Positions 1 to 64,000 of a stretch of DNA of 64,000 nucleotides are shown here, piece after piece. Made by a program: the position numbers and the translations under genes. A model generated the notes under the pieces. That model did not search any database. It was not told the DNA's origin and worked only from the letters and a program-made list of their open reading frames with translations. Positions within the stretch are counted from its first letter, which is position 1. Each line of letters begins with the position of its first letter. The stretch spans positions 1-64,000 of the forward strand of contig CAIUGL010000121.1 in the NCBI GenBank assembly GCA_903898715.1, written 5' to 3'. This DNA comes from an uncultured Cytophagaceae bacterium. Its GTDB lineage: Bacteria > Bacteroidota > Bacteroidia > Cytophagales > Spirosomataceae.

Positions 1-1842
1 ATCACGCATATGGTGATAATGCCATGAATCTGGATATTTACCTCCTTCACGATGCAAATCTGGACCTGTACGTTTCGATCCCCACAAGAATGGATGGTCA
101 TATACGAATTCCCCTGATTTGGAGAATTCCCCATAGCGTTCCGTTTCACTACGGAAAGGACGTACTAATTGCGAATGGCAATTGACACATCCTTCACGAA
201 TGTAAATATCGCGTCCTTCTAATTCTAACGAAGTGTATGGTTTCACTGCCTCTATGGTAGGTACATTCGATTTGACCATAAACGTCGGAATTAATTCAAC
301 GAGTGAACCGACCAAAATCATGATGAGGGAGCCGGCCAACAACTGGATTGGTTTACGTTCGATCCAGCGGTGCCAATGTTCCCCTTTTTCAGCTTCTTCG
401 GTTATAGCTAAGGGTGCGGCTTCAGCTGCCTCATTGGCCAATAAAGTTCCCTGAGCCATTGTTTTGAATAAATTGTAGGCCATTAAGATGGCACCAATCA
501 AATAGAGCGTTCCTCCGATGGCCCGCATCATGTGCATCGGTAATAATTGCAAGGTCGTATCTAGGAAGTTGCCATACTGCAAAGTCCCCTCTGCCGTAAA
601 TTGCTTCCACATCATACCTTGCGTAAATCCCGAGATGTACATCGGTATGGCATAAAATGCAATGCCAATCGTCCCAATCCAGAAGTGTATTTTTACTAAT
701 TTCTCAGAGAATAAGGTTGTTTGGAAAATGCGTGGTATGAGCCAATACAACATCGCAAACGTTAAGAAACCATTCCATCCTAAAGCTCCCACATGTACGT
801 GTGCTACAATCCAGTCGGTGAAGTGCGCGATGGCATTGATGTTTTTCAAACTCAACATGGGCCCTTCAAATGTGGCCATACCATAGCAGGTAATGCCAAC
901 TACCATGAATTTCAATATCGTATTCTCACGAACCTGATCCCAAGCTCCACGCAAGGTCAATAAACCGTTTATCATGCCACCCCACGATGGGGCAATCAGC
1001 ATGATCGAAAATACAACACCCAACGATTGTGCCCAATCGGGTAAACTGGAGTATAATAAATGGTGAGGGCCTGCCCAAATGTAAATGAAAATCAGCGCCC
1101 AAAAGTGCAAGATCGATAATCGGTATGAGTACACTGGACGATTCGCCATCTTTGGCAGGAAGTAATACATTAATCCCAGGAAAGGCGTCGTTAAGAAGAA
1201 TGCGACCGCATTATGGCCGTACCACCACTGAACTAATGCATCTTGAACGCCGGCATACACATAATAGGATTTGAAAAATGAAATGGGCAATTGCATGGAA
1301 TTGGTCAAGTGCAATACTGCTACGGTAATAAACGTGGCGATGTAAAACCAAATCGCTACATACAAATGGCGTTCACGTCTTTTAAATATGGTACCAAACA
1401 TATTCACACCAAACGCGACCCAAACCAAGGTTATAGCTATGTCGATTGGCCATTCTAATTCTGCATATTCATGCGACGTGGTAATCCCTAAAGGTAGTGT
1501 GATGGCTGCAGCAACAATGATGCTTTGCCAGCCCCAGAAATGGAAACTAGATAAAATATCACTAAACATGCGAGCTTTCAACAAGCGCTGAAGCGAGTAA
1601 TAAACGCCTGCAAATATGGCATTACCCACAAAGGCAAAAATCACCGCATTCGTGTGAAGCGGACGAATACGTCCAAAAGTTCCATATTGAGTAAAATTCG
1701 CCATCGGTTCGAAAAGTTGGGTGGCAATGATTACGCCAACCAGCATACCTACGACTCCCCAGATGATCGTCGCAATAGCGAAATTTCGAACAATCGTATT
1801 GTCATAAGCGAATTGCTCTAGCGTGGTAGACTTTGTGCTCAT
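1..1842 (-). CDS. ccoNO: Fused cbb3-type cytochrome c oxidase subunits I and II (CcoNO), 3' end cut by window
   Basis: Terminal oxidase core in the inner membrane that reduces oxygen with high affinity and pumps protons. The frame is open from the ATG at 1842 to the window edge (614 codons). Residues 1 to about 470 are the polytopic CcoN heme-copper subunit, including WWYGHNA and HVHVGALGWNG segments with heme and copper histidines. After a linker and one more membrane helix it continues as CcoO, with a heme c motif CVNCH near residue 551 followed by VRPFRSE and the start of GPDL. CcoN-CcoO fusion is known in Bacteroidota. The ATG overlaps the TGA of ccoS by 4 bp, implying translational coupling. 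The C-terminal part of CcoO and any ccoP lie outside the window. Confidence 0.95.
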   Translation of the reverse strand, partial: MSTKSTTLEQFAYDNTIVRNFAIATIIWGVVGMLVGVIIATQLFEPMANFTQYGTFGRIRPLHTNAVIFAFVGNAIFAGVYYSLQRLLKARMFSDILSSFHFWGWQSIIVAAAITLPLGITTSHEYAELEWPIDIAITLVWVAFGVNMFGTIFKRRERHLYVAIWFYIATFITVAVLHLTNSMQLPISFFKSYYVYAGVQDALVQWWYGHNAVAFFLTTPFLGLMYYFLPKMANRPVYSYRLSILHFWALIFIYIWAGPHHLLYSSLPDWAQSLGVVFSIMLIAPSWGGMINGLLTLRGAWDQVRENTILKFMVVGITCYGMATFEGPMLSLKNINAIAHFTDWIVAHVHVGALGWNGFLTFAMLYWLIPRIFQTTLFSEKLVKIHFWIGTIGIAFYAIPMYISGFTQGMMWKQFTAEGTLQYGNFLDTTLQLLPMHMMRAIGGTLYLIGAILMAYNLFKTMAQGTLLANEAAEAAPLAITEEAEKGEHWHRWIERKPIQLLAGSLIMILVGSLVELIPTFMVKSNVPTIEAVKPYTSLELEGRDIYIREGCVNCHSQLVRPFRSETERYGEFSKSGEFVYDHPFLWGSKRTGPDLHREGGKYPDSWHYHHMRD

Positions 1843-1994
1843 AAAGGTTTATTTGTTTTTTCTTCTGTTAATATGCGCATGGCTGGTGTAATCAAATCGT
1901 CTTGTTGGCCATTTTTAACCGACCAAACAAATGCTAATAAAAAGCCCACAGCCATCAGTAAACTCAATGCGATCATTACGTACATGATTTCCAT
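1839..1994 (-). CDS. ccoS: cbb3 oxidase assembly protein CcoS (51 aa)
   Basis: Small single-pass membrane protein needed in other bacteria for cofactor insertion into cbb3 oxidase. The 51-residue product begins MEIMYVMIALSLLMAVGF, has one hydrophobic helix (about residues 5-24), then FVWSVKNGQQDDL, which matches the CcoS pattern of a helix followed by W-x-V-x-x-G-Q-x-D-D. Its TGA overlaps the ATG of the ccoNO gene (ATGA), and it lies downstream of ccoI, the usual order in this phylum. A second in-frame ATG three codons in is possible. An FNR-like box lies just upstream. Confidence 0.88.
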   Translation of the reverse strand: MEIMYVMIALSLLMAVGFLLAFVWSVKNGQQDDLITPAMRILTEEKTNKPL

Positions 1995-2016
1995 AGGTAT
2001 GGGTGTTTATTTATTC

Positions 2017-2060
2017 CAAAATTCAAGTTTATCGCTCGGCAAAAACATGACTTCTGTCAA
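2017..2060 (-). promoter_or_regulatory. FNR/FixK-like box and candidate -7 element upstream of ccoS-ccoNO
   Basis: On the minus strand the palindrome TTGAC-AGAA-GTCAT occupies 2060-2047 and fits the Crp/Fnr-type pattern TTGAY-N4-RTCAA except for its last base. GAATTTTG, close to the Bacteroidota -7 consensus TAnnTTTG, occupies 2024-2017. The box centre is 36.5 nt from the final G of the -7 element. If transcription starts about 4 nt beyond, the box is centred near -40.5, a class II activator position. The same spacing occurs at 4572-4614. Motif identity is by eye; binding is inferred. Confidence 0.45.
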
Positions 2061-2075
2061 TTTTGGTCATTCATT

Positions 2076-4502
2076 TTATGATTTTAGTGCATGTCCTTTC
2101 CAACTCATGCCCAGATTCGCAATGAGTAACATACTAATTGAATTTATAGGCATCAAAACGGCTGCAATGAGAGGTGATAGATTTCCTTGCACTGCATAGC
2201 TTAATCCGATGGCATTATAGACTAAGGACAAAAGGAAACTCAGTTTGATCAATTTTAGGCCAAACTCAGAGAAGACTAAATATTTCGGTAATTGAGCTAG
2301 TTGCTCCCCTTTTAAAATGGCATCACTCGCAGGCGTGAAATGTAAGTGATCATCTGAAATAGCAATTCCTACATGGGCTTGCCGTAAAGCTCCCGCATCA
2401 TTTAAGCCGTCACCAATCATGGCCACGCGATGTCCTTGTTCTTGAAGCGATTGAATAAACCTCATTTTATCCATCGGACTGCATTCAAATTGATAGGTAC
2501 TCGGATCCGGAAACCAGTCCAAAATGCTTCCTGCATGGGCTTGTTTATCTCCTGAAAGTAAATACACCCGGTATTTGGCTTGTAACTGATGAATCATCAC
2601 TTCAATGCCAGCTCGGTAAACCCAGGGAAATTCAATAAAGCCTACAGAGATACCTCCAATTTGAATATACAATTGCGATTCCGACCGGATGTAGTTGTTG
2701 TCTTTAGGTACGCGGTGTCCGGTATATTTGGCATTTAATAGACGATATTCGACTCCTTCGATGATGGCTTCAAGTCCTTTACCCGTTTTTTCAGTAAATT
2801 TTTCTAACGGTACAATTAGCTGTTTTTCAGGCACATAGCGTACGAATTGACGCGACATGGGATGGGTGGATTGTAAGGCCAACGAATAAAGTGCACTCCA
2901 TTCTGATGAGCTTAATTCCCTCGTTAGTTTTGCGATGGGTTCTAGGGTACTCGGTAACGTTAATGTGCCCGTTTTGTCCAATACAATGGTATCTACCTGA
3001 GCCATGCGCTCAAAGGCCTGGATGTCTTTGATGAAAAAATTACTTTTTGCAAGCCAACGAATCCCCTGACCAAGTGCAAATGGATATGAGATGGCCAATG
3101 CACACGGGCAGGCAATAACTAAAATGCTGACGACGGCATTGGACCACCTGCTTGGATCAGTATAGAGCCAGTAACTGCCTACGATAATGGCTAGACTAAG
3201 GAGGCCTACTGTAAAATACACGCCAACTTGATTCGCAAAATTTTCCCAATTCTCAGTTTTATGCAATGGATCTTTAAAGGCCTGCTGCTCCCATAACTGG
3301 GTCAAATGACTCTGCTTAAGCTCTTTTTTGATTTCAATTTCGATACGCTCACCGGTATGTCGGCCGCCAGCATACATCGAATTCCCTGCATTAATTCTAA
3401 CCATTTCACTCTCCCCTGTGACAAAACTGTAATCCAATTGGCTAGAACCCGAAATAAGTACCGCATCTGCTGGAATGATTTCTTGATTTCGTATGATTAA
3501 GCGATCACCTATTTTGATTTCATTAAGCGGATAATTCACTTCTTTTCCACCTTCCAATTTGCTTATCACCAAAGGGAAATATGACTTGTAATTACGTTCA
3601 AATGATAGGAAATCGAAGGATTTTTGTTGGAACCACTTCCCTATCAACAAAAAGAAAATAAGTCCTGATACGGAATCTATGTAGCCAGCTCCCGTATGCG
3701 AAAATACTTCGTAAACGCTGCGGCCGTAACCAACGAGGATACCGATTAAAATAGGTAATTCAATCGTCATTTTTCCCAGTTTCAGGTGGGCCCATACGTT
3801 TTTGAAATAATCTGATCCGGAGTAAAAGACAGCCAAACTGCCTAATGCAATATTTAGATACCCGAAGAGCTGTTTGAGTGATCCATCTTCGATGCCTAAA
3901 TATTCAGGGAAACTAAATAACATGGCATTGCCTGCGCAAAAACCAGCAATCCCTAATTTGATAAATAACTGAGTTTGATGATTAACTTGTTTTCGTTTTT
4001 CTTTTGAAACTTCATCTGACGATATTAAGGGTTCATAGCCTAAACTAGCGAGTAAAGTGGCTATTTGACCTAAGTTAATCTGGTCTTCTTGAAACCAAAC
4101 AGTCAGATCTTTTTTGCCAAAATTCAAAGTTGTTTTGACGATTCCTGAATTTAGTTTTTGGAGGTTTTCAAGTAAGCATAGGCAGGATCGGCAGTGTATG
4201 GCAGGTAAATGAAAATTGACTTTTGAAACGCCTTGACTTGAAAAACTGATAAGTTTATCTTGAAAATGGGGATTATTTAGAAATTCAAAATTTTGTGCCG
4301 AAGGTGCTTTTCCTGGATTTACATCACAGACATAAAATTCCGCTAGCGAGTTGTCATTCAGTAGTTGGTATACCTGCTTACATCCATGGCAGCAGAACGC
4401 TTTTTCGTCGTATTCGATGGTATCATCTTGACAGATTTCATGGCAATGAAAACAGGTTGTTTCAGTAAGGGTGGCTATTTCTTCTACTTCACTTGCGTGC
4501 AT
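2076..4502 (-). CDS. ccoI: Copper-translocating P-type ATPase for cbb3 assembly (CcoI/FixI type)
   Basis: P1B-type ATPase that exports copper toward the periplasm for cbb3 oxidase assembly. The N-terminal cysteine-rich metal-binding domain has CFHC and CCHGC motifs. A heavy-metal-associated domain follows with CRSC. The membrane region contains the CPC transport site (IACPCALAISYP), then the phosphorylation motif DKTGTLT and the hinge MIGDGLNDAGAL. I chose the ATG at 4502 (808 aa). A GTG at 4562 extends the frame by 20 unremarkable residues. It lies directly upstream of ccoS-ccoNO, so role in oxidase maturation rather than general copper export is favoured. It is divergent from the cyclic-nucleotide-binding protein at 4622. 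Confidence 0.92.
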   Translation of the reverse strand: MHASEVEEIATLTETTCFHCHEICQDDTIEYDEKAFCCHGCKQVYQLLNDNSLAEFYVCDVNPGKAPSAQNFEFLNNPHFQDKLISFSSQGVSKVNFHLPAIHCRSCLCLLENLQKLNSGIVKTTLNFGKKDLTVWFQEDQINLGQIATLLASLGYEPLISSDEVSKEKRKQVNHQTQLFIKLGIAGFCAGNAMLFSFPEYLGIEDGSLKQLFGYLNIALGSLAVFYSGSDYFKNVWAHLKLGKMTIELPILIGILVGYGRSVYEVFSHTGAGYIDSVSGLIFFLLIGKWFQQKSFDFLSFERNYKSYFPLVISKLEGGKEVNYPLNEIKIGDRLIIRNQEIIPADAVLISGSSQLDYSFVTGESEMVRINAGNSMYAGGRHTGERIEIEIKKELKQSHLTQLWEQQAFKDPLHKTENWENFANQVGVYFTVGLLSLAIIVGSYWLYTDPSRWSNAVVSILVIACPCALAISYPFALGQGIRWLAKSNFFIKDIQAFERMAQVDTIVLDKTGTLTLPSTLEPIAKLTRELSSSEWSALYSLALQSTHPMSRQFVRYVPEKQLIVPLEKFTEKTGKGLEAIIEGVEYRLLNAKYTGHRVPKDNNYIRSESQLYIQIGGISVGFIEFPWVYRAGIEVMIHQLQAKYRVYLLSGDKQAHAGSILDWFPDPSTYQFECSPMDKMRFIQSLQEQGHRVAMIGDGLNDAGALRQAHVGIAISDDHLHFTPASDAILKGEQLAQLPKYLVFSEFGLKLIKLSFLLSLVYNAIGLSYAVQGNLSPLIAAVLMPINSISMLLIANLGMSWKGHALKS

Positions 4503-4571
4503 ATCACCAAATTTTACACAAAAATGATGGCTTTTTCGAAGGTAATTTGTGACAAATCGCACATGGGAAAC

Positions 4572-4614
4572 TGATGATTATCATGAATCACTTGGATGAA
4601 TGCGTCTACTTTTG
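4572..4614 (+). promoter_or_regulatory. FNR-like box and -7 element upstream of the CNBD gene, in the ccoI divergent region
   Basis: TGAT-GATT-ATCA at 4572-4583 is an exact match to the inner eight bases of the FNR/FixK consensus (TTGAT-N4-ATCAA); the two outer bases do not match. A perfect -7 box TACTTTTG (TAnnTTTG) sits at 4607-4614. The box centre is 36.5 nt from the final G of the -7 box, as at the ccoS site. The likely transcript starts only a few bases before the ATG at 4622. A separate short dyad, ATTTGT-G-ACAAAT, lies at 4545-4557 on the ccoI side. Confidence 0.5.
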
Positions 4615-4621
4615 TTCAGCA

Positions 4622-5023
4622 ATGGAAAAAACAAAGGATCTTTTAATTGATACGGAACGGAAAATACTCGCAAGTGGTATTTTGATCAATTATCTGCCAG
4701 CGGAGTTTTTGTTCCGACAAGGCCAAAAAGCGGAGTTTGTCTTTTACTTAAATCGGGGTTCCATGGAAATGCAATGGCCTGAAAAAGACAAGAAATTAAC
4801 GATTAGCCAGCGAAACGTTTTCATTGGATTAGACGAGGCTTTTAGCGAAGGACGTTATGTCTGTACAGCCATGACGACTGAATTGTCCGAGTTTTTAGTA
4901 TTTGAACGGGCTTATTTTATGGAGTTAATTCAGGAATTCGAATATGCGATTCCTTATTTGGAATCAATGCAAGAGGCATTTATTCGGAATTTAAGCCCTA
5001 AAGAAATTAGCTTTTTTACCTAG
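4622..5023 (+). CDS. Stand-alone cyclic-nucleotide-binding-domain protein without HTH
   Basis: The 133-residue product (ATG at 4622, MEKTKDLLID) reads as the beta-roll effector domain of the Crp/Fnr superfamily: PAEFLFRQGQKAEFVFYLNRG corresponds to the start of the roll, and the C-terminal part looks like the long helix. The gene stops at SPKEISFFT, where a Crp/Fnr protein would continue into its helix-turn-helix. Only 70 bp remain before the next gene, holding a terminator, so no frame-shifted HTH is present. The N-terminal cysteine cluster of oxygen-sensing FNR is also absent. ATGs at 4574 and 4583 are possible but overlap the FNR-like box. The CNBD assignment is from pattern recognition. 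Function is unknown; DNA binding by itself is unlikely. Confidence 0.7.
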   Translation: MEKTKDLLIDTERKILASGILINYLPAEFLFRQGQKAEFVFYLNRGSMEMQWPEKDKKLTISQRNVFIGLDEAFSEGRYVCTAMTTELSEFLVFERAYFMELIQEFEYAIPYLESMQEAFIRNLSPKEISFFT

Positions 5024-5064
5024 CCAACTGATATTAATAGAGTGGTAAGTTAATGGGTGTAAGC

Positions 5065-5095
5065 TCCTGCTAGATTTTATCTGGCAGGGCTTTTT
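5065..5095 (+). terminator. Rho-independent terminator of the CNBD gene
   Basis: Stem CCTGCTAGA/TCTGGCAGG with loop TTTTA (arms 5066-5074 and 5080-5088, one G-U pair), followed by GGC and a T-run at 5091-5095. It reaches the stop codon of the convergent SDR gene at 5094. Confidence 0.75.
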
Positions 5096-5900
5096 ATGTT
5101 AAGGGACTATCTTTCTCCTTTTTTAAGGTATTGTAGACCATACGGTCCAGCCAGCCGTTCATCCATTTATTTAAGAATACCGTTAGCTTTCCTTGGAAAG
5201 TTAATACCAATGTTTTTTTGCGTGCTTGATACGCTATTCGGATAGCGTGAGCGACCTCTTCTGCCGACATCATTTTGCCTTCTTCGCGCATGGAACTTCC
5301 GGCGAGGGAACCATCGCCAACTAACGATGCACTTCGGATATTGGAAGCCGTAAATCCAGGGCAAGCAGTTAATACGTGAACGCCTGTGTCTAATAATTCC
5401 GTGCGTAAGGCCTCTAGAAAGCCATTCATCGCAAATTTTGAGGCTGAATATCCAGTTCTGACCGGCAAACCTCGGTATCCCGCAATGGATGAAATTCCGA
5501 TGATTCCGCCCTTCGATTGTATTAAATAAGGTAAAGCAGCGTGACATGCATACACAGTGCCCCAAAAATTAATGTCCATCACTTGTTTCAAGACGTTCAG
5601 GTTGACCGTTTCAAACATTGACCGCATCGATATACCTGCATTATTGATCAGCAAATCAATCTGTCCATACGTCTGAATGGTTTGTTGGATCATGGCCTTG
5701 GTCTGCTCCTCCGAGCTACTGTCGCATACGATTGATGTCACTTCAATGTGTGCATGACCAAGTTCTTCTGCGGCATGTAGCAAATTAGCTTCATTGCGGC
5801 CGGTGATAACAATTTTGGCGCCTTGGTTTCCAAATTCAAAAGCCAATGCTTTTCCAATTCCTGATGAAGCGCCTGTGATGATGACAACCTTATTTTTCAT
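5094..5900 (-). CDS. Short-chain dehydrogenase/reductase (classical SDR)
   Basis: NAD(P)-dependent oxidoreductase of unknown substrate, 268 aa. It has the nucleotide-binding motif TGASSGIG at residues 9-16, NNAG at about 86-89, a catalytic serine in ISSIAG, and the catalytic pair YSASK (Tyr151, Lys155). The C-terminal extension with two Trp residues (KWMNGWLDRM) resembles membrane-associated SDRs of lipid metabolism, but this is weak evidence. Single gene, convergent with the CNBD gene and divergent from rlmD. A TAACTTCG sequence at 5925-5918 on the minus strand could be its -7 element. Confidence 0.85.
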   Translation of the reverse strand: MKNKVVIITGASSGIGKALAFEFGNQGAKIVITGRNEANLLHAAEELGHAHIEVTSIVCDSSSEEQTKAMIQQTIQTYGQIDLLINNAGISMRSMFETVNLNVLKQVMDINFWGTVYACHAALPYLIQSKGGIIGISSIAGYRGLPVRTGYSASKFAMNGFLEALRTELLDTGVHVLTACPGFTASNIRSASLVGDGSLAGSSMREEGKMMSAEEVAHAIRIAYQARKKTLVLTFQGKLTVFLNKWMNGWLDRMVYNTLKKEKDSPLT

Positions 5901-5944
5901 ACCTGATTATTTCGATGCGAAGTTAAGGTTTTATCTGGAATTGG

Positions 5945-5974
5945 TTGGCTTGACCATTTAAAGCCTTATTTTTG
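5945..5974 (+). promoter_or_regulatory. Promoter of rlmD, Bacteroidota type
   Basis: TTG at 5945-5947, 19 bases, then TATTTTTG at 5967-5974, which fits the primary-sigma consensus TTG-N19-21-TAnnTTTG. The predicted start is about 13 nt before the ATG at 5991. Confidence 0.6.
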
Positions 5975-5990
5975 CACATATTTACAAAAG

Positions 5991-7409
5991 ATGAGTAAGA
6001 AGAAGGAAAAGAAAGTGCCGGTGGTTTTGGAGCAAATAGCCATTTTAGATTTTGCTGCAGAGGCTAAATGCATTGCCAAAGTGAATGATGAAGTCAATTT
6101 TGTTCAGGGTCCTGTGGCCCCTGGTGACATAGCGGATTTACGGATTTTAAAATCAAAAAAGAGTTTCAAGCAAGCGCAGGCCATTAACATTCAACCTTTA
6201 TCCGAACATCGGACAGAAGTTGCCTGTGTACATTTTGGAATTTGTGGAGGTTGTAAGTGGCAGCATGTTTCCTATGCGTCTCAAATTGCCTTTAAAGAAC
6301 GCCAGGTACGAGATAATTTGACTCGAATCGCTAAAGTTAAATTGCCTGAATTTCAGCCTATTTTGGGTAGTTCGGAAGAATATTATTACCGTAATAAGTT
6401 AGAATTTACCTTTTCTTCGGCCCGTTGGCTCACGGAAGATGAAATAGGAAAAGAAGATTTGGGATCGATGAATGCCTTAGGTTTTCACGTTCCAGGTCGT
6501 TTCGATAAAATTTTACCGGTGGATCATTGTTATCTACAGCCAGACCCATCCAATGCCATTCGGAATGGTGTACGTGATTTTGCTCAAACGCATGGAATTT
6601 CTTTCTATGAGTTGAAGATGCAAAAAGAAGGAGCATTACGTAACCTAATTATTCGCAATACCCTGACGGACGAACTAATGGTGACGGTGCAATTTGCTTA
6701 TGCCACTGAAGATGAGATTCATTTAGTGATGAACTATTTGAAGTCGGCATTCCCCATGATCACCTCATTGAATTATGTCATCAATCAGAAAGGAAACGAT
6801 ACGTTCCACGATTTAGAGGTGGTTTGTTTTGATGGAAAACCATTTATGCTAGAAGTAATGGAGGATTTGAAATTTCAAATCGGTCCCAAATCGTTCTTCC
6901 AAACGAATGCTAAACAAGCGCTTCATTTATACCAATTAGTCCGGGAATACGCTGGCCTGACGGGTAATGAAGTTGTTTATGATTTGTATACAGGAACTGG
7001 AACGATTGGTTTATTTCTCGCCAAACATGCGGCTAAGATTGTTGGCCTCGAGTATGTCGACATGGCCGTCGAAGACGCGAAAATCAACGCTTCTTTGAAT
7101 GGAATTACGAATGCCACCTTCTTTGCGGGTGACATGAAGAAGGTACTCACACGTGAATTTATTGCGATTCATGGGAATCCAGATGTCATCATCACAGATC
7201 CACCGCGCGCGGGAATGGATTTAGATGTGGTGAATCAGATTTTAGAGGTACAACCTCACACGATTGTTTATGTGAGTTGTAATCCGGCTACGCAAGCGCG
7301 TGATTTGGCTTTATTGGATGTTGCTTACGAAGTAGATGTGGTACATCCGGTGGATATGTTTCCACAGACGCATCATGTGGAGAATATTGTTAGGTTAAAG
7401 TTAAGATAG
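5991..7409 (+). CDS. rlmD: 23S rRNA (uracil-5-)-methyltransferase, RlmD/RumA type
   Basis: SAM-dependent enzyme making m5U in 23S rRNA (U1939 in E. coli for RlmD). The 472-aa product has an N-terminal TRAM-like domain, a [4Fe-4S] cysteine set (Cys79, Cys85, Cys88 in CVHFGICGGC, plus the Cys of VDHCYL), a SAM fold with YTGTGTIGLFLA, DPPRAGMD, the nucleophile in SCNPATQARD, and the catalytic glutamate in HHVENIV. The Fe-S cysteines favour RlmD over TrmA. RlmC or a dual-specificity RlmCD cannot be excluded. Its TAG stop at 7407-7409 merges with the first unit of a heptamer repeat. Confidence 0.88.
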   Translation: MSKKKEKKVPVVLEQIAILDFAAEAKCIAKVNDEVNFVQGPVAPGDIADLRILKSKKSFKQAQAINIQPLSEHRTEVACVHFGICGGCKWQHVSYASQIAFKERQVRDNLTRIAKVKLPEFQPILGSSEEYYYRNKLEFTFSSARWLTEDEIGKEDLGSMNALGFHVPGRFDKILPVDHCYLQPDPSNAIRNGVRDFAQTHGISFYELKMQKEGALRNLIIRNTLTDELMVTVQFAYATEDEIHLVMNYLKSAFPMITSLNYVINQKGNDTFHDLEVVCFDGKPFMLEVMEDLKFQIGPKSFFQTNAKQALHLYQLVREYAGLTGNEVVYDLYTGTGTIGLFLAKHAAKIVGLEYVDMAVEDAKINASLNGITNATFFAGDMKKVLTREFIAIHGNPDVIITDPPRAGMDLDVVNQILEVQPHTIVYVSCNPATQARDLALLDVAYEVDVVHPVDMFPQTHHVENIVRLKLR

Positions 7410-7512
7410 ACGTCAGACGTTGGACGCTAGACGTTAGAGTCTATATTTTCTAGATGCTATAATCTTTTAACTAACGTCTAATGTCTGACGTCTAGCGTCT
7501 GACGTCTAGTTA
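7408..7512. repeat. Period-7 repeat forming an imperfect hairpin between convergent rlmD and dnaB
   Basis: The left arm (7408-7442) is five consecutive 7-mers related to AGACGTT. The right arm (7471-7512) is six 7-mers of the complementary form (CTGACGT, CTAGCGT and similar). The arms can pair over about 30 bases with few mismatches, around an AT-rich loop of about 28 bases. The first unit overlaps the rlmD TAG, and the last unit contains the dnaB TAA. There is no other terminator here, so the hairpin may end transcription from both sides. A second, different period-7 array is at 38144. Confidence 0.8.
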
Positions 7513-9105
7513 AAATGGGCTATTCAGCGGATCAAAATCCTCTGGTGGTAAATTCATTTTACTGCCTTTGAAAACAGCATCAGAATTTCCTTGTTCGAAG
7601 GTCGACGTTTGATCGCCAAGTGCACTTAAATTGAAGCTCTCTCCTCCTTCACCGCCACCAAATGGCTGGAAGTCTAAATCACAATATTTCGTGAATTTAC
7701 CGATGAATTTCAACCAAACACTGTCGAGTGAACCGGAACGGTTTTTGGCCATAATGATCTCTCCCATGCCAGCCAAGGAATTTCCTTGGTCATCCGCTGT
7801 GATGCCGTAATATTCCGGACGGTAGATAAACATAACCTGATCGGCATCTTGCTCAATGGCTCCAGATTCACGAAGGTCAGAAAGTTGTGGTTTCTTGTTA
7901 CCTCCACGCGTTTCCGTAGAACGGTTCAACTGTGAAAGTGCAATTACGGGAACGTCGAGTTCTTTGGCTAATTGCTTCAATGCACGTGAAATCTGTGCAA
8001 TTTCTTGTTCACGGTTTCCAGAGGCACCTTTACCAGAGGAATCACCGGTCATCAACTGCAAGTAATCGATGACAATTAATTGAATGTCTTTTTGGGCTTT
8101 TAAACGTCTACACTTGGCACGTAATTCCAAAATAGATAAGGCTGGCGTATCATCAACGAATATCGGGGCTTCAAAAAGGCCTTTGATCTTCGTGTGAAGC
8201 TGTTGCCACTCATGCGGTTCTAATTTACCCCGACGAATTTTTTCTGCCTCAATTTCAGCCTCAGCGGATATAATACGATTAACCAATTGCACCGCACTCA
8301 TCTCAAGTGAGAATAGCGCAACGGCTTGACCATGATCAACGGCAGCGTTCCGACAAGCCGAAACGACAAAGGCGGTTTTACCCATACCTGGACGCGCGGC
8401 GATGATAATTAATTCTTGTTTTTGCCAGCCAGAAGTCAAACGATCCAAATCTGTAAAACCAGATGGAACCCCCGTTAAGCCACTTTTTTGTAATTGTTTC
8501 TTCTCAAGTTCCTCTACAGCCTTTTTTAAGATGTCGGACATACTCTCGTAGTTCTTACGAATGTTCGATTCCGCAATCGTAAAAAGCTCTTGTTCCATTT
8601 TATCTAAAATGTGGAACACATCCGTCGTATCCTCGTAAGATAATCGCTGGATTTCGGAAGAGATTTGAATTAACTGACGCTTAATGTATTGCTCAATGAT
8701 GATACGCGCGTGGAATTCAACATTGGATGTGGAACTAACACGTGACGTTAATTGGGCCAAATAACTGGTACCACCCGCTTTTTCTAGATCCCCTGTACTT
8801 TTAAGGTAGTTGTTGACCGTTAACAAGTCAACCGGCTGCGAAGCTTGAAACAAAGCCTGAACGGCCCCGAATATCTTTTGATTCGATTCTTTGTAAAAAC
8901 TATCTGGCTTAAGTAACTCAATGACATTGGCCAAGGGTTCTTTTTCCAACATCAACGCACCCAATAATGCTTCTTCCAAATCAACTGCTTGGGGTGGTAA
9001 TTTACCTAATCCCAGATCACTTAAGCGCTGCGGAGCATTTGAACGAACATTGCCAGAGCCTTGTCGTCCTTTATTGAAAATTTGTGCGGGGGTATTCGAA
9101 TCCAT
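7510..9105 (-). CDS. dnaB: Replicative DNA helicase DnaB
   Basis: Hexameric 5'-3' helicase of the replication fork, 531 aa. The N-terminal DnaB domain starts around residue 36 (PPQAVDLEEALLGALM). The RecA-like C-terminal domain has Walker A ARPGMGKT at about 237-244, Walker B LIVIDYLQLM, and the conserved ALSQLNRSTETR and QDADQVMFIYRPEYYG segments. No intein is visible. The C-terminal tail of about 50 residues is rich in Gly, Ser and acidic residues and probably disordered. Divergent from phoH, convergent with rlmD across the heptamer repeat. Confidence 0.97.
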   Translation of the reverse strand: MDSNTPAQIFNKGRQGSGNVRSNAPQRLSDLGLGKLPPQAVDLEEALLGALMLEKEPLANVIELLKPDSFYKESNQKIFGAVQALFQASQPVDLLTVNNYLKSTGDLEKAGGTSYLAQLTSRVSSTSNVEFHARIIIEQYIKRQLIQISSEIQRLSYEDTTDVFHILDKMEQELFTIAESNIRKNYESMSDILKKAVEELEKKQLQKSGLTGVPSGFTDLDRLTSGWQKQELIIIAARPGMGKTAFVVSACRNAAVDHGQAVALFSLEMSAVQLVNRIISAEAEIEAEKIRRGKLEPHEWQQLHTKIKGLFEAPIFVDDTPALSILELRAKCRRLKAQKDIQLIVIDYLQLMTGDSSGKGASGNREQEIAQISRALKQLAKELDVPVIALSQLNRSTETRGGNKKPQLSDLRESGAIEQDADQVMFIYRPEYYGITADDQGNSLAGMGEIIMAKNRSGSLDSVWLKFIGKFTKYCDLDFQPFGGGEGGESFNLSALGDQTSTFEQGNSDAVFKGSKMNLPPEDFDPLNSPF

Positions 9106-9212
9106 AGACTACAATTTTACAAATTTTATATAAAATTAACATGTAAATCATCGGATAAAATTTCAAGATTTCCCTATTTTAGTACTTTCATTCATGCCAT
9201 AATCATAACTAG

Positions 9213-10172
9213 TTGATCGAGAAAAATATATCCTTGTCCGAAATCTCCCTGATCGAGTTTCTTGGAGTTTCCAATGCACATTTTCAATTACTCGTGGACG
9301 CATTTCCACAAACGAAAATCATCTCTCGCGGTGATCAATTAACCATTCGAGGTTCAGATGATCAAATTGCCTTAGTCGAAGCGATCGTTAATCAATGCAT
9401 TCAGCACCTGAATAAACACAGTACGTTTACGGCAATTCACATGAAGGCCTACATTGATTCGGTGTTAAATCCAACGGGTGAAGAAACTGTCACTCCATGG
9501 GTTGAGGATAAAGATGTGTTGCTTTTTGGTAACAAAGGGATTGTGATTAAAGCTAAAACGCCTAACCAACGGAAACTCGTAGACGCAGCCATTGAGAATG
9601 ATATCGTTTTTGCCATTGGACCTGCAGGTACAGGAAAAACCTATACAGCGGTGGCTTTGGCTGTCAAAGCATTGAAAAATAAAGAAGTTAAAAAAATCAT
9701 CATTACGCGTCCCGCGGTAGAAGCTGGAGAAAATTTAGGTTTTTTACCGGGTGATTTGAAGGAAAAAATTGATCCTTATTTACGTCCCATCTATGATGCC
9801 TTGGATGATATGATTCCGGCGGAGAAGTTGAAATTCTATTTGGAAAATCGGACCATTGAAATTGCACCTTTGGCTTATATGCGTGGTCGGACGCTCAACA
9901 AAGCTTTTATTTTGCTAGATGAGGCACAAAATACCACGTCGATGCAAATGAAGATGTTCTTGACGCGTATGGGTATTCAGTCAAAAACAATCATTACAGG
10001 TGATAAATCGCAAGTGGATTTGCCCAAAAATCAAACGTCCGGTTTAGGTGAAGCGGAACGAATTTTATCCGGTATACACGGTATTTCATTTGTGGAATTA
10101 GATGGCTCAGACGTTGTGCGTCACCGCTTAGTTCGCAAGATCATTGAAGCGTATGGAAAGCAGGATAAATAA
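9213..10172 (+). CDS. phoH: PhoH family ATPase
   Basis: Cytoplasmic P-loop ATPase of the PhoH/PhoL family, often linked to RNA metabolism; its exact role is uncertain. The 319-aa product has a KH-like N-terminal region, Walker A GPAGTGKT at residues 136-143, ITRPAVEAGE, and Walker B LLDEAQNT. The start is a TTG at 9213. The only nearby upstream ATG, at 9194, is followed at once by a stop in its frame. Length fits the family. It overlaps the following GNAT gene by 20 bp, suggesting coupling. Confidence 0.92.
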   Translation: MIEKNISLSEISLIEFLGVSNAHFQLLVDAFPQTKIISRGDQLTIRGSDDQIALVEAIVNQCIQHLNKHSTFTAIHMKAYIDSVLNPTGEETVTPWVEDKDVLLFGNKGIVIKAKTPNQRKLVDAAIENDIVFAIGPAGTGKTYTAVALAVKALKNKEVKKIIITRPAVEAGENLGFLPGDLKEKIDPYLRPIYDALDDMIPAEKLKFYLENRTIEIAPLAYMRGRTLNKAFILLDEAQNTTSMQMKMFLTRMGIQSKTIITGDKSQVDLPKNQTSGLGEAERILSGIHGISFVELDGSDVVRHRLVRKIIEAYGKQDK

Positions 10173-10596
10173 AATTACGCAGGCCCTATCCCCTGCTGAT
10201 ATCGATCTTGTTTTTGCGATTCGAACGGAGGTTTTCGTTGTGGAACAAAAGTGCTTACCGAAAGAAGAATTTGATGAATTGGACGCAGTAGCGATTCATT
10301 ATTTGTATTGGGTTGATGGTCAACCTGTTGCCACAGGTCGTTATCGCAAAACAGATAAAGGCATTAAGATTGAACGTATTGCTACTTTAGCATCTTATCG
10401 CGGTAAGGGGTATGCCTCGGAAATAGTGCGTTTTTTAATTCAGGAGGCCCAAATGGCATATCCCGAGGTAAATTATTTTTATTTGCATGCCCAACAAACC
10501 GTCATGCCGCTTTACGCTTCTTTAGGTTTTGAACCATATGGCGGAACTTTTATAGAAGCAGATATTGTTCATCAAGCCATGTCCTTAACATTGTAA
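10153..10596 (+). CDS. GNAT family N-acyltransferase
   Basis: Predicted acyl-CoA-dependent acyltransferase of 147 aa, of the ElaA/YjcF-like group. Recognisable parts are FAIRTEVFVVEQKCLPKEEFD near the N terminus, the acetyl-CoA-binding loop YRGKGYASEI, and YLHAQQTVMPLYASLGF. The ATG at 10153 lies inside the phoH 3' end; an upstream TTG at 10144 is less likely. It sits in a co-directional run phoH-GNAT-pirin with a 1-bp gap to the pirin gene. Substrate unknown. Confidence 0.82.
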   Translation: MESRINKITQALSPADIDLVFAIRTEVFVVEQKCLPKEEFDELDAVAIHYLYWVDGQPVATGRYRKTDKGIKIERIATLASYRGKGYASEIVRFLIQEAQMAYPEVNYFYLHAQQTVMPLYASLGFEPYGGTFIEADIVHQAMSLTL

Positions 10597-10597
10597 T

Positions 10598-11467
10598 ATG
10601 TCCACCAAGTCGATTCAAGCCATTTACCCTCCTGGACCTCCTCATTTTGTAGGTGATGGATTTCGGGTGCATAATTTCATCCCGAGTAGACAAGGCTTAG
10701 ACATGCAGCGCATGAGTCCATTTATCATGATGGATTACGGTGCCAAATTTCATTTCGATCCTTCAGACACACCGCGCGGCGTAGGTGTACATCCACATCG
10801 TGGATTTGAAACGGTAACCATTGCTTACAAAGGGCGTGTCGCGCATCATGACAGTGCTGGTGGCGGAGGTATTATTAGCGAAGGCGATGTTCAATGGATG
10901 ACTGCCGCTTCAGGTGTATTGCATAAAGAATACCACGAAGAAGAATTTAGTAAATCAGGTGGTGATTTTCAGATGGTTCAGCTGTGGGTTAATTTACCGG
11001 CGAAGGATAAGATGTCGGCACCTAAGTACCAAGCCATCGAAAACCAACAGATTCCGCGTGTTCCTGTTCATTTAGGCGAGGTGGAAGTGATTGCAGGTTC
11101 TTATCAAACTGCGCAAGGAGCAGCAAGCACTTTTACACCAGTTAATTTGTTGAATGCCAAATTGAGTCCAGGAGGAAAGGCAAGTTTTGATTTTCCTGCT
11201 GAATATAATACGGCTTTAGTGGTCATCGACGGAGAAATCCGTGTAAATGGTGTTGAGATAGCCCCTGAAAATCATTTCGTTTTATTTAATACTGATGGAA
11301 CTCAATTTGAGATTGAGGCAACTGAAGAGTCGGTGGTTTTGATACTGAGCGGCGAACCGATTCGTGAACCAATTGCAGCACATGGGCCGTTTGTGATGAA
11401 TAGCCGACAAGAAATTATGCAGGCTTTTGAGGATTTTGAAATGGGGAAATTCGGTTATCTAGAGTAA
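10598..11467 (+). CDS. Pirin family protein
   Basis: Bicupin protein, 289 aa. The N-terminal cupin contains the metal-binding set HPHRGFETVT, then HHDSAGGGG and a later acidic ligand region (HKEYHEEEF). Family members have been described as quercetinases or redox-dependent regulators, but most have no proven function. The C-terminal cupin is intact and ends SRQEIMQAFEDFEMGKFGYL, typical of the family. Its stop codon lies in the left arm of a terminator hairpin, and only 3 bp separate it from the convergent outer-membrane gene. Confidence 0.9.
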   Translation: MSTKSIQAIYPPGPPHFVGDGFRVHNFIPSRQGLDMQRMSPFIMMDYGAKFHFDPSDTPRGVGVHPHRGFETVTIAYKGRVAHHDSAGGGGIISEGDVQWMTAASGVLHKEYHEEEFSKSGGDFQMVQLWVNLPAKDKMSAPKYQAIENQQIPRVPVHLGEVEVIAGSYQTAQGAASTFTPVNLLNAKLSPGGKASFDFPAEYNTALVVIDGEIRVNGVEIAPENHFVLFNTDGTQFEIEATEESVVLILSGEPIREPIAAHGPFVMNSRQEIMQAFEDFEMGKFGYLE

Positions 11468-11496
11468 TTACTATTTTGTTTTTACTCTAGATTTTT
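11458..11496 (+). terminator. Terminator of the pirin gene, embedded in convergent coding ends
   Basis: A perfect 10-bp inverted repeat, TCTAGAGTAA at 11458-11467 and TTACTCTAGA at 11482-11491, surrounds a 14-nt loop and is followed by TTTTT. The left arm includes the pirin stop codon, and the right arm lies in the last codons of the convergent barrel-protein gene. Confidence 0.7.
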
Positions 11497-13900
11497 CGGC
11501 ATCTAATCCGGTGGCTCGTACCCTCGCTCCTTTTATGGCCATATTTCCAAACCTGTATGTGAAATTCAAACGTACAACACGCGAATCCTGACGTGGTCGA
11601 ACGACGATATCTAAGTCGCCGTATTTGATATATACATTTGGATTCGAGGTAAATAAAACGTCTTGTGCATTTAAACGCAAAACACCTCGCTTGTTCAGCA
11701 TAGTTTTTTGAATGCCTAAATTAAGTGCACCTGCTGCTCCAAAAATAAAGGCACTTTCCAACCCTCCGGTGAAATAATTTCCGCCAATTTCAAATCGGTA
11801 ATCTTTTGGTAATGTGAAAATATGATTCGTATTGATGTAGAACATGTTTCTTGCCGGACTTAAAGCTGCATTTTCAACTTTACCTTCTAGCTCTGCCCGA
11901 TTGAAATAGATATCTGTATTGCTCGTCCACCATTTCTTAATCGGTATAGGTAATGAAAACCCTAAGCTATAATTCGTCCTTTCAGCCATATTAGCCGTGG
12001 TTTGATAGGATATTCGTGCTTCCGTATCCTGTTTTAATATTTCAGTGATGACGTTGGTTGTATGGCTGTAGCCGAATGTCGTGCTGAAAGCGCCCAAAAA
12101 TGTATGGCTTAATTCAATCGAATTAGTTAGCTGTGGCGTCAGCATGGGATTGCCCACTTTAAACGTGTAATTATCTAGAAAGAATACGAATGGATTTAGA
12201 TCCCCATAATTTGGACGGTCGATGCGACGGGAATAGTTAAATCCAAAACTGTGTTTGGGGGAATAATCATATTGGATAAATGCACTTGGGAATAACTGTG
12301 CGTAATCTCGATGGAACGTTGAATCTTTTACGTTTGATGTATATGCTTCCGAAATGCCATCTGCTACGGTCCATTCACCGCGTAAGCCAAGCTGATAACT
12401 AAATTTTCCGATAGCCCGTTCCGTATTTAGGTAGGCTGCATGAATTTGCTCGCGGTAAATAAATTGATTGCTTTGACCTGTTAAAAACTTAAACTGTGCG
12501 TCACCTTCATTTTTTCCTTGAAAGCGTAAATCGTTATCCGTTTGTACGTAGGAAGATTTAAGTCCAGTTCCCCATTTAGATTTTAAGAATGAAGGAATGA
12601 CGTAATCTAGTTTAAAGGAGTATTGGTCCACGAATGATTTGGCATCATTAATCAACAAAGAATCGACACGCAAAGGTTTGAAATTACCTGTTAAAAACTG
12701 AGATTTTAGATTCGATGTGCTATTGTCGGCAAAGCGCGCATAATCCAAGTCAATCGTCAATTCCCTTCCTGTGCTATCATACGTATGTTTTACATTGAAA
12801 TTAGCAGCATAATTCTGACTGGGATTGCCTACATTATTGATCGTGTTCAACCGAAAAAGGGCATCGCCTGCTGTCGTATTTTGCGTGGTTTTATTCAAGC
12901 CATCCCGTAAGGTATACTGATTGAAATTGCCTGAAACCAAGATGCCCAATGTAGTTTTTTTGGAGAAATACCAGTCAACCCCACCTTTGAGTTGAGTACT
13001 TTGATTCTCGTTTTTGTAGGCAAAGCTATTTTCCCAAACTTCATTTTGCGCCCTAAAATTTCGAACTAAGTTATTTCTTTCTAACAGGGTGCGATTCACT
13101 ATAGAACCGTTCCCAAACCAGTTCCAGCCATTTTTCCGGTAGTTTAGATTTACTCCTGCACTCTCGCGAGCGTATATACCTTGAGCGAAGGTTGCATTGG
13201 CGGATCCATTCAGGCCGATGTTTGAATTCTTCTTTAACTTAATGTTGATGATTCCTCCCGTTCCCGCTGCATCATAACTCGAGGAAGGGTTTGCCATAAT
13301 CTCTAATTGGGATATTTGGTCTGCAGGTAAATTCTTCAGATAATTTGCTAGATCAGCTCCTGTTAAATATGAAATTTTACCATCAATCATCACTTTGGCT
13401 CCTGATTTTCCGCGTAGTGAAATGTTTCCATCTTTATCCACAATCACCCCTGGGGAACGCTCCAATAGTTCCATGGTGGTATTTCCGGCAGCCATGGCTG
13501 AGTTTTCTACATTGACAATTGTCTTATCTAATTTCCTTTCAATGAATGGTTTGGTCGCTGTGACTTTAACCTCCGCTAATTCGGTGCTCAGTGGACTTAA
13601 GGTAATGATGCCTAATTCGATTTTGCTATCGGCCGTAATTTCTTCTAGGTCTAATTTGAATGATTTTAATCCGGTGGACTGAATCGTCAGGGTAAACTTT
13701 CCTACTGGTAGTTTGCTCACACGCAAATCGCCATTTTCATCCGTATTCATTCCTTTGACTAAGCTTGAATCGGAGGATTTTTTTAATAGAATCGTCGCAA
13801 AAGGAAGCGATTCTTTGTTGGTATCTTGAAGATGAAGGTGTAATGAATTTTGGCCAAAAGCCGAAAAGCTACTTAGTAAGAGTAAAAAAAGAAATCTCAT
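11471..13900 (-). CDS. Outer-membrane beta-barrel receptor with carboxypeptidase-like N-terminal domain
   Basis: Probable TonB-dependent-receptor-like protein, 809 aa. A signal peptide (MRFLFLLLLSSFSAFGQ) precedes a carboxypeptidase-regulatory-like Ig fold (about residues 20-110), then a plug-like region (NTTMELLERSPGVIVDKDGNISLRGKSG split across residues 135-165, with the typical GTGGIINI), then a barrel with repeated aromatic-ending strands. It resembles the OMP_b-brl_3 family. No SusD-like partner is next to it, so the ligand cannot be guessed. It ends with a short basic tail rather than an aromatic residue, which is unusual for a barrel terminus. Confidence 0.85.
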   Translation of the reverse strand: MRFLFLLLLSSFSAFGQNSLHLHLQDTNKESLPFATILLKKSSDSSLVKGMNTDENGDLRVSKLPVGKFTLTIQSTGLKSFKLDLEEITADSKIELGIITLSPLSTELAEVKVTATKPFIERKLDKTIVNVENSAMAAGNTTMELLERSPGVIVDKDGNISLRGKSGAKVMIDGKISYLTGADLANYLKNLPADQISQLEIMANPSSSYDAAGTGGIINIKLKKNSNIGLNGSANATFAQGIYARESAGVNLNYRKNGWNWFGNGSIVNRTLLERNNLVRNFRAQNEVWENSFAYKNENQSTQLKGGVDWYFSKKTTLGILVSGNFNQYTLRDGLNKTTQNTTAGDALFRLNTINNVGNPSQNYAANFNVKHTYDSTGRELTIDLDYARFADNSTSNLKSQFLTGNFKPLRVDSLLINDAKSFVDQYSFKLDYVIPSFLKSKWGTGLKSSYVQTDNDLRFQGKNEGDAQFKFLTGQSNQFIYREQIHAAYLNTERAIGKFSYQLGLRGEWTVADGISEAYTSNVKDSTFHRDYAQLFPSAFIQYDYSPKHSFGFNYSRRIDRPNYGDLNPFVFFLDNYTFKVGNPMLTPQLTNSIELSHTFLGAFSTTFGYSHTTNVITEILKQDTEARISYQTTANMAERTNYSLGFSLPIPIKKWWTSNTDIYFNRAELEGKVENAALSPARNMFYINTNHIFTLPKDYRFEIGGNYFTGGLESAFIFGAAGALNLGIQKTMLNKRGVLRLNAQDVLFTSNPNVYIKYGDLDIVVRPRQDSRVVRLNFTYRFGNMAIKGARVRATGLDAEKSRVKTK

Positions 13901-13964
13901 GCAGTTGAACTAAATGTAAAAATCGACCAGCAAGATGCACGTGAAGTACAAACAGTTGTCTGAT

Positions 13965-14003
13965 CAAAAAAAGAAATGCCCAAGGTTGGACCCCTTAGGC
14001 ATT
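13965..14003 (-). terminator. Terminator downstream of the DUF3127 gene
   Basis: On the minus strand, stem AATGCCTAAGG/CCTTGGGCATT (one U-G pair) is followed by TTTCTTTTTTT. On the plus strand the same pair would be a C-A mismatch, so the hairpin serves the DUF3127 gene. Confidence 0.7.
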
Positions 14004-14026
14004 AGTCTTTAAAATATTAGTTGTAC

Positions 14027-14401
14027 TTAAAATGGCAAATCGTCACCACTTTCAGCAGCCAATGGAGGGAATTGATATCCGCCTGCTGGACTAGCTTCTA
14101 CATTTGGTGGAACGCTTGGGCTTGAACCTGTGCGATCTAGACGATAAGCACGGATTTCAGTGTACCAACGTTCGTTATATTCGCGGGATTCAACATTAAA
14201 TTGAACCTTAACGATTTCTCCTTCTTGTACGGGTGCTAGATCTTGGGTTTTGTCTCCCCACACCGACATACAAACTTTTTTAGGATATTGATCTTGTGTT
14301 TCAAGGACAAACTCTTGTTTGATCCAGTTGGAACCATTTTTACCTGTTCCTGTAACTTCAGGTAATTTCTTGATTAGTTTTCCGCTTAGTTCTAAAGCCA
14401 T
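14027..14401 (-). CDS. DUF3127 domain protein, probable OB-fold
   Basis: Small 124-aa protein beginning MALELSGKLIKKLPEVTG. It matches the DUF3127 pattern seen widely in Bacteroidota: an OB-like beta domain (WIKQEFVLETQDQYPKKVCMSVWGDK, here positions about 27-52) with REYNERWYTEIRAYRLDR, then a flexible tail ending ESGDDLPF. The acidic, phenylalanine-terminated tail is like that of single-stranded DNA-binding proteins, so a nucleic-acid role is possible but unproven. I placed the start at 14401: the longer frame to 14557 reads antisense through the tRNA gene and is not credible. Confidence 0.78.
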   Translation of the reverse strand: MALELSGKLIKKLPEVTGTGKNGSNWIKQEFVLETQDQYPKKVCMSVWGDKTQDLAPVQEGEIVKVQFNVESREYNERWYTEIRAYRLDRTGSSPSVPPNVEASPAGGYQFPPLAAESGDDLPF

Positions 14402-14429
14402 TAATTGAATTATTTGAATTTTTGAATTG

Positions 14430-14460
14430 TTGGCAAGTAAGTAAATATTTGGTAATTTTG
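14430..14460 (+). promoter_or_regulatory. Promoter of tRNA-Leu, Bacteroidota type
   Basis: TTG at 14430-14432, 20 bases, then TAATTTTG at 14453-14460. The predicted start is about 9 nt before the mature tRNA 5' end. No terminator separates the tRNA from trhO, so this promoter may also serve trhO. Confidence 0.65.
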
Positions 14461-14472
14461 CTAACCGTTTTT

Positions 14473-14556
14473 GGCGATGTGGTGAAATTGGTAGACACGC
14501 TACTTTGAGGTGGTAGTGCCGCTTTAGGTATGGGAGTTCGAATCTCCCCATCGTCA
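14473..14556 (+). tRNA. tRNA-Leu (anticodon GAG)
   Basis: Complete class II tRNA. Acceptor GGCGATG pairs with CATCGTC (one G-U), the D arm contains AATTGGTAGACAC, and the anticodon stem CTACT/GGTAG encloses loop TTGAGGT with anticodon GAG. A long variable arm follows, then T arm GGGAG-TTCGAAT-CTCCC and discriminator A at 14556. The 3' CCA is not encoded (CGA follows), so it must be added after transcription. The gene reads CUC and CUU codons. Confidence 0.95.
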
Positions 14557-14583
14557 CGAAATTTTTTGTTTAATCTGTAAATC

Positions 14584-15582
14584 ATGTTGAAGATGAAGCC
14601 TTACAGTGTGTTACTTTACTATAACTATACTCCTATTCCCAATCCGGAGGAGTATCGCATCAAACACCACCTTTTTTGTATCGAAAATAATCTGCTCGGC
14701 CGTGTCATTGTCGCTGCTGAAGGATTAAATGGTACCATTTCTGGTCTAAGATCAGATTGTGACGCCTACATGCGGTGGTTAGAAAATGACCCTATTTTTG
14801 CTGGAACAGATTTTGATTTCAAAATTGAATCTCACGATAAACATACCTTCAACAAGCTTCATGTACGTGTTAAAGCAGAGATTGTTCATTCCGACTTGCC
14901 AGTGAATCCACGCATTAAGACGGGTAAACATCTTAAACCGAAGGAATTTAAGGAGATGTTGAAAAACGATCCCGATGTCGTCTTGGTAGATATGCGCTCA
15001 AACTACGAGCATGAATTAGGACGGTTTAAAGGTGCGTATACCTTTGACATGGAGAATTTGCGTGATTTGCCAGATCATGTGCAAGAGATTGAACATTTGA
15101 AAGGGAAAAAGGTAATTACGTATTGTACAGGTGGTATTAAATGTGAAAAAGCGTCTGCTTATTTATTGGAAAAAGGGTTTGAGAATGTGTACCAATTGCA
15201 CGGTGGGATAATTAAATATGGTCTAGAGGAAGGTGGCGAAGACTTTGATGGTTCTTGTTACGTGTTTGATAATCGGGTGGCCACACAAGTTAATTCGGTT
15301 AATCCGGAGGTTATTTCCACTTGTTTTGTTTGTCAGGAAGCATCTGATCACATGGTCAACTGTGCAAATCCAGAATGCAATGAGCATTTAGCTATTTGTC
15401 CGAGTTGCTTGAAAGAAATGGAGGGCGCTTGTTCGCCCGCATGTAAAGACCATCCGCGAAAGCGTCCTTACAATGAAAAAGGATATTATTCCAAAAATTC
15501 GGTAGGTTATTCGCCGGAGCTAGGGTTTAAGTCCTTTGGCAGAAATGAAAAAATTGAAAAGAAAAAAATGGCTCAATCTTGA
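14584..15582 (+). CDS. trhO: tRNA uridine-34 hydroxylase TrhO (rhodanese family)
   Basis: Oxygen-dependent hydroxylase making 5-hydroxyuridine at the wobble position of certain tRNAs. The 332-aa product has an N-terminal acylphosphatase-like domain (YYNYTPIPNPEEY, GLNGTISG), a rhodanese domain with the active-site loop YCTGGIKCEKAS, and a cysteine-rich C-terminal region (CFVCQEA, CANPECNEHL, CPSC, CSPAC) that probably binds zinc. It starts 28 nt after tRNA-Leu(GAG) and is probably co-transcribed. That tRNA has G34, so it is not itself a substrate. Its last codons form the left arm of a terminator. Confidence 0.9.
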   Translation: MLKMKPYSVLLYYNYTPIPNPEEYRIKHHLFCIENNLLGRVIVAAEGLNGTISGLRSDCDAYMRWLENDPIFAGTDFDFKIESHDKHTFNKLHVRVKAEIVHSDLPVNPRIKTGKHLKPKEFKEMLKNDPDVVLVDMRSNYEHELGRFKGAYTFDMENLRDLPDHVQEIEHLKGKKVITYCTGGIKCEKASAYLLEKGFENVYQLHGGIIKYGLEEGGEDFDGSCYVFDNRVATQVNSVNPEVISTCFVCQEASDHMVNCANPECNEHLAICPSCLKEMEGACSPACKDHPRKRPYNEKGYYSKNSVGYSPELGFKSFGRNEKIEKKKMAQS

Positions 15583-15592
15583 GCCATTTTTT
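15565..15592. terminator. Bidirectional terminator containing the trhO stop codon
   Basis: AAAATGGCTCA-ATCT-TGAGCCATTTT is a near-perfect hairpin with A- and T-tracts on the two sides, working for both convergent genes. The trhO TGA lies inside it, so the last residues of TrhO are read from the hairpin. Confidence 0.8.
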
Positions 15593-15923
15593 ATTTATCG
15601 ACTTCTTCCACGCGGAAACGCGTGATGTCTTTTATCAATTCGAGTGGCATCGGTAAATGATACGGAAACTTAACAGCCCCTTTCGAACCTTCAAATGCAT
15701 TTAATCGCTCTTGGAAAACAACCAAAGGTTTAGGCGTTGGGTAGAATCCCAAATGATTATTCCAAGCGGCAAAGTGAACTAGATTTTTCTTGTATTTGAA
15801 CGTTGGCATTCCATACGCCATAATCTCTTCCGTTCCTTCTGGAACAACCGATCGAATGGCATCCCGCACTTCACGTAAAATTTTCTGAGTGGCTTCAGGA
15901 AATGTATTAATATATTCTTCCAT
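15591..15923 (-). CDS. DUF1801 domain protein
   Basis: Small cytoplasmic protein of 110 aa. It has the DUF1801 (YdhG-like) pattern: EYINTFPEATQKILREVRDAI, then EEIMAYGMPTFKYKKNLVHFAAWNNHLGFYP in several short segments, and KFPYHLPMPLELI. Some relatives have been discussed as iron chaperones by structural likeness to frataxin, but function is not established here. Last gene of a three-gene minus-strand operon, 4 nt after the DUF2834 gene. Confidence 0.82.
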   Translation of the reverse strand: MEEYINTFPEATQKILREVRDAIRSVVPEGTEEIMAYGMPTFKYKKNLVHFAAWNNHLGFYPTPKPLVVFQERLNAFEGSKGAVKFPYHLPMPLELIKDITRFRVEEVDK

Positions 15924-15927
15924 GTAT

Positions 15928-16254
15928 TTAGGCTAATTGACGATGTCTTACAAACAAAAATAAGGGAAAGGCAAAAGCAAAGCCAATCAATACCGTTGCT
16001 GCTAAGTATAGGTAAAGGTATTTGATTTTGATGCGGATTCCTTCGACCAACATAAAAAAGGTTCCCGTAATGGCTCCCGTCCAAAAATCACAACTCAAAC
16101 TTTTAGCATAAGGATCCATGGTCCAGGTACTTTTGCAGAAGGCAATGACATCAAAGTTTCCTCCATTTTCTTGTATACCTACAAAGACAAAATAGGCCGT
16201 AATTCCTCCACCTACGATAGATAAAAGCAAATACAGATAATGCGCATTTTTCAT
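15928..16254 (-). CDS. DUF2834 family small membrane protein
   Basis: 108-aa integral membrane protein with three predicted helices (about residues 5-27, 55-73 and 80-102) and the DUF2834-like signature NGGNFDVIAF with a downstream WTGAITGTFFMLVEG. The start ATG overlaps the stop of the upstream GreA-like gene by 4 bp, so the two are likely coupled. No function is known. Confidence 0.75.
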   Translation of the reverse strand: MKNAHYLYLLLSIVGGGITAYFVFVGIQENGGNFDVIAFCKSTWTMDPYAKSLSCDFWTGAITGTFFMLVEGIRIKIKYLYLYLAATVLIGFAFAFPLFLFVRHRQLA

Positions 16255-16703
16255 AAGATTGATTTTATAGTTATTTTTCTTCCTCTTAATTCAATGATTT
16301 CATTGGTTTGTTTTCCTACGAGTAATTCCCCGATGGGCGAATCTGCTGAAATTGCATAAAATGGAGTTCCTGAGCAACTTAATTTTCCTAATCCAACAGA
16401 AAGATAATAGTTCTCTGCATCCGTTTCGATGAAACTGCCTAGGCCCACGCGCGTTGGATTTTCGTGTATATCAATGCGCTTCATTTGGGCTAGTTGGCCT
16501 TTTAGCATATCCAAACTCGCACTTATCTTATCCATTTCTCGTTGCATCATTTCTCTTCCCGTTTCAAATTTATCCCCGGCACTACTTTTTGTATCGGAAT
16601 CACGGGATTCTTTGGCCAACAAATAATCTTTTATACCTTGCTCCATGCGTTCCTCTAAATGTTGGAGAATAACGGCATGTATTTCTGCTTTGTTGCTGAC
16701 CAT
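16251..16703 (-). CDS. GreA/GreB-like protein, Bacteroidota type
   Basis: 150-aa protein shaped like a transcript-cleavage factor: an N-terminal helical hairpin (about residues 1-75, MQREMDKISASLDMLKGQ) and a C-terminal FKBP-like domain ending SADSPIGELLVGKQTNEIIEL, like the Gre C-terminal motif. The tip of the coiled coil, which in GreA carries the acidic D-x-x-E pair, reads DTKSSAGDKFE, so the second acidic residue is not at the usual place. Databases sometimes mislabel this family as 3-oxoacyl-ACP synthase. First gene of an operon with DUF2834 and DUF1801. Confidence 0.7.
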   Translation of the reverse strand: MVSNKAEIHAVILQHLEERMEQGIKDYLLAKESRDSDTKSSAGDKFETGREMMQREMDKISASLDMLKGQLAQMKRIDIHENPTRVGLGSFIETDAENYYLSVGLGKLSCSGTPFYAISADSPIGELLVGKQTNEIIELRGRKITIKSIL

Positions 16704-16743
16704 ATAAATGAAATGATTTCGGAAATTATCAATAATTTCGCGG

Positions 16744-17622
16744 ATGACCTATTTCTCGCCAACTGACTTAATCATTAATCCGGACGGTAGTTCGTACCAT
16801 TTAGCGATTCGCCCGGATCAATTGCCTGACCAATTGATCTTAGTGGGTGATCCTGAACGGGTTCCCAAAGTTTCCCAATATTTCGATCGAATTGATACCC
16901 AAATTCATAAACGTGAATTTGTAAGCCATTTTGGGGAACTAGGCGGTCGGCGCTTGGGTGTTATCTCCAGTGGTATTGGTGCGGATAATGTGGAAATCGT
17001 GTTGAATGAATTGGATGCGTTGGTCAATATCGATTTTGAGACACGTCTGGAAAAATCAGTTAAAAAATCCTTGAATCTGATTCGTATAGGTACTTCTGGG
17101 AGTATACAATCTGATATACCTATAGATACATTTTTAGTTTCGGAGGCAGCCATCGGATTTGATAATTTGGCACAGTTTTATGGATTTGAATCTGATAAAA
17201 TGCTCTCAAGTGATCTATTGCGGGATTGGTGTGAGTCGATTCATTATCCATTGCCTGTGTATGGCGCTCAGGCTAGTTCAAAACTAGTAAATCAATTTCA
17301 GATGATTCCGTTGCGTGGATATACGTTAACGGCTCCTGGGTTTTATGCACCTCAAGGAAGAACTGTTCGGATGAATTCCATGTTGCCTAATTTCTTGCAG
17401 GATATTGCGACTCATGCATTTGATGGGCATTTGATCACTAATATTGAAATGGAAACAGCGGCATATTACGCCTTTGCAGCATCTTTGGGTCATGAAATGA
17501 TCTCGCTTAATGCCATTTTAGCGAATCGCCAAACACATGAATTTTCACAAGACCCCGAAGGTCAGATCCAAAAACTTATTGAGTTGACTCTAGATTCAAT
17601 TGCATCACATAATCGTCCATAA
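16744..17622 (+). CDS. Nucleoside phosphorylase (uridine phosphorylase-like)
   Basis: 292-aa enzyme of the NP-I (PNP/UDP) family that cleaves a nucleoside with phosphate. Key segments are ILVGDPERVPKVSQ (phosphate-binding glycine loop), RIGTSGSIQ, and TNIEMETAAYYAF, where the Glu-Met-Glu triad binds ribose. Whether it prefers uridine or purines cannot be read from the sequence. The 3' end overlaps the convergent GNAT gene by 47 bp, the longest overlap in the window. Confidence 0.85.
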   Translation: MTYFSPTDLIINPDGSSYHLAIRPDQLPDQLILVGDPERVPKVSQYFDRIDTQIHKREFVSHFGELGGRRLGVISSGIGADNVEIVLNELDALVNIDFETRLEKSVKKSLNLIRIGTSGSIQSDIPIDTFLVSEAAIGFDNLAQFYGFESDKMLSSDLLRDWCESIHYPLPVYGAQASSKLVNQFQMIPLRGYTLTAPGFYAPQGRTVRMNSMLPNFLQDIATHAFDGHLITNIEMETAAYYAFAASLGHEMISLNAILANRQTHEFSQDPEGQIQKLIELTLDSIASHNRP

Positions 17623-18073
17623 CATAGCCATTACCTATATCTAGGACCATTTCTTTTGCTCGGAAGAAGCCCATTTTTTCATAAAATTGAACAGCTGAAT
17701 TGAATTTATTTACATTTAATTCAATGTGCTTCACTCCTGCTTTAAATCCGTATTCTTTAATGAACGCAATGATTTGACTTCCTACGCCTTTTGATTTTTG
17801 GTCTGGATCAAGATAGATTTTGTGCAATTTCATTTTAATAGGTTCCGTAATTTCCATCGCGAAATAACCAATCACTAGATCTGCTTCTAAGGCCAAAAAA
17901 AACTCAACTTGTGAATTGATTTGCTTCATCAAAACTTCCGTTCCATACATCATATCCAACATATAAATCGTTTGGTCCTCGGATAAAATATGGCTGTATG
18001 TAGGCCGCCATGCTTTTTCAGCGATTTGTTGGAGGACTGGTATATCAGAAATGACTGCTTTTCGGAATTGCAT
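17576..18073 (-). CDS. GNAT family N-acetyltransferase
   Basis: 165-aa acetyltransferase with the standard motif order: RKAVISDIPVLQQIAEKAWRPTY at the N terminus, the acetyl-CoA loop in DPDQKSKGVGSQIIAF, and NVNKFNSAVQFYEKMGF near the end. Substrate unknown; the form resembles RimI/PhnO-like enzymes. Its last 16 codons are antisense to the end of the nucleoside phosphorylase gene. It is divergent from surE, with a GCGCAA/TTGCGC dyad between them. Confidence 0.85.
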   Translation of the reverse strand: MQFRKAVISDIPVLQQIAEKAWRPTYSHILSEDQTIYMLDMMYGTEVLMKQINSQVEFFLALEADLVIGYFAMEITEPIKMKLHKIYLDPDQKSKGVGSQIIAFIKEYGFKAGVKHIELNVNKFNSAVQFYEKMGFFRAKEMVLDIGNGYVMDDYVMQLNLESTQ

Positions 18074-18088
18074 AGACTAATTTAATGC

Positions 18089-18109
18089 GCGCAAATTTGT
18101 AAATTGCGC
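18089..18109. promoter_or_regulatory. Dyad GCGCAA-N9-TTGCGC between GNAT and surE
   Basis: Perfect 6-bp inverted repeat with a 9-nt AT-rich spacer in the 51-bp gap between divergent start codons at 18073 and 18125. Possible operator; no regulator identified. Confidence 0.35.
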
Positions 18110-18124
18110 ACAAATATACAATCT

Positions 18125-18892
18125 ATGAAGCCACTTATTTTAATTGCCAATGATGATTCTATTTCTTCCAAAGGAATTCGTGTTTTAACCGAGATTATGG
18201 CTGAAATGGGTGAAGTAGTTGTAATTGCACCGGATACGCATCAATCTGGCATGGGACATGCCATTACCATGGGAACTCCCCTACGCGTGACAGAAACGTT
18301 TGACTTTGGTCCTCAGGTCAAATCCTATAAATGTTCCGGAACTCCAGCCGATTGCGTCAAGATTGGAAAACATTTGATTTTAAAGGATCGAAATATTGAT
18401 TTGGTTGTTTCTGGTATCAACCATGGTTCAAACGCCTCGATTTCTGTTTTATATTCAGGTACAATGTCTGCCGCTATCGAAGCTGCCATGGAAGGAATTC
18501 CTGCCATTGGATTCTCCTTGTGTGATTTTCGCGCTGATGCAGATTTCAGTCACTGTCATGATTTTATTATTAAAATAAGCCAACAAGTTTTAACACATGG
18601 TCTACCGAAAGGCTTGACGTTGAATGTTAATTTTCCGGAGAAGTCGGCAGAAGCACCCAAAGGAATCAATGTCGTAAAACAAGCAGATGCAGTTTATCGG
18701 GAGCGTTTTGCAGAGCGCAAGGATCCATACGGCCAGCCTTACTATTGGATGGATGGAGATATAGAGCATTTCGACAAAGGGAATAATACGGATTTGGATG
18801 CTCTAGCAGCCAATTACGTGAGTATTGTACCTATCAAATATGATCTGACTGATTATGATGAGTTACGTGAGATGCAAACCTGGGAACTTTAG
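18125..18892 (+). CDS. surE: 5'/3'-nucleotidase SurE
   Basis: Metal-dependent nucleoside monophosphatase, 255 aa. The acidic metal site is at the N terminus (ILIANDDSISSKGI), followed by APDTHQSGMGHAIT and the asparagine-containing SGINHGSN. I chose the ATG at 18125 (MKPLILIAND), which is the usual SurE start; the longer frame from 18104 adds seven non-conserved residues. The last 30 bp overlap the convergent Nudix gene. Confidence 0.93.
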   Translation: MKPLILIANDDSISSKGIRVLTEIMAEMGEVVVIAPDTHQSGMGHAITMGTPLRVTETFDFGPQVKSYKCSGTPADCVKIGKHLILKDRNIDLVVSGINHGSNASISVLYSGTMSAAIEAAMEGIPAIGFSLCDFRADADFSHCHDFIIKISQQVLTHGLPKGLTLNVNFPEKSAEAPKGINVVKQADAVYRERFAERKDPYGQPYYWMDGDIEHFDKGNNTDLDALAANYVSIVPIKYDLTDYDELREMQTWEL

Positions 18893-19420
18893 CGCGTAAG
18901 TCATTAAGGTCGCTGCTGATAAAACATCTTTTATTTCCCCGTTTAATGCCATTTGAATGGCCTCTCGAACGGGGATTTTTTTGATTTGTAGTATCTCGGT
19001 GGATTCAGGCTCAGACTCTTTCATCGATAAATTTTCTGCCAAATACATCATCGATTTTTCATCAGTAACCGAATTTGAGAGGTACTGCTCCCCCAAAAAC
19101 GTCCATTTTTCTGCAATTAGGCCTGTTTCTTCTTTTAATTCGCGTTTGGCTGCTTCCAGAGGTAATTCATGTAGACAACCACCTTCAGGTAATTCCCATG
19201 AATAGGCATGGATGGTGTAGCGGTATTGGCCAACTAAATAGGTGTATCCTTCACGGTCGATGGGCAGTACAGCGATCGCTGTATTTTTGAAATGGACTTT
19301 GCCGTAGATTCCAGGTTCTCCGTTGGGTTTAATGACATCATGATGTTCGACACGAATCCAATCGTTTTCGTATCGTATTTCTTCACGGAGTGTTTTCCAC
19401 GGGTTTGATTCCTGTTCCAT
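18863..19420 (-). CDS. Nudix hydrolase, ADP-ribose pyrophosphatase-like
   Basis: 185-aa hydrolase of nucleoside diphosphate derivatives. The Nudix box is present as GGCLHELPLEAAKRELKEET, with the catalytic REL-x-EE-x-G core. The first segment is one residue shorter than the classical G-x5-E spacing. Upstream ELP and the overall layout fit ADP-ribose or NDP-sugar pyrophosphatases. A -7 element TATTTTTG lies immediately before the ATG, so the transcript may be leaderless. It is divergent from the CDF transporter. Confidence 0.87.
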   Translation of the reverse strand: MEQESNPWKTLREEIRYENDWIRVEHHDVIKPNGEPGIYGKVHFKNTAIAVLPIDREGYTYLVGQYRYTIHAYSWELPEGGCLHELPLEAAKRELKEETGLIAEKWTFLGEQYLSNSVTDEKSMMYLAENLSMKESEPESTEILQIKKIPVREAIQMALNGEIKDVLSAATLMTYALKFPGLHLT

Positions 19421-19424
19421 CCAA

Positions 19425-19441
19425 CAAAAATACTATCTTTG
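19425..19441. promoter_or_regulatory. Back-to-back -7 elements of divergent Nudix and CDF genes
   Basis: TATTTTTG on the minus strand (19432-19425) and TATCTTTG on the plus strand (19434-19441) both match TAnnTTTG exactly and are separated by a single base. Predicted starts are next to the Nudix ATG at 19420 and about 13 nt before the CDF ATG at 19458. No clear -33 TTG was found for either. Confidence 0.5.
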
Positions 19442-19457
19442 TTGACAATTTACGCGC

Positions 19458-20432
19458 ATGAAACAAAGGCTAATTATTTTTTCCTTTTTCTTGAGTTTGC
19501 TGATCATGTCGGCAAAGTTTTATGCCTATTACCTAAGTGGTTCCACAGCCATATTGACGGATGCGTTAGAGTCCATCATTAATGTTGTTGCAGCGGCATT
19601 TGCCTATTATTCAATCTATTTGGCTTCTTTACCTCGCGATTTAAACCATCCCTATGGTCATGGGAAAATTGAATTTTTCGCTTCGGGATTAGAGGGCGTT
19701 TTGATTTTGCTTGCGGCGGCCTATATTTTCTTACATGCGTCTCAGCATTTAATTGCAACGCCGAGTTTACAGCGTTTAGATTTCAGTATGTATGTTTCGT
19801 TGGGTTCCGCTTTGCTAAATGGCATCATGGGTTTTTACCTCGTTCAAGTAGGGAAAAATTCACACTCCCCGGCATTAGTAGCTGATGGGAAACATTTGAA
19901 ATTAGATGCTTATAATGGTTTTTTTATCGTTTTTGCCTTGGCAGTCACGTATTTAACTCAATGGCTTTGGGTGGATGCGTTAGCTTCTTTGTTATTCGCC
20001 GCGATGATGTGCTGGCAAGGTATTCGTTTAATTCGAGAAGCAGTAGCAGCTTTGATGGATGAAACTAATCCTACGGTGTTTAATAAAGTAATTGAATGGA
20101 TTACGCAGCACAGGCGGGTTGTTTGGATTGACCTACACAATTTACGTATTCAGCAATATGGCGGTGATTTACACATTGATTGCCATTTAACCTTGCCACG
20201 TTACTGGGATTTAAACCGTGTGCATGATGAAATTCATGACTTTGAAGTCAAAATTAGTGAAGTCTTACCCACCGAAATTGAGATATTTGTACACGTAGAT
20301 CCGTGTTTGGATGATTGTTGTTCACACTGTGCAATAGACGACTGTCCAATACGCAAAGCTCATTTTACCAAGAAAATCGATTGGAACGCCACCAACATGG
20401 CATTAAACCAAAAGCACTTTTACGCGCTTTAG
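19458..20432 (+). CDS. Cation diffusion facilitator family transporter
   Basis: Proton-coupled exporter of divalent metals (Zn, Fe, Co or Mn) in the inner membrane, 324 aa. It has the metal-site aspartate motif ILTDALESIINV, the family signature HPYGHGKIEFFA, and six predicted helices in residues 5-200. A cytoplasmic C-terminal domain follows, ending in a cysteine- and histidine-rich stretch (CLDDCCSHCAIDDC) that may bind metal. Which metal is moved cannot be told. Convergent 4-bp overlap with the following SDR gene. Confidence 0.9.
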   Translation: MKQRLIIFSFFLSLLIMSAKFYAYYLSGSTAILTDALESIINVVAAAFAYYSIYLASLPRDLNHPYGHGKIEFFASGLEGVLILLAAAYIFLHASQHLIATPSLQRLDFSMYVSLGSALLNGIMGFYLVQVGKNSHSPALVADGKHLKLDAYNGFFIVFALAVTYLTQWLWVDALASLLFAAMMCWQGIRLIREAVAALMDETNPTVFNKVIEWITQHRRVVWIDLHNLRIQQYGGDLHIDCHLTLPRYWDLNRVHDEIHDFEVKISEVLPTEIEIFVHVDPCLDDCCSHCAIDDCPIRKAHFTKKIDWNATNMALNQKHFYAL

Positions 20433-21115
20433 GCTGGTTTTAATTTGCCCATTCCTCCGTCTACGCCCATTATTTGACCTGTAATCCATGAATTATCTGG
20501 ATCCAATAAGAAATACGTCAAATTTGCTATGTCCTTGGATTCGCCTACGCGTCCTAAGGGATGACGTTTACCACTTGCCTCAATTTTTTCTGGAGAATTA
20601 AGCAAAGCCGCAGCCAGTGGTGTATTTGTTAATGAAGGTGCAATGGCATTTACACGTATTTGTAAGGCTGATAATTCTGCGGCAAGCGATCGCGTAAGTC
20701 CTTCAATCGCACCTTTGGAACTAGCAATTGAGGCATGAAATCCCATACCCGTTTGAACAGCTACGGTGCTAAAAAGAACGATCGAGCCTGATCCGTTTTG
20801 TTTTAGATTAGGAAGATACGTTTGAATGACTTTTACAGCGCCTAGTACATTGATTTGAAAGTCCGACTGGAAGTCCGCTTGGCTTAGTCGGTGAAAAGGC
20901 TTTAAAACTATACTACCAGGATTATATACTATGCCCTCAATCGGTCCATCGATGGTTGGCAATGCTGCATCTGTAGCTGCATCCCAAACATGATTCTCGC
21001 AATTTTCTGCTGCTGAACGCGCTATGTTAATCACGCGATGTCCTGCTTGTAAAAGTTTAACGGCCGTAGCGGCGCCAATACCATGACTGGCGCCTACAAT
21101 GATATAAGTTCCCAA
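20429..21115 (-). CDS. SDR family protein lacking the catalytic tyrosine, in a pterin operon
   Basis: 228-aa Rossmann-fold protein with a good cofactor motif (VGASHGIG, residues 7-14) and the active-site serine (LFSTVAV, Ser116) and lysine (Lys134). The catalytic Tyr of Y-x-x-x-K is Ile130 (IASSK), and the NNAG segment reads YNPGS. The C-terminal part (LGRVGESKDIANLTYFLL, GQIMGVDGG) is otherwise typical. It follows folE by 5 nt and PTPS before that, matching the enzyme order GTP cyclohydrolase-PTPS-reductase. A pterin role is an inference, and the missing Tyr argues for an altered or lost reductase activity. Confidence 0.8.
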   Translation of the reverse strand: MGTYIIVGASHGIGAATAVKLLQAGHRVINIARSAAENCENHVWDAATDAALPTIDGPIEGIVYNPGSIVLKPFHRLSQADFQSDFQINVLGAVKVIQTYLPNLKQNGSGSIVLFSTVAVQTGMGFHASIASSKGAIEGLTRSLAAELSALQIRVNAIAPSLTNTPLAAALLNSPEKIEASGKRHPLGRVGESKDIANLTYFLLDPDNSWITGQIMGVDGGMGKLKPA

Positions 21116-21120
21116 ATTAC

Positions 21121-21822
21121 TTAGTTGTGAAGTGAGTCTAAAAATTCTCGCTTGGTATTATCTTCTTGAAATTTACCACCGTAATATGATGTAATGGTGG
21201 ATGTAGCATCATCTTTAACGCCTCTAGAAGAAACGCACAAATGTTTAGCGTCAATGTAAACAGCCACATGTTCCGTTTTCAATACCTTTTGAAGGTATTT
21301 AGCGATTTGCATGGTTAAGCGCTCCTGTACTTGAGGACGTTTTGCAAAATACTGAACGATGCGATTTAACTTAGATAAACCAATCACTTGTCCAGATGAG
21401 ATGTATGCAATGTGTGTCTTGCCCATGATCGGAACAAAATGATGCTCACAATTCGAGTAAAAACTGATGTTCTTCTCGATAAGCATTTCATTGTAACCAA
21501 ATTTGTTTTCAAATAGCGCAATCTTAGGCTCGTTAGCCGGATTTAAACCACTGAAAATTTCTTCAATGTACATTTTGGCGACACGCTTCGGTGTTCCACG
21601 AAGTGAATCATCTGTTAGGTCTAAACCTAATGTTAGCATGATCTCACGAAAGTGAGCAGCTACTTTTTCAATTTTTTCTGCATCAGAAAGAACAAAAGCA
21701 TCCTCCCTCATCGGTGTTTCGATCGAGGTGGCTACATGATTGTCACCAATTTCTTCGTCTGTCAACAAGAAACGGTCTGTATCAATTAGCAGGGAATTCA
21801 ACGAAATTTCTTTCTGTTTCAT
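21121..21822 (-). CDS. folE: GTP cyclohydrolase I
   Basis: Converts GTP to 7,8-dihydroneopterin triphosphate, the first step of folate and biopterin synthesis. The 233-aa product has the zinc ligands in CEHHFVPIMGKTHIAY and HLCVSSRGVKD, with GLSKLNRIVQYFAKRPQVQERL. An N-terminal extension of about 45 residues (ETPMREDAFVLSDAEKIEK) looks like that of other Bacteroidota FolE proteins. The ATG at 21822 lies 41 bp inside the PTPS gene in another frame, so translation is probably coupled. The downstream SDR gene is 5 nt away. Confidence 0.95.
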   Translation of the reverse strand: MKQKEISLNSLLIDTDRFLLTDEEIGDNHVATSIETPMREDAFVLSDAEKIEKVAAHFREIMLTLGLDLTDDSLRGTPKRVAKMYIEEIFSGLNPANEPKIALFENKFGYNEMLIEKNISFYSNCEHHFVPIMGKTHIAYISSGQVIGLSKLNRIVQYFAKRPQVQERLTMQIAKYLQKVLKTEHVAVYIDAKHLCVSSRGVKDDATSTITSYYGGKFQEDNTKREFLDSLHN

Positions 21823-22204
21823 ATAATTTAATTTTTAAATCTAAGGTCGTGTCAATATGCGGTCTAAGTTTTCCATAAATCACAATAGCGATATTTTCAG
21901 CTGTAGGATTTAATTGGGCGAACTCGGGTACATCTAAATTAAGGTTGCGGTGGTCAAATTTCTTACACACTTCGCGTTGTACTAAGTCCGACAAAACTTT
22001 TGTATCGATGACATAACCTGTTTCTGGATTAATTGTTCCGGTAACCTGAATAATTAATTCATAATTATGCCCATGGTAGTTGGGATTATTACATAAACCA
22101 AAAATTTCCTTGTTTTTCTCGTCACTCCAACCAGTATTATGTAACCGATGGGCAGCATTGAAATGTTCTTTGCGGAAGATACTTACTTTTGGAGCGTCGT
22201 TCAT
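21782..22204 (-). CDS. queD: 6-carboxytetrahydropterin/6-pyruvoyl-tetrahydropterin synthase
   Basis: Zn-dependent T-fold enzyme, 140 aa, acting on dihydroneopterin triphosphate. Zinc histidines lie in FNAAHRL and YHGHNYEL. A catalytic cysteine is in FGLCNNPNYHG, and the C terminus has the family glutamate in LYETERNFVEF. It may serve queuosine synthesis (QueD) or a biopterin-like pathway (PTPS). No other queuosine gene is in the window. Promoter-proximal gene of the PTPS-folE-SDR operon, with a 41-bp overlap into folE. The symbol is tentative. Confidence 0.85.
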   Translation of the reverse strand: MNDAPKVSIFRKEHFNAAHRLHNTGWSDEKNKEIFGLCNNPNYHGHNYELIIQVTGTINPETGYVIDTKVLSDLVQREVCKKFDHRNLNLDVPEFAQLNPTAENIAIVIYGKLRPHIDTTLDLKIKLYETERNFVEFPAN

Positions 22205-22285
22205 TTTTTTAATTTAGGTATAAATTTACAAGAGTAATTTGATTAAATTTCAATTCCATCATCTAAAAACCTATTAAACAAATCT

Positions 22286-23638
22286 ATGAAGCGAAGGAAT
22301 TTTATCGCTAAATCGCTCGTTTATACATCAGGCGCGGCTTTTTTGCCTCATTTAGCTCACTCACAGACTATACAACTAGAAAAAGTACGATTAGGTTTCA
22401 TCGGCGTCGGACTTCGAGGTCGGAATCACCTAGAAATGGCATTGTATCGGGATGATGTTGAAATTGTTGCCATTTGCGATGTAGACCCCAATGCAATTCA
22501 ACAAGCGCAGAAAATGATTACGGCTAAAGGTCGAAAGCCTGCTGTAGTTTATCAAAAAGGCGATCATGATTTTGAAAATTTAGCCAAACGTTCAGATATC
22601 GATGGCGTTGTGATTGCTACTCCGTGGGAATGGCATGTGCCTATGGCACTGGAGGTGATGAAGCAGGGAAAATATGCAGGTGTAGAAGTTTCTGCCACAG
22701 TAACCCTTCAGGAATCCTGGGATTTGGTAAATATGTATGAGAAAACAGGTTCTCATTGCATGATTTTGGAAAATGTATGTTACCGTCGTGATGTCATGGC
22801 TGCACTTAACATGGTGCGTCAAGGGATGTTTGGCTCGCTTGCTCATCTACAATGTGGCTACCAGCATGATCTGCGTGAAGTCAAATTTAATGATGGAAAG
22901 CAAGCGTATGGCGGTGGTGTAGAATTTGGTGCCAAAGGTTTTTCTGAGGCCAAGTGGCGGACCCAACATTCCGTGGATCGAAACGGAGACCTCTATCCTA
23001 CCCATGGTTTAGGGCCAGTAGCTGAAATGTTAAACATTAATCGCGGAAATCAATTTGCCTATTTAACCTCTATGGCTTCACCTGCGATGGGTTTACATCA
23101 ATATATCGAAGAGAAAGGTGGTAAAGATCATCCCAATGCAAAAGTTAATTTCAAATGCGGTGATGTCGTTCAAACGATGATTAAGTGTCATAACGGAGAA
23201 ACCATTTTAATCACACACGATACCAACTTGCCACGCCCCTATTCGCTGGGATTCCGTGTTCAAGGAACAAAAGGGATTTGGACAGAAGATAACAAGTCTA
23301 TTTACCTCGAGGGAGTTTCTCCCAAACAACATCGTTGGGAGGATTTTAAGCCATATCAAGACAAATACGATCACCCACTTTGGAAATCACATGCCGCAGA
23401 TGCTGAAAATGCAGGCCATGGTGGAATCGATTATTTTGTACTTCGCGCCTTTATTGAATCCATTAAAAATAAAGTGGCACCACCTATCGACGTATATGAT
23501 GCAGCAGCGTGGTCGGCTATTTCACCACTTTCAGAGGAGTCTATTGCAAAAGGCTCCGCTCCTATTCAAATACCAGATTTTACCCGTGGAAAATGGAAAA
23601 CAAATAAACCTATCTTTGCATTAAATGATCAATACTAA
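22286..23638 (+). CDS. Gfo/Idh/MocA family protein, probable GH109 alpha-N-acetylgalactosaminidase
   Basis: NAD-dependent glycosidase-type member of the Gfo/Idh/MocA family, 450 aa. It begins with a twin-arginine-like export signal (MKRRNFIAKSLVYTSGAAFL). The Rossmann motif is GFIGVGLRGRNH. Segments TPWEWHVPMALEVMK, ENVCYRRDVMA, VEFGAKGFSEAKWRTQHS and NGDLYPTHGLGP follow; the Tyr and His of YPTH match the catalytic pair described for GH109. Close overall similarity to GH109 is from memory of the family. The next gene is a sugar transporter 4 nt away, suggesting uptake of an amino sugar released outside the cytoplasm. Confidence 0.85.
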   Translation: MKRRNFIAKSLVYTSGAAFLPHLAHSQTIQLEKVRLGFIGVGLRGRNHLEMALYRDDVEIVAICDVDPNAIQQAQKMITAKGRKPAVVYQKGDHDFENLAKRSDIDGVVIATPWEWHVPMALEVMKQGKYAGVEVSATVTLQESWDLVNMYEKTGSHCMILENVCYRRDVMAALNMVRQGMFGSLAHLQCGYQHDLREVKFNDGKQAYGGGVEFGAKGFSEAKWRTQHSVDRNGDLYPTHGLGPVAEMLNINRGNQFAYLTSMASPAMGLHQYIEEKGGKDHPNAKVNFKCGDVVQTMIKCHNGETILITHDTNLPRPYSLGFRVQGTKGIWTEDNKSIYLEGVSPKQHRWEDFKPYQDKYDHPLWKSHAADAENAGHGGIDYFVLRAFIESIKNKVAPPIDVYDAAAWSAISPLSEESIAKGSAPIQIPDFTRGKWKTNKPIFALNDQY

Positions 23639-23642
23639 ACCT

Positions 23643-24839
23643 ATGACACAAACTAAACAATCCAATGGCCCTTTAATCATGATCGGAATACTATTTTTTG
23701 TATTCGGATTCGTTACCTGGGTAAACTCAGTGCTTATTGCATTTTTTAAGGATGCGTTCCAACTGAATAACTTTCAATCTTTATTAGTTACCTCTGCTTT
23801 CTTTATCTCCTATTTTGTGATGGCAATCCCTTCTTCCTGGGTGCTGGCTAAAACGGGCTTTAAAAATGGAATGTCGTTTGGTTTATTAGCCATGGCTGCG
23901 GGAACTTTATTGTTTATACCTGCTGCCAAAGCTGAGAATTACAGTTTATTTTTATTAGGACTGTTCGTTATCGGAACAGGCTTAGCCTTATTGCAGACGG
24001 CTTCCAATCCATATGTGACTATTTTAGGGCCTTCTGAGAGTGCGGCACAGCGAATTTCTGTTATGGGAATTTGTAATAAAGTAGCTGGGATATTAAGCCA
24101 AGTTATTTTTGGTGGATTGCTTTTGTCATCTGCTGCAGGTGCGGCTAAACTTGAAACAGTTATTATGCCTTATGGTATCATGACTGCTATTTTGGTTGCA
24201 TTGGCTTTATGGGTACGTTTTTCTACGCTACCAGAAGTGGAAGCAGAAGAGACGGAGGAAGAAAAGAGTGCTACGAAATCGAGCGTTTGGGAATATCCTA
24301 ATTTAGTCTTGGGCCTAATTGCATTCTTCTTGTATGTAGGTGTTGAGGTCATGGCTGGGGATACGATCATCAATTATGGTGTTTCTAAAGGTTTCAGCAT
24401 GGATATTGCGAAATCATTTACCAGCTATACCCTGTATGGTATGTTGGCCGGTTACATCGTAGGCATATTCTTCATTCCTAAATACCTGAGTCAATCGAAA
24501 GCATTAAACTATTCGGCAATTTTAGGAATCGTTTTCTCTGTAGGCGCTGTCGCATTAGACGGATATTTATCTGTTTTATGCATCGCATTATTGGGCTTAG
24601 CGAATGCACTTATGTGGCCTGCCATGTGGCCATTAGCCATTCAAGGTTTAGGAAAGTTTACCAAGATTGGTTCAGCCTTAATTATCATGATGATTTCAGG
24701 AGGAGCTTTGATTCCTTTGGTGTATGGATCGATTGCCGACTCACTAGGTGATACGCAATTAGCCTATGCGATTATGGTTCCGTGCTACTTATTTATACTT
24801 TATTATGCAACAATTGGTCATAAAAAGAGTTCATGGTAA
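23643..24839 (+). CDS. Sugar MFS transporter (FucP/GluP family)
   Basis: Twelve-helix permease of the fucose/glucose-galactose proton symporter family, 398 aa from the ATG at 23643; another ATG at 23625 overlaps the upstream gene. Recognisable parts are GILFFVFGFVTWVNSVLIAFF, AFFISYFVMAIPSSWVLAK, and the helix segment with ALLQTASNPYVTILGP, which includes the conserved Asn-Pro. A charged loop (EVEAEETEEEKSATKS) separates the two halves. Pairing with the GH109 gene suggests transport of N-acetylgalactosamine or a related sugar; this is inference. Confidence 0.9.
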   Translation: MTQTKQSNGPLIMIGILFFVFGFVTWVNSVLIAFFKDAFQLNNFQSLLVTSAFFISYFVMAIPSSWVLAKTGFKNGMSFGLLAMAAGTLLFIPAAKAENYSLFLLGLFVIGTGLALLQTASNPYVTILGPSESAAQRISVMGICNKVAGILSQVIFGGLLLSSAAGAAKLETVIMPYGIMTAILVALALWVRFSTLPEVEAEETEEEKSATKSSVWEYPNLVLGLIAFFLYVGVEVMAGDTIINYGVSKGFSMDIAKSFTSYTLYGMLAGYIVGIFFIPKYLSQSKALNYSAILGIVFSVGAVALDGYLSVLCIALLGLANALMWPAMWPLAIQGLGKFTKIGSALIIMMISGGALIPLVYGSIADSLGDTQLAYAIMVPCYLFILYYATIGHKKSSW

Positions 24840-24860
24840 GTAGAAAGATAATATAGAATC

Positions 24861-24895
24861 GCCCCATCTTTCCATTGATAGCTGGGGCTTTTCTT
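24861..24895 (+). terminator. Terminator after the sugar transporter
   Basis: Stem GCCCCA/TGGGGC (24861-24866 and 24883-24888) with a 16-nt loop, followed by TTTTCTTT. The ispG promoter -33 element lies inside the loop. Confidence 0.65.
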
Positions 24896-24905
24896 TGTAA
24901 TTTTG
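24875..24905 (+). promoter_or_regulatory. Promoter of ispG, overlapping the upstream terminator
   Basis: TTG at 24875-24877, 20 bases, then TAATTTTG at 24898-24905, an exact fit to the Bacteroidota consensus. The predicted transcription start falls at or next to the ispG ATG at 24910, giving a leaderless or near-leaderless mRNA. Confidence 0.6.
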
Positions 24906-24909
24906 TTTT

Positions 24910-26898
24910 ATGTCTCGAATATTTCAATCTCCTAATGCACATTTAATTGCCGATGGCAATCAGTACGCACGTTCTCTTGTTTCATATCACCGTAGAGAAA
25001 CCATACCTGTTCAGATTGGAGATTTATATTTAGGATCCGATTTTCCTATTCGAATCCAATCCATGACAACTGTGGATACGATGGATACGCAAGGTTCTAT
25101 CGAACAATCCATTCGGATGATCGATGCGGGTTGTGAGTTAGTTCGTATCACAGCTCCTTCTGTCAAAGAAGCTCAAAATTTAGAAAATATTCGAAAGGGA
25201 TTACGTGCTAGAGGGTACAACACTCCCCTAGTTGCGGATATACATTTTACCCCCAATGCGGCTGAATTGGCTGCAAGAATCGTTGAAAAAGTTCGGATTA
25301 ATCCAGGCAATTATGCCGATAAAAAGCGATTTGAGACGATTGATTATACGGATGCGTCATATCAATCTGAATTAGAACGTATACGCGATAAGTTTTTGCC
25401 TCTGGTCAATATTTGCAAGGAATATGGCACAGCGATGCGTATTGGCACAAATCATGGTTCATTATCTGATCGTATATTAAGTCGGTACGGCGATACACCA
25501 TTAGGAATGGTTGAATCTGCTTTGGAATTCTTGCGTATTTGTGAGGATGAAAAGTATTATAACATTGTACTTTCGATGAAATCGTCTAACACTCAAGTCA
25601 TGGTGGAAGCGTATCGTCTATTAAGTAAGAAATTAGCTGATGGTCAGTTCAAGGCTTATCCATTGCATTTAGGTGTAACAGAAGCTGGTGAAGGGGAAGA
25701 TGGTCGTATTAAATCGGCTGTTGGGATTGGTACCTTATTAGAGGACGGTTTAGGTGACACAATTCGTGTTTCATTAACCGAGGATCCTGAATTTGAAATT
25801 CCAGTTGCCCAGGAACTTGCTCGTCGTTATCAGTCACGTGCTTCCATTAGTACGCCAATTACTCCATTTCAAGCTGAAATGCCAAGTTTAGATTCCCCGA
25901 TCAATCCTTTTGCGCATGATAGACGGCCGACGAGGGAAGTTGGCAATTTCGGTGGACATCAAGTTCCAAGGGTCATGGCAGATTTCTCGCAAATGGCTGA
26001 GGTTCGCATGGATGATTTAAAATCAATCGGTCACTTTTATCTGCCTGAACCTGACAAATGGGCTATGAATGATCTTGGGGCAGATTATATTTTCACTGGG
26101 GAAGTCTCTATTGATTTTATGTTGCCAAATGGGCTAAAGCAGATTGTTAATGCCCCACAATGGCAAGGTGATATGCATGTTTTTCCCCTATTTAGTTTAG
26201 AGGAATATCATACGGCCTTACCTAAGCATCCAGAAATGAATTTCATTTCAATGGATTGTTCTGATATCGAGTTAATTAATCAATTGCCCAATGAGCGGGT
26301 TGTATTGATTTTACATTCTGATAATGCGCACCGAATGGCTGATCTTCGTCGGTTCTTTTTTGAACTGATTCAGCATGATATTCAGATTCCAGTTGTTATT
26401 CAATTAGCTTACTCCAATGTGGACGCGGATCAGTTGCAATTATTTGCACCTACGGACGCTGGTGGATTGTTTATCGATGGATTAGGAGATGGGATTATGC
26501 TTTCCATGCCGTATGTTTTAGATAAGCAAGCATTATTGAATGCAACGGCTTTTGGGGTTTTGCAAGCCAGCCGCATGCGTATCTCTAAAACGGAATATAT
26601 ATCATGTCCTTCATGTGGTCGAACTTTGTTTGATTTACAAGAAACGACAGCTAAGATTCGCCAAGTGACAGATCATCTCAAAGGCATTAAAATTGGTATC
26701 ATGGGATGTATTGTAAATGGTCCGGGCGAAATGGCTGATGCTGATTATGGCTATGTAGGTATTGGAAAAGATAAAATTGCTTTATATCGTGGCCAAGAAG
26801 TAGTAAAAAAATCAGTTCCTGCAGATGCTGCGGTGGATGAATTGATTCAGTTAATTAAAGATGATGGTAATTGGAGAGATCCACAGATAACGAATTAA
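24910..26898 (+). CDS. ispG: 4-hydroxy-3-methylbut-2-enyl-diphosphate synthase (long form)
   Basis: Fe-S reductase of the MEP isoprenoid pathway that converts MEcPP to HMBPP. The 662-aa product begins with the TIM barrel (IRIQSMTTVDTMDT, ADIHFTPNAA, VRINPGNYAD). An extra domain of about 250 residues follows, as known in Bacteroidota, Chlamydiae and plants. The [4Fe-4S] reductase domain has its cysteines in CPSCGRTLFD and GIMGCIVNGPGEM. The start is the ATG at 24910. It is followed after 2 nt by a DUF6728-like small membrane gene. Confidence 0.96.
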   Translation: MSRIFQSPNAHLIADGNQYARSLVSYHRRETIPVQIGDLYLGSDFPIRIQSMTTVDTMDTQGSIEQSIRMIDAGCELVRITAPSVKEAQNLENIRKGLRARGYNTPLVADIHFTPNAAELAARIVEKVRINPGNYADKKRFETIDYTDASYQSELERIRDKFLPLVNICKEYGTAMRIGTNHGSLSDRILSRYGDTPLGMVESALEFLRICEDEKYYNIVLSMKSSNTQVMVEAYRLLSKKLADGQFKAYPLHLGVTEAGEGEDGRIKSAVGIGTLLEDGLGDTIRVSLTEDPEFEIPVAQELARRYQSRASISTPITPFQAEMPSLDSPINPFAHDRRPTREVGNFGGHQVPRVMADFSQMAEVRMDDLKSIGHFYLPEPDKWAMNDLGADYIFTGEVSIDFMLPNGLKQIVNAPQWQGDMHVFPLFSLEEYHTALPKHPEMNFISMDCSDIELINQLPNERVVLILHSDNAHRMADLRRFFFELIQHDIQIPVVIQLAYSNVDADQLQLFAPTDAGGLFIDGLGDGIMLSMPYVLDKQALLNATAFGVLQASRMRISKTEYISCPSCGRTLFDLQETTAKIRQVTDHLKGIKIGIMGCIVNGPGEMADADYGYVGIGKDKIALYRGQEVVKKSVPADAAVDELIQLIKDDGNWRDPQITN

Positions 26899-26900
26899 TT

Positions 26901-27089
26901 ATGAGCAGATTAAAGGAACAATTTAAAGTTGGCGAAATATTCACCTATTTCATTCGAGTTTTTCAAAAGCCTAAACCGGGTGCGCCAACAAACTTTAACA
27001 TCCGTACGATGCATACGATCAACAAGATATCGATCGTCATGTTTTTGTTTTGTGTGCTTGTTATGCTTTACCGTGCGTTTTTACGCTAA
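26901..27089 (+). CDS. Small membrane protein, DUF6728-like (62 aa)
   Basis: Short protein beginning MSRLKEQFKVGEIFTYFIRVF, with a central PGAPTNFNIRTMHTINKISI segment and one C-terminal transmembrane helix (MFLFCVLVMLYRAF). The pattern fits the Bacteroidota DUF6728 family as I remember it. The start at 26901 follows ispG by 2 nt; a longer frame from 26871 overlaps ispG and is less likely. No function is known. Confidence 0.7.
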   Translation: MSRLKEQFKVGEIFTYFIRVFQKPKPGAPTNFNIRTMHTINKISIVMFLFCVLVMLYRAFLR

Positions 27090-28136
27090 TTAACGTAGCC
27101 CAAATTTACACCAATTCGTTTGTGCAAATTTAAGAGCCGCTTTGTCTTTCGTTTTCGATTTGACAAAATCACATAAATATTGGTATTCTTTCGGACCAGG
27201 TGCGCTTGGTAGTGCATCGATAAGTTCGTTGATGACATTGATAGCCGCCATTGCCTTCTTTTGCTTGAATAAATGAATACTTTCAGCCATCCAGGTTCGA
27301 CGCACAATAGAACCTTTATCGATTCCCGTCTTCGCCATTTGATCTTTTAATTTTGCAATTTCAGTAGCTGAAAGCTTATTGACCTGAGAACTGGTCATGA
27401 CAATCTGAAAAACATTCTCATATATCATTTTAACCAACGAAGGATCTGCTATCCGGTTGTATTGCGTTAAATGACTCACATAATAATCAAAAAGCGCATT
27501 GTTATTATTCATCATGACCATTTGGATGATGTTTAAAGCACTTTGACTTACATATTGGTTGGCCGGCATGACTTTAACCAGCTCGTTGACCATCTTGATA
27601 TTGGTCATCGTATCTGCAGTCAAACGCGCTACTTGGGCGTAGTTTAGTAAGAAGGCAAATCCGCGTTCACCGCTTTTGAATTTATTCGCGAAATTGGTGG
27701 CTTGCTCAGCAGGATTAGAAGCTTTTTGGGCAATGCTGTTCACATTAATAATCGTGTTTTCCTTTTCACCAAATGCTTTTGCCTGAAGTAATTTCATGCT
27801 TTTGGGATCAAAGAATAAAAATGTAGGGGTCGCGTTAATGTTGATTTTTAACTGTTGTAATGCTTTTAAATTTTCAGGCTTACGTACGTCTAATTGAAAA
27901 TTAACAAAATTGGCATTATACAAAGCACCTACTTGTGGCTGCGCAAATGTCCCTTTAAATGAATTACACACATGGCAAGTGGGCTCATATGCCTCTACAA
28001 AAAGCAACTTATTTTGTTGTTTAGCCGCATTGATCGCCGCTTGTAAGTTGGCCGCTTTAATAAAGTTTATTCCTTTTTGCGCCTGCACGTTCGTGGCGAA
28101 AATGATACAAAGGAAGAGAGATTTGAGCAGACGCAT
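27090..28136 (-). CDS. Exported thioredoxin-fold protein with helical C-terminal domain
   Basis: 348-aa protein with a signal peptide (MRLLKSLFLCIIFATNVQAQ), then a thioredoxin-like domain of about 110 residues. The putative redox motif is CHVC (EPTCHVCNSFKG), and the cis-proline is in INATPTFLFF. The rest is mostly helical without recognised motifs. It likely acts in the periplasm as a disulfide reductase or chaperone, but the partner is unknown. It follows gldC by 9 nt on the same strand. It ends exactly one base after the convergent DUF6728-like gene. Confidence 0.8.
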   Translation of the reverse strand: MRLLKSLFLCIIFATNVQAQKGINFIKAANLQAAINAAKQQNKLLFVEAYEPTCHVCNSFKGTFAQPQVGALYNANFVNFQLDVRKPENLKALQQLKININATPTFLFFDPKSMKLLQAKAFGEKENTIINVNSIAQKASNPAEQATNFANKFKSGERGFAFLLNYAQVARLTADTMTNIKMVNELVKVMPANQYVSQSALNIIQMVMMNNNNALFDYYVSHLTQYNRIADPSLVKMIYENVFQIVMTSSQVNKLSATEIAKLKDQMAKTGIDKGSIVRRTWMAESIHLFKQKKAMAAINVINELIDALPSAPGPKEYQYLCDFVKSKTKDKAALKFAQTNWCKFGLR

Positions 28137-28145
28137 ATTTTTAGA

Positions 28146-28496
28146 TTATTGGCCCTTAGATGCAGCCGTGATTTCTTTTTTCAAATTTTGAGAAAGCTTT
28201 TTACAAACCTGCTCTACCTCAAATGCAAACTCGGTATCTCCCGTTGCTTGTAAAGCGGCATCACCCACAGTTCCCATGATTTCAATGAAAAAGCGCTTCA
28301 TGTCAAGCATTTCCATATCCTTTGTCCATAAAGGTAAGGCTAGAGTACCTTTGTGATAGGGATCCCATGTGGCAACTAAAATGGCTTTGGTCTCCTCAAT
28401 TCCTTCGTTAGGGTTATCTGTGGCTGACCAAGAGATTTGTTCAGGGATACTATTTTCGTCAAGTTTGATATCAAAATGGATTTCAGAATGTTTCAT
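28146..28496 (-). CDS. gldC: Gliding motility protein GldC
   Basis: 116-aa cytoplasmic protein that assists gliding in Flavobacterium; it is accessory rather than essential there. The sequence SEIHFDIKLDENSIPEQISWSA, then ETKAILVATWDPYHKGTL and LWTKDMEMLDMKRFFIEI (segments shown in part), fits GldC. I chose the ATG at 28496 (MKHSEIHF); a TTG at 28535 extends it by 13 residues. It is divergent from cinA with overlapping -7 elements between them. No other gld gene is in the window, so gliding itself is only suggested. Confidence 0.85.
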   Translation of the reverse strand: MKHSEIHFDIKLDENSIPEQISWSATDNPNEGIEETKAILVATWDPYHKGTLALPLWTKDMEMLDMKRFFIEIMGTVGDAALQATGDTEFAFEVEQVCKKLSQNLKKEITAASKGQ

Positions 28497-28548
28497 TTCA
28501 GGCGTTTGTTTTTCGATTGTTTGATGTGATTCCAAACCAAATAAATCG

Positions 28549-28566
28549 TATTTTCGTACAAAAGTA
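28549..28566. promoter_or_regulatory. Divergent -7 elements between gldC and cinA
   Basis: TACTTTTG on the minus strand (28566-28559) is an exact TAnnTTTG match for gldC. TATTTTCG on the plus strand (28549-28556) is one base off and could serve cinA. Only two bases separate them; no strong -33 element was seen. Confidence 0.4.
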
Positions 28567-28576
28567 AGAAAACTAA

Positions 28577-29830
28577 ATGGTTCGAGCAGAAATTATTACC
28601 ATTGGCGATGAGATTCTATACGGTCAAATTCTTGACACGAATACCCAATGGATCAGTCTTGAACTTGATAAGTTAGGCATCAAAACCGTGCGGAAATCTT
28701 CTGTAGGGGATCAAAAAGATGAGATCGTTCAGATATTGCAAGAAGCCCAAAAGCGTGCGGATGTGGTTTTTATTACGGGTGGTTTAGGGCCAACAAAAGA
28801 TGATTTAACGAAAAAAATACTGGCTGATTTTTTTGATTGTACGCTTGCTTATCATCCGCAGGCCTTGCAAGATGTCACTGAATTCTTTGCTAAGCGCGGT
28901 CGGGAATTGAGCGATATAAATCGTGATCAGGCATTGTTACCCACTAAATGCACTTTTATACCCAATAAGCAAGGCACAGCACCTGCCATGTGGTTTAATG
29001 AATTGGAAACAATCTGGGTTTCGATGCCTGGTGTTCCTTTTGAAATGAAAGCGATTATGGAAACGGAGGTCTTACCTCGTTTGGTTAATCACTTTAAACT
29101 ACCCGTCATTGTACATCAGGTAGTGAAGACCGTTGGGATTGGAGAGTCTTATTTGTCGGATTTAATTCAAGACTGGGAATTGCAATTACCTGCACACCTA
29201 AAGCTAGCCTATTTACCTTCATTAGGTATTGTGAAACTGCGTTTAACAGGATTTGGAGATTCTGCTGAAAATCTACATCAGCAAATATCTGAAGCATTTG
29301 CCCAGGTTATGCCATTGATCAAATCCTATGTGTTTGGTTATGAGAAGGATGAATTAGCGGACGTCGTAGGTAAATTATTGGTTTCAAAACATGCGACTCT
29401 TTCAGTAGCCGAAAGTTGTACAGGAGGATATTTAGCGTCTCAATTCACGCAGCATGCAGGTTGTTCGGACTATTTTTTAGGAGGGGTACTCGCCTACGCA
29501 AATGATGTAAAAATGAGTCAATTAGGCGTTTCTGCCCAAATATTGAGCAATGAAGGTGCGGTTAGTGAAGCTTGTATTCGAGCCATGGCTATCGGAGTTC
29601 GTGATTTGACTGGCAGTGTATATTCATTAGCTACATCTGGGATTGCGGGTCCAGCTGGTGGCACTCCGGAGAAACCTGTTGGAACTATTTGGATTGCATT
29701 AGCTCATCCCACAGGTGTTATTACGCGTAAATTAACTTTAGGAGGAACACGTGTTCAGAATATACATTTGACTTCTCTGACTTCAATTAATTTATTGAGA
29801 AGATTTTTACTAAACGATTTGGCTGAATAG
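28577..29830 (+). CDS. cinA: CinA family protein (NMN deamidase/ADP-ribose pyrophosphatase-related)
   Basis: 417-aa two-domain protein. The N-terminal COG1058 domain (AEIITIGDEILYGQILDTNT, FITGGLGPTKDD) resembles molybdopterin-binding folds and has ADP-ribose pyrophosphatase activity in relatives. The C-terminal PncC domain (VAESCTGGYLAS, TSGIAGPAGGTPEKPVGTIW) is the NMN deamidase used in pyridine nucleotide recycling. Both parts look intact. Followed after 2 nt by an E2 acyltransferase gene. Confidence 0.93.
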   Translation: MVRAEIITIGDEILYGQILDTNTQWISLELDKLGIKTVRKSSVGDQKDEIVQILQEAQKRADVVFITGGLGPTKDDLTKKILADFFDCTLAYHPQALQDVTEFFAKRGRELSDINRDQALLPTKCTFIPNKQGTAPAMWFNELETIWVSMPGVPFEMKAIMETEVLPRLVNHFKLPVIVHQVVKTVGIGESYLSDLIQDWELQLPAHLKLAYLPSLGIVKLRLTGFGDSAENLHQQISEAFAQVMPLIKSYVFGYEKDELADVVGKLLVSKHATLSVAESCTGGYLASQFTQHAGCSDYFLGGVLAYANDVKMSQLGVSAQILSNEGAVSEACIRAMAIGVRDLTGSVYSLATSGIAGPAGGTPEKPVGTIWIALAHPTGVITRKLTLGGTRVQNIHLTSLTSINLLRRFLLNDLAE

Positions 29831-29832
29831 AT

Positions 29833-31101
29833 ATGGCGCTAACAGAAATAATCATGCCTAAGATGGGCGAAAGTATCATGGAGGCAACTGTTTTAACCTG
29901 GTTGAAACAACCTGGTGATTTTGTCGAAGCAGATGAATTCATTTTGGAAGTTGCCACAGATAAAATTGATACGGAAGTTCCATCTCCTATAGCTGGAATT
30001 TTGAAGCAAATTTTAGTTCCTGAGGGTCAAATTGTCACGATTGGTAAAGCTTTTTGTCTAATTGACGCAAGCGAAGATTTGGTTGTAGAATCAAAGGGCT
30101 TCTCAAGCGAAGAAGTATTTCATCCAGAACCGGAATTGAATGCTTTATTAGATTTAAGTTTAGGGAATTTTGACGGTGCAGAGGTGAAATCAAATCCTTG
30201 GGTGTCACCGTTGATTAAGCAGATTTGCCAACAAGAAAGTGTCTCTCAGCGTGAATTAAGTGGAATTCGTGGTTCGGGTATGGATGGCAGAGTTACGAAG
30301 AAAGATGTGTTGAACTACATCGCTGTTCGGAATTCGAAGCGCATGATTGCTTCGGGTACCTTAAGTCAAGGTCCAGGTTTACGTTTACCAGGTGACGAGG
30401 TGGTTGAAATGGATCGAATGCGCAAAATGATTTCTGAGCGCATGTCTGATTCTAAGCGAATTTCACCTCACGTAACTTCATTTCTAGAAGCTGATTTAAC
30501 GAATATTGTTCAGTGGCGTGAGCAGATAAAAGGGAAGTTTTTGGATACCTATAAGGAGCCGATTACCTATACTCCGCTCCTATTTATGGCTACGGCTAAG
30601 GCAATAAAAGATTTCCCGGGAATTAACATTTCTGTAGAAGGCGATTATATTGTTCAACATCAGCAAATCAATATTGGTATGGCGGTTGCCTTACCCAATG
30701 GAAATTTAATCGTTCCCGTTATTCAAAATGTCGATCAATTATCTTTAGTTGAATTAACGCAAAAGGTAAACGATTTATCGACCCGTGCACGAAAAAACAA
30801 ATTGACTCCGGCTGATTTAGAAGGTGGCACCTATACCATATCCAATATAGGTGGTTTTGGTAATTTGATGGGTACGCCAATTATTGTACAACCACAGGTG
30901 GGAATATTGGCCTTTGGTATTATTGAAAAGAAGCCTGCGGTTATTACTGGGCCAACGGGTGAAGATCAAATTGCGATACGTCAAAAAATGTTTATTTCAC
31001 ACTCGTATGATCATCGCGTAGTGGATGGTTCTTTGGGTGGTGGATTTCTTAAACGGGTGGCAGAATACCTAGAAAAGTTTCAAGCAGATTTTACATTATA
31101 A
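29833..31101 (+). CDS. Dihydrolipoamide acyltransferase, E2 component of a 2-oxo acid dehydrogenase
   Basis: 422-aa E2 protein. The N-terminal lipoyl domain has the lipoylated lysine in EVATDKIDTEVPSP. A peripheral subunit-binding domain (SPLIKQICQQESV, GSGMDGRVTKKDVLNYI) and a catalytic chloramphenicol-acetyltransferase-like domain follow, with ISHSYDHRVVDGSLGG near the end. No E1 or E3 gene is adjacent, so whether it serves pyruvate, 2-oxoglutarate or branched-chain oxo acids cannot be told; the lone arrangement is common in Bacteroidota. Confidence 0.92.
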   Translation: MALTEIIMPKMGESIMEATVLTWLKQPGDFVEADEFILEVATDKIDTEVPSPIAGILKQILVPEGQIVTIGKAFCLIDASEDLVVESKGFSSEEVFHPEPELNALLDLSLGNFDGAEVKSNPWVSPLIKQICQQESVSQRELSGIRGSGMDGRVTKKDVLNYIAVRNSKRMIASGTLSQGPGLRLPGDEVVEMDRMRKMISERMSDSKRISPHVTSFLEADLTNIVQWREQIKGKFLDTYKEPITYTPLLFMATAKAIKDFPGINISVEGDYIVQHQQINIGMAVALPNGNLIVPVIQNVDQLSLVELTQKVNDLSTRARKNKLTPADLEGGTYTISNIGGFGNLMGTPIIVQPQVGILAFGIIEKKPAVITGPTGEDQIAIRQKMFISHSYDHRVVDGSLGGGFLKRVAEYLEKFQADFTL

Positions 31102-31130
31102 AAAAAGGCCGTCTAGTGACGGCCTTTTTA
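31101..31130. terminator. Bidirectional terminator between E2 and desaturase genes
   Basis: AAAAAGGCCGTC-TAGT-GACGGCCTTTTT, a perfect hairpin with flanking A- and T-runs, lies between convergent stop codons and serves both genes. Confidence 0.88.
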
Positions 31131-31135
31131 CTTAG

Positions 31136-31897
31136 TTAAAACTTTGCATTTGGATCTTTTACATTGGGACGAATAATTCGAAGCCAAGTTAATATTTTGA
31201 TCATGGGATAAGTTGGATCAAATTCAAACCATTTCGTGGCGAAATTCACTCGATTGGGTAATTTATGGTGGTTATTTTGAAATAACTCTCCCATCATAAT
31301 AACATCAAATACAAGCGAGTTTTTCGAATGATCATGGTTATCATAATTTTGGTATCCGTATTTATGTCCAGACCAGTTTACAATCGCTCCATGTACTGGA
31401 CCCATTAAAAAATGTACGGGTAACAATAAGAAAAATGCCCAATGCATATCGAAATACACAAACCCTACAATATACAGCGAAGCATAAGCGACACCCCATC
31501 CAATACGTGACAACCAAGAGTCTCCAATTTTTTCAATTGTTTTAGACACGGGGTAATCATGCTCAAAACGATCCTCGATTGTTTGTTTGCGATTTAATAC
31601 GGCATTATAAATATCTTTTGTCTTCCACATCATCGTAAAAACATTACTTGAGAACATGGGCGAATGCGGATCTTTTTTCGTGTCGGAAAAAGCGTGATGC
31701 ATGCGGTGAAGAATGGCGTAAGCACGTGGACTTAAGAAAGAAGAACCTTGTGAAAGATAGGTTAAGAAGTAAAAGAATTTCTCCCAAAACTTGTTCATTA
31801 AGAACATTTTATGCGCTGAATAACGATGTAGGAAAAAGGTCTGACTAAATAACGAAATGTACCAGTGAATGATAAATGCGGGAAGTACTAATTGCAT
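31136..31897 (-). CDS. Acyl-CoA/fatty acid desaturase
   Basis: 253-aa di-iron membrane desaturase that introduces a double bond into fatty acyl chains. Histidine boxes are HRYSAH (near residue 24), HRMHH (near 64) and QNNHH in GELFQNNHHKLP. The third box has Gln where many stearoyl-CoA desaturases have the first His. GHKYGYQNYDNHDH provides further histidines. Four or more hydrophobic segments fit the family. The protein is shorter at the N terminus than eukaryotic forms. Single gene. Confidence 0.9.
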   Translation of the reverse strand: MQLVLPAFIIHWYISLFSQTFFLHRYSAHKMFLMNKFWEKFFYFLTYLSQGSSFLSPRAYAILHRMHHAFSDTKKDPHSPMFSSNVFTMMWKTKDIYNAVLNRKQTIEDRFEHDYPVSKTIEKIGDSWLSRIGWGVAYASLYIVGFVYFDMHWAFFLLLPVHFLMGPVHGAIVNWSGHKYGYQNYDNHDHSKNSLVFDVIMMGELFQNNHHKLPNRVNFATKWFEFDPTYPMIKILTWLRIIRPNVKDPNAKF

Positions 31898-31993
31898 AAA
31901 GAATTTTAATTTTTACAGTGCAAATTTAAACATCATTTTTCCTTTAAATCCTTTTAAAGGCAATTTCTTTTCTGATTTTTATCAGATTTGTAC

Positions 31994-32707
31994 TTATTCG
32001 TGCACCATGTGAATTCCCATGGTTGCTGCAATGCAAGCTGTTTCTGTTCGCAAAATTGATTTACCCAGACTACATGGAGTCCAGTTCGCGCACAATAAAT
32101 CTGCTGATTCTGTTGGTGTAAAATCTCCTTCCGGACCTATTAAAATATGATAACTCTTATTTCTTATTAACTGTTTTGATAAGTTTTCTACAGGTGGATC
32201 AGAAATATGAGCGAATAGCCGTTGTGTCGATGCGGATTCAACAAGTGAATCCATGTAAGTTGACAAGGGTTTAATCGGCGAAATTTCTGGTAAGTATAAG
32301 CTTTTTGACTGTTTTAAGGCCGAAACAGCTATTTTTTCAAGGCGGTTTAGTTTGATTTCTTTACGTTCTGAATTACGCGAATTGAAAAAATGGATTCCAT
32401 GGATGCCAAATTCACAGCACTTTTCTACCATCCATTCCATGCGCTCCATTTGCTTGGTAGGTGCCACGTAGATATGAATTTGGTAAGGTATGATCGCTTG
32501 CTTTTCTAACAAGGATATTTGCGTGAATGTGGTTTTTTTCGAATCTACTTGATCAAGTAAAGCGGCATATCTTCCACCCTGTCCATCCAATAAATTTATT
32601 TGATCTCCTGATTTTAAACGCAAAACCCGACTAGCGTGAAAAGACTCTTCTTCGCTGAGTCGATTCTCACTGGTTGGATTAGGTGCGTAAAAAATATACT
32701 TACTCAT
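31994..32707 (-). CDS. rsmE: 16S rRNA (uracil-1498-N3)-methyltransferase
   Basis: SPOUT-class methyltransferase of 237 aa that modifies U1498 of 16S rRNA. It has the N-terminal PUA-like domain (SEEESFHASRVLRLKSGDQI, LLDGQGGRY) and the knotted SAM-binding region ILIGPEGDFTPTE and SLGKSILRTETACIAA. Its ATG overlaps the TAA of the upstream unknown gene (TAATG), giving a coupled GSIII-unknown-rsmE operon. Confidence 0.93.
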   Translation of the reverse strand: MSKYIFYAPNPTSENRLSEEESFHASRVLRLKSGDQINLLDGQGGRYAALLDQVDSKKTTFTQISLLEKQAIIPYQIHIYVAPTKQMERMEWMVEKCCEFGIHGIHFFNSRNSERKEIKLNRLEKIAVSALKQSKSLYLPEISPIKPLSTYMDSLVESASTQRLFAHISDPPVENLSKQLIRNKSYHILIGPEGDFTPTESADLLCANWTPCSLGKSILRTETACIAATMGIHMVHE

Positions 32708-33270
32708 TAAAATTCAGGGTCTTCTGAACGGAATGAGAATCGTGATGGATCTAATGATAATGTGCCACCATTGAAATCAGTTATGAATTTTTCAATTACG
32801 TCAATTTCGAATGCGGGTACATAAAGTGCGACATCTAGTCCTACGCCAAATTCAAAATTTTCATCGATTTCAATGTATTCACTTACTTTGACTTCATCAT
32901 TTTCCTCGAGCTCATCAATGATCTCCAGAATCATCACTTCAACTTCTTCTTCAAATGCTTCATTTTCAACATAGGATTCATCTCTGTTTTCAATGGGTAC
33001 ATATAGTGGAAAATGTTGCATGACTTCTTTCTCTGCTGCTTCATAAACAGCACTAGAATAATGCAATTGTAACGTACACAAAATAGCGTCGTAAATTACT
33101 TCTTGCTTATCGTAATGGCCCACAAATTGAATGTGGACCATTTCTTTATCATTGCCAATGGGTAAATTTTCATCATCTATGTAAACAAATGATCTATTTT
33201 CCTGCGCACACAGGCTTTTTAAATTTTGGATTTCCTCAATTGAAAAGCCTGGATTAGTTGTATTTGGCAT
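32707..33270 (-). CDS. Acidic protein of unknown function between GSIII and rsmE
   Basis: I do not recognise a family with confidence. The 187-aa product is very acidic, especially the middle (EEEVEVMILEIIDELEEND). It has no signal peptide or membrane helix and contains several beta-prone segments with a repeated aromatic-hydrophobic pattern. It starts 2 nt after the GSIII stop and overlaps the rsmE start by one base, so it is translated together with both. Similar genes exist in related Bacteroidota, as far as I recall, but without function. A link to glutamine synthetase is suggested only by position. Confidence 0.65.
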   Translation of the reverse strand: MPNTTNPGFSIEEIQNLKSLCAQENRSFVYIDDENLPIGNDKEMVHIQFVGHYDKQEVIYDAILCTLQLHYSSAVYEAAEKEVMQHFPLYVPIENRDESYVENEAFEEEVEVMILEIIDELEENDEVKVSEYIEIDENFEFGVGLDVALYVPAFEIDVIEKFITDFNGGTLSLDPSRFSFRSEDPEF

Positions 33271-33272
33271 AT

Positions 33273-35480
33273 TTATTTAATTAATAAAAGTTCACGGTAT
33301 TTTGGTAGAGGCCACTCGTCATCATCAACGATAAGTTCGAGTTTGTCAACAGAGTAACGGATTTCCTCAAAGTAACCTTTTACTTTGGTACCATAAATGG
33401 TCGCTCTTTCCTCTAAACCTTCTACATTATTTGCCTCCTTGCGTGCTTCAGTCATTTCGCTTTGTAGTCTAACGATAGATGACGTGTATTCGGAGATTTT
33501 TTTAATCATTTCAACAGTTGGCGCATAATACTGCGGGTCAATGCCAATTTCCTTCTGTCCTTTCACATTTTCTACTAATTGTGTTTGATACTTTAATGAA
33601 GTCGACACAATATGATTAATGGCCATATCTCCAATAACACGCGATTCGATTTGAATTTTCTTGACATAGTTTTCAAGCTCAATTTCATGGCGCGCGTGCA
33701 TTTCCTCTTTGGAGTAGATTCCATGCTTAGTGAAAAGTTCAATGGATTCTGGACGAGCGTATACTGCCAAAGCCTCTGGTGTAGTCTTTAAGTTAGATAG
33801 ACCACGTTTTTCTGCCTCAACTACCCATTCGTCAGAATATCCGTTTCCTTCAAAACGAATCTTTTTCGACTCTTTGACATAGCGCTTAAGTACTTCCATG
33901 ATCGCAAGTTCTTTCTTTACGCCTTTTTCTAGGACTGCCTCAACCTCTTTGCGGAACTTAATTAACTGATCAGCAACGATGGTATTTAGCACGGTCATCG
34001 GTGCAGCTGAATTGGCAGAAGAACCTACCGCACGAAATTCGAATTTGTTACCTGTGAAGGCAAAAGGAGACGTTCTGTTACGATCCGTGTTATCTAGAAT
34101 CAACGATGGGATTTTATTGATACCTAACTTTAGGTATACATTATCTCCTTTTTCTAGTGTGATATCATCAATGTCACTCATGTTTTCCAAGTCATCCAAA
34201 ACTTGGCTCATGGTAGATCCCAAAAATACGGATACAATTGCAGGTGGCGCTTCATTCGCTCCGAGCCTATGTTCATTACCTGCTGAAGCAATGGAAGCAC
34301 GAAGCAAATCTGCTCGATCGTGCACAGCCTTTAATGTATTGACAAAAAAGGTAAGGAAACGTAAATTTTCTTTTGGTTTGGATGAAGGAGCTAACAAATT
34401 CACTCCGGTGTCTGTTGCTAGTGCCCAGTTATTATGCTTTCCTGAGCCATTGATGCCTGCAAACGGTTTTTCATGAAACAAGACCTTCAATTTGTGTTTA
34501 GAAGCAACCTTATTCATTAGATCCATTAACAAGGCATTATGATCGCATGCTAAATTGGCTTCTTCGAAAGTTGGCGCCACCTCAAATTGAGCTGGTGCAA
34601 CTTCATTATGGCGCGTACGAACTGGCATACCTAATTTAAGCGCTTCAATTTCGAAGTCAACCATAAATGAATTGGCCCGATTAGGAATAGAGCCAAAATA
34701 ATGATCTTCTAATTGCTGCCCTTTTGCTGGCGCGTGACCAAAAACAGTTCTACCTGACATAACTAAATCTGGGCGTGCATTAAATAATGCTTCATCTACC
34801 AGAAAATATTCTTGTTCTGCACCAAGCGTTGGAATGACTTTACTTACATCTCGGCTAAAAAATTCTTTTACAACGGCTGTTGATGCTTTGTCAATTAACT
34901 CAATCGACTTTAATAGTGGAGTTTTGTAGTCTAATGCTTCACCAGTATAGGAAACAAAAACAGAAGGAATACACAATGTGGCAGTTCCTGCTGCATTTTC
35001 CATGATGAATGCAGGCGATGAAGGATCCCAGCCTGTATATCCACGTGCTTCGAACGTGGATCTTATTCCTCCATTAGGAAAAGAAGAAGCGTCTGGTTCT
35101 TGTTGGACCAATGCAGATCCTTTAAATTTTTCAACGGCCTTCCCATTACTTAGGTCGATATCAAAAAATGAATCATGCTTTTCTGCGGTTGTACCTGTAA
35201 GTGGTTGAAACCAATGCGTATAGTGAGTTGCTCCTTTTGAAATGGCCCATGATTTCATGGCGGCAGCTACTTCGTCTGCAGCATCACGATCAATTTTTGA
35301 ACCTGTTTGGATAGCTGTATTGATTTTCAAATAAGCCTCTGGAGATAATAAAGAGCGCATGACTTCATCACTAAATGTCATACTGCCGTAGTAATCGCTT
35401 ACTTTTTCAGTTGGTAATTTAACAGGAGTACCTGCGCGCATTTGAGCTAATTCAAGTGCTTTAAATCGAGTTATAGCCAT
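33273..35480 (-). CDS. glnN: Glutamine synthetase type III
   Basis: Makes glutamine from glutamate, ammonia and ATP. The 735-aa length and sequence fit GSIII: the N-terminal region SMTFSDEVMRSLLSPEAY, SFFDIDLSNG, PTLGAEQEYFLVDE, NGSGKHNNWALAT and SAGNEHRLGANEAPPAIVS. GSIII is the usual glutamine synthetase of Bacteroidota. It is first in an operon with the acidic unknown gene and rsmE, and is divergent from a second glutamine synthetase of a different type (GSII) across 245 bp. Confidence 0.95.
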   Translation of the reverse strand: MAITRFKALELAQMRAGTPVKLPTEKVSDYYGSMTFSDEVMRSLLSPEAYLKINTAIQTGSKIDRDAADEVAAAMKSWAISKGATHYTHWFQPLTGTTAEKHDSFFDIDLSNGKAVEKFKGSALVQQEPDASSFPNGGIRSTFEARGYTGWDPSSPAFIMENAAGTATLCIPSVFVSYTGEALDYKTPLLKSIELIDKASTAVVKEFFSRDVSKVIPTLGAEQEYFLVDEALFNARPDLVMSGRTVFGHAPAKGQQLEDHYFGSIPNRANSFMVDFEIEALKLGMPVRTRHNEVAPAQFEVAPTFEEANLACDHNALLMDLMNKVASKHKLKVLFHEKPFAGINGSGKHNNWALATDTGVNLLAPSSKPKENLRFLTFFVNTLKAVHDRADLLRASIASAGNEHRLGANEAPPAIVSVFLGSTMSQVLDDLENMSDIDDITLEKGDNVYLKLGINKIPSLILDNTDRNRTSPFAFTGNKFEFRAVGSSANSAAPMTVLNTIVADQLIKFRKEVEAVLEKGVKKELAIMEVLKRYVKESKKIRFEGNGYSDEWVVEAEKRGLSNLKTTPEALAVYARPESIELFTKHGIYSKEEMHARHEIELENYVKKIQIESRVIGDMAINHIVSTSLKYQTQLVENVKGQKEIGIDPQYYAPTVEMIKKISEYTSSIVRLQSEMTEARKEANNVEGLEERATIYGTKVKGYFEEIRYSVDKLELIVDDDEWPLPKYRELLLIK

Positions 35481-35644
35481 TTTTTGTCGTTGAAAATTAG
35501 ATTTATAAAAATAGCCAAAATGTCCGAACTATTTAAACGTATATCCTAGATATTTAAAAATTGCACTAACGTAGGTATTAATTTGAATTTTTGCAGATTT
35601 TCAGAATAATGGTTATGTTTTTTATGTTTTTGGCAAATTTTCTG

Positions 35645-35674
35645 TTGTTTTTTTCAAAATCTGGTTTAAATTTG
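35645..35674 (+). promoter_or_regulatory. Promoter of the GSII gene
   Basis: TTG at 35645-35647, 19 bases, then TAAATTTG at 35667-35674, an exact fit to the Bacteroidota consensus. The 5' leader would be about 48 nt. The rest of the 245-bp divergent region is AT-rich; I did not find a convincing promoter for the GSIII direction. Confidence 0.6.
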
Positions 35675-35725
35675 TATCAATAAATCGCAAAAAAGTATTT
35701 TTATTATCATTATAAGTATAAAATC

Positions 35726-36739
35726 ATGGCTAAATCTAAATTAGAGTACATTTGGTTGGACGGTTACAAGCCAACCCAGAGTTTGCGTTCTAAGACTAAA
35801 ATTGAGAACAATTTTAGCGGTAAATTGGAAGATCTTGATATGTGGTCTTTTGATGGTTCATCTACTCAGCAAGCAGAAGGAGGTTCATCTGACTGTTTAT
35901 TAAAACCTGTATATGTTTGCCCTGATCCAGCACGTCGTGATGGATATTTGGTTATGTGTGAGGTATTGAATGCTGATGGAACACCGCATGAGTCTAATGG
36001 TCGTGCCACGATTGAAGATGATGATAATGATTTCTGGTTTGGTTTTGAGCAGGAATATTTCCTTTGGGATCCAGAGACCAATAAACCACTAGGTTTCCCG
36101 TCGAATGGTTACCCAGAGCCACAGGGACCATATTACTGTTCAGTGGGGGCTAAAAATGCTTATGGACGTGAGATTATTGAAGAGCATTTAGATTTATGTA
36201 TTGATGCTGGCTTAAATATTGAAGGTATTAATGCTGAAGTAGCTGCAGGACAATGGGAATTCCAGATGTTTGCTAAAGGTGCGAAACAAGCTGGTGATGA
36301 AATTTGGTTAGGCCGTTATATTTTAGAGCGTTTAGGTGAGAAATACGGTGTAGCTGTTAATTGGCACTGTAAGCCATTAGGCGAATTAGACTGGAATGGA
36401 TCAGGTATGCACGCAAATTTCTCAAATACAGCCTTGCGTACTGCAGGTAAAAAAGATACGTATGATGTAATCTGTCAAGCATTCGCTCCATTTGTTAAGG
36501 AACATATTGAAGTGTATGGTGCCGACAATCATATGCGTTTGACTGGTAAGCATGAAACTGCTTCGATTCACGATTTCTCTTATGGAGTTTCGGATCGTGG
36601 AGCTTCAATTCGTATTCCAATCGCTGTTGTTGAAAAAGGATGGAAAGGTTGGTTAGAAGATCGTCGTCCAAATTCAGCCGCAGATCCATATAAAGTAGCT
36701 GCTCGTATCATCAAAACGGTGAAAACAGCTAAATTATAA
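35726..36739 (+). CDS. glnII: Glutamine synthetase type II (eukaryote-type)
   Basis: 337-aa beta-grasp glutamine synthetase of the GSII class, short compared with GSI (about 470 aa) and GSIII. Motifs are EYIWLDGYKPTQSLRSKTK, WSFDGSSTQQAEG, FWFGFEQEYFLWD, GSGMHANFSNTALR and ASIRIPIAVVEKGWKGWLEDRRPNS in pieces. The adenylylation site region of GSI is absent, so control by covalent modification is not expected. It sits next to GSIII, and an ammonium transporter lies 1.5 kb downstream, pointing to nitrogen-dependent regulation. Confidence 0.93.
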   Translation: MAKSKLEYIWLDGYKPTQSLRSKTKIENNFSGKLEDLDMWSFDGSSTQQAEGGSSDCLLKPVYVCPDPARRDGYLVMCEVLNADGTPHESNGRATIEDDDNDFWFGFEQEYFLWDPETNKPLGFPSNGYPEPQGPYYCSVGAKNAYGREIIEEHLDLCIDAGLNIEGINAEVAAGQWEFQMFAKGAKQAGDEIWLGRYILERLGEKYGVAVNWHCKPLGELDWNGSGMHANFSNTALRTAGKKDTYDVICQAFAPFVKEHIEVYGADNHMRLTGKHETASIHDFSYGVSDRGASIRIPIAVVEKGWKGWLEDRRPNSAADPYKVAARIIKTVKTAKL

Positions 36740-36775
36740 TCTCTTTTAATCTTGCATTTATATACTTTTATGATT

Positions 36776-36808
36776 GAAAATGGCGGGGATTCCCGCCATT
36801 TTTGTTTT
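36776..36808 (+). terminator. Terminator after the GSII gene
   Basis: GAAAATGGCGGG-GATT-CCCGCCATTTTTG: an 11-bp stem with tetraloop and T-run between glnII and mtaB. Confidence 0.88.
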
Positions 36809-36831
36809 AAATTGCAGGCTGAAATTAGTCT

Positions 36832-38154
36832 ATGAGTAAAGTTGCATTTTATACACTAGGTTGTAAGTTAAATTTTGCCGAATCGAGTTCGATTGCACGG
36901 TCTCTGGAGCCTTTGGGTTTTGTTCGGGCCGACTTTCAAGATACGCCAGATTTATTCGTTATTAATACCTGTAGTGTAACCGAGCAAGCAGATAAAAAAT
37001 GCAAAAAGGTTGTCCGAGAGGCAAAGAAGATAAATCCCGCTTCTACTGTTGTTATCATTGGTTGTTATGCCCAATTAAAACCAGAGGAAATCGCTTCAAT
37101 TCCGGGAGTTGATTTAGTGCTTGGGGCTAATGAGAAGTTTCAAATGCCCGCATTGCTTCCCCCCTATTTAGATCGGTCATCTGAAGATTTACCTAAATTG
37201 ATTGCCACGGAAATACGGTATGATTTGGATTATCATGCATCCTATAGTGTCAATGATCGTACTCGGACGTTTTTGAAAGTTCAAGATGGATGTGATTATC
37301 CTTGCTCATATTGTACGATACCATTAGCTCGCGGACAATCACGCTCTGATAGCATAGAAAAAGTACTTGGCTTGATTGAAGAAATTGCCGCGAATGGAGT
37401 AAAAGAAGTTGTTCTGACGGGGGTTAATATTGGAGATTTTGGTATTCAGCAAGGTAAGCGCGTGGAAACATTTTTCGATTTGGTTCGTACGATTGAAGAG
37501 CAAGCCACCATTGATCGTTTTCGAATTTCTAGTATAGAGCCTAATTTATTAACACCCGAATTGATTGAATTCTTAGCTACTTCTACGCGCTTTGTTCCAC
37601 ATTTTCATATCCCCTTGCAATCTGGATCCAATGCAGTGCTTCGATTGATGAAGCGTCGTTATCAGCGAGAGCTTTATGTGGACCGAGTTTCCCGTATTCG
37701 TGCCGTAATGCCAGATGCCTGTATTGGTGTCGACGTGATCGTTGGCCACCCTGGAGAAACCCCTGAATTGTTTTTGGAGACCTATGAATTTCTAAATTCA
37801 TTAGATATTTCGTATTTACATGTTTTTCCATACTCGGAACGTGCCAATACCTTTGCAGTTGACATTCAGCCCAAGGTGGACAACATGCAAAAATCAGAAA
37901 GATCTAAAATGCTTCATATTCTTTCAGAAAAAAAACGACATGCTTTTTATGCAGGTCAAATAGGAAATACGGGATCTGTTTTATTTGAGGAATCAAGTAA
38001 TGCTGGATTTATGGAAGGTTTTTCTGAAAATTACGTGCGGGTATCTGCTCCGTACGATCCATTGCAAATCAATACGATACAACCAGTTCGTTATAAGGAT
38101 ATTATGGAAACAGGTGATGTAAAAGGGGAAGTGTTAATAGTTGTTAGTCGCTAG
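36832..38154 (+). CDS. mtaB: tRNA t6A37 methylthiotransferase MtaB
   Basis: Radical SAM enzyme that converts t6A37 of ANN-decoding tRNAs to ms2t6A. The 440-aa product has the N-terminal UPF0004 domain with cluster cysteines in YTLGCKLNFAESS, NTCSVTEQADKK and IIGCYAQLKPEE, and the radical SAM motif CDYPCSYCTIPLARG. FHIPLQSGSNAVLRLMKRRY and DVIVGHPGET are also present. The TLGCKxN start favours MtaB over MiaB. The TAG stop lies inside the first units of a period-7 repeat. Confidence 0.93.
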   Translation: MSKVAFYTLGCKLNFAESSSIARSLEPLGFVRADFQDTPDLFVINTCSVTEQADKKCKKVVREAKKINPASTVVIIGCYAQLKPEEIASIPGVDLVLGANEKFQMPALLPPYLDRSSEDLPKLIATEIRYDLDYHASYSVNDRTRTFLKVQDGCDYPCSYCTIPLARGQSRSDSIEKVLGLIEEIAANGVKEVVLTGVNIGDFGIQQGKRVETFFDLVRTIEEQATIDRFRISSIEPNLLTPELIEFLATSTRFVPHFHIPLQSGSNAVLRLMKRRYQRELYVDRVSRIRAVMPDACIGVDVIVGHPGETPELFLETYEFLNSLDISYLHVFPYSERANTFAVDIQPKVDNMQKSERSKMLHILSEKKRHAFYAGQIGNTGSVLFEESSNAGFMEGFSENYVRVSAPYDPLQINTIQPVRYKDIMETGDVKGEVLIVVSR

Positions 38155-38206
38155 TCGTCAGTCGTCGGTTACCTCTTACCTCTCACTTCTCACCTCTCAC
38201 CTATCA
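38144..38206. repeat. Period-7 repeat array at the mtaB stop codon
   Basis: Nine consecutive 7-mers: three of the form TTAGTCG/CTAGTCG/TCAGTCG, a transition unit, then five of the form CCTCTCA/CTTCTCA/CCTATCA. Period 7 holds without slippage through the change of motif. The first two units lie in the coding end of mtaB, and the second contains its TAG. Unlike the array at 7408 it has no inverted second arm. Two terminator hairpins for the convergent amt gene follow. Confidence 0.75.
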
Positions 38207-38210
38207 CAAC

Positions 38211-38244
38211 AAAAAAGCCAGAAACTAAAAGTTTCCGGCTTTTT
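38211..38244 (-). terminator. Distal terminator of amt
   Basis: In minus-strand RNA the stem AAAAAGCCGGAAAC/GTTTCTGGCTTTTTT pairs fully (one G-U). On the plus strand the same position is an A-C mismatch. A T-run follows on the minus strand, so it mainly serves amt. Confidence 0.75.
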
Positions 38245-38251
38245 GATTGAA

Positions 38252-38285
38252 ACAAAACCACAAGAACCATTACTTGCGGCTTTGT
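38252..38285 (-). terminator. Proximal hairpin downstream of amt
   Basis: Minus-strand stem ACAAAGCCGCAAG/CTTGTGGTTTTGT is fully paired using G-U wobbles, with an 8-nt loop, 10 nt after the amt stop. It lacks a T-run and probably acts with the stronger hairpin beyond it or protects the mRNA end. Confidence 0.5.
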
Positions 38286-38294
38286 TGTGTTAGA

Positions 38295-39641
38295 TTATTC
38301 GGCCAACGACTCATCGTGTTGCGAAATATCCAATCCTAATCTTTCTTCTTCTTCATTAACACGTAGTGGGATAATTTTATCTGTTACGATTAATAAGATA
38401 TAAGACAAGCCAAATGCAAAGGCAGAAACAATTGCTAAGGCCAATAAGTGTTTAAAGAATAAAGCAGTCTCTCCGTAGAATAAACCATTTTCAGCTACCG
38501 CAGCATTAACTGCTGATGTTGCGAAAATACCGGTCATTAACATGCCAACCATACCACCTAAGCCGTGGCAAGGAAATACATCTAATGTATCATCTAGGTT
38601 TGAGCTTGCTCTCCAGTGTGCTGCAATGTTTGAGACAATTGCCGCTACTACGCCAATGAAGATGGCAACCGGAACCGTTACAAATCCAGATGCTGGAGTG
38701 ATAGCTACAAGGCCAACAACCGCACCGATACAAAATCCTAAGGCAGAAACTTTTTTGCCACGAGTTACATCAAATAAGATCCATGATAAACCTGCTGCTG
38801 CTGCTGCCACGTGCGTAGTTGCGAAAGCTGTTACAGCCAATCCATTGGCACCTACTGCAGAACCTGCATTAAAACCAAACCATCCGAACCATAATAAACC
38901 TGTTCCTAATAATACGTAAGGAATGTTAGCTGGAGGCAAAATATTAGATTCAATATGAGACTTACGACGACGTAAATACAAAGCTCCCGCTAATGCAGCC
39001 CATCCTGCCGACATGTGTACAACCGTTCCACCTGCGAAATCAAGAACTCCTAAATTGAATAAGAATCCATCTGGATGCCATGTCCAGTGTGCTAATGGTG
39101 CATAAACCACGACACAGAACAATACCATGAATAAAACGAATGCACGGAAGTTAATACGTTCTGCCAAAGCACCTGAAATAAGCGCTGGTGTAATAACTGC
39201 AAACTTCATTTGGAAAAATGCGAATAATGCGAATGGAATCGTAAACTTTAGTTGGTCCGTTGATCCCAATGATAATTTGTGATCGAATACATTATTGAAC
39301 ATAAAGAATGTTCTTGGATCTCCAATCCAGCCACCTAATGAGTCGCCAAATGCCAAACTAAATCCAAAAACAATCCAGATAACCGAAATTACCCCCATGG
39401 CAATAAATGATTGCAACATCGTTGAAATAACGTTTTTATGATTGACCATACCACCATAAAAATAAGCTAATCCAGGTGTCATCAATAAAACTAGACCAGA
39501 TGCAACAATCATCCAGGCAGTATCACCTGTGTCAAGTCCCTCTGTAGGCATGACGCCTGGTACTGATGTTGTAAAAAGTGCAAGTACGGCTACGGCGATT
39601 AAAACAAGTAGCGGGATCCAAGTTGGTTTTTGTGTTGTCAT
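38295..39641 (-). CDS. amt: Ammonium transporter
   Basis: Trimeric Amt/MEP/Rh channel for ammonium uptake, 448 aa. An N-terminal hydrophobic segment, possibly a signal peptide, precedes eleven helices. Family landmarks are TAWMIVASGLVLLMTPGLAYFYGG, FFQMKFAVITPALISGALAER, DFAGGTVVHMSAGWAAL (pore His) and CHGLGGMVGMLMTG (second pore His). No PII gene (glnB/K) is next to it here. It follows the porin gene by 38 nt on the minus strand and may be co-transcribed. Tandem hairpins end the transcript. Confidence 0.96.
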   Translation of the reverse strand: MTTQKPTWIPLLVLIAVAVLALFTTSVPGVMPTEGLDTGDTAWMIVASGLVLLMTPGLAYFYGGMVNHKNVISTMLQSFIAMGVISVIWIVFGFSLAFGDSLGGWIGDPRTFFMFNNVFDHKLSLGSTDQLKFTIPFALFAFFQMKFAVITPALISGALAERINFRAFVLFMVLFCVVVYAPLAHWTWHPDGFLFNLGVLDFAGGTVVHMSAGWAALAGALYLRRRKSHIESNILPPANIPYVLLGTGLLWFGWFGFNAGSAVGANGLAVTAFATTHVAAAAAGLSWILFDVTRGKKVSALGFCIGAVVGLVAITPASGFVTVPVAIFIGVVAAIVSNIAAHWRASSNLDDTLDVFPCHGLGGMVGMLMTGIFATSAVNAAVAENGLFYGETALFFKHLLALAIVSAFAFGLSYILLIVTDKIIPLRVNEEEERLGLDISQHDESLAE

Positions 39642-39679
39642 GTTCGTACGTTTAAAATGATTGAAAATTTAGTTAAGGA

Positions 39680-40816
39680 TTAAAATTTATAAATAAAGTG
39701 CATAGCTAATGTAGTTTGAGAGCTTTGGGCTTTACCATCACCGTCTACAAATTGCTCTGTCTTATATGAATCAGTGCGTAATTCTGGTTTGATTAATAAG
39801 TGACCATCCGCTGCTGTAAATGTTCCAGTTAAAGTGAATGAATTTACATCTGTTCCCGAACCATCTGCTGCACGTAATGCACGAGCACCTGAAGTGTTGT
39901 CGAATACCTCATAACGGCCACCTAAGCTGAAATTGTCAGTAAAGGCATAGTTAGAATATAAGGCTACTCCACCCCATGTTTTGCTATCACCAACACTTCC
40001 GCCTCCTTGAAAATCACCTGTCTGTGATCCGTATGCTGCGTTTAGGCCAACCAAATATTTAGGTGTAATTTGATAAGATGTTGTTAAGTCTAACAAGTTA
40101 TAGCTGCCTGTGTCATCTTTTCCGCTCGCTAATGGAGCTGATTCATTGGAAGATATTCCATTCACATATACGTTCCAACCAGCAGCTGGAGATGTAAATA
40201 CTTGATAAATGAATCCTTTAGATGCATTGTTGTCATTTAAATTATCCACATTGTTGACCAATCCAACCATGGCAGAAAATTTGTCGCTGAATGAATAATT
40301 CGCTTTCGCACCGATGTGATAAAAAGGACCATTGTTGAATAAATTAGAAAGTGAATAGTTGTAGTTTACCGGAGCGTCAATTACCTCGTATCCGATATGT
40401 GTTCCGAATTGGCCCATCGTGAATGTTAATTTATCCGTAGCCTTCCAGTTAAAATACGCTTGCTTGATTGCTAACGAGGTGCTTCCTTTTCCTAATGGCC
40501 CTACTAAATTGCCATATTGACCTAAATCTGCATTAGGTCCAAATGTTAAGTCAACGACTACATCTGCATTTTTAGTGGCATAGCCAAATTTGGTTTGCAC
40601 GAGTCCCAATGAAAATTGATTCGATTTTTGATCAAAGGCGCGCTCGTATCCTGAAGAACCTAAGTTGCTACGTGATGATGGATTATTGAAATTTAGCATG
40701 TAATATGAATCAATGTAACCCGAGAAAGAAAACTTAGGAGCTTCCGCTTCTTTTTCTTGGGAAAATCCACAAAATGCTAGAGCTGCAAATAATGCTGTTA
40801 GGATAGATTTTTTCAT
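39680..40816 (-). CDS. Outer-membrane porin upstream of amt
   Basis: 378-aa beta-barrel protein with a signal peptide (MKKSILTALFAALAFCGFSQ), alternating strands rich in aromatic girdle residues, and a terminal Phe (TLAMHFIYKF) as expected for assembly into the outer membrane. It resembles the BBP2/OmpL-like porins of Bacteroidota. Its place just upstream of amt suggests passive entry of ammonium or other small solutes, but specificity is not readable. A -7 box lies about 70 nt upstream. Confidence 0.85.
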   Translation of the reverse strand: MKKSILTALFAALAFCGFSQEKEAEAPKFSFSGYIDSYYMLNFNNPSSRSNLGSSGYERAFDQKSNQFSLGLVQTKFGYATKNADVVVDLTFGPNADLGQYGNLVGPLGKGSTSLAIKQAYFNWKATDKLTFTMGQFGTHIGYEVIDAPVNYNYSLSNLFNNGPFYHIGAKANYSFSDKFSAMVGLVNNVDNLNDNNASKGFIYQVFTSPAAGWNVYVNGISSNESAPLASGKDDTGSYNLLDLTTSYQITPKYLVGLNAAYGSQTGDFQGGGSVGDSKTWGGVALYSNYAFTDNFSLGGRYEVFDNTSGARALRAADGSGTDVNSFTLTGTFTAADGHLLIKPELRTDSYKTEQFVDGDGKAQSSQTTLAMHFIYKF

Positions 40817-41070
40817 GTGTGCGATTGTTTAAGTGTTTAAAAATGCTTGACTACACTTCAAAGGTTATTCAATAAATTGTATTATCCAAATATAATCGAA
40901 CAAAAATTAACTAATAATTGTAAAAAATACAGAAAAAGATAAATAATAGGTTAAAAATTAAACCTGTTTTTGTTGATTTTACAAAAAATAAATAAAAATA
41001 AGTAAAAATATAAACCTCTTATTTCAATATACGAAAAATGCTATATCCTAAATATTTATGTGATAAGGGT
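40817..41070. other. AT-rich gene-free region upstream of the porin
   Basis: About 250 bp with no credible open frame; together with the ferredoxin terminator the gap is 306 bp. It contains the porin -7 box (40887-40894), a small dyad AGGTT-N8-AACCT at 40948-40965, and runs of A and T. Nothing else can be supported. A regulator site for nitrogen control could lie here. Confidence 0.5.
40887..40894 (-). promoter_or_regulatory. -7 element of the porin-amt transcript
   Basis: TATATTTG on the minus strand, an exact TAnnTTTG match, with a predicted 5' leader of about 67 nt. The -33 region is weak, which would fit a promoter that needs an activator. Confidence 0.4.
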
Positions 41071-41103
41071 CAAAAAAAAAGCCCATCGATTGATGGGCTT
41101 TCT
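41071..41103 (-). terminator. Terminator of the ferredoxin gene
   Basis: AAAGCCCATC-GATT-GATGGGCTTT hairpin; on the minus strand it is followed by a run of nine T. Confidence 0.88.
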
Positions 41104-41122
41104 CTATATGAATATGATTCAG

Positions 41123-41473
41123 TTATGCTTCTGCATGTAACCAAGCTTTCTTAGCTTCTAAAGTCTCTTTATCCTCAACGTGATCTGGGTCTGGTACACA
41201 GCAATCAACTGGACAAACCGCTGCACACTGTGGCTCCTCATGAAATCCTGTACATTCAGTACACTTATCGGGTACTATATAGTAGAACTCTTCTGAAATC
41301 GGGTCAACAGGTGATTTAGCATCCATAGATGATCCATCTTCTAGTTCCACTTCAGTTAAAGCTGTTCCGCCAGCCCAAGTCCACTCTACTCCTCCTTCAT
41401 AAATGGCTGTATTAGGGCATTCGGGTTCGCATGCTCCACAGTTAATACATTCGTCAGTGATGATAATTGCCAT
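41123..41473 (-). CDS. 2[4Fe-4S] ferredoxin
   Basis: 116-aa soluble electron carrier with two cluster motifs: [12 protein letters not shown] near the N terminus, and CTEC followed eight residues later by [10 protein letters not shown], the longer-loop arrangement of Allochromatium-type ferredoxins. A loop of about 35 residues separates the two motifs, and a C-terminal helix follows. Low-potential electron donor; the partner is unknown. Divergent from the acyl-CoA reductase-like gene. Confidence 0.92.
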
Positions 41474-41597
41474 AACAAGTATTAAAAAATTTTGTGCAAT
41501 TTACACAAGTAATTTTGAATAGTAAATATTTTATAATGACTATTCATGTTTTTTAAGAACTTTGTACTTCCATTTTTATATAAATGGGTCTCCTAAT

Positions 41598-42599
41598 ATG
41601 AAGAAAGAACGTTTTATTAACCTAGTTTCATTTCTTAAAGCATACTTTTCTGATACATCTAATCAGGAAAAAATAGAATTATTTATAGAAAAAGCTAAAA
41701 ATGAAAATGCATGGTTTTCTGATTTGCTTATTCGTAATGCGATGGAGGCAATAGCAGAACAATTTTTAAAAGCATCGCGTTGGGAGAATTTTTTCGATCA
41801 ATATGGAGCTCCTGTACAAGATAAGCCTAAAAAAGTAGGTTTGATATTGCCTGGAAACCTGCCGGCCGTAGGTATGCATGATTTGCTCATGACCGTGGCG
41901 AGTGGACACCAGGCCATTGTTAAGTTAAGTTCGCAAGATCGGTCTTTAATGACGATGTATATCGAATTAATAAATTCATTTGATTCTGATTTAAACGTGG
42001 AGATTCAAGAGCGTATGTCGGGCGCAGATGCGGTTATCGCCACTGGATCAGATTTTTCTTCCGGATATTTTGTGAATTACTTTGCTAAAATACCCCATCT
42101 TATTCGTAAAAATAGAAGTTCCGTAGCTGTGCTTTCAGGAAATGAAAGTGCTGATGATTTTAAGCAATTGGCTACTGATATATTTATGTATTATGGATTA
42201 GGTTGTCGGAATGTGTCAACAATAGCTGTTCCTGATTCAATGGATTTACTCCCTTTGTTTGATGTATTGACATTAGAAGATTGGGTTTTAGACCATACGA
42301 AGTATTCCAATAATTACCAGTATCACAAAACATTATATCTGCTGAATCAAATTCCACATTTTGATTTAGGTAATCTGATTGTCACAGAAAATGATGCCCT
42401 AGTCTCCCCTGTTGGCGTTTTACATGTGCACCGATATGCCAGTGAAAGTGAGCTTACTGATTGGTTAGCAAGTAGTGATGAAAAGATTCAGTGCGTCGTG
42501 GGTTCAGACTACATTCCGTTTGGCCAAGCGCAAAACCCTGCTTTGGACGATTTTGCAGATGGTGTCAATACCTATCAGTTCTTAACTAGTTTGTCGTAA
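41598..42599 (+). CDS. Acyl-CoA reductase-like protein (LuxC family)
   Basis: 333-aa protein with a LuxC/aldehyde-dehydrogenase-like fold: VGLILPGNLPAVGMHDLLMTV, GHQAIVKLSSQD, GADAVIATGSDFSSGYF, and GLGCRNVSTIAVP, in which the cysteine is the likely nucleophile. Related Bacteroidota genes are annotated as acyl-CoA reductases. Other luminescence genes are absent, so it may act in fatty aldehyde or cofactor metabolism. I chose the ATG at 41598; the frame is open to a TTG at 41562. It is divergent from the ferredoxin gene, and 25 bp of its 3' end overlap the convergent PAP2 gene. Confidence 0.8.
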   Translation: MKKERFINLVSFLKAYFSDTSNQEKIELFIEKAKNENAWFSDLLIRNAMEAIAEQFLKASRWENFFDQYGAPVQDKPKKVGLILPGNLPAVGMHDLLMTVASGHQAIVKLSSQDRSLMTMYIELINSFDSDLNVEIQERMSGADAVIATGSDFSSGYFVNYFAKIPHLIRKNRSSVAVLSGNESADDFKQLATDIFMYYGLGCRNVSTIAVPDSMDLLPLFDVLTLEDWVLDHTKYSNNYQYHKTLYLLNQIPHFDLGNLIVTENDALVSPVGVLHVHRYASESELTDWLASSDEKIQCVVGSDYIPFGQAQNPALDDFADGVNTYQFLTSLS

Positions 42600-43120
42600 A
42601 CGAGTAGTTTCAGAATGACCGCTCCCGTTGTGCCGATTACTGCACCTGTGATAACATCTAACGGATAATGGACACCTAAATAGATCCGACTATACGCTAT
42701 GAGGCTGGCCCAAATTAGCAATGCTATACCTAAAGGTTTATTTCGAGTCAGTAAATAGAACCCCACCGCAACTGCAAATGCATTTGCTGCATGAGATGAA
42801 CAAAATCCATAAAGTCCACCTGGTCCGTTCGGCATATGTATCCATGATTGGAATTCCGGTACATGACTTGGTCGAAGTCGTTTAACAAGTGGTTTTAATA
42901 TGGAAGAAGAAATTTGGTCCGCCCAAACAATCGTTAGTACTAAATAAAAAACACCTGCTTTGATTGATTTCCGATTATGCAGAAACAATTTCCAAATAAG
43001 AAAGGCATATAGGGGAATCCACACATATTTGTCGGACAAAAATTGCATGATTGGATCCGCTGAATTGCTATGCCATTCATTGATTAACTTAAATAAGTTT
43101 TGATCCCATGCTGGAAACAT
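42575..43120 (-). CDS. PAP2 family membrane phosphatase
   Basis: 181-aa membrane phosphatase with the three PAP2 motifs: KPLVKRLRP, CSSHAANAF (PSGH-type) and SRIYLGVHYPLDV. It probably acts on a lipid phosphate such as undecaprenyl pyrophosphate or phosphatidic acid at the periplasmic face. Five to six hydrophobic helices are visible. It follows trpS by 3 nt on the minus strand. Confidence 0.9.
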   Translation of the reverse strand: MFPAWDQNLFKLINEWHSNSADPIMQFLSDKYVWIPLYAFLIWKLFLHNRKSIKAGVFYLVLTIVWADQISSSILKPLVKRLRPSHVPEFQSWIHMPNGPGGLYGFCSSHAANAFAVAVGFYLLTRNKPLGIALLIWASLIAYSRIYLGVHYPLDVITGAVIGTTGAVILKLLVYDKLVKN

Positions 43121-43123
43121 CGT

Positions 43124-44095
43124 TTAAAATTTAAAGTGTTCCCGAGCTCGTCCCAAGGTTTGTTTAGCTATAGGTTCAACTTTACGTTCCCCTTCGGCTA
43201 GTTTTTCTTCAATCACATCAGGATTGTTGATATAAAAGTCAAACTTCTCACGTGCATCTTTGAAATAACGCAACATCATTTCGTGCAAGGCTTGTTTCGC
43301 GTGACCATATCCATATCCTCCTTGAATATAGTTGGCATGCATTTCAGCTGTTTCTTCGGGTGAGGCCAACAAGCTATACAGTTTAAACGTAATGTCTGTA
43401 GCTGGATCTTTAGGATCTTCCAATGGAGTTGAATCGGATTCGATTTTTTTGATTTGTTTTAACAGGTCTTTTTCTGGTAAAAAAATATCAATGTAGTTAT
43501 TCAGGGATTTACTCATTTTGTTGCCGTCTACCCCTGGAATAGTCATGACGGATTCATTAATAGCTGCCTCAGGTATCACAAAAATGTCTTTTTGTGCCAT
43601 GCGATTAAATGTTCCCGCGATGTCGCGCGTCATTTCAATATGCTGGCGTTGATCCTTTCCTACTGGAATAAGTTCGGCATCATATAATAGGATGTCGGCA
43701 GCTTGTAAAACAGGATAGGTGAAAAGTCCGGCATTCACTTGCGCCATTTGGGCAGATTTATCCTTAAAGCTGTGTGCGTTTGCAAGCATGGGAAATGGTG
43801 TAATGCAGTTTAAGTACCACATTAATTCCGTATGATAGGCTGCTAATTTGGATTGACGGTAGAAGTAGTTTTTATCAGTGTCAAATCCGAAAGCCAACCA
43901 CGCTGCCGCAATGGACAATGTATTGGATCGAATTTGTTCCCCATCACGTAAACTTGTCAGGGTATGTAAATCAGCGATAAACAAAAAAGATTCGTTGCCC
44001 GGTTTTTTAGAAAGTTCTATGGCAGGCAGAATAGCGCCCAAAATATTTCCTAAATGTGGTTTACCTGAGGACTGAATCCCTGTTAAAATGCGCAT
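43124..44095 (-). CDS. trpS: Tryptophan-tRNA ligase
   Basis: Class I aminoacyl-tRNA synthetase, 323 aa from the ATG at 44095 (MRILTGIQSSGKPHLGN), which puts the HIGH-like motif PHLGN at the usual place; upstream frame extension is not conserved. The KMSKS loop is in GVDGNKMSKSLNNYI. PVGKDQRQHIEMTRDIA forms the tryptophan/ATP site. Complete in length. Operon with the downstream PAP2 gene. Confidence 0.95.
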   Translation of the reverse strand: MRILTGIQSSGKPHLGNILGAILPAIELSKKPGNESFLFIADLHTLTSLRDGEQIRSNTLSIAAAWLAFGFDTDKNYFYRQSKLAAYHTELMWYLNCITPFPMLANAHSFKDKSAQMAQVNAGLFTYPVLQAADILLYDAELIPVGKDQRQHIEMTRDIAGTFNRMAQKDIFVIPEAAINESVMTIPGVDGNKMSKSLNNYIDIFLPEKDLLKQIKKIESDSTPLEDPKDPATDITFKLYSLLASPEETAEMHANYIQGGYGYGHAKQALHEMMLRYFKDAREKFDFYINNPDVIEEKLAEGERKVEPIAKQTLGRAREHFKF

Positions 44096-44202
44096 AATGA
44101 CTATTTTAATAAATTTCACAAAAATCATTAAATTCAATCAATTCTCCCAATTTATTTTGGGAAAGAATCGCTAATTTCGTTTCTATTTTAGTGCAATGAT
44201 TC

Positions 44203-44886
44203 ATGTCTATCTCCCCTAGCCTTTTAGCTTTTTTATCGGAATTGAAACAGCATAATTCACGCGAGTGGTTTGCTGATCATAAAGCTAGTTATGAATCAGA
44301 AAAGGCCTTATTTGATGGACTAATTGAACAATTGATTCAGGAATTTTCTGCCTTTGAAAATATGGATGGTGTATTAAAGAAGCACTGTTCCTATCGCCTT
44401 TACCGCGACATTCGTTTTTCAAAGAATAAAGATCCGTATAAAACTTGGTTTTCGGCGAGTTTCTCTGAAGGTGGTCGTAAGTCTGGTTACATGGATTATT
44501 ATTTGCACATCGAGCCCGGTGGTAAATCATTTTTAGGTGGGGGAATGTATAATCCCACACCTGAACAGCTAGCTGCTTACCGCCAAGAAGTAGATTATAA
44601 TGGAGCAACACTTCGAGGTATCGTTGAAGCAGCGTCATTTGTAGAGCTTTTTGGTCAAGCTGAAGGTGATTTATTAAAAAAAATCCCCAAAGGTTTTGAT
44701 CCAGATCCAGCTGATGAGGTTTATTTACGACGTAAGCAATTGTTTTATTGGCATCATTTTTCAGACAAAGATATTGTCTCACCAGATTTCACCTCGAAGT
44801 TAATGTTGGCCGCCATGCAACTAAAACCATTTTTGGATTTCTTGAATGCCACATTTTTTGATAAAGAACCCTTTTTAAAAGCTTAA
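44203..44886 (+). CDS. DUF2461 family protein
   Basis: 227-aa protein of the DUF2461 (TIGR02453) family, recognised from FLSELKQHNSREWFADHKASYE, the RLYRDIRFSKNKDPYKTWF core and the YLHIEPGGKSFLGGGMY segment (shown in parts). Function unknown; no signal peptide or membrane helix. It is followed by dnaE after 6 nt and is probably co-transcribed. A small hairpin TCCCAA/TTGGGA lies at 44144-44161 in its upstream region. Confidence 0.85.
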   Translation: MSISPSLLAFLSELKQHNSREWFADHKASYESEKALFDGLIEQLIQEFSAFENMDGVLKKHCSYRLYRDIRFSKNKDPYKTWFSASFSEGGRKSGYMDYYLHIEPGGKSFLGGGMYNPTPEQLAAYRQEVDYNGATLRGIVEAASFVELFGQAEGDLLKKIPKGFDPDPADEVYLRRKQLFYWHHFSDKDIVSPDFTSKLMLAAMQLKPFLDFLNATFFDKEPFLKA

Positions 44887-44892
44887 TATTTT

Positions 44893-47800
44893 ATGCAGTT
44901 TTCGCATTTACATAATCACTCTCAATTTTCTTTGCTCGATGGCGCATCAAAGATTTCTTCGATGTTTAAAAAAGCAAAGGAGGACAATATGCCAGCTGTT
45001 GCGATTACAGACCATGGAAATATGTTTGGGGTGTTTCAGTTTGTGGCGGAAGCTGGGAAACAAGGTGTTAAGCCAATTGTGGGTTGCGAATTTTATCTGG
45101 TAAAAGATCGTCATAAACAGGCATTTACGAAGATTGACAAGGATAAGCGCTACCATCAATTATTTCTAGCTAAGAATCCAGAAGGATATCAAAACCTAGT
45201 CAAATTATGTTCGCTTGGATTTATGGAAGGTATGTATTCCAAGTATCCTCGCATTGATAAGGAGCTCGTTTTAAAATATCATAAGGGTTTAATTGCGACA
45301 ACTTGTTGTTTGGGGGCGTCTGTTCCGCAAGCGATTTTACGTGATGGCGAAGAAGCAGCTGAAAAGGAATTTAAGTGGTGGCTGGACCTATTTGGTGAAG
45401 ATTATTATATCGAAGTTCAAAATCACTATATACCTGAACAACAGACAGTTAACGAGGTTTTGTTAAAGTTTGCTAAGAAGTATAATGTCAAAGTTATTGC
45501 TTCAAACGATTCTCATTATTTGGATCAAAAAGATTCCAATGCCCATGATATTCTTTTGTGTATCAATACGGGAGAAAAGCAAGCCACACCAACTTACAAA
45601 GACATTGAAGGTGATTTTGACATGAAGGGAAAGCGTTTCGCTTTTTACAATGATCAATTTTATTTCAAGACTACGGAAGAAATGACCCAGTTGTGGTCGC
45701 ATGTCCCTGAGGCCATTGATAACACCAATGAGATTGTTGGCAAAGTCGAAACGTTGAAGTTGACAAAGGATGTGATGTTGCCCAACTTCCAAATTCCGAC
45801 TGAATTCCTTAATCAAGATGATTATTTAGAGCATCTAACCATGGAGGGTGCGAAAAAGAGGTATGTCGACATAGACCAAGTCGTTGAGGAGCGCATTCGG
45901 TTCGAGTTATATACAATTAAGACCATGGGTTTTGCCGGTTATTTCTTGATTGTTGCCGATTTTATTCAAGCTGGGCGTGATTTAGGGGTTTATGTGGGTC
46001 CCGGTCGTGGTTCGGCTGCAGGGTCAGTTGTAGCCTATTGTTTGGGAATTACCAATATTGATCCGATTAAATACAATTTACTATTTGAGCGTTTTTTAAA
46101 TCCGGATCGTAAGTCATTACCCGATATTGATACGGACTTTGATGATGAAGGCCGCCAAAAAGTAATTGATTATGTTGTAGATAAATACGGCAAAAATCAA
46201 GTGGCGCACATTGCGACCTATGGTACGATGGCAGCCAAGATGTCGATAAAAGATGTAGCTAGGGTGTTGGATCTACCACTTTCTGAGTCAAATGCGTTAG
46301 CTAAATTAGTCCCAGAAAAGCCCAAAATTACCTTAGAACGTATATTCAATGCGCCATTAAATGGGGATAAGAGTTTGGCTGATAAAGAGGGCTTGAATTC
46401 CGATGAGATTGAACAGGTTAAACAATTACGACAAATTAAAGAGGCAGGTGGATTACCTGCCGAAGTAATTGAAAATGCATTGGTATTGGAGGGTTCCGTT
46501 CGTGGAACGGGTATACATGCGGCTGGAATTATCATTGCTCCTTCTGATTTGACAGATATTTTGCCTGTAGCATCATCTAAAGATGTCAGTTTATTGATTA
46601 CGCAATATGATGGTTCAGTCATTGAAAATGCAGGCGTAATTAAAATGGACTTTTTGGGGTTAAAAACCCTATCCATTTTGAAAGAGGCAGTTCGATTGAT
46701 TAAGCAGAATCATGGGGAAACGATTGTTTTGGATGATTTGCCTTTAGATGACCGATTGACTTATGAATTGTACCAACGAGCGGAAACAAATGGAACTTTC
46801 CAATTTGAATCGCCTGGTATGCAGAAACACTTAAGGGATTTAAAGCCCGATCAGTTTTCTGATTTAATTGCGATGAATGCCTTGTTCCGTCCAGGACCTA
46901 TGGTTTATATTCCAAATTACATTGCGCGTAAACATGGCCGTGAAAAGATTGAATACGATGTTCCTGAAATGGAAGAGTATTTAAAGGACACGTATGGAAT
47001 TACGGTTTATCAGGAGCAAGTAATGTTATTGTCGCAGAAATTGGCCAATTTCTCCAAAGGCGATGCCGATGTGCTTCGTAAAGCCATGGGGAAAAAGGAC
47101 AAGGCGACGATTGACAAAATGAAGGGTAAATTCATGGAAGGTGGTCAATCGAATAATCATCCTTCAGATAAGTTGGAAAAGATTTGGACCGATTGGGAAG
47201 CATTTGCTCAATATGCCTTTAATAAATCCCATTCAACATGTTACGGTTTAGTAGCCTATCAAACGGGTTACCTAAAAGCTAATTATCCGTCTGAATATAT
47301 GTCGGCGGTTCTTTCGAATTCTTTAGGGAATATTGAAAAGATTACGTTTTTCATGGATGAGTGCAAGCGCATGGGCTTGACTTTGCTTGTTCCTGATGTG
47401 AATGAGTCATCGCGCTCATTTGCGGTAAATAAAAAAGGTCAAATACGTTTTGGTCTAGGCGCGATTAAGGGCGTTGGTGAGGCTGCGGTCGATGCGATTG
47501 TTGAAGAGCGCAATCTACGAGGCGAGTATAAAGATATTTTTGATTTTGTATCGCGGATTAATGTGCGTCAGGTTAATAAAAAGAGTTTAGAATCATTGGC
47601 GCTTGCAGGAGCCTTTGATTGTTTCCCCGAGGTGCAGCGCGCGCATTACTTTGCCTTAGATAACGAGAATACAACCTTTATTGAAAAGATTGTTCGTTAT
47701 GCTTCTCGTATGGCTGAGTTAAAAGCGGAAGCTACGCAGTCGCTATTTGGTGAACTGGGAGCAGGAACTGGTAATGACATTGTTAAACCTAAAATTCCTG

Positions 47801-48456
47801 TATCTGAGCCTTGGTCTGTGATGGAGCAACTTCGAAATGAAAAAGAGGTTGTAGGTGTTTATATTTCCGGACACCCGTTGGACGAGTATCGTGTGGAGAT
47901 TCAAAATTTCACGAATTCGAATACGACTTTATTGGATTCTCGTCCGAATGCGGTACAATCCATCGCTGGAATTGTATCTAAAGTTAATACACGAACGTCT
48001 GCGAATGGAAACCAATTCATGATTTTTACCTTGGAAGATTATTCAGGTAATTATGAATTTGCGTTGTTTGGCAAAGATTACATTGAATTTGAGCGATTTA
48101 TAGGTCAGGACCGGATGTTGTACATTCAAGGGTCGTACCAACAAAAAAATCGCTACATGGAGCAAATGGTATTTAAGATTCAATCCATCGAATTGCTTTC
48201 TGAGATTCTAGAAGAAAGAACGAAGGAATTGAAGCTTATATTAGATTTACGCTATTTAAATCCTGCCTTAATGGATAATTTGCATGATGTACTCGAACGC
48301 AATAAAGGCACGAAAAAGTTAGTGGTGGAGGTTTTTGATGAAACAGAGAAATTACAGATGGATTTCCTGTCTCGTAAGATGCAAATTCGGATCGGTAAGC
48401 CTTTGATTGCTGAATTGACTGACTTAGAAAATGTTACCTTCAAATTAATTTCATAA
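44893..48456 (+). CDS. dnaE: DNA polymerase III alpha subunit
   Basis: Replicative polymerase, 1187 aa. The N-terminal PHP domain is intact (HLHNHSQFSLLDG, AITDHGNMFG). The catalytic centre appears in GPGRGSAAGSVVAYCLG and LPDIDTDFDDEGR. The fingers, thumb and tandem helix-hairpin-helix follow (GLGAIKGVGEAAVDAI), then a candidate clamp-binding peptide QSLFGEL, and the OB fold (SIAGIVSKVNTRTSANGNQF). No intein or split is visible. DnaE rather than PolC type. Confidence 0.97.
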   Translation: MQFSHLHNHSQFSLLDGASKISSMFKKAKEDNMPAVAITDHGNMFGVFQFVAEAGKQGVKPIVGCEFYLVKDRHKQAFTKIDKDKRYHQLFLAKNPEGYQNLVKLCSLGFMEGMYSKYPRIDKELVLKYHKGLIATTCCLGASVPQAILRDGEEAAEKEFKWWLDLFGEDYYIEVQNHYIPEQQTVNEVLLKFAKKYNVKVIASNDSHYLDQKDSNAHDILLCINTGEKQATPTYKDIEGDFDMKGKRFAFYNDQFYFKTTEEMTQLWSHVPEAIDNTNEIVGKVETLKLTKDVMLPNFQIPTEFLNQDDYLEHLTMEGAKKRYVDIDQVVEERIRFELYTIKTMGFAGYFLIVADFIQAGRDLGVYVGPGRGSAAGSVVAYCLGITNIDPIKYNLLFERFLNPDRKSLPDIDTDFDDEGRQKVIDYVVDKYGKNQVAHIATYGTMAAKMSIKDVARVLDLPLSESNALAKLVPEKPKITLERIFNAPLNGDKSLADKEGLNSDEIEQVKQLRQIKEAGGLPAEVIENALVLEGSVRGTGIHAAGIIIAPSDLTDILPVASSKDVSLLITQYDGSVIENAGVIKMDFLGLKTLSILKEAVRLIKQNHGETIVLDDLPLDDRLTYELYQRAETNGTFQFESPGMQKHLRDLKPDQFSDLIAMNALFRPGPMVYIPNYIARKHGREKIEYDVPEMEEYLKDTYGITVYQEQVMLLSQKLANFSKGDADVLRKAMGKKDKATIDKMKGKFMEGGQSNNHPSDKLEKIWTDWEAFAQYAFNKSHSTCYGLVAYQTGYLKANYPSEYMSAVLSNSLGNIEKITFFMDECKRMGLTLLVPDVNESSRSFAVNKKGQIRFGLGAIKGVGEAAVDAIVEERNLRGEYKDIFDFVSRINVRQVNKKSLESLALAGAFDCFPEVQRAHYFALDNENTTFIEKIVRYASRMAELKAEATQSLFGELGAGTGNDIVKPKIPVSEPWSVMEQLRNEKEVVGVYISGHPLDEYRVEIQNFTNSNTTLLDSRPNAVQSIAGIVSKVNTRTSANGNQFMIFTLEDYSGNYEFALFGKDYIEFERFIGQDRMLYIQGSYQQKNRYMEQMVFKIQSIELLSEILEERTKELKLILDLRYLNPALMDNLHDVLERNKGTKKLVVEVFDETEKLQMDFLSRKMQIRIGKPLIAELTDLENVTFKLIS

Positions 48457-48495
48457 ATTATTGAAAGGGAACTTAATCTTATACATGAAATGTTT

Positions 48496-48503
48496 TAATT
48501 TTG
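48496..48503 (+). promoter_or_regulatory. -7 element of trxA
   Basis: TAATTTTG, an exact TAnnTTTG match, with TTA rather than TTG 20 bases upstream. The predicted leader to the ATG at 48525 is about 18 nt. Confidence 0.5.
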
Positions 48504-48524
48504 AATTTTAAAATAATCTAGCAA

Positions 48525-48848
48525 ATGGGAAAATATGTAGAGGCAACAGATGCCAACTTTAAAGAATTGATTGGAACATCAACACCCGTATTAGTTGATT
48601 TTTGGGCTGAGTGGTGTGGACCATGTAAAATGATTGGACCTGTTGTTGAAGAATTAGCAGGAGAAGTGGAGGGTCAAGCGATTGTAGCTAAAATGAATGT
48701 TGACGCTAATTCAGCCGTACCAGCTTCATTAGGCATACGTTCGATTCCTACGTTAATGGTATTCAAAAATGGTGAAATGGTTGAGCGTTTAGTAGGTGGA
48801 AATATTCCAAAGTCTGTTTTGTCAGAAACTTTATTAAAGCACGCTTAA
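48525..48848 (+). CDS. trxA: Thioredoxin
   Basis: 107-aa cytoplasmic disulfide reductase. Redox site WCGPC in DFWAEWCGPCKMIGP, cis-proline in IRSIPTLMVF, and the glycine turn VGG near the end. Full length and typical. Its stop abuts the convergent aminotransferase stop with no gap. Confidence 0.97.
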   Translation: MGKYVEATDANFKELIGTSTPVLVDFWAEWCGPCKMIGPVVEELAGEVEGQAIVAKMNVDANSAVPASLGIRSIPTLMVFKNGEMVERLVGGNIPKSVLSETLLKHA

Positions 48849-50048
48849 TTAGCTTTTATAGACCTTGTCCATGGCTTGTAACAATATGTTGCAAGCCATT
48901 TTTATTTCATCTTCTGTGATAACCAGAGGTGGAGCAATTCGAAGGGCATTATCACAGAATAGGAACCAATCTGTGATGAGGCCATTTTCAATGCAGGTAT
49001 CAATTACCGCCTTAACGGTCTTAAAGTCCTTCATTTCGACGGCGATCATGAGTCCCACTCCCCTTACCTCATGGATAATCGGATGAATTAACAATTCCTT
49101 GAATAAGTCGGATTTAGTAGGAACACTGGCCAATAAATTCGCTTCTTTAATATATGTAATGGTGGCTAATGAAGCTGCACAGGAAACGGGGTGACCTCCA
49201 AACGTGGTTATATGTCCTAATACAGGATTAAATGAAAACGTGCGCATCAGGTTTTCATTGGCTATAAATGCGCCGATTGGCATTCCTCCGCCCATTCCTT
49301 TTGCTGTTAAAAGAATATCAGGTTGAATGTCCATGGCCTGATATGCCCAAAAAGTGCCCGTCCGCCCAAAACCCGTTTGTATTTCATCGATGATTAGCAA
49401 GCAACCTGTTTGGGTGCACTTTGCACGTAACGCTTTAAAATAAGATTTTGTGGCTTGCTTCACTCCTGCTTCACCGGCTACGATTTCAATAACGATGGCT
49501 GCGGTTTTTGTCGTAATATGAACTAAGTCATCCATATTTCCATGTCTGATATGTTTGATATCAGGCAAGAGTGGTCTAAAGCTATTTTTAAAATTTTCGT
49601 CACCGGCTAAGGATAATGCACCTTGTGTGGCACCGTGGTAAGCATTTAAGCAAGATATAAATTCGGTTCTTCGGGTATATCGCTTGGCTAATTTCATTGC
49701 ACCTTCAAGTGCTTCCGTCCCGGAATTCGTAAAATATACTTGATTTAGGTGTTGAGTTTCTGTTGAATGAACGAGGGCCTCGGCTAACAACACTTGAGGG
49801 CTTTGAATATACTCCCCATACACCATCAGGTGCATGTATTTATCTACTTGATCTTTGATGGCTTGTACAACAGTTGGATTACGATGTCCAACATTGGAAA
49901 CAGCTATTCCTGAAATTAAATCAATGTATTTTTTGCCGAAACAATCTGTTAAATAGATATGTTCCGCGGATACAATTTCTAGCGCCAGTGGTGCATCCGA
50001 GGTTGGCGCTACGTATTTTTGAAAAAGTTGTCGGTGAGTAAGTCCCAT
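48849..50048 (-). CDS. Class III aminotransferase (acetylornithine/ornithine-type)
   Basis: 399-aa PLP enzyme. Landmarks are YIDLISGIAVSNVGHRNP, VYFTNSGTEALEGAMKLAKRYT in segments, LLIIDEIQTGFGRTG, and the PLP lysine in LLTAKGMGGGMPIGAF. Substrate could be acetylornithine, ornithine or another omega-amino acid; no arginine gene is near. I chose the ATG at 50048 (MGLTHRQLFQKYVAPTS); the frame extends to 50075 without conserved residues. Confidence 0.87.
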   Translation of the reverse strand: MGLTHRQLFQKYVAPTSDAPLALEIVSAEHIYLTDCFGKKYIDLISGIAVSNVGHRNPTVVQAIKDQVDKYMHLMVYGEYIQSPQVLLAEALVHSTETQHLNQVYFTNSGTEALEGAMKLAKRYTRRTEFISCLNAYHGATQGALSLAGDENFKNSFRPLLPDIKHIRHGNMDDLVHITTKTAAIVIEIVAGEAGVKQATKSYFKALRAKCTQTGCLLIIDEIQTGFGRTGTFWAYQAMDIQPDILLTAKGMGGGMPIGAFIANENLMRTFSFNPVLGHITTFGGHPVSCAASLATITYIKEANLLASVPTKSDLFKELLIHPIIHEVRGVGLMIAVEMKDFKTVKAVIDTCIENGLITDWFLFCDNALRIAPPLVITEDEIKMACNILLQAMDKVYKS

Positions 50049-50126
50049 TCTTCCAAATTTACAGCCTTTTATCAAATTATCAGTTTCTGGTATGGTGTTT
50101 TGCCTGATTTTCCTTTGTATTGCATC

Positions 50127-52673
50127 ATGAAAAAACCGCTAATTACATTATTGCTTATTTTGTTTACATCTTCTTGGGTTCTAAGTCAAACATTATCAGG
50201 TGTAGTTAAGAACAAAAATGGAGAAATTTTACCTTTTGCTACGATTTGGGTTACCAACTTGAATAAAGGGACATTAGCGAATGAAGATGCTAAATATGCT
50301 ATCCAATTACCCAAAGGTGAGCATGAAGTAGTTTTCAGGTTTCTAGGTCACACACCGAAACCACATAAAGTCACGATTTCAGGAAACGTGTCGCTTGATG
50401 TTGTCCTAACTGAGGAAGCAGTTACACTTCAAGATGTCAATGTAGGTGGTTTGAAGGAGGATCCAGCGATTGGAATAATGCGCAGGATGATATCCATGGC
50501 CCCATTTCATTTAAAGGAAATTGATCGGTATTCGGCTAAAGGATATGTTAAAGGAGCGGGCAAAATCACTTCCATATCTAAAGTGATGAATGCGCTCGTG
50601 GGTAAACAGTTGGAAAAGGAGGCTGGAATTAAAGTGGGATCGACCTATGTTTTAGAGGGAATCAATCAAATTACCTATACGCGGCCCAATAAGTTAGATG
50701 AAAAAGTACTTTCAAATCGAAATAATCTACCCGCTGTAATAAAGAATTCGGGAGCTCCCAATTTACGAATTACGCAAACGAATTTTTATTTGCCGAAGGT
50801 TTGGGGCTCATTGATCTCCCCGATTTCACCATCTGCGTTTTCTTTTTACAATTTCGCCTATTTGGGTAGTTTTCAGTTAAATGGACAAACGGTTTCGAAG
50901 GTTCAAGTGAAACCTAAGTCAAGATCGAATGATTTGTTTGAAGGTACACTTTCAATTGTAGAAGATACGTGGAGTATCTATTCCTTCAGTTTAGCATTTC
51001 GAAATTCACAGGGTTATTACACGTTTCAACAACAAAATGCCTTGTTTCAAGGAGTTTGGATGCCTGTTAATTATGACGTGAATATAAATTTTGATGCGAT
51101 GGGATTCGGGGCGAATTTCCGGTATATCACGCAGGTTAAAGAGTATTCTATTAAAGTTAATCCTGCTTTTGTTGTCAAGCCAACGATTATTGAGGAACGC
51201 TTGCATAAGGACTGGGCAAAAGAAATAAATAAAGAAAAAATATCAGCTCCTAAATTGGCTTTAGGAAAAGAGCTGACACGTAAAAAGCTAAAGAAAGTAC
51301 TGAAAGAAATAGATAAGGAAGAGAAGAAAGAAGTAAAAAGTGAAGAGTTTAGTTCTGATTATACCATCACAGTTGATTCGTCGGCCTCTATAAAAAAAGA
51401 GGAATATTGGGAAGCAGAACGTCAGGTTCCTTTAACAGAAGCTGAGGTAAAAGGATACAAAGAAGCCGATAGTTTATCCGTACAAGACGAGAAAAAACGT
51501 TTAAAGGATTCGGTTAACTCATTGCCTCGTTTTCGATTTGGGGATATTGTGAATGCTAGAACCTACACGTATGGTCAGAAAGGATTAGGAGCTCGTTTGA
51601 CATTGAGTGGGATTCAGTCTGGATTTAATGCGGTTGATGGATACCATCTAGGTCGTGGGTTAGATTATCGGTTTACCAATAAATTATCTGATTACTGGGA
51701 AACTGGATTTGATATTCGTTATGCTTTTTCTAGAAAAGCGTTGAATGGATCTGTACGTTTCGTACGTAATTGGGATGAGAATCGACAACGGTTTAGTCTT
51801 TCTGGTGGTTCCACCATGGAGCAAATCAATGCGACAGAGCCTATTTCCGCCAATATTAATCGATACTATGCCTTATTCTTATCACAGAATTTTTTGAGGC
51901 TATATCAGAAGGACTTTATTAAAGGCTCTTATGCATTACAATTGAATGCTAAATGGAGAGTAAGTACGGATTTGGAATTAAGGTCTCGAACTAGTTTAGT
52001 AAATGCGGAGGAGCATGGTTTATTCTTTAAGGAACGCCGTTTTGCATCCAATGGATTACCTTTTGTGACAAGTAAGCAGGCTTATGCGTACGTATTTGTA
52101 CGTTATCAACCATTTGCTACGTGGAGACGTTATAATGGTTCTCGGAGATTATCGAACGAAGTAGGACCTACCATTTCAGGTGGTTACGAACAGGCTTTAG
52201 GGGATAATCCATTTTCAAAAGTATCTTTTCAAGTTTCTCAGTCGATATCTTTAGCTAATTGGGGAGAATTTAACTACCGTCTTACAGCTGCTCACTTTAT
52301 TCAGAAACCTTCTTTGATTTTAGATTACCAACATTTTAAAGGAAATGAGATTAATATTTCCAATGGTGAGAATAGCTTTTTAGCCCTGCCCTATTATGCG
52401 CTTTCAAATCCTGGAGGTCATTTTAAGGCCTTTTTATCATGGGAGCCTAGAAAATTTATCTTTACTCAAAATGCCTTTCTCTCACTATATGGCCTGAAAG
52501 AAAAAGTAGGTTACTCTTATCTTCAGACTTCTATGAATGCTCAAACCATTCATTACCAAGAGCTTACTTATGGTCTTTCTGGTATTGGAAGAATTTTTGG
52601 TATTGATTTGGTCTACCCGATGGGGAATGTCGTCCCTGAAAAATGGAAAGTTCTAGTCAGATTGCCATTCTAA
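50127..52673 (+). CDS. DUF5686 outer-membrane protein with carboxypeptidase-like domain
   Basis: 848-aa envelope protein. A signal peptide (MKKPLITLLLILFTSSWVLSQ) precedes a carboxypeptidase-regulatory-like domain (SGVVKNKNGEILPFATIWV) that occupies about residues 20-110. The long DUF5686 region follows, with a lysine/glutamate-rich stretch around residues 400-450 and beta-barrel-like strands toward the C terminus, ending LVRLPF. Function unknown; the family is common in Bacteroidota outer membranes. I chose the ATG at 50127 because it starts the signal peptide; a longer frame from 50019 overlaps the divergent aminotransferase. Confidence 0.85.
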   Translation: MKKPLITLLLILFTSSWVLSQTLSGVVKNKNGEILPFATIWVTNLNKGTLANEDAKYAIQLPKGEHEVVFRFLGHTPKPHKVTISGNVSLDVVLTEEAVTLQDVNVGGLKEDPAIGIMRRMISMAPFHLKEIDRYSAKGYVKGAGKITSISKVMNALVGKQLEKEAGIKVGSTYVLEGINQITYTRPNKLDEKVLSNRNNLPAVIKNSGAPNLRITQTNFYLPKVWGSLISPISPSAFSFYNFAYLGSFQLNGQTVSKVQVKPKSRSNDLFEGTLSIVEDTWSIYSFSLAFRNSQGYYTFQQQNALFQGVWMPVNYDVNINFDAMGFGANFRYITQVKEYSIKVNPAFVVKPTIIEERLHKDWAKEINKEKISAPKLALGKELTRKKLKKVLKEIDKEEKKEVKSEEFSSDYTITVDSSASIKKEEYWEAERQVPLTEAEVKGYKEADSLSVQDEKKRLKDSVNSLPRFRFGDIVNARTYTYGQKGLGARLTLSGIQSGFNAVDGYHLGRGLDYRFTNKLSDYWETGFDIRYAFSRKALNGSVRFVRNWDENRQRFSLSGGSTMEQINATEPISANINRYYALFLSQNFLRLYQKDFIKGSYALQLNAKWRVSTDLELRSRTSLVNAEEHGLFFKERRFASNGLPFVTSKQAYAYVFVRYQPFATWRRYNGSRRLSNEVGPTISGGYEQALGDNPFSKVSFQVSQSISLANWGEFNYRLTAAHFIQKPSLILDYQHFKGNEINISNGENSFLALPYYALSNPGGHFKAFLSWEPRKFIFTQNAFLSLYGLKEKVGYSYLQTSMNAQTIHYQELTYGLSGIGRIFGIDLVYPMGNVVPEKWKVLVRLPF

Positions 52674-52739
52674 TTGTTTATTTGCACCTTTTTACCTAAA
52701 TTGTGCTAAATTTTTTTGATATAATCTAAATTAAACTTT

Positions 52740-54920
52740 ATGAATCAAATTGTTTACTTAGTTCCTGCTTTTGGTTTGGTGGGATTGCTTTACACAGCAT
52801 GGAAATTTAGTTGGGTGTCCAAGCAAGATGCCGGGAATGAAAAAATGCAGGAGTTATCCGGTTACATAGCGGATGGAGCCATTGCATTTTTAAAGGCAGA
52901 ATGGAAAATATTAACTTATTTTGCTATTCCTACAGCCTTATTACTCGCGTGGTTAGGTTCTCAAGAAGGTACTCCAGAAAATCCAATTCACTCTTCACCT
53001 TTAATCGCCGTTGCATTTTTAATTGGTGCAATTTTCTCTGCAACTGCAGGATACATCGGTATGATTGTTGCCACAAAGGCAAATGTTAGAACGGCAGAAG
53101 CTGCACGTACGTCATTAGCCAAAGCATTAAATGTTTCTTTTACCGGTGGTTCTGTCATGGGTATGGGTGTGGCTGGTTTAGCTATTTTAGGTTTAGGTGG
53201 TTTATTCATCGCTTTCTATCAAATTTTCGCACAAGGTCAAGCATTGACATCTGTGGAAATGAAAACGGCAATCGAAGTATTAGCTGGTTTCTCATTAGGT
53301 GCTGAGTCAATTGCCTTGTTTGCACGTGTGGGTGGTGGTATTTATACGAAAGCCGCTGATGTGGGTGCCGACTTAGTAGGTAAAGTAGAAGCAGGTATCC
53401 CTGAAGATGATGTGCGTAATCCTGCAACTATTGCTGATAACGTTGGCGATAACGTAGGTGATGTGGCTGGTATGGGTGCCGATTTATTTGGTTCATATGT
53501 TGCGACAATTTTGGCTACGATGGTATTAGGACAAGAAATTGAGGTTTCTGACAACTATGGTGGCTTCTCTCCTGTTTTATTACCTATGTTAATTGCGGGT
53601 GTGGGTTTACTAGCTTCTTTAGTATCTACCTTTTTTGTACGTATTTCTAAGGAAACGGATTCAGTTCAAAATGCTTTGAACGTAGGAAATTATGCTTCTA
53701 TCGCTATTACGTTTGTTACTTCATACTTCTTGGTTACAAACATCTTACCTGAGAGCTTAACATTACGTGGAACTACATTCTCTTCGATGGATGTATTTTA
53801 TGCAATTATCGTAGGCTTGATCGTAGGTACTTTGATGTCAATCATTACGGAGTACTACACAGCGATGGGTAAGCGTCCAGTTGATTCAATTGTTCAGAAA
53901 TCTGGAACAGGACATGCAACGAACATTATTGGTGGATTAGCTGTAGGTATGGAATCTACGGTATTACCTATTTTGGTTTTAGCAGCTGGTATTATTGCTT
54001 CTTATCACTTTGCTGGGATTTATGGTGTATCTATTGCTGCAGCAGGTATGATGGCAACAACGGCTATGCAATTAGCTATTGACGCGTTTGGGCCAATTGC
54101 GGATAACGCAGGTGGTATTGCTGAGATGTCTCAATTACCTTCTGAAGTACGTGAGCGTACAGATAATTTAGATGCAGTTGGAAATACAACAGCGGCTACT
54201 GGTAAAGGTTTTGCGATTGCATCGGCTGCCTTAACATCGTTAGCTCTTTTTGCTGCATTCGTAGGTATCTCAGGAATTACGCAGATTGACATTTATAAGG
54301 CTGATGTATTAGCTGGTTTATTTGTGGGTGGTATGATTCCATTTATTTTCTCTGCATTATGTATTTCTGCGGTTGGTAAAGCGGCGATGGAAATGGTGAA
54401 TGAAGTACGTCGTCAGTTCCGCGAAATTCCAGGTATCATGGAATATAAAGCGAAACCTGAATATGAAAAATGTGTAGCTATTTCTACAGAAGCTTCCATT
54501 CGTCAGATGATTTTACCAGGAGCTATTGCATTAACAGTTCCAGTACTTGTTGGCTTCACCATGGGACCAGAAGTATTAGGCGGTTTATTAGCTGGTGTTA
54601 CGGTATCAGGTGTATTGATGGGTATTTTCCAATCAAACGCAGGTGGTGCTTGGGATAACGCTAAGAAATCATTTGAGAAAGGCGTGTTAATTGATGGTCA
54701 AACATTTAAGAAAGGTTCTGAGCCGCACAAAGCAGCCGTTACGGGTGATACAGTAGGTGATCCATTCAAAGATACGTCAGGTCCATCGATGAACATCTTA
54801 ATTAAATTGATGTCTATTGTTTCTTTAGTGATTGCCCCTTACATCCACGTAGGTAAGTCGGCAGGTCATGCATCACACTTGGAGAAAGCTCCAATTGTGA
54901 AGGTGATGGCTAAACGCTAA
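52740..54920 (+). CDS. hppA: Membrane-bound ion-pumping pyrophosphatase
   Basis: Uses PPi hydrolysis to pump Na+ and/or H+ across the inner membrane; 726 aa with about 16 helices. The active-site signature is intact: [36 protein letters not shown], and [15 protein letters not shown] near the end. [10 protein letters not shown] has Ala where K+-independent enzymes have Lys, so it should be K+-dependent. The glutamate in GAESIALF is at the position I associate with Na+-pumping members; this last point needs an alignment. Confidence 0.95.
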
Positions 54921-54940
54921 GAACTGAAATAATTCTATTT

Positions 54941-54967
54941 AAAGGCCTCAAGCAATTGAGGCCTTTT
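54941..54967 (+). terminator. Terminator after hppA
   Basis: AAAGGCCTCAA-GCAA-TTGAGGCCTTTTT hairpin, 11-bp stem with T-run, 20 nt after the hppA stop. Confidence 0.88.
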
Positions 54968-54981
54968 TATTTATTGCACAT

Positions 54982-55013
54982 AAAAAAGCCTGACAAATTT
55001 GTCAGGCTTTTTT
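54982..55013. terminator. Bidirectional terminator, mainly for rplY
   Basis: A perfect 32-bp palindrome, AAAAAAGCCTGACAAA joined directly to its complement, lies between convergent hppA and rplY. T-runs on both sides make it active in either direction; hppA already has its own terminator. Confidence 0.85.
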
Positions 55014-55038
55014 GATCTATCGTTCTGTCCTAAATAGA

Positions 55039-55605
55039 TTAAGCAGTTAACTTACCTCTTAATGCTCTTGGGATATCGATTGTCGCTACTGGGTTGGACA
55101 TTGGATTTAAAATCTCACAACCTTCAACTACTAACTTGTTTACTTTAACAGTTTGACCTAAGTCTAAACCTGAAATATCAGCTGTAACAAAATCAGGAAT
55201 GTTAGCAACTAATCCACGTAAAGATACTTTACGTAATTTTTGCACCATTTTACCCCCTTTGATTACACCTGGAGAGTTACCTACGATTTTGATAGGTACT
55301 TCAATTTTAATTGGCTTCTTAGAATCGATTTCTAAAAAGTCAACGTGTAAGATCATCTCGTTTACTGGGTGGAACTGGGCATCTTGCAAAATAGCACGGT
55401 GAATATCACCTTCGATGTTTAATTCTACTTCGTATACATCTGCTGAATATAATAATTCGCGGAAAAGGATCATCGGTACAGCGAAGTGTACTTGCTCTTT
55501 ACCACCGTAAAGAACACATGGAGCTAATGCTTCTAAACGTAAATCTTTAGAACCTTTCGTTCCTAATGTAGATCTCTTGTATCCTACAATTTCTAACTTT
55601 TTCAT
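55039..55605 (-). CDS. rplY: 50S ribosomal protein L25/Ctc
   Basis: 188-aa two-domain (CTC-type) 5S rRNA-binding protein. The N-terminal L25 domain (KLEIVGYKRSTLGTKGSKDLR, ALAPCVLYGG) is followed by the C-terminal TL5-like domain (IEVPIKIVGNSPGVIKGGKMVQ). The ATG at 55605 (MKKLEIVG) is clear; the longer frame to 55731 overlaps prs. It follows prs by 61 nt, a pairing found in many bacteria. Confidence 0.95.
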   Translation of the reverse strand: MKKLEIVGYKRSTLGTKGSKDLRLEALAPCVLYGGKEQVHFAVPMILFRELLYSADVYEVELNIEGDIHRAILQDAQFHPVNEMILHVDFLEIDSKKPIKIEVPIKIVGNSPGVIKGGKMVQKLRKVSLRGLVANIPDFVTADISGLDLGQTVKVNKLVVEGCEILNPMSNPVATIDIPRALRGKLTA

Positions 55606-55666
55606 TTTGTTTTTGTTAGTGTTTCCAGTCTTTCGCACATGGGCTATCCCCTGAAAACGGTTAAAA

Positions 55667-56608
55667 TTAATATTTAATAAATAATGAACTGATAGATTCG
55701 TGATCACGGATACGACCAATAGCCTTAGCAAAAAGTTCAGCTACTGATAATACCTTTATTTTGTCGCACGTATTTTTTTGTGGAATCGTGTCTGTCACCA
55801 ATAATTCAGTCAAAACTGAATTATCGATATTTTCATACGCTTTTCCTGATAATACGGGGTGTGTAACCACCGCGCGAACTGAGTTTGCCCCCTTATCCAT
55901 GATTAACTGAGCGGCTTTACATAAAGTACCTCCGGTGTCAATTAAATCGTCAACAAGAACGACGTCTGCGCCTTTGACATCACCAATTAATTGCATCGAT
56001 GCAATTTCATTAGCACGTTTTCGGTGCTTATCGCAAATAACCATTTCCGCATTGAAGAATTTGGCCATGTTACGCGTACGTACCACGCCTCCTACGTCTG
56101 GAGAAGCAAATACGATATTTTCTAAATTCAATGATTTCAAATAAGGAACAAAGATGGCATTGCCTTCTAAGTGGTCTACAGGGAAATCCATGAATCCTTG
56201 AATTTGACCAGCATGTAAGTCAATCGTCATTAAACGATCAGCACCCGCGGCAGTCAACAAATTTCCAATCAATTTAGCCCCAATGCCTACACGTGGACGA
56301 TCTTTACGATCTTGACGTGAATACCCAAAATACGGAATAACAGCCGTTACGTAATGTGCTGATGCTCTTCTAGCCGCATCAATCATCAGTAATAACTCCA
56401 TTAAATTATCCGCCGTTGGGAATGTAGACTGAATAATAAATACATCACACCCACGCACAGACTCATCAAAACTCGGTGACATTTCACCGTCTGAGAATTT
56501 TAAAGTCGTTACTGCTCCTAAATCTTTACCATAATATTTGGCAATATCCTTTGCCAAATAATTCGATGCTGATCCAGAAAATATTTTAACTGCGTTAATC
56601 GCTGCCAT
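55667..56608 (-). CDS. prs: Ribose-phosphate pyrophosphokinase
   Basis: Makes PRPP for nucleotide, histidine and tryptophan synthesis; 313 aa. Motifs are FSDGEMSPSFDESVRG, the flexible catalytic region GYSRQDRKDRPR, DLHAGQIQGFMD, and the PRPP loop VVLVDDLIDTGGTL. Full length and typical. First gene of prs-rplY. Confidence 0.97.
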   Translation of the reverse strand: MAAINAVKIFSGSASNYLAKDIAKYYGKDLGAVTTLKFSDGEMSPSFDESVRGCDVFIIQSTFPTADNLMELLLMIDAARRASAHYVTAVIPYFGYSRQDRKDRPRVGIGAKLIGNLLTAAGADRLMTIDLHAGQIQGFMDFPVDHLEGNAIFVPYLKSLNLENIVFASPDVGGVVRTRNMAKFFNAEMVICDKHRKRANEIASMQLIGDVKGADVVLVDDLIDTGGTLCKAAQLIMDKGANSVRAVVTHPVLSGKAYENIDNSVLTELLVTDTIPQKNTCDKIKVLSVAELFAKAIGRIRDHESISSLFIKY

Positions 56609-56641
56609 GTGTGTGTTAAAAAAGGGCTTAATTATAAAAAT

Positions 56642-56671
56642 TAAGGCGCAAAATTAGTAATTCTGCGCCTT
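56642..56671 (-). terminator. Terminator of the aconitase gene
   Basis: Minus-strand stem AAGGCGCA/TGCGCCTT with further pairing of AATTA/TAATT inside, followed by AATTTTTAT, 9 nt after the aconitase stop. Confidence 0.7.
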
Positions 56672-56680
56672 ATATCAAAT

Positions 56681-58945
56681 CTATTTTACAGAAGCACGAA
56701 TAATATTCAATGCACCACCTGCTTTGAACCATTCAATCTGTTGTTCATTGTACGTGTGATTCACAGCAAAGCTATCTTTTGAACCGTCCGCATGAACTAA
56801 TTCAATCGTTAATGTTTTTCCAGGTGCAAATGAGCCTAGGCCAACAATATTGATACTGTCGTTTTCTTGAATCTTGTCATAGTCTGCTTCATTAGTGAAT
56901 GTTAATGCAAGCATACCTTGTTTTTTCAAGTTGGTCTCATGTATACGAGCAAATGACTTCACTAATACCGCACGAACACCTAAGTGACGTGGTTCCATAG
57001 CCGCATGCTCACGCGAAGATCCTTCACCGTAATTCGTATCTCCTACCACAATTGTACCTACACCAGCCGCTTTATATGCCCGTTGGGTTGCCGGTACCGG
57101 ACCATATTCACCTGTTAATTGATTTTTTACATTGTCTGTCTTCTCGTTAAAGAAGTTCACAGCACCAATCAACATGTTATTTGAAATATTATCTAAGTGA
57201 CCGCGGTATTTCAACCAAGGACCTGCCATGGAGATATGATCCGTTGTACATTTTCCTTTGGCTTTAATCAATAATTTCAAACCAGAAATATCAGTTCCTT
57301 CCCAAGCAGCGAATGGATCTAATAATTGTAAACGATCTGAAGTTGGCGAAACTTTAACCTGAACACCAGAACCGTCGGCAGCTGGAGCTTGATATCCTGC
57401 ATCTTCTGCGGCAAAACCTAATTTCGGCAATTCATCTCCTGAAGGAGCATCTAATTTAACTTGTTCTCCTTTTTCGTTTGTCAACGTATCCGTTAATGGA
57501 TTGAACGTTAAATCACCCGCAATGGCTAAGGCAGTAACCATTTCTGGTGATGCTACAAATGCAAATGTGTTTGGATTACCATCCGCACGCTTCGCGAAAT
57601 TTCTGTTGAATGAGTGAACGATGGTGTTCTTCTCACCTTTTTCAGCTCCTGGACGTGCCCATTGACCAATACATGGTCCACAAGCATTCGAGAATACAGT
57701 CGCACCAATCGTATTGAACGTATCAATGAAACCGTCACGCTCGATTGTATAACGTACTAATTCAGAACCTGGTGTGATCGTGAATTGAGCTTTTGTTTTT
57801 AATCCTTTGGCAGCCACTTGCTTCGCTAAGGATGCAGCACGTGCGATATCTTCGTAAGATGAGTTGGTACATGAACCGATTAGGCCAACTTCCACTTTCG
57901 TAGGCCAACCGTTTTTCTCAGCCATTTCTTTCATTTTAGAAATTGGCGTAGCCAAATCTGGTGTGAAAGGACCATTCAAATGTGGTTCTAATGTATCTAA
58001 ATCGATCTCAATTACTTGATCAAAATATTTTTCAGGGTTTGCGTAAACCTCAGGATCAGCTGTTAAATGCTCGCGTACTTGATCTGCCATCGCAGCAACA
58101 TCCGCACGACCTGTGGACTGTAAATAACGTGCCATCGAATCATCATATCCAAAAGTAGATGTGGTTGCGCCGATTTCAGCTCCCATGTTACAGATGGTAC
58201 CTTTACCTGTACATGACATCGAAGTAGCGCCTTCGCCGAAGTATTCAACTACACAGCCTGTACCACCTTTAACGGTTAAAATACCAGCTACCTTTAAGAT
58301 TACGTCTTTTGGAGCAGTCCAGCCGTTTAATTTACCTGTTAATTTAACACCGATTAATTTCGGGAATTTCAACTCCCAAGCTAAACCAGCCATCACATCA
58401 CATGCATCTGCTCCACCCACACCGATCGCGATCATACCCAAACCACCTGCATTTACTGTATGTGAATCTGTACCAATCATCATTCCACCTGGGAACGCGT
58501 AATTCTCCAATACTACTTGGTGAATAATACCCGCACCTGGCTTCCAGAAACCAATACCGTATTTGTCAGAAACCGATGACAAGAAATCGTAAACTTCTTT
58601 ATTTTTATCTACTGCAACAGCTAAATCCGTTTTTGAAGCAACTTTAGCTTCAATTAAGTGATCGCAATGAACCGTTGACGGAACTGCTACTTGAGGCCGA
58701 CCAGCCTGCATAAATTGCAATAAAGCCATTTGAGCAGTCGCATCTTGCATAGCAACTCGATCTGGAGCAAAATCTACATAGGAATTACCACGTTCATGTG
58801 CCGTAGAAGGAGTTCCTTCCCAAAGATGGCTGTATAGGATTTTTTCAGTTAACGTAAGCGGCTTTCCCGTTAAAGCACGTGCTGCAGCAATGCGAGCAGG
58901 CATTTTATCGTAAACAGCTTTAATCATTTCAATGTCAAAGGCCAT
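56681..58945 (-). CDS. Aconitate hydratase, mitochondrial type
   Basis: TCA-cycle [4Fe-4S] enzyme converting citrate to isocitrate, 754 aa from the ATG at 58945 ([15 protein letters not shown]). Cluster cysteines are in [13 protein letters not shown] and [13 protein letters not shown]. Other landmarks are [23 protein letters not shown], and, in the swivel domain, [15 protein letters not shown]. The length and domain order match the mitochondrial-type aconitase used by Bacteroidota rather than the 890-aa AcnA. Confidence 0.94.
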
Positions 58946-59287
58946 GTTAATAGTTTTTATATAAGAAATTGCTCGCAAAATTAATAGTTTCAAAGCAAAA
59001 TTGCCAATTTTGACTACCTGATTTGCTTAGTTTTATTTTTTATTAAAATAATTATCTTTTTTCGGATTTTCTCCCGCGCTGCATTTTATTCAATAGGCAA
59101 TCTGATGGATATGAAGCCTATTTTTTGGTCATTTTCGTTTTTGTTAAAGGAGCAATTCGCCCAAATAGTCATCCAAAATATAATTTTAGCGTTTTTTTTT
59201 AGTGCTTTCGCTCGAATTGTGTACAAATACATTTTAAGGTTCTATATTTGAAATCTTTTCTAAAATTCAACTTGTAAATTATATCTA
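58946..59287. other. AT-rich divergent region between aconitase and topA
   Basis: 342 bp without a credible gene. It contains the topA -7 box (59243-59250). A 48-codon open frame at 59105-59251 encodes a Phe/Ile-rich peptide but has no supporting start signal and ends inside the topA promoter. I see no RNA gene. Long A and T runs dominate. Confidence 0.5.
59243..59250 (+). promoter_or_regulatory. -7 element of topA
   Basis: TATATTTG, an exact TAnnTTTG match, about 38 nt before the ATG at 59288. A TTG lies 23 bases upstream, slightly further than usual. Confidence 0.45.
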
Positions 59288-61780
59288 ATGGCAAAAAATT
59301 TGGTCATTGTTGAGTCCCCTGCTAAAGCAAAAACGATAGAAGGTTATTTGGGTAAAGATTTCATCGTCAAATCTTCCTTCGGTCATGTGCGGGATTTACC
59401 TACCAAAGGTGATAAAGCCATCGATATTGAACACGATTTTCATCCTACATACGTTGTATCTCCAGATAAAACGAAAGTGATTTCAGAGTTAAAAAGTTTA
59501 GCTAAATCATCTGATGAAGTTTGGCTAGCAACGGACGACGACCGTGAGGGAGAAGCCATTTCATGGCACTTAAAAGAAGCGTTGAATTTAAAAGACAATA
59601 CGAAACGAATTGTTTTTCGTGAAATCACAAAAACTGCGATCCTAAAAGCAATTGAGCAACCACGTGAAATTGACATGGATTTAGTAAATGCCCAACAAGC
59701 GCGTCGGATTATGGACCGTTTAATTGGGTTTGAATTATCACCCGTTTTGTGGTCTAAAGTTCAAAAAGGACTATCTGCAGGTCGAGTTCAATCAGTTGCC
59801 GTACGATTAATCGTAGATCGCGAACGTGAAATAGAAAAACATGAAGCGGCTGCTTCCTTTAAGGTAGCTGCCCTGTTTGACCTACCAGGTAAAAAAGTAT
59901 TAAAGGCGGAACTTTCTAAGGCTTTTGCTACAGAAGGAGAAGCATTGGAATTCCTCAAAAAGTGTGTGGGCGCGCAATTCTCTATTAAGAGTTTAGAGAC
60001 TAAACCAGCGAAGAAAACACCGGCTCCTCCGTTTACTACATCCACGCTCCAACAAGAAGCCTCGCGTAAGCTAGGCTACGCGGTAGCGACAACGATGTCT
60101 ATTGCACAGAAACTATACGAATCGGGTCGAATATCGTACATGCGTACGGACTCAACCATGTTATCTCAAGAAGCACGCGATAAAGCGAAAGTAGCGATTG
60201 AAAACGCTTATGGCGAAAAGTTTCATCATGCGAGGCAGTTTAAAACTAAATCGGATAGTGCACAAGAAGCTCACGAGGCTATTCGGCCAACGGATTTTGC
60301 ATTAAGTACCTTAGGCGGAGATTCTCGGGAACGTAAATTATATGAGTTAATTTGGAAGCGCGCCATTGCTTCACAAATGGCTGATGCGCTTTTAGAGCGT
60401 ACGACCGCGCAAATTGAAATATCAACGGCCTCCGAAATTTTGGTGGCCCAAGGTGAAGTTATTGCTTTTGAAGGTTTCCTGAAGGCATATTTAGAAGGTA
60501 AAGACGATGACGATGATGAGGAAAATAAAGATATGTTGCCTCCATTAGCTATTGGTCAAGTTTTAGCTTTAGATGAATTAAAAGCACAAGAGCGTTTCAC
60601 GCGTCCTGCGCCACGCTATACAGAAGCTAGTTTAGTGAAAGCGTTGGAAGAGAAAGGTATAGGCCGACCGTCTACCTACGCTCCTACTATCTCGACGATC
60701 ATTAAGCGTGCCTATGTTGAAAAAGAAGATCGTGCTGGTCGTGAGCGTGCATTTCAAACATGGACGTTAAAAGATGATGAGATTTCAGGCGTCAATGCGA
60801 CTGAGATTGTAGGGACTGAAAAAGCCAAGCTTTTCCCGACGCACATCGGTACGTTAGTCACTGATTTTCTAGTAGAGAATTTCCAGGATGTTGTCGATTT
60901 TACATTTACAGCTGAAATGGAAGATGAATTCGACAACATTGCCAAAGGTAAATTACCTTGGGTGAAACTGATGAAGGATTTCTATGGTTCTTTTCACAAA
61001 ACAATAGAAGATAGTAAATCCATTTCCCGTAGTTCCGTAGGCGGTGGCCGCGAATTAGGCGTGGATCCAGAATCAGGTAAAAAGATTTCCGTTCGTTTAG
61101 GGAAGTTTGGACCATTCGTCCAATTGGGCGAATCTGGAGAAGAAGATAAACCCGTTTTCGCTAACCTAGCTAAGAATCAATCTATCGCTACATTAAGTTT
61201 AGAACAAGCCATTGCATTGTTGGCCCGACCAAAACTACCTCGTGAAATTGGTATTTTAGAGGATAAACCGGTGGTCATTGGTGCTGGGAAATTAGGACCT
61301 TATATTAAGTTTGATGGTAAGTTTATCAGTCTGCCTGAGCCAAATGATCCATTCACGATCGAATTAGACCAAGCTGTTTTGGTTATGAAAGCCGCACAAG
61401 TTGCAGCTGAATCTGCCGGTTTAGGTTATTTTGAAGATCAATTAATTGAAACAGGAAAAGGTCGTTTTGGACCTTATGTTAAACATAACGGAAAATACGT
61501 CTCTTTAGGAAAGACAGATAATTTAGCTTCTTTAACTCAGGAACGTGCGATTGAATTGATTTTGGCTAAACGTAATGCGGAAGCCAACAAATTCATCAAA
61601 GAATTCCCTGAAAATGCGGCAATTAAGGTGGTTAATGGTATGTATGGTCCTTATATCCAAATTGGGAAGCGCAATGTGAAAATTCCAAAAGACCAAGATC
61701 CAGCTTCCTTAACGCTTGAAGATTGCATAGCCTTGGGTGATGCAGCCCCTGCTCCTAAAAAGACGACTAGAAAAAAATAA
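59288..61780 (+). CDS. topA: DNA topoisomerase I
   Basis: Type IA topoisomerase relaxing negative supercoils, 830 aa. The Toprim domain starts VIVESPAKAKTIEGYLGKDF and has the acidic DDDREGEA. The active-site tyrosine is in SGRISYMRTDST. Instead of E. coli-type zinc fingers, the C terminus has four copies of a G-x-(F/Y)-G-P-(F/Y) repeat domain (GKFGPFVQLG, GKLGPYIKFDG, GRFGPYVKHNG, GMYGPYIQIG), as in many Bacteroidota and Alphaproteobacteria. It ends with a basic KKTTRKK tail and is followed by folD after 6 nt. Confidence 0.96.
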   Translation: MAKNLVIVESPAKAKTIEGYLGKDFIVKSSFGHVRDLPTKGDKAIDIEHDFHPTYVVSPDKTKVISELKSLAKSSDEVWLATDDDREGEAISWHLKEALNLKDNTKRIVFREITKTAILKAIEQPREIDMDLVNAQQARRIMDRLIGFELSPVLWSKVQKGLSAGRVQSVAVRLIVDREREIEKHEAAASFKVAALFDLPGKKVLKAELSKAFATEGEALEFLKKCVGAQFSIKSLETKPAKKTPAPPFTTSTLQQEASRKLGYAVATTMSIAQKLYESGRISYMRTDSTMLSQEARDKAKVAIENAYGEKFHHARQFKTKSDSAQEAHEAIRPTDFALSTLGGDSRERKLYELIWKRAIASQMADALLERTTAQIEISTASEILVAQGEVIAFEGFLKAYLEGKDDDDDEENKDMLPPLAIGQVLALDELKAQERFTRPAPRYTEASLVKALEEKGIGRPSTYAPTISTIIKRAYVEKEDRAGRERAFQTWTLKDDEISGVNATEIVGTEKAKLFPTHIGTLVTDFLVENFQDVVDFTFTAEMEDEFDNIAKGKLPWVKLMKDFYGSFHKTIEDSKSISRSSVGGGRELGVDPESGKKISVRLGKFGPFVQLGESGEEDKPVFANLAKNQSIATLSLEQAIALLARPKLPREIGILEDKPVVIGAGKLGPYIKFDGKFISLPEPNDPFTIELDQAVLVMKAAQVAAESAGLGYFEDQLIETGKGRFGPYVKHNGKYVSLGKTDNLASLTQERAIELILAKRNAEANKFIKEFPENAAIKVVNGMYGPYIQIGKRNVKIPKDQDPASLTLEDCIALGDAAPAPKKTTRKK

Positions 61781-61786
61781 GTAGCT

Positions 61787-62677
61787 ATGAGCCAGATTAT
61801 TGATGGTAAAATGGTTGCCGAATCCATGAAATCGGCCATTGCAGAAGAAGTTAACGCGTTAGTATCAGCTGGGAAACGTGCACCACATTTAGTAGCGATT
61901 TTAGTGGGTGATAACGGAGCATCTGAGACCTACGTGGCAAACAAAGTAAAGTCATGTGGTGAATTGGGTTTTGCATCTACCCTATTGCGTTTTGAGCCGA
62001 CAATCACAGAAGCAGAATTATTAAAAGCTGTACAGGAGGTAAATGATAATCCAGAAATGGACGGTTTAATTGTTCAGTTGCCATTGCCCAATCATATTAA
62101 CCCAGATCGTGTCATGGAAACGATCCACCCGTCAAAAGATGTGGATGGTTTTCATCCAATTAACATCGGTCGAATGGCTAAGGGTTTACCAGCCTATATT
62201 TCGGCTACTCCGCAAGGAGTTTTGGATTTATTGGCCTATTACAACATTGAAACAGCAGGTAAACACTGTGTGGTAGTTGGCCGTAGCCAAATCGTCGGTT
62301 TACCCATGTCCATCCTAATGCAACGTAATCATCCGCAAGGAAACTGTACAGTGACGTTAACGCATTCACGGACACCTAATTTGGAGGCGATGTGCCAACA
62401 AGCAGATATATTGATTGCGGCATTAGGTAAGCCAGAGTTTATCACTGCTGCACATGTTAAACCGGGCGCCGTGGTTATTGACGTAGGTTTGACGCGCGTT
62501 GAAGATGCTAGCAAAAAATCAGGCTTTGCTTTGAAAGGCGATGTGGATTTTGATTCGGTCTTCCCAATCTGTTCTTATTTGACACCTGTACCTAAGGGCG
62601 TTGGTCCGATGACTATTGTTTCCCTTATGAAAAACACACTCCTAGCTGCAAAAGGAGTCATTTATCCGAAAAACTAA
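61787..62677 (+). CDS. folD: Bifunctional methylenetetrahydrofolate dehydrogenase/cyclohydrolase
   Basis: One-carbon enzyme interconverting 5,10-methylene-THF and 10-formyl-THF with NADP; 296 aa. Motifs are the catalytic lysine segment [29 protein letters not shown], the DVDGFHP loop, and [13 protein letters not shown] for cofactor binding. Full length. Probably co-transcribed with topA. Its TAA overlaps the TAG of the convergent methyltransferase gene. Confidence 0.96.
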
Positions 62678-63582
62678 GACTGATATAAATACCGATGGAA
62701 AACTCCCAATGGGAGTTTTTTGTCGTATTGGTCATTTAAGTACAATTCACCTGACTCCGCAGATGAAGGGACATTAAATATTCCATTGACCAGATTTTCA
62801 ACTACAAGCGTAGAGAAACCTAATGAATACACGTTTGTGAGCAAAATATGCTCTTTGGGATCTAAAATCTCTTTAACGGAGCGCAATAAATCATCTATTT
62901 GCTCTTCTAATACCCACTTTTCTCCATCTGGACCACGACCATAAGCCGGTGGATCTAACAAGACACCTTGGTAAAAATTACCTCTCCGAGCTTCACGCTT
63001 AACAAATTTTAAAGCATCTTCCGCCATCCAACGAATCGAATCAAGCTTAGAAACCTCCATGTTCTCACGAGCCCAAGACAAAACGGGTTTAACTGAATCT
63101 ACGTGCGTTACATCCGCACCCATTTGTCGGCATACCAAACTCGCCCCGCCCGTATACGCGAATAGATTCAATAACTTGGGTTTGGGAGTCTTGAGCAATG
63201 GAATATGCTTGGCTAAGAATTCCCAATTCGATGCTTGCTCAGGAAATAAACCAACATGCTTGAAGGATGAAAGACTTATTTTAAAGTTTAAATTAAGATT
63301 TTTAGATGTGTAGGGAATAAACCATTTATCCGGTACTCCTTTTTTGATATCCCATACACCTCGTTCTGTACTCCCTTTTTCCTTTTTGAAATGTGCATTT
63401 GCCTTGACTGTCCAGAATTCTTCAGATAATGATTTCGTCCAAAGTGCCTGAGGTTCAGGTCTTCTCACACAAAAATCTCCAAACTGCTCAAGCTTTTCAA
63501 AATTACCTGAATCAATTAACTCATAACTTTTACCCCAAAATTCGGGCGTTTCGATGGCAATAGCGGCTTGTTTGTTTTCCAA
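62674..63582 (-). CDS. Class I SAM-dependent methyltransferase, RlmI/RlmK-like
   Basis: 302-aa predicted rRNA or protein methyltransferase. The SAM site is [20 protein letters not shown], the acidic loop is [19 protein letters not shown], and the catalytic motif is [16 protein letters not shown], like the DPPxF motif of RlmI/YccW enzymes. The N-terminal PUA domain of RlmI is missing, and the N-terminal 110 residues differ, so the substrate may differ too. It follows the truncated gene at the window end by 3 nt. Confidence 0.82.
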
Positions 63583-63585
63583 AAT

Positions 63586-64000
63586 TTAGGGATTGAATTG
63601 AATCTTGTTGATAAAAAATACGTCTCTTTTTCCATCTTCATTATTATTGATGGATTGCGTACCATGGGCAATGAAATAAGGACCGTACCAGTAATTAAGA
63701 TCTACTTTGGATGATTTTCGTACCCGGTCTGCCTCATTTTCAGTCTCAATATTGATGATCCGCTCTTGTTCCACGGTTCCGGACTGACTAATTATTTTAC
63801 TGATGATTTGGTTATCCTTACTATATGAAAGTGTGACTTGATCACCCACAACTGAGGTTTTTATTTTTTGCGTTAATTTCTCTTCTTTGGTGTCATTTAA
63901 TGGAATGGAATGATCCCAAAGCACATGTCCATTTTCATCTAATTCAGCGACAATTGCATGCGTATACACCCATCCGTCAAACTGCTGATTACTGCCATAA
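63586..64000 (-). CDS. Protein of unknown function, 5' end beyond the window
   Basis: Only the C-terminal 138 codons are visible; the frame is open to position 64000, and a GTG at 63969 is internal rather than a convincing start. The visible part reads as beta-rich, with a repeat-like pattern (HAIVAELDENGHVLWDHSI, then VTLSYSKDNQIISK) and ends DVFFINKIQFNP. It could be the end of a larger envelope or propeller-type protein. I do not recognise the family. Confidence 0.6.
   Translation of the reverse strand, partial: YGSNQQFDGWVYTHAIVAELDENGHVLWDHSIPLNDTKEEKLTQKIKTSVVGDQVTLSYSKDNQIISKIISQSGTVEQERIINIETENEADRVRKSSKVDLNYWYGPYFIAHGTQSINNNEDGKRDVFFINKIQFNP

Follow-up and report, generated by a model that had tools for sequence, protein, structure and literature searches.

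The two Crp/Fnr-type palindromes analyzed here, sites A and B of a cbb3 locus, are probably activator boxes that are read by a receiver-fused regulator, called RR-Crp, under the control of a histidine kinase and that would serve low-oxygen transcription of the cbb3 genes, a reading to which we assign a probability of roughly 0.68. Both palindromes lie in the window, i.e., the whole analyzed stretch of 64,000 nucleotides, at the places named in the original prediction. The genes and promoter elements of the locus are the following:

1 to 1842, minus strand: ccoNO fusion, truncated by the contig start, named by eye, 93% identity to the ccoNO of genome G006
1839 to 1994, minus strand: ccoS (Pfam FixS)
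2017 to 2024, minus strand: -7 element GAATTTTG of ccoS-ccoNO, TTTG present, TA absent, predicted start around 2012
2048 to 2059, minus strand: site B, TGACAGAAGTCA, predicted to lie at -41.5 of ccoS-ccoNO
2076 to 4502, minus strand: ccoI, cbb3-type P-type ATPase (Pfam E1-E2_ATPase, Hydrolase, ATPase-cat_bd)
4519 to 4526, minus strand: -7 element CATTTTTG of ccoI, TTTG present, TA absent, predicted transcription start around 4514
4550 to 4561, minus strand: degenerate second box TGCGATTTGTCA, 22 bp away from site A and predicted to lie at -41.5 of ccoI
4572 to 4583, plus strand: site A, TGATGATTATCA, which would serve the CNBD gene from -41.5 (class II) and the divergent ccoI from -63.5 (class I)
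4607 to 4614, plus strand: -7 element TACTTTTG of the CNBD gene, predicted transcription start around 4619
4622 to 5023, plus strand: CNBD gene, 133 aa, Pfam cNMP_binding alone, beta-roll and short C-helix

At both sites, 27 nt separate the box from TTTG, the last G of which is located at position 4614 (plus strand) for site A and 2017 (minus strand) for site B. Each box centre is therefore 36.5 nt away from this last G, exactly as originally described. According to PMC9723704, the sigma-A TAnnTTTG box of Flavobacterium psychrophilum spans -12 to -5; the predicted starts at 4619, 4514, and 2012 were inferred from this spacing, by which the box centre would fall at -41.5. The promoters served by both sites would be of the sigma-A type with TAnnTTTG-type -7 elements, and the sites themselves activator boxes of a Crp/Fnr-family protein, class II where centred at -41.5 and class I where centred at -63.5. 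A class II position near -41 had already been proposed and is strongly supported by the fact that the gap of 27 is kept in the genus and recurs in Bacteroidia, with the start itself being a predicted one. The reading in which site A serves the CNBD gene from a class II position stands and was extended, as this site also lies 49 nt from the TTTG of ccoI (4522 to 4519) on the opposite strand, which was overlooked in the first reading, as was the degenerate second box at 4561 to 4550 (minus strand). Since the gap of 49 is kept as well, the notion that site A serves the CNBD gene alone was dropped. The inverted repeat ATTTGTGACAAAT between ccoI and the CNBD gene, considered as a separate element, is explained by the degenerate second ccoI box.

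Within the window, TGAY-N4-RTCA alone is not rarer than chance, with seven occurrences vs. 5.38 expected. The combination of palindrome, gap 27, and TTYG is found twice where 0.12 are expected, a number reached in none of 100 shuffles. With a looser TGA-N6-TCA composite, however, two occurrences were reached in 15 of 100 shuffles, so that the window alone is suggestive and the relatives are decisive. Loss of the palindromes in relatives had been named as the outcome that would speak against the prediction; in Aquirufa, the genus to which the window belongs, boxes and spacing are kept in all loci (24/24 for site A, 22/22 for site B). For site A, the gap of 27 to TTYG is constant in the 24 loci even though the spacer varies (the TA and TTYG columns of the CNBD gene are 0.95 identical vs. 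0.56 for the 23-nt spacer), and its core reads TGA-N6-TCA in 21 and TGA-N6-TTA in three of them. The gap from site A to the TTTG of ccoI amounts to 49 in 23 of the 24 loci and to 48 in one, and the degenerate second ccoI box, 22 bp beyond site A, is present in 23/24, with TGC (18) or TGT (5) preceding TCA. Site B retains TGA-N6-TCA in all 22 loci that include the region, with TTTG (9), TTGC (7), or TTTA (6) at the -7 position exactly 27 nt away; the latter two variants count against the explanation given at the outset, as does the match of the ccoS and ccoI -7 elements to TTTG, not TA.

The same spacing rule recurs across Bacteroidia. In 59 RR-Crp loci from outside Aquirufa, TGA-N6-TCA and TAnnTTYG are most often separated by a gap of 49 (99 hits) or 27 (29 hits), no other gap between 12 and 60 giving more than four hits, and at least one such composite is present in 53 of these loci; class-wide, gaps of exactly 27 and 49 stand out far above the antisense strand and above other gaps. 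Upstream of ccoNO, a box at one of these two gaps, frequently both in tandem, was found in 75 of 99 Bacteroidia loci, where roughly three to five are expected; the composite was not found in the remaining 24, which counts against the explanation. That the palindromes arose by chance and their equal spacing is meaningless could appeal to the chance frequency of TGAY-N4-RTCA and to the shuffles of the looser composite; yet this is already contradicted by the conservation in the genus and the class-wide peaks, and we consider it extremely improbable.

Regarding the protein that reads the boxes, the CNBD gene itself was ruled out as their regulator. A Pfam search of its product gave cNMP_binding as the sole match and no helix-turn-helix, and without a DNA-binding domain the gene is a target, not a regulator. 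The structure model (pLDDT 87.8) contains a helix at residues 109-123 and a low-confidence tail from 127. Most likely, the Aquirufa activator would be RR-Crp, a fusion of receiver, cNMP_binding, and HTH_Crp_2 (Pfam), whose gene adjoins a PAS histidine kinase gene at the far end of the cbb3 cluster and belongs to this cluster in G006. RR-Crp is found in 23 of 24 Aquirufa genomes with ccoI vs. one of 14 without. Genome G016, 83% complete, has a match for the CNBD gene and none for ccoI or RR-Crp. In 79 of the 80 named loci, a kinase gene lies ahead of RR-Crp, and the DNA examined around RR-Crp contains a ccoNO, ccoI, ccoP, or ccoG match in 64 of the 80. Counting against RR-Crp, on the level of the class it shares a contig with ccoNO in only 30 of 69 genomes and is at most 15 kb from it in 22. 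The receiver Asp and Lys are present in 81/81 RR-Crp sequences, as is a Glu in the HTH, which together with an Arg (80/81) we take to correspond to E209 and R213 of FNR. An FNR-type C-x2-C after the receiver is absent from all 81, a Cys at the CFIP column occurs in only three, and some Cys follows the receiver in 46; RR-Crp is therefore not classed as FNR. In Aquirufa, the strongest candidate for the regulator is this fusion without the FNR-type C-x2-C, not an FNR or FixK in the strict sense.

Another conceivable binder is a stand-alone Crp protein of 209 aa with an HTH-like end, encoded in the genome of the window (G000 C103, L072 2715-3344). It matches the CNBD family, its end reads SREVISR, resembling by eye a Crp-type recognition helix, and TGA-N6-TCA boxes at gap 26 or 27 to TTTG adjoin its gene. 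However, this protein is present in 36 of 38 Aquirufa genomes regardless of ccoI and its neighbours are other genes, while it is RR-Crp that tracks ccoI and resides in the G006 cbb3 cluster, which makes the 209-aa protein an unlikely reader of sites A and B.

Under the preferred reading by RR-Crp, low oxygen would lead the PAS kinase to phosphorylate the RR-Crp receiver, and the phosphorylated protein would bind the boxes, upon which ccoI, ccoS-ccoNO, and the CNBD gene would be transcribed. The G006 kinase consists of PAS, HisKA, and HATPase domains (Pfam), and the closest solved relatives of its PAS domain are the heme PAS domains of DosP (E 1.6e-14) and FixL (4e-12). All 80 kinases have a His where the alignment places one of DosP, presumably the proximal heme ligand and equivalent to the FixL His. 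The column that we assign to the distal Arg of FixL is occupied by Leu in G006 and by R in 44, L in 27, and M in six of the 80 kinases; oxygen binding by the putative kinase heme is uncertain given the Leu in G006. With Arg in only 44/80, it is possible, albeit doubtful, that RR-Crp reads the boxes while the cue of the kinase is nitric oxide or the redox or quinone state, or that RR-Crp represses. Against this, class II and class I positions ahead of a -7 element are those of activators. Moreover, oxygen limitation strongly induces cbb3 in F. psychrophilum (PMC9723704).

RR-Crp cannot be regarded as the sole possible binder, as 24 of the 39 loci of RR-Crp-less genomes contain the composite too; the box is thus not specific to RR-Crp and can be read by another Crp/Fnr protein. 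A stand-alone FNR-like protein is found in 32 of 38 RR-Crp-less genomes; L268 and L272 yielded no protein. Where its gene shares a contig with ccoNO, the two are within 15 kb of each other in 16 of 18 cases. It has an HTH similar to that of RR-Crp, and in Bacteroidia encoding it, 23 of 35 loci have gap 27/49 boxes ahead of ccoNO. It contains an N-terminal C-x2-C and the CFIP-column Cys in 14/14 sequences read but no receiver, whereas RR-Crp has the receiver and no C-x2-C. In the genome of the window, an FNR query gave one weak match (2.0e-34), RR-Crp itself being at 37% to the query. Genomes with RR-Crp in which no FNR was found have the composite upstream of ccoNO in 30 of 36 loci; the corresponding numbers are 0.95 for shuffles and 2.5 for control gaps. 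Fisher's test gave p = 2e-7; the loci are related to one another, and this value and the shuffles are uncorrected for phylogeny. Of the RR-Crp genomes with ccoNO, 60 of 69 were taken in and nine left out, G000 and G115, whose RR-Crp is split in two pieces, being included. FNR presence was scored among the matches listed and may be undercounted in RR-Crp genomes; partial FNR matches (G079, G149, G087, G166, G168) were counted as FNR-positive in the four-group table, not in Fisher's test. The lists of genomes with and without RR-Crp and with FNR, the family labels, and the distances of RR-Crp and FNR to ccoNO were compiled by hand. All this suggests one promoter code with two kinds of sensors, RR-Crp or the stand-alone FNR-like protein. 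A more far-reaching version, which we consider rather improbable, is that the -63.5/-41.5 code of Bacteroidia is read by interchangeable oxygen sensors, either a stand-alone Fe-S FNR or a heme-PAS kinase phosphorylating an FNR-like protein in which a receiver has taken the place of the sensor, with the Aquirufa CNBD product as a DNA-binding-dead partner of RR-Crp that would switch the system off.

The arrangement resembles class II and class I promoters of E. coli FNR in the TGA-N6-TCA core and in the control of respiratory genes. There, the box centre is at about -41.5 or -61.5, while the class I centre would be at about -63.5 here, in Bacteroidota TAnnTTTG promoters with tandem boxes at -63.5/-41.5, 22 bp apart. 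In rhizobia, the FixL-FixJ-FixK cascade controls fixNOQP, as described in the available part of PMC7888657. Both systems involve a PAS kinase in which a His occupies the heme-ligand position of FixL, together with a receiver protein and a Crp-type box at cbb3 genes. Unlike FixL, the G006 kinase has the distal Arg replaced by Leu, and unlike FixJ, RR-Crp has no LuxR-type output domain but cNMP_binding and HTH_Crp_2; as receiver and Crp-type DNA-binding part are united in one protein, the FixJ and FixK steps appear merged.

Few mapped regulator sites are known from Bacteroidota. The available part of PMC8510549 gives MalR-type sites for Flavobacteriales and Saprospiraceae genomes and describes no cbb3 site for them, and an open-access literature search by title and beginning of the abstract found no description of this promoter rule or regulator. 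For low-oxygen genes of Bacteroidota, the spacing described here provides a promoter rule that is simple and can be tested. The analysis further points to a single protein that would combine the steps of FixJ and FixK, and to a sensor that was seemingly swapped while the DNA code persists.

Both Crp/Fnr-type palindromes that the original prediction had described in the cbb3 (cco) locus are present in the window, site A between the divergent ccoI and a gene encoding a cyclic-nucleotide-binding domain without a DNA-binding domain (CNBD gene), and site B upstream of ccoS-ccoNO:

Site A, 4572-4583, + strand: palindrome, followed after a gap of 27 nt by TTTG
Site B, 2059-2048, - strand: palindrome, followed after a gap of 27 nt by TTTG
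CNBD gene, start ATG at 4622, + strand: 133 aa

At both sites the palindrome centre lies 36.5 nt from the last G of TTTG; the equal spacing originally claimed was confirmed and strengthened. By itself, TGAY-N4-RTCA occurs in the window at chance frequency (7 matches, 5.38 expected); combined with TTYG at gap 27 it occurs twice vs. 0.12 expected, and two or more such composites were reached in 0 of 100 shuffles. For the looser TGA-N6-TCA composite, two were reached in 15 of 100 shuffles of the window. The window covers bases 1-64000 of contig C121 in a genome that comprises 2.3 Mb and is 86% complete.

A strong ccoI match was obtained in 24 of 38 genomes of Aquirufa, the genus to which the window belongs (family Spirosomataceae, PMC10821818), with the ccoI-CNBD intergenic region available at all 24 loci and the ccoI-ccoS region at 22. 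The comparison with relatives proposed originally bore out the prediction, both palindromes and spacing being kept: site A is present in 24/24 loci (TGA-N6-TCA in 21, TGA-N6-TTA in three) and is followed by TTTG or TTCG at gap 27 without exception, and site B (TGA-N6-TCA) is followed exactly 27 nt on by a box at the -7 position in 22/22. Column identity in the site A promoter was 0.98 for the TGA/TCA core, 0.95 for TA and TTYG, and 0.56 for the 23-nt spacer. The gap-27 boxes of site B are TTTG (9), TTGC (7) and TTTA (6), the last being weak -7 elements 61-64 nt from ccoS; in L050 this distance is greater, and its site, outside the 190 nt of the scan, was found separately. In the seven loci in which TTGC replaces TTTG (L037-L043), the box resembles SM5, a TAnnTTGY motif known from F. 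psychrophilum and located there, according to the available text of PMC9723704, at -12 to -5 like the -7 box. With this placement, taken from F. psychrophilum, gap 27 would correspond to a centre at -41.5 and gap 49 to one at -63.5. The predicted class II arrangement of sites A and B is well supported by the spacing kept at gap 27 in relatives.

Read towards ccoI, site A is followed by TTTG at gap 49 in 23 of the 24 Aquirufa loci (48 in one), and a degenerate box (TGC or TGT ... TCA) lies 22 bp downstream of it in ccoI sense, likewise in 23/24. Based on these two features, ccoI seems to carry tandem boxes, one at -63.5 and the other at -41.5, with site A common to the two divergent promoters of ccoI and the CNBD gene. 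The longest frame of the latter (149 aa from 4574) starts inside site A, upstream of the predicted transcription start. Given the predicted promoter position, 4622 is the likely start, and the message would be nearly leaderless. A search of 59 genomes, the window's own included, revealed the CNBD gene in 24, all of them among the 37 Aquirufa genomes (24/37), and in none of the 22 from other genera of the order. A CNBD is the sole domain found in its product. In an AlphaFold model (pLDDT 87.8, 9 sequences) this protein folds into a beta-roll and a helix at 109-123, its end being modelled with low confidence. In a single comparison it showed faint similarity (E 0.016) to the CNBD of RR-Crp, a receiver-CNBD-HTH fusion encoded beside a PAS histidine kinase, and one may speculate that it is a feedback partner of this regulator.

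In G006, a single-contig genome, the gene order is PAS kinase, RR-Crp, TauE-like, ccoH-like, ccoG, ccoP, ccoNO, ccoS, ccoI and CNBD gene (names from TauE-like to ccoNO assigned by eye). The same genes are distributed in the window's genome over C69 (kinase, start of RR-Crp), C173 (remainder of RR-Crp to ccoP) and the window's contig C121, the ends of C69 and C173 encoding one common protein stretch; RR-Crp is partial at contig ends here and in G003. Within Aquirufa, RR-Crp was found in 23 of 24 genomes with ccoI, no match being found in G035 (85% complete), and in one of 14 without (G009). In G009 (98% complete), kinase, RR-Crp and TauE-like genes are present (L063, 8535-12715), but no cbb3 gene is seen between the TauE-like gene and the SDR gene, and the whole genome gave no ccoI match; since the kinase and RR-Crp are kept without cbb3, the system should have other targets. 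On another contig of the window's genome (C103, L072), a second Crp-type regulator (2715-3344) is accompanied by TGA-N6-TCA boxes at 3342-3353 and 4838-4849, one of which has TTTG at gap 27 and lies upstream of a TauE/SafE-like gene (named by eye).

The best 80 of 209 RR-Crp relatives gave 80 named loci; among these, a kinase gene precedes RR-Crp in 79 and the available DNA contains a ccoNO, ccoI, ccoP or ccoG match in 64. Pfam domains are Response_reg, cNMP_binding and HTH_Crp_2 for RR-Crp, and PAS, HisKA and HATPase_c for the kinase. The receiver Asp and Lys are kept in 81/81 RR-Crp sequences, as is the HTH Glu, and the HTH Arg in 80/81. Among solved proteins, DosP and FixL come nearest to the kinase PAS with their heme PAS domains (to 7e-11), the next matches, including a blue-light receptor (1.7e-6), following from 1.6e-7 on. 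A His aligned with a His of DosP is present in 80/80 kinases, whereas a distal Arg of the FixL type is found in 44/80, G006 having Leu at that column; oxygen sensing by the kinase through heme is therefore plausible. For the cbb3 boxes, we infer both the identity of the regulator and the oxygen cue. Oxygen limitation strongly induces cbb3 in F. psychrophilum, the available text of PMC9723704 naming no regulator for this, and no such regulator or promoter rule in Bacteroidota is described in the titles and abstract beginnings listed from the open-access literature.

In the 59 non-Aquirufa loci of this set, TGA-N6-TCA precedes TAnnTTYG 29 times at gap 27 and 99 times at gap 49, with at most 4 matches at every other gap between 12 and 60; these matches are not independent, because many of the loci are from Pedobacter. 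At least one such composite is present in 53/59. Gap-49 boxes precede, among others, ccoNO, ccoI and the kinase gene (L145), as well as genes for a 2-hydroxyacid dehydrogenase domain, a universal stress protein and a pyridoxamine-oxidase-like protein. At many Pedobacter loci, one is also found at the gene of a 589-aa protein without Pfam match (L113, 6973-8739; similar proteins at other Pedobacter loci).

Of 198 Bacteroidia genomes including the window's own, 107 contain ccoNO (E <= 1e-60), 69 with RR-Crp (full length or two contig pieces) and 38 without. The DNA preceding ccoNO, at most 3.6 kb, was examined in 60 genomes of the former group and in every genome of the latter (39 loci). TTYG composites at gap 27 or 49 were present on the sense strand in 51/60 loci with and 24/39 without RR-Crp (antisense control: 8 and 1), representing 27/30 and 13/20 families, with tandem boxes on one -7 element in 37/51 and 13/24. 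The stricter TAnnTTYG composite was found in 23/60 (antisense 5) and 16/39 (antisense 0). Overall, 24 of 99 loci had no composite at these gaps, the upstream DNA being partial in some (contig end).

Among the 38 genomes without RR-Crp, 16 were inspected for their best Crp-type HTH protein, in each case a stand-alone frame of 231-255 codons. All 14 readable sequences have an N-terminal C-x2-C as well as a Cys in the CFIP column (CFIP 13, CHIP 1), and for one the nearest NCBIfam model was Fnr (1e-34, under the model's cut-off). In RR-Crp, C-x2-C after the receiver is absent in 81/81 and the CFIP-column Cys is present in 3/81; the window genome's RR-Crp and an FNR-like protein share 37% identity over 182 residues. 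Among the matches listed, strict FNR matches occur in at least 22/69 ccoNO genomes with RR-Crp vs. 32/38 without (Fisher 2e-7, phylogenetic kinship ignored). RR-Crp is on the ccoNO contig in 30/69 genomes, 22 of which have the two no more than 15 kb apart; for FNR (strict or partial) the corresponding figures are 18/34 and 16.

Composites were found in 30/36 loci with RR-Crp only (shuffle 0.95, control gaps 2.5), 21/24 with both proteins (0.80 and 0.38), 23/35 with FNR only (1.05 and 1.75) and 1/4 with neither. The same boxes thus accompany either protein and do not by themselves name their binder. This distribution supports a shared promoter code in which the sensors would have been exchanged.
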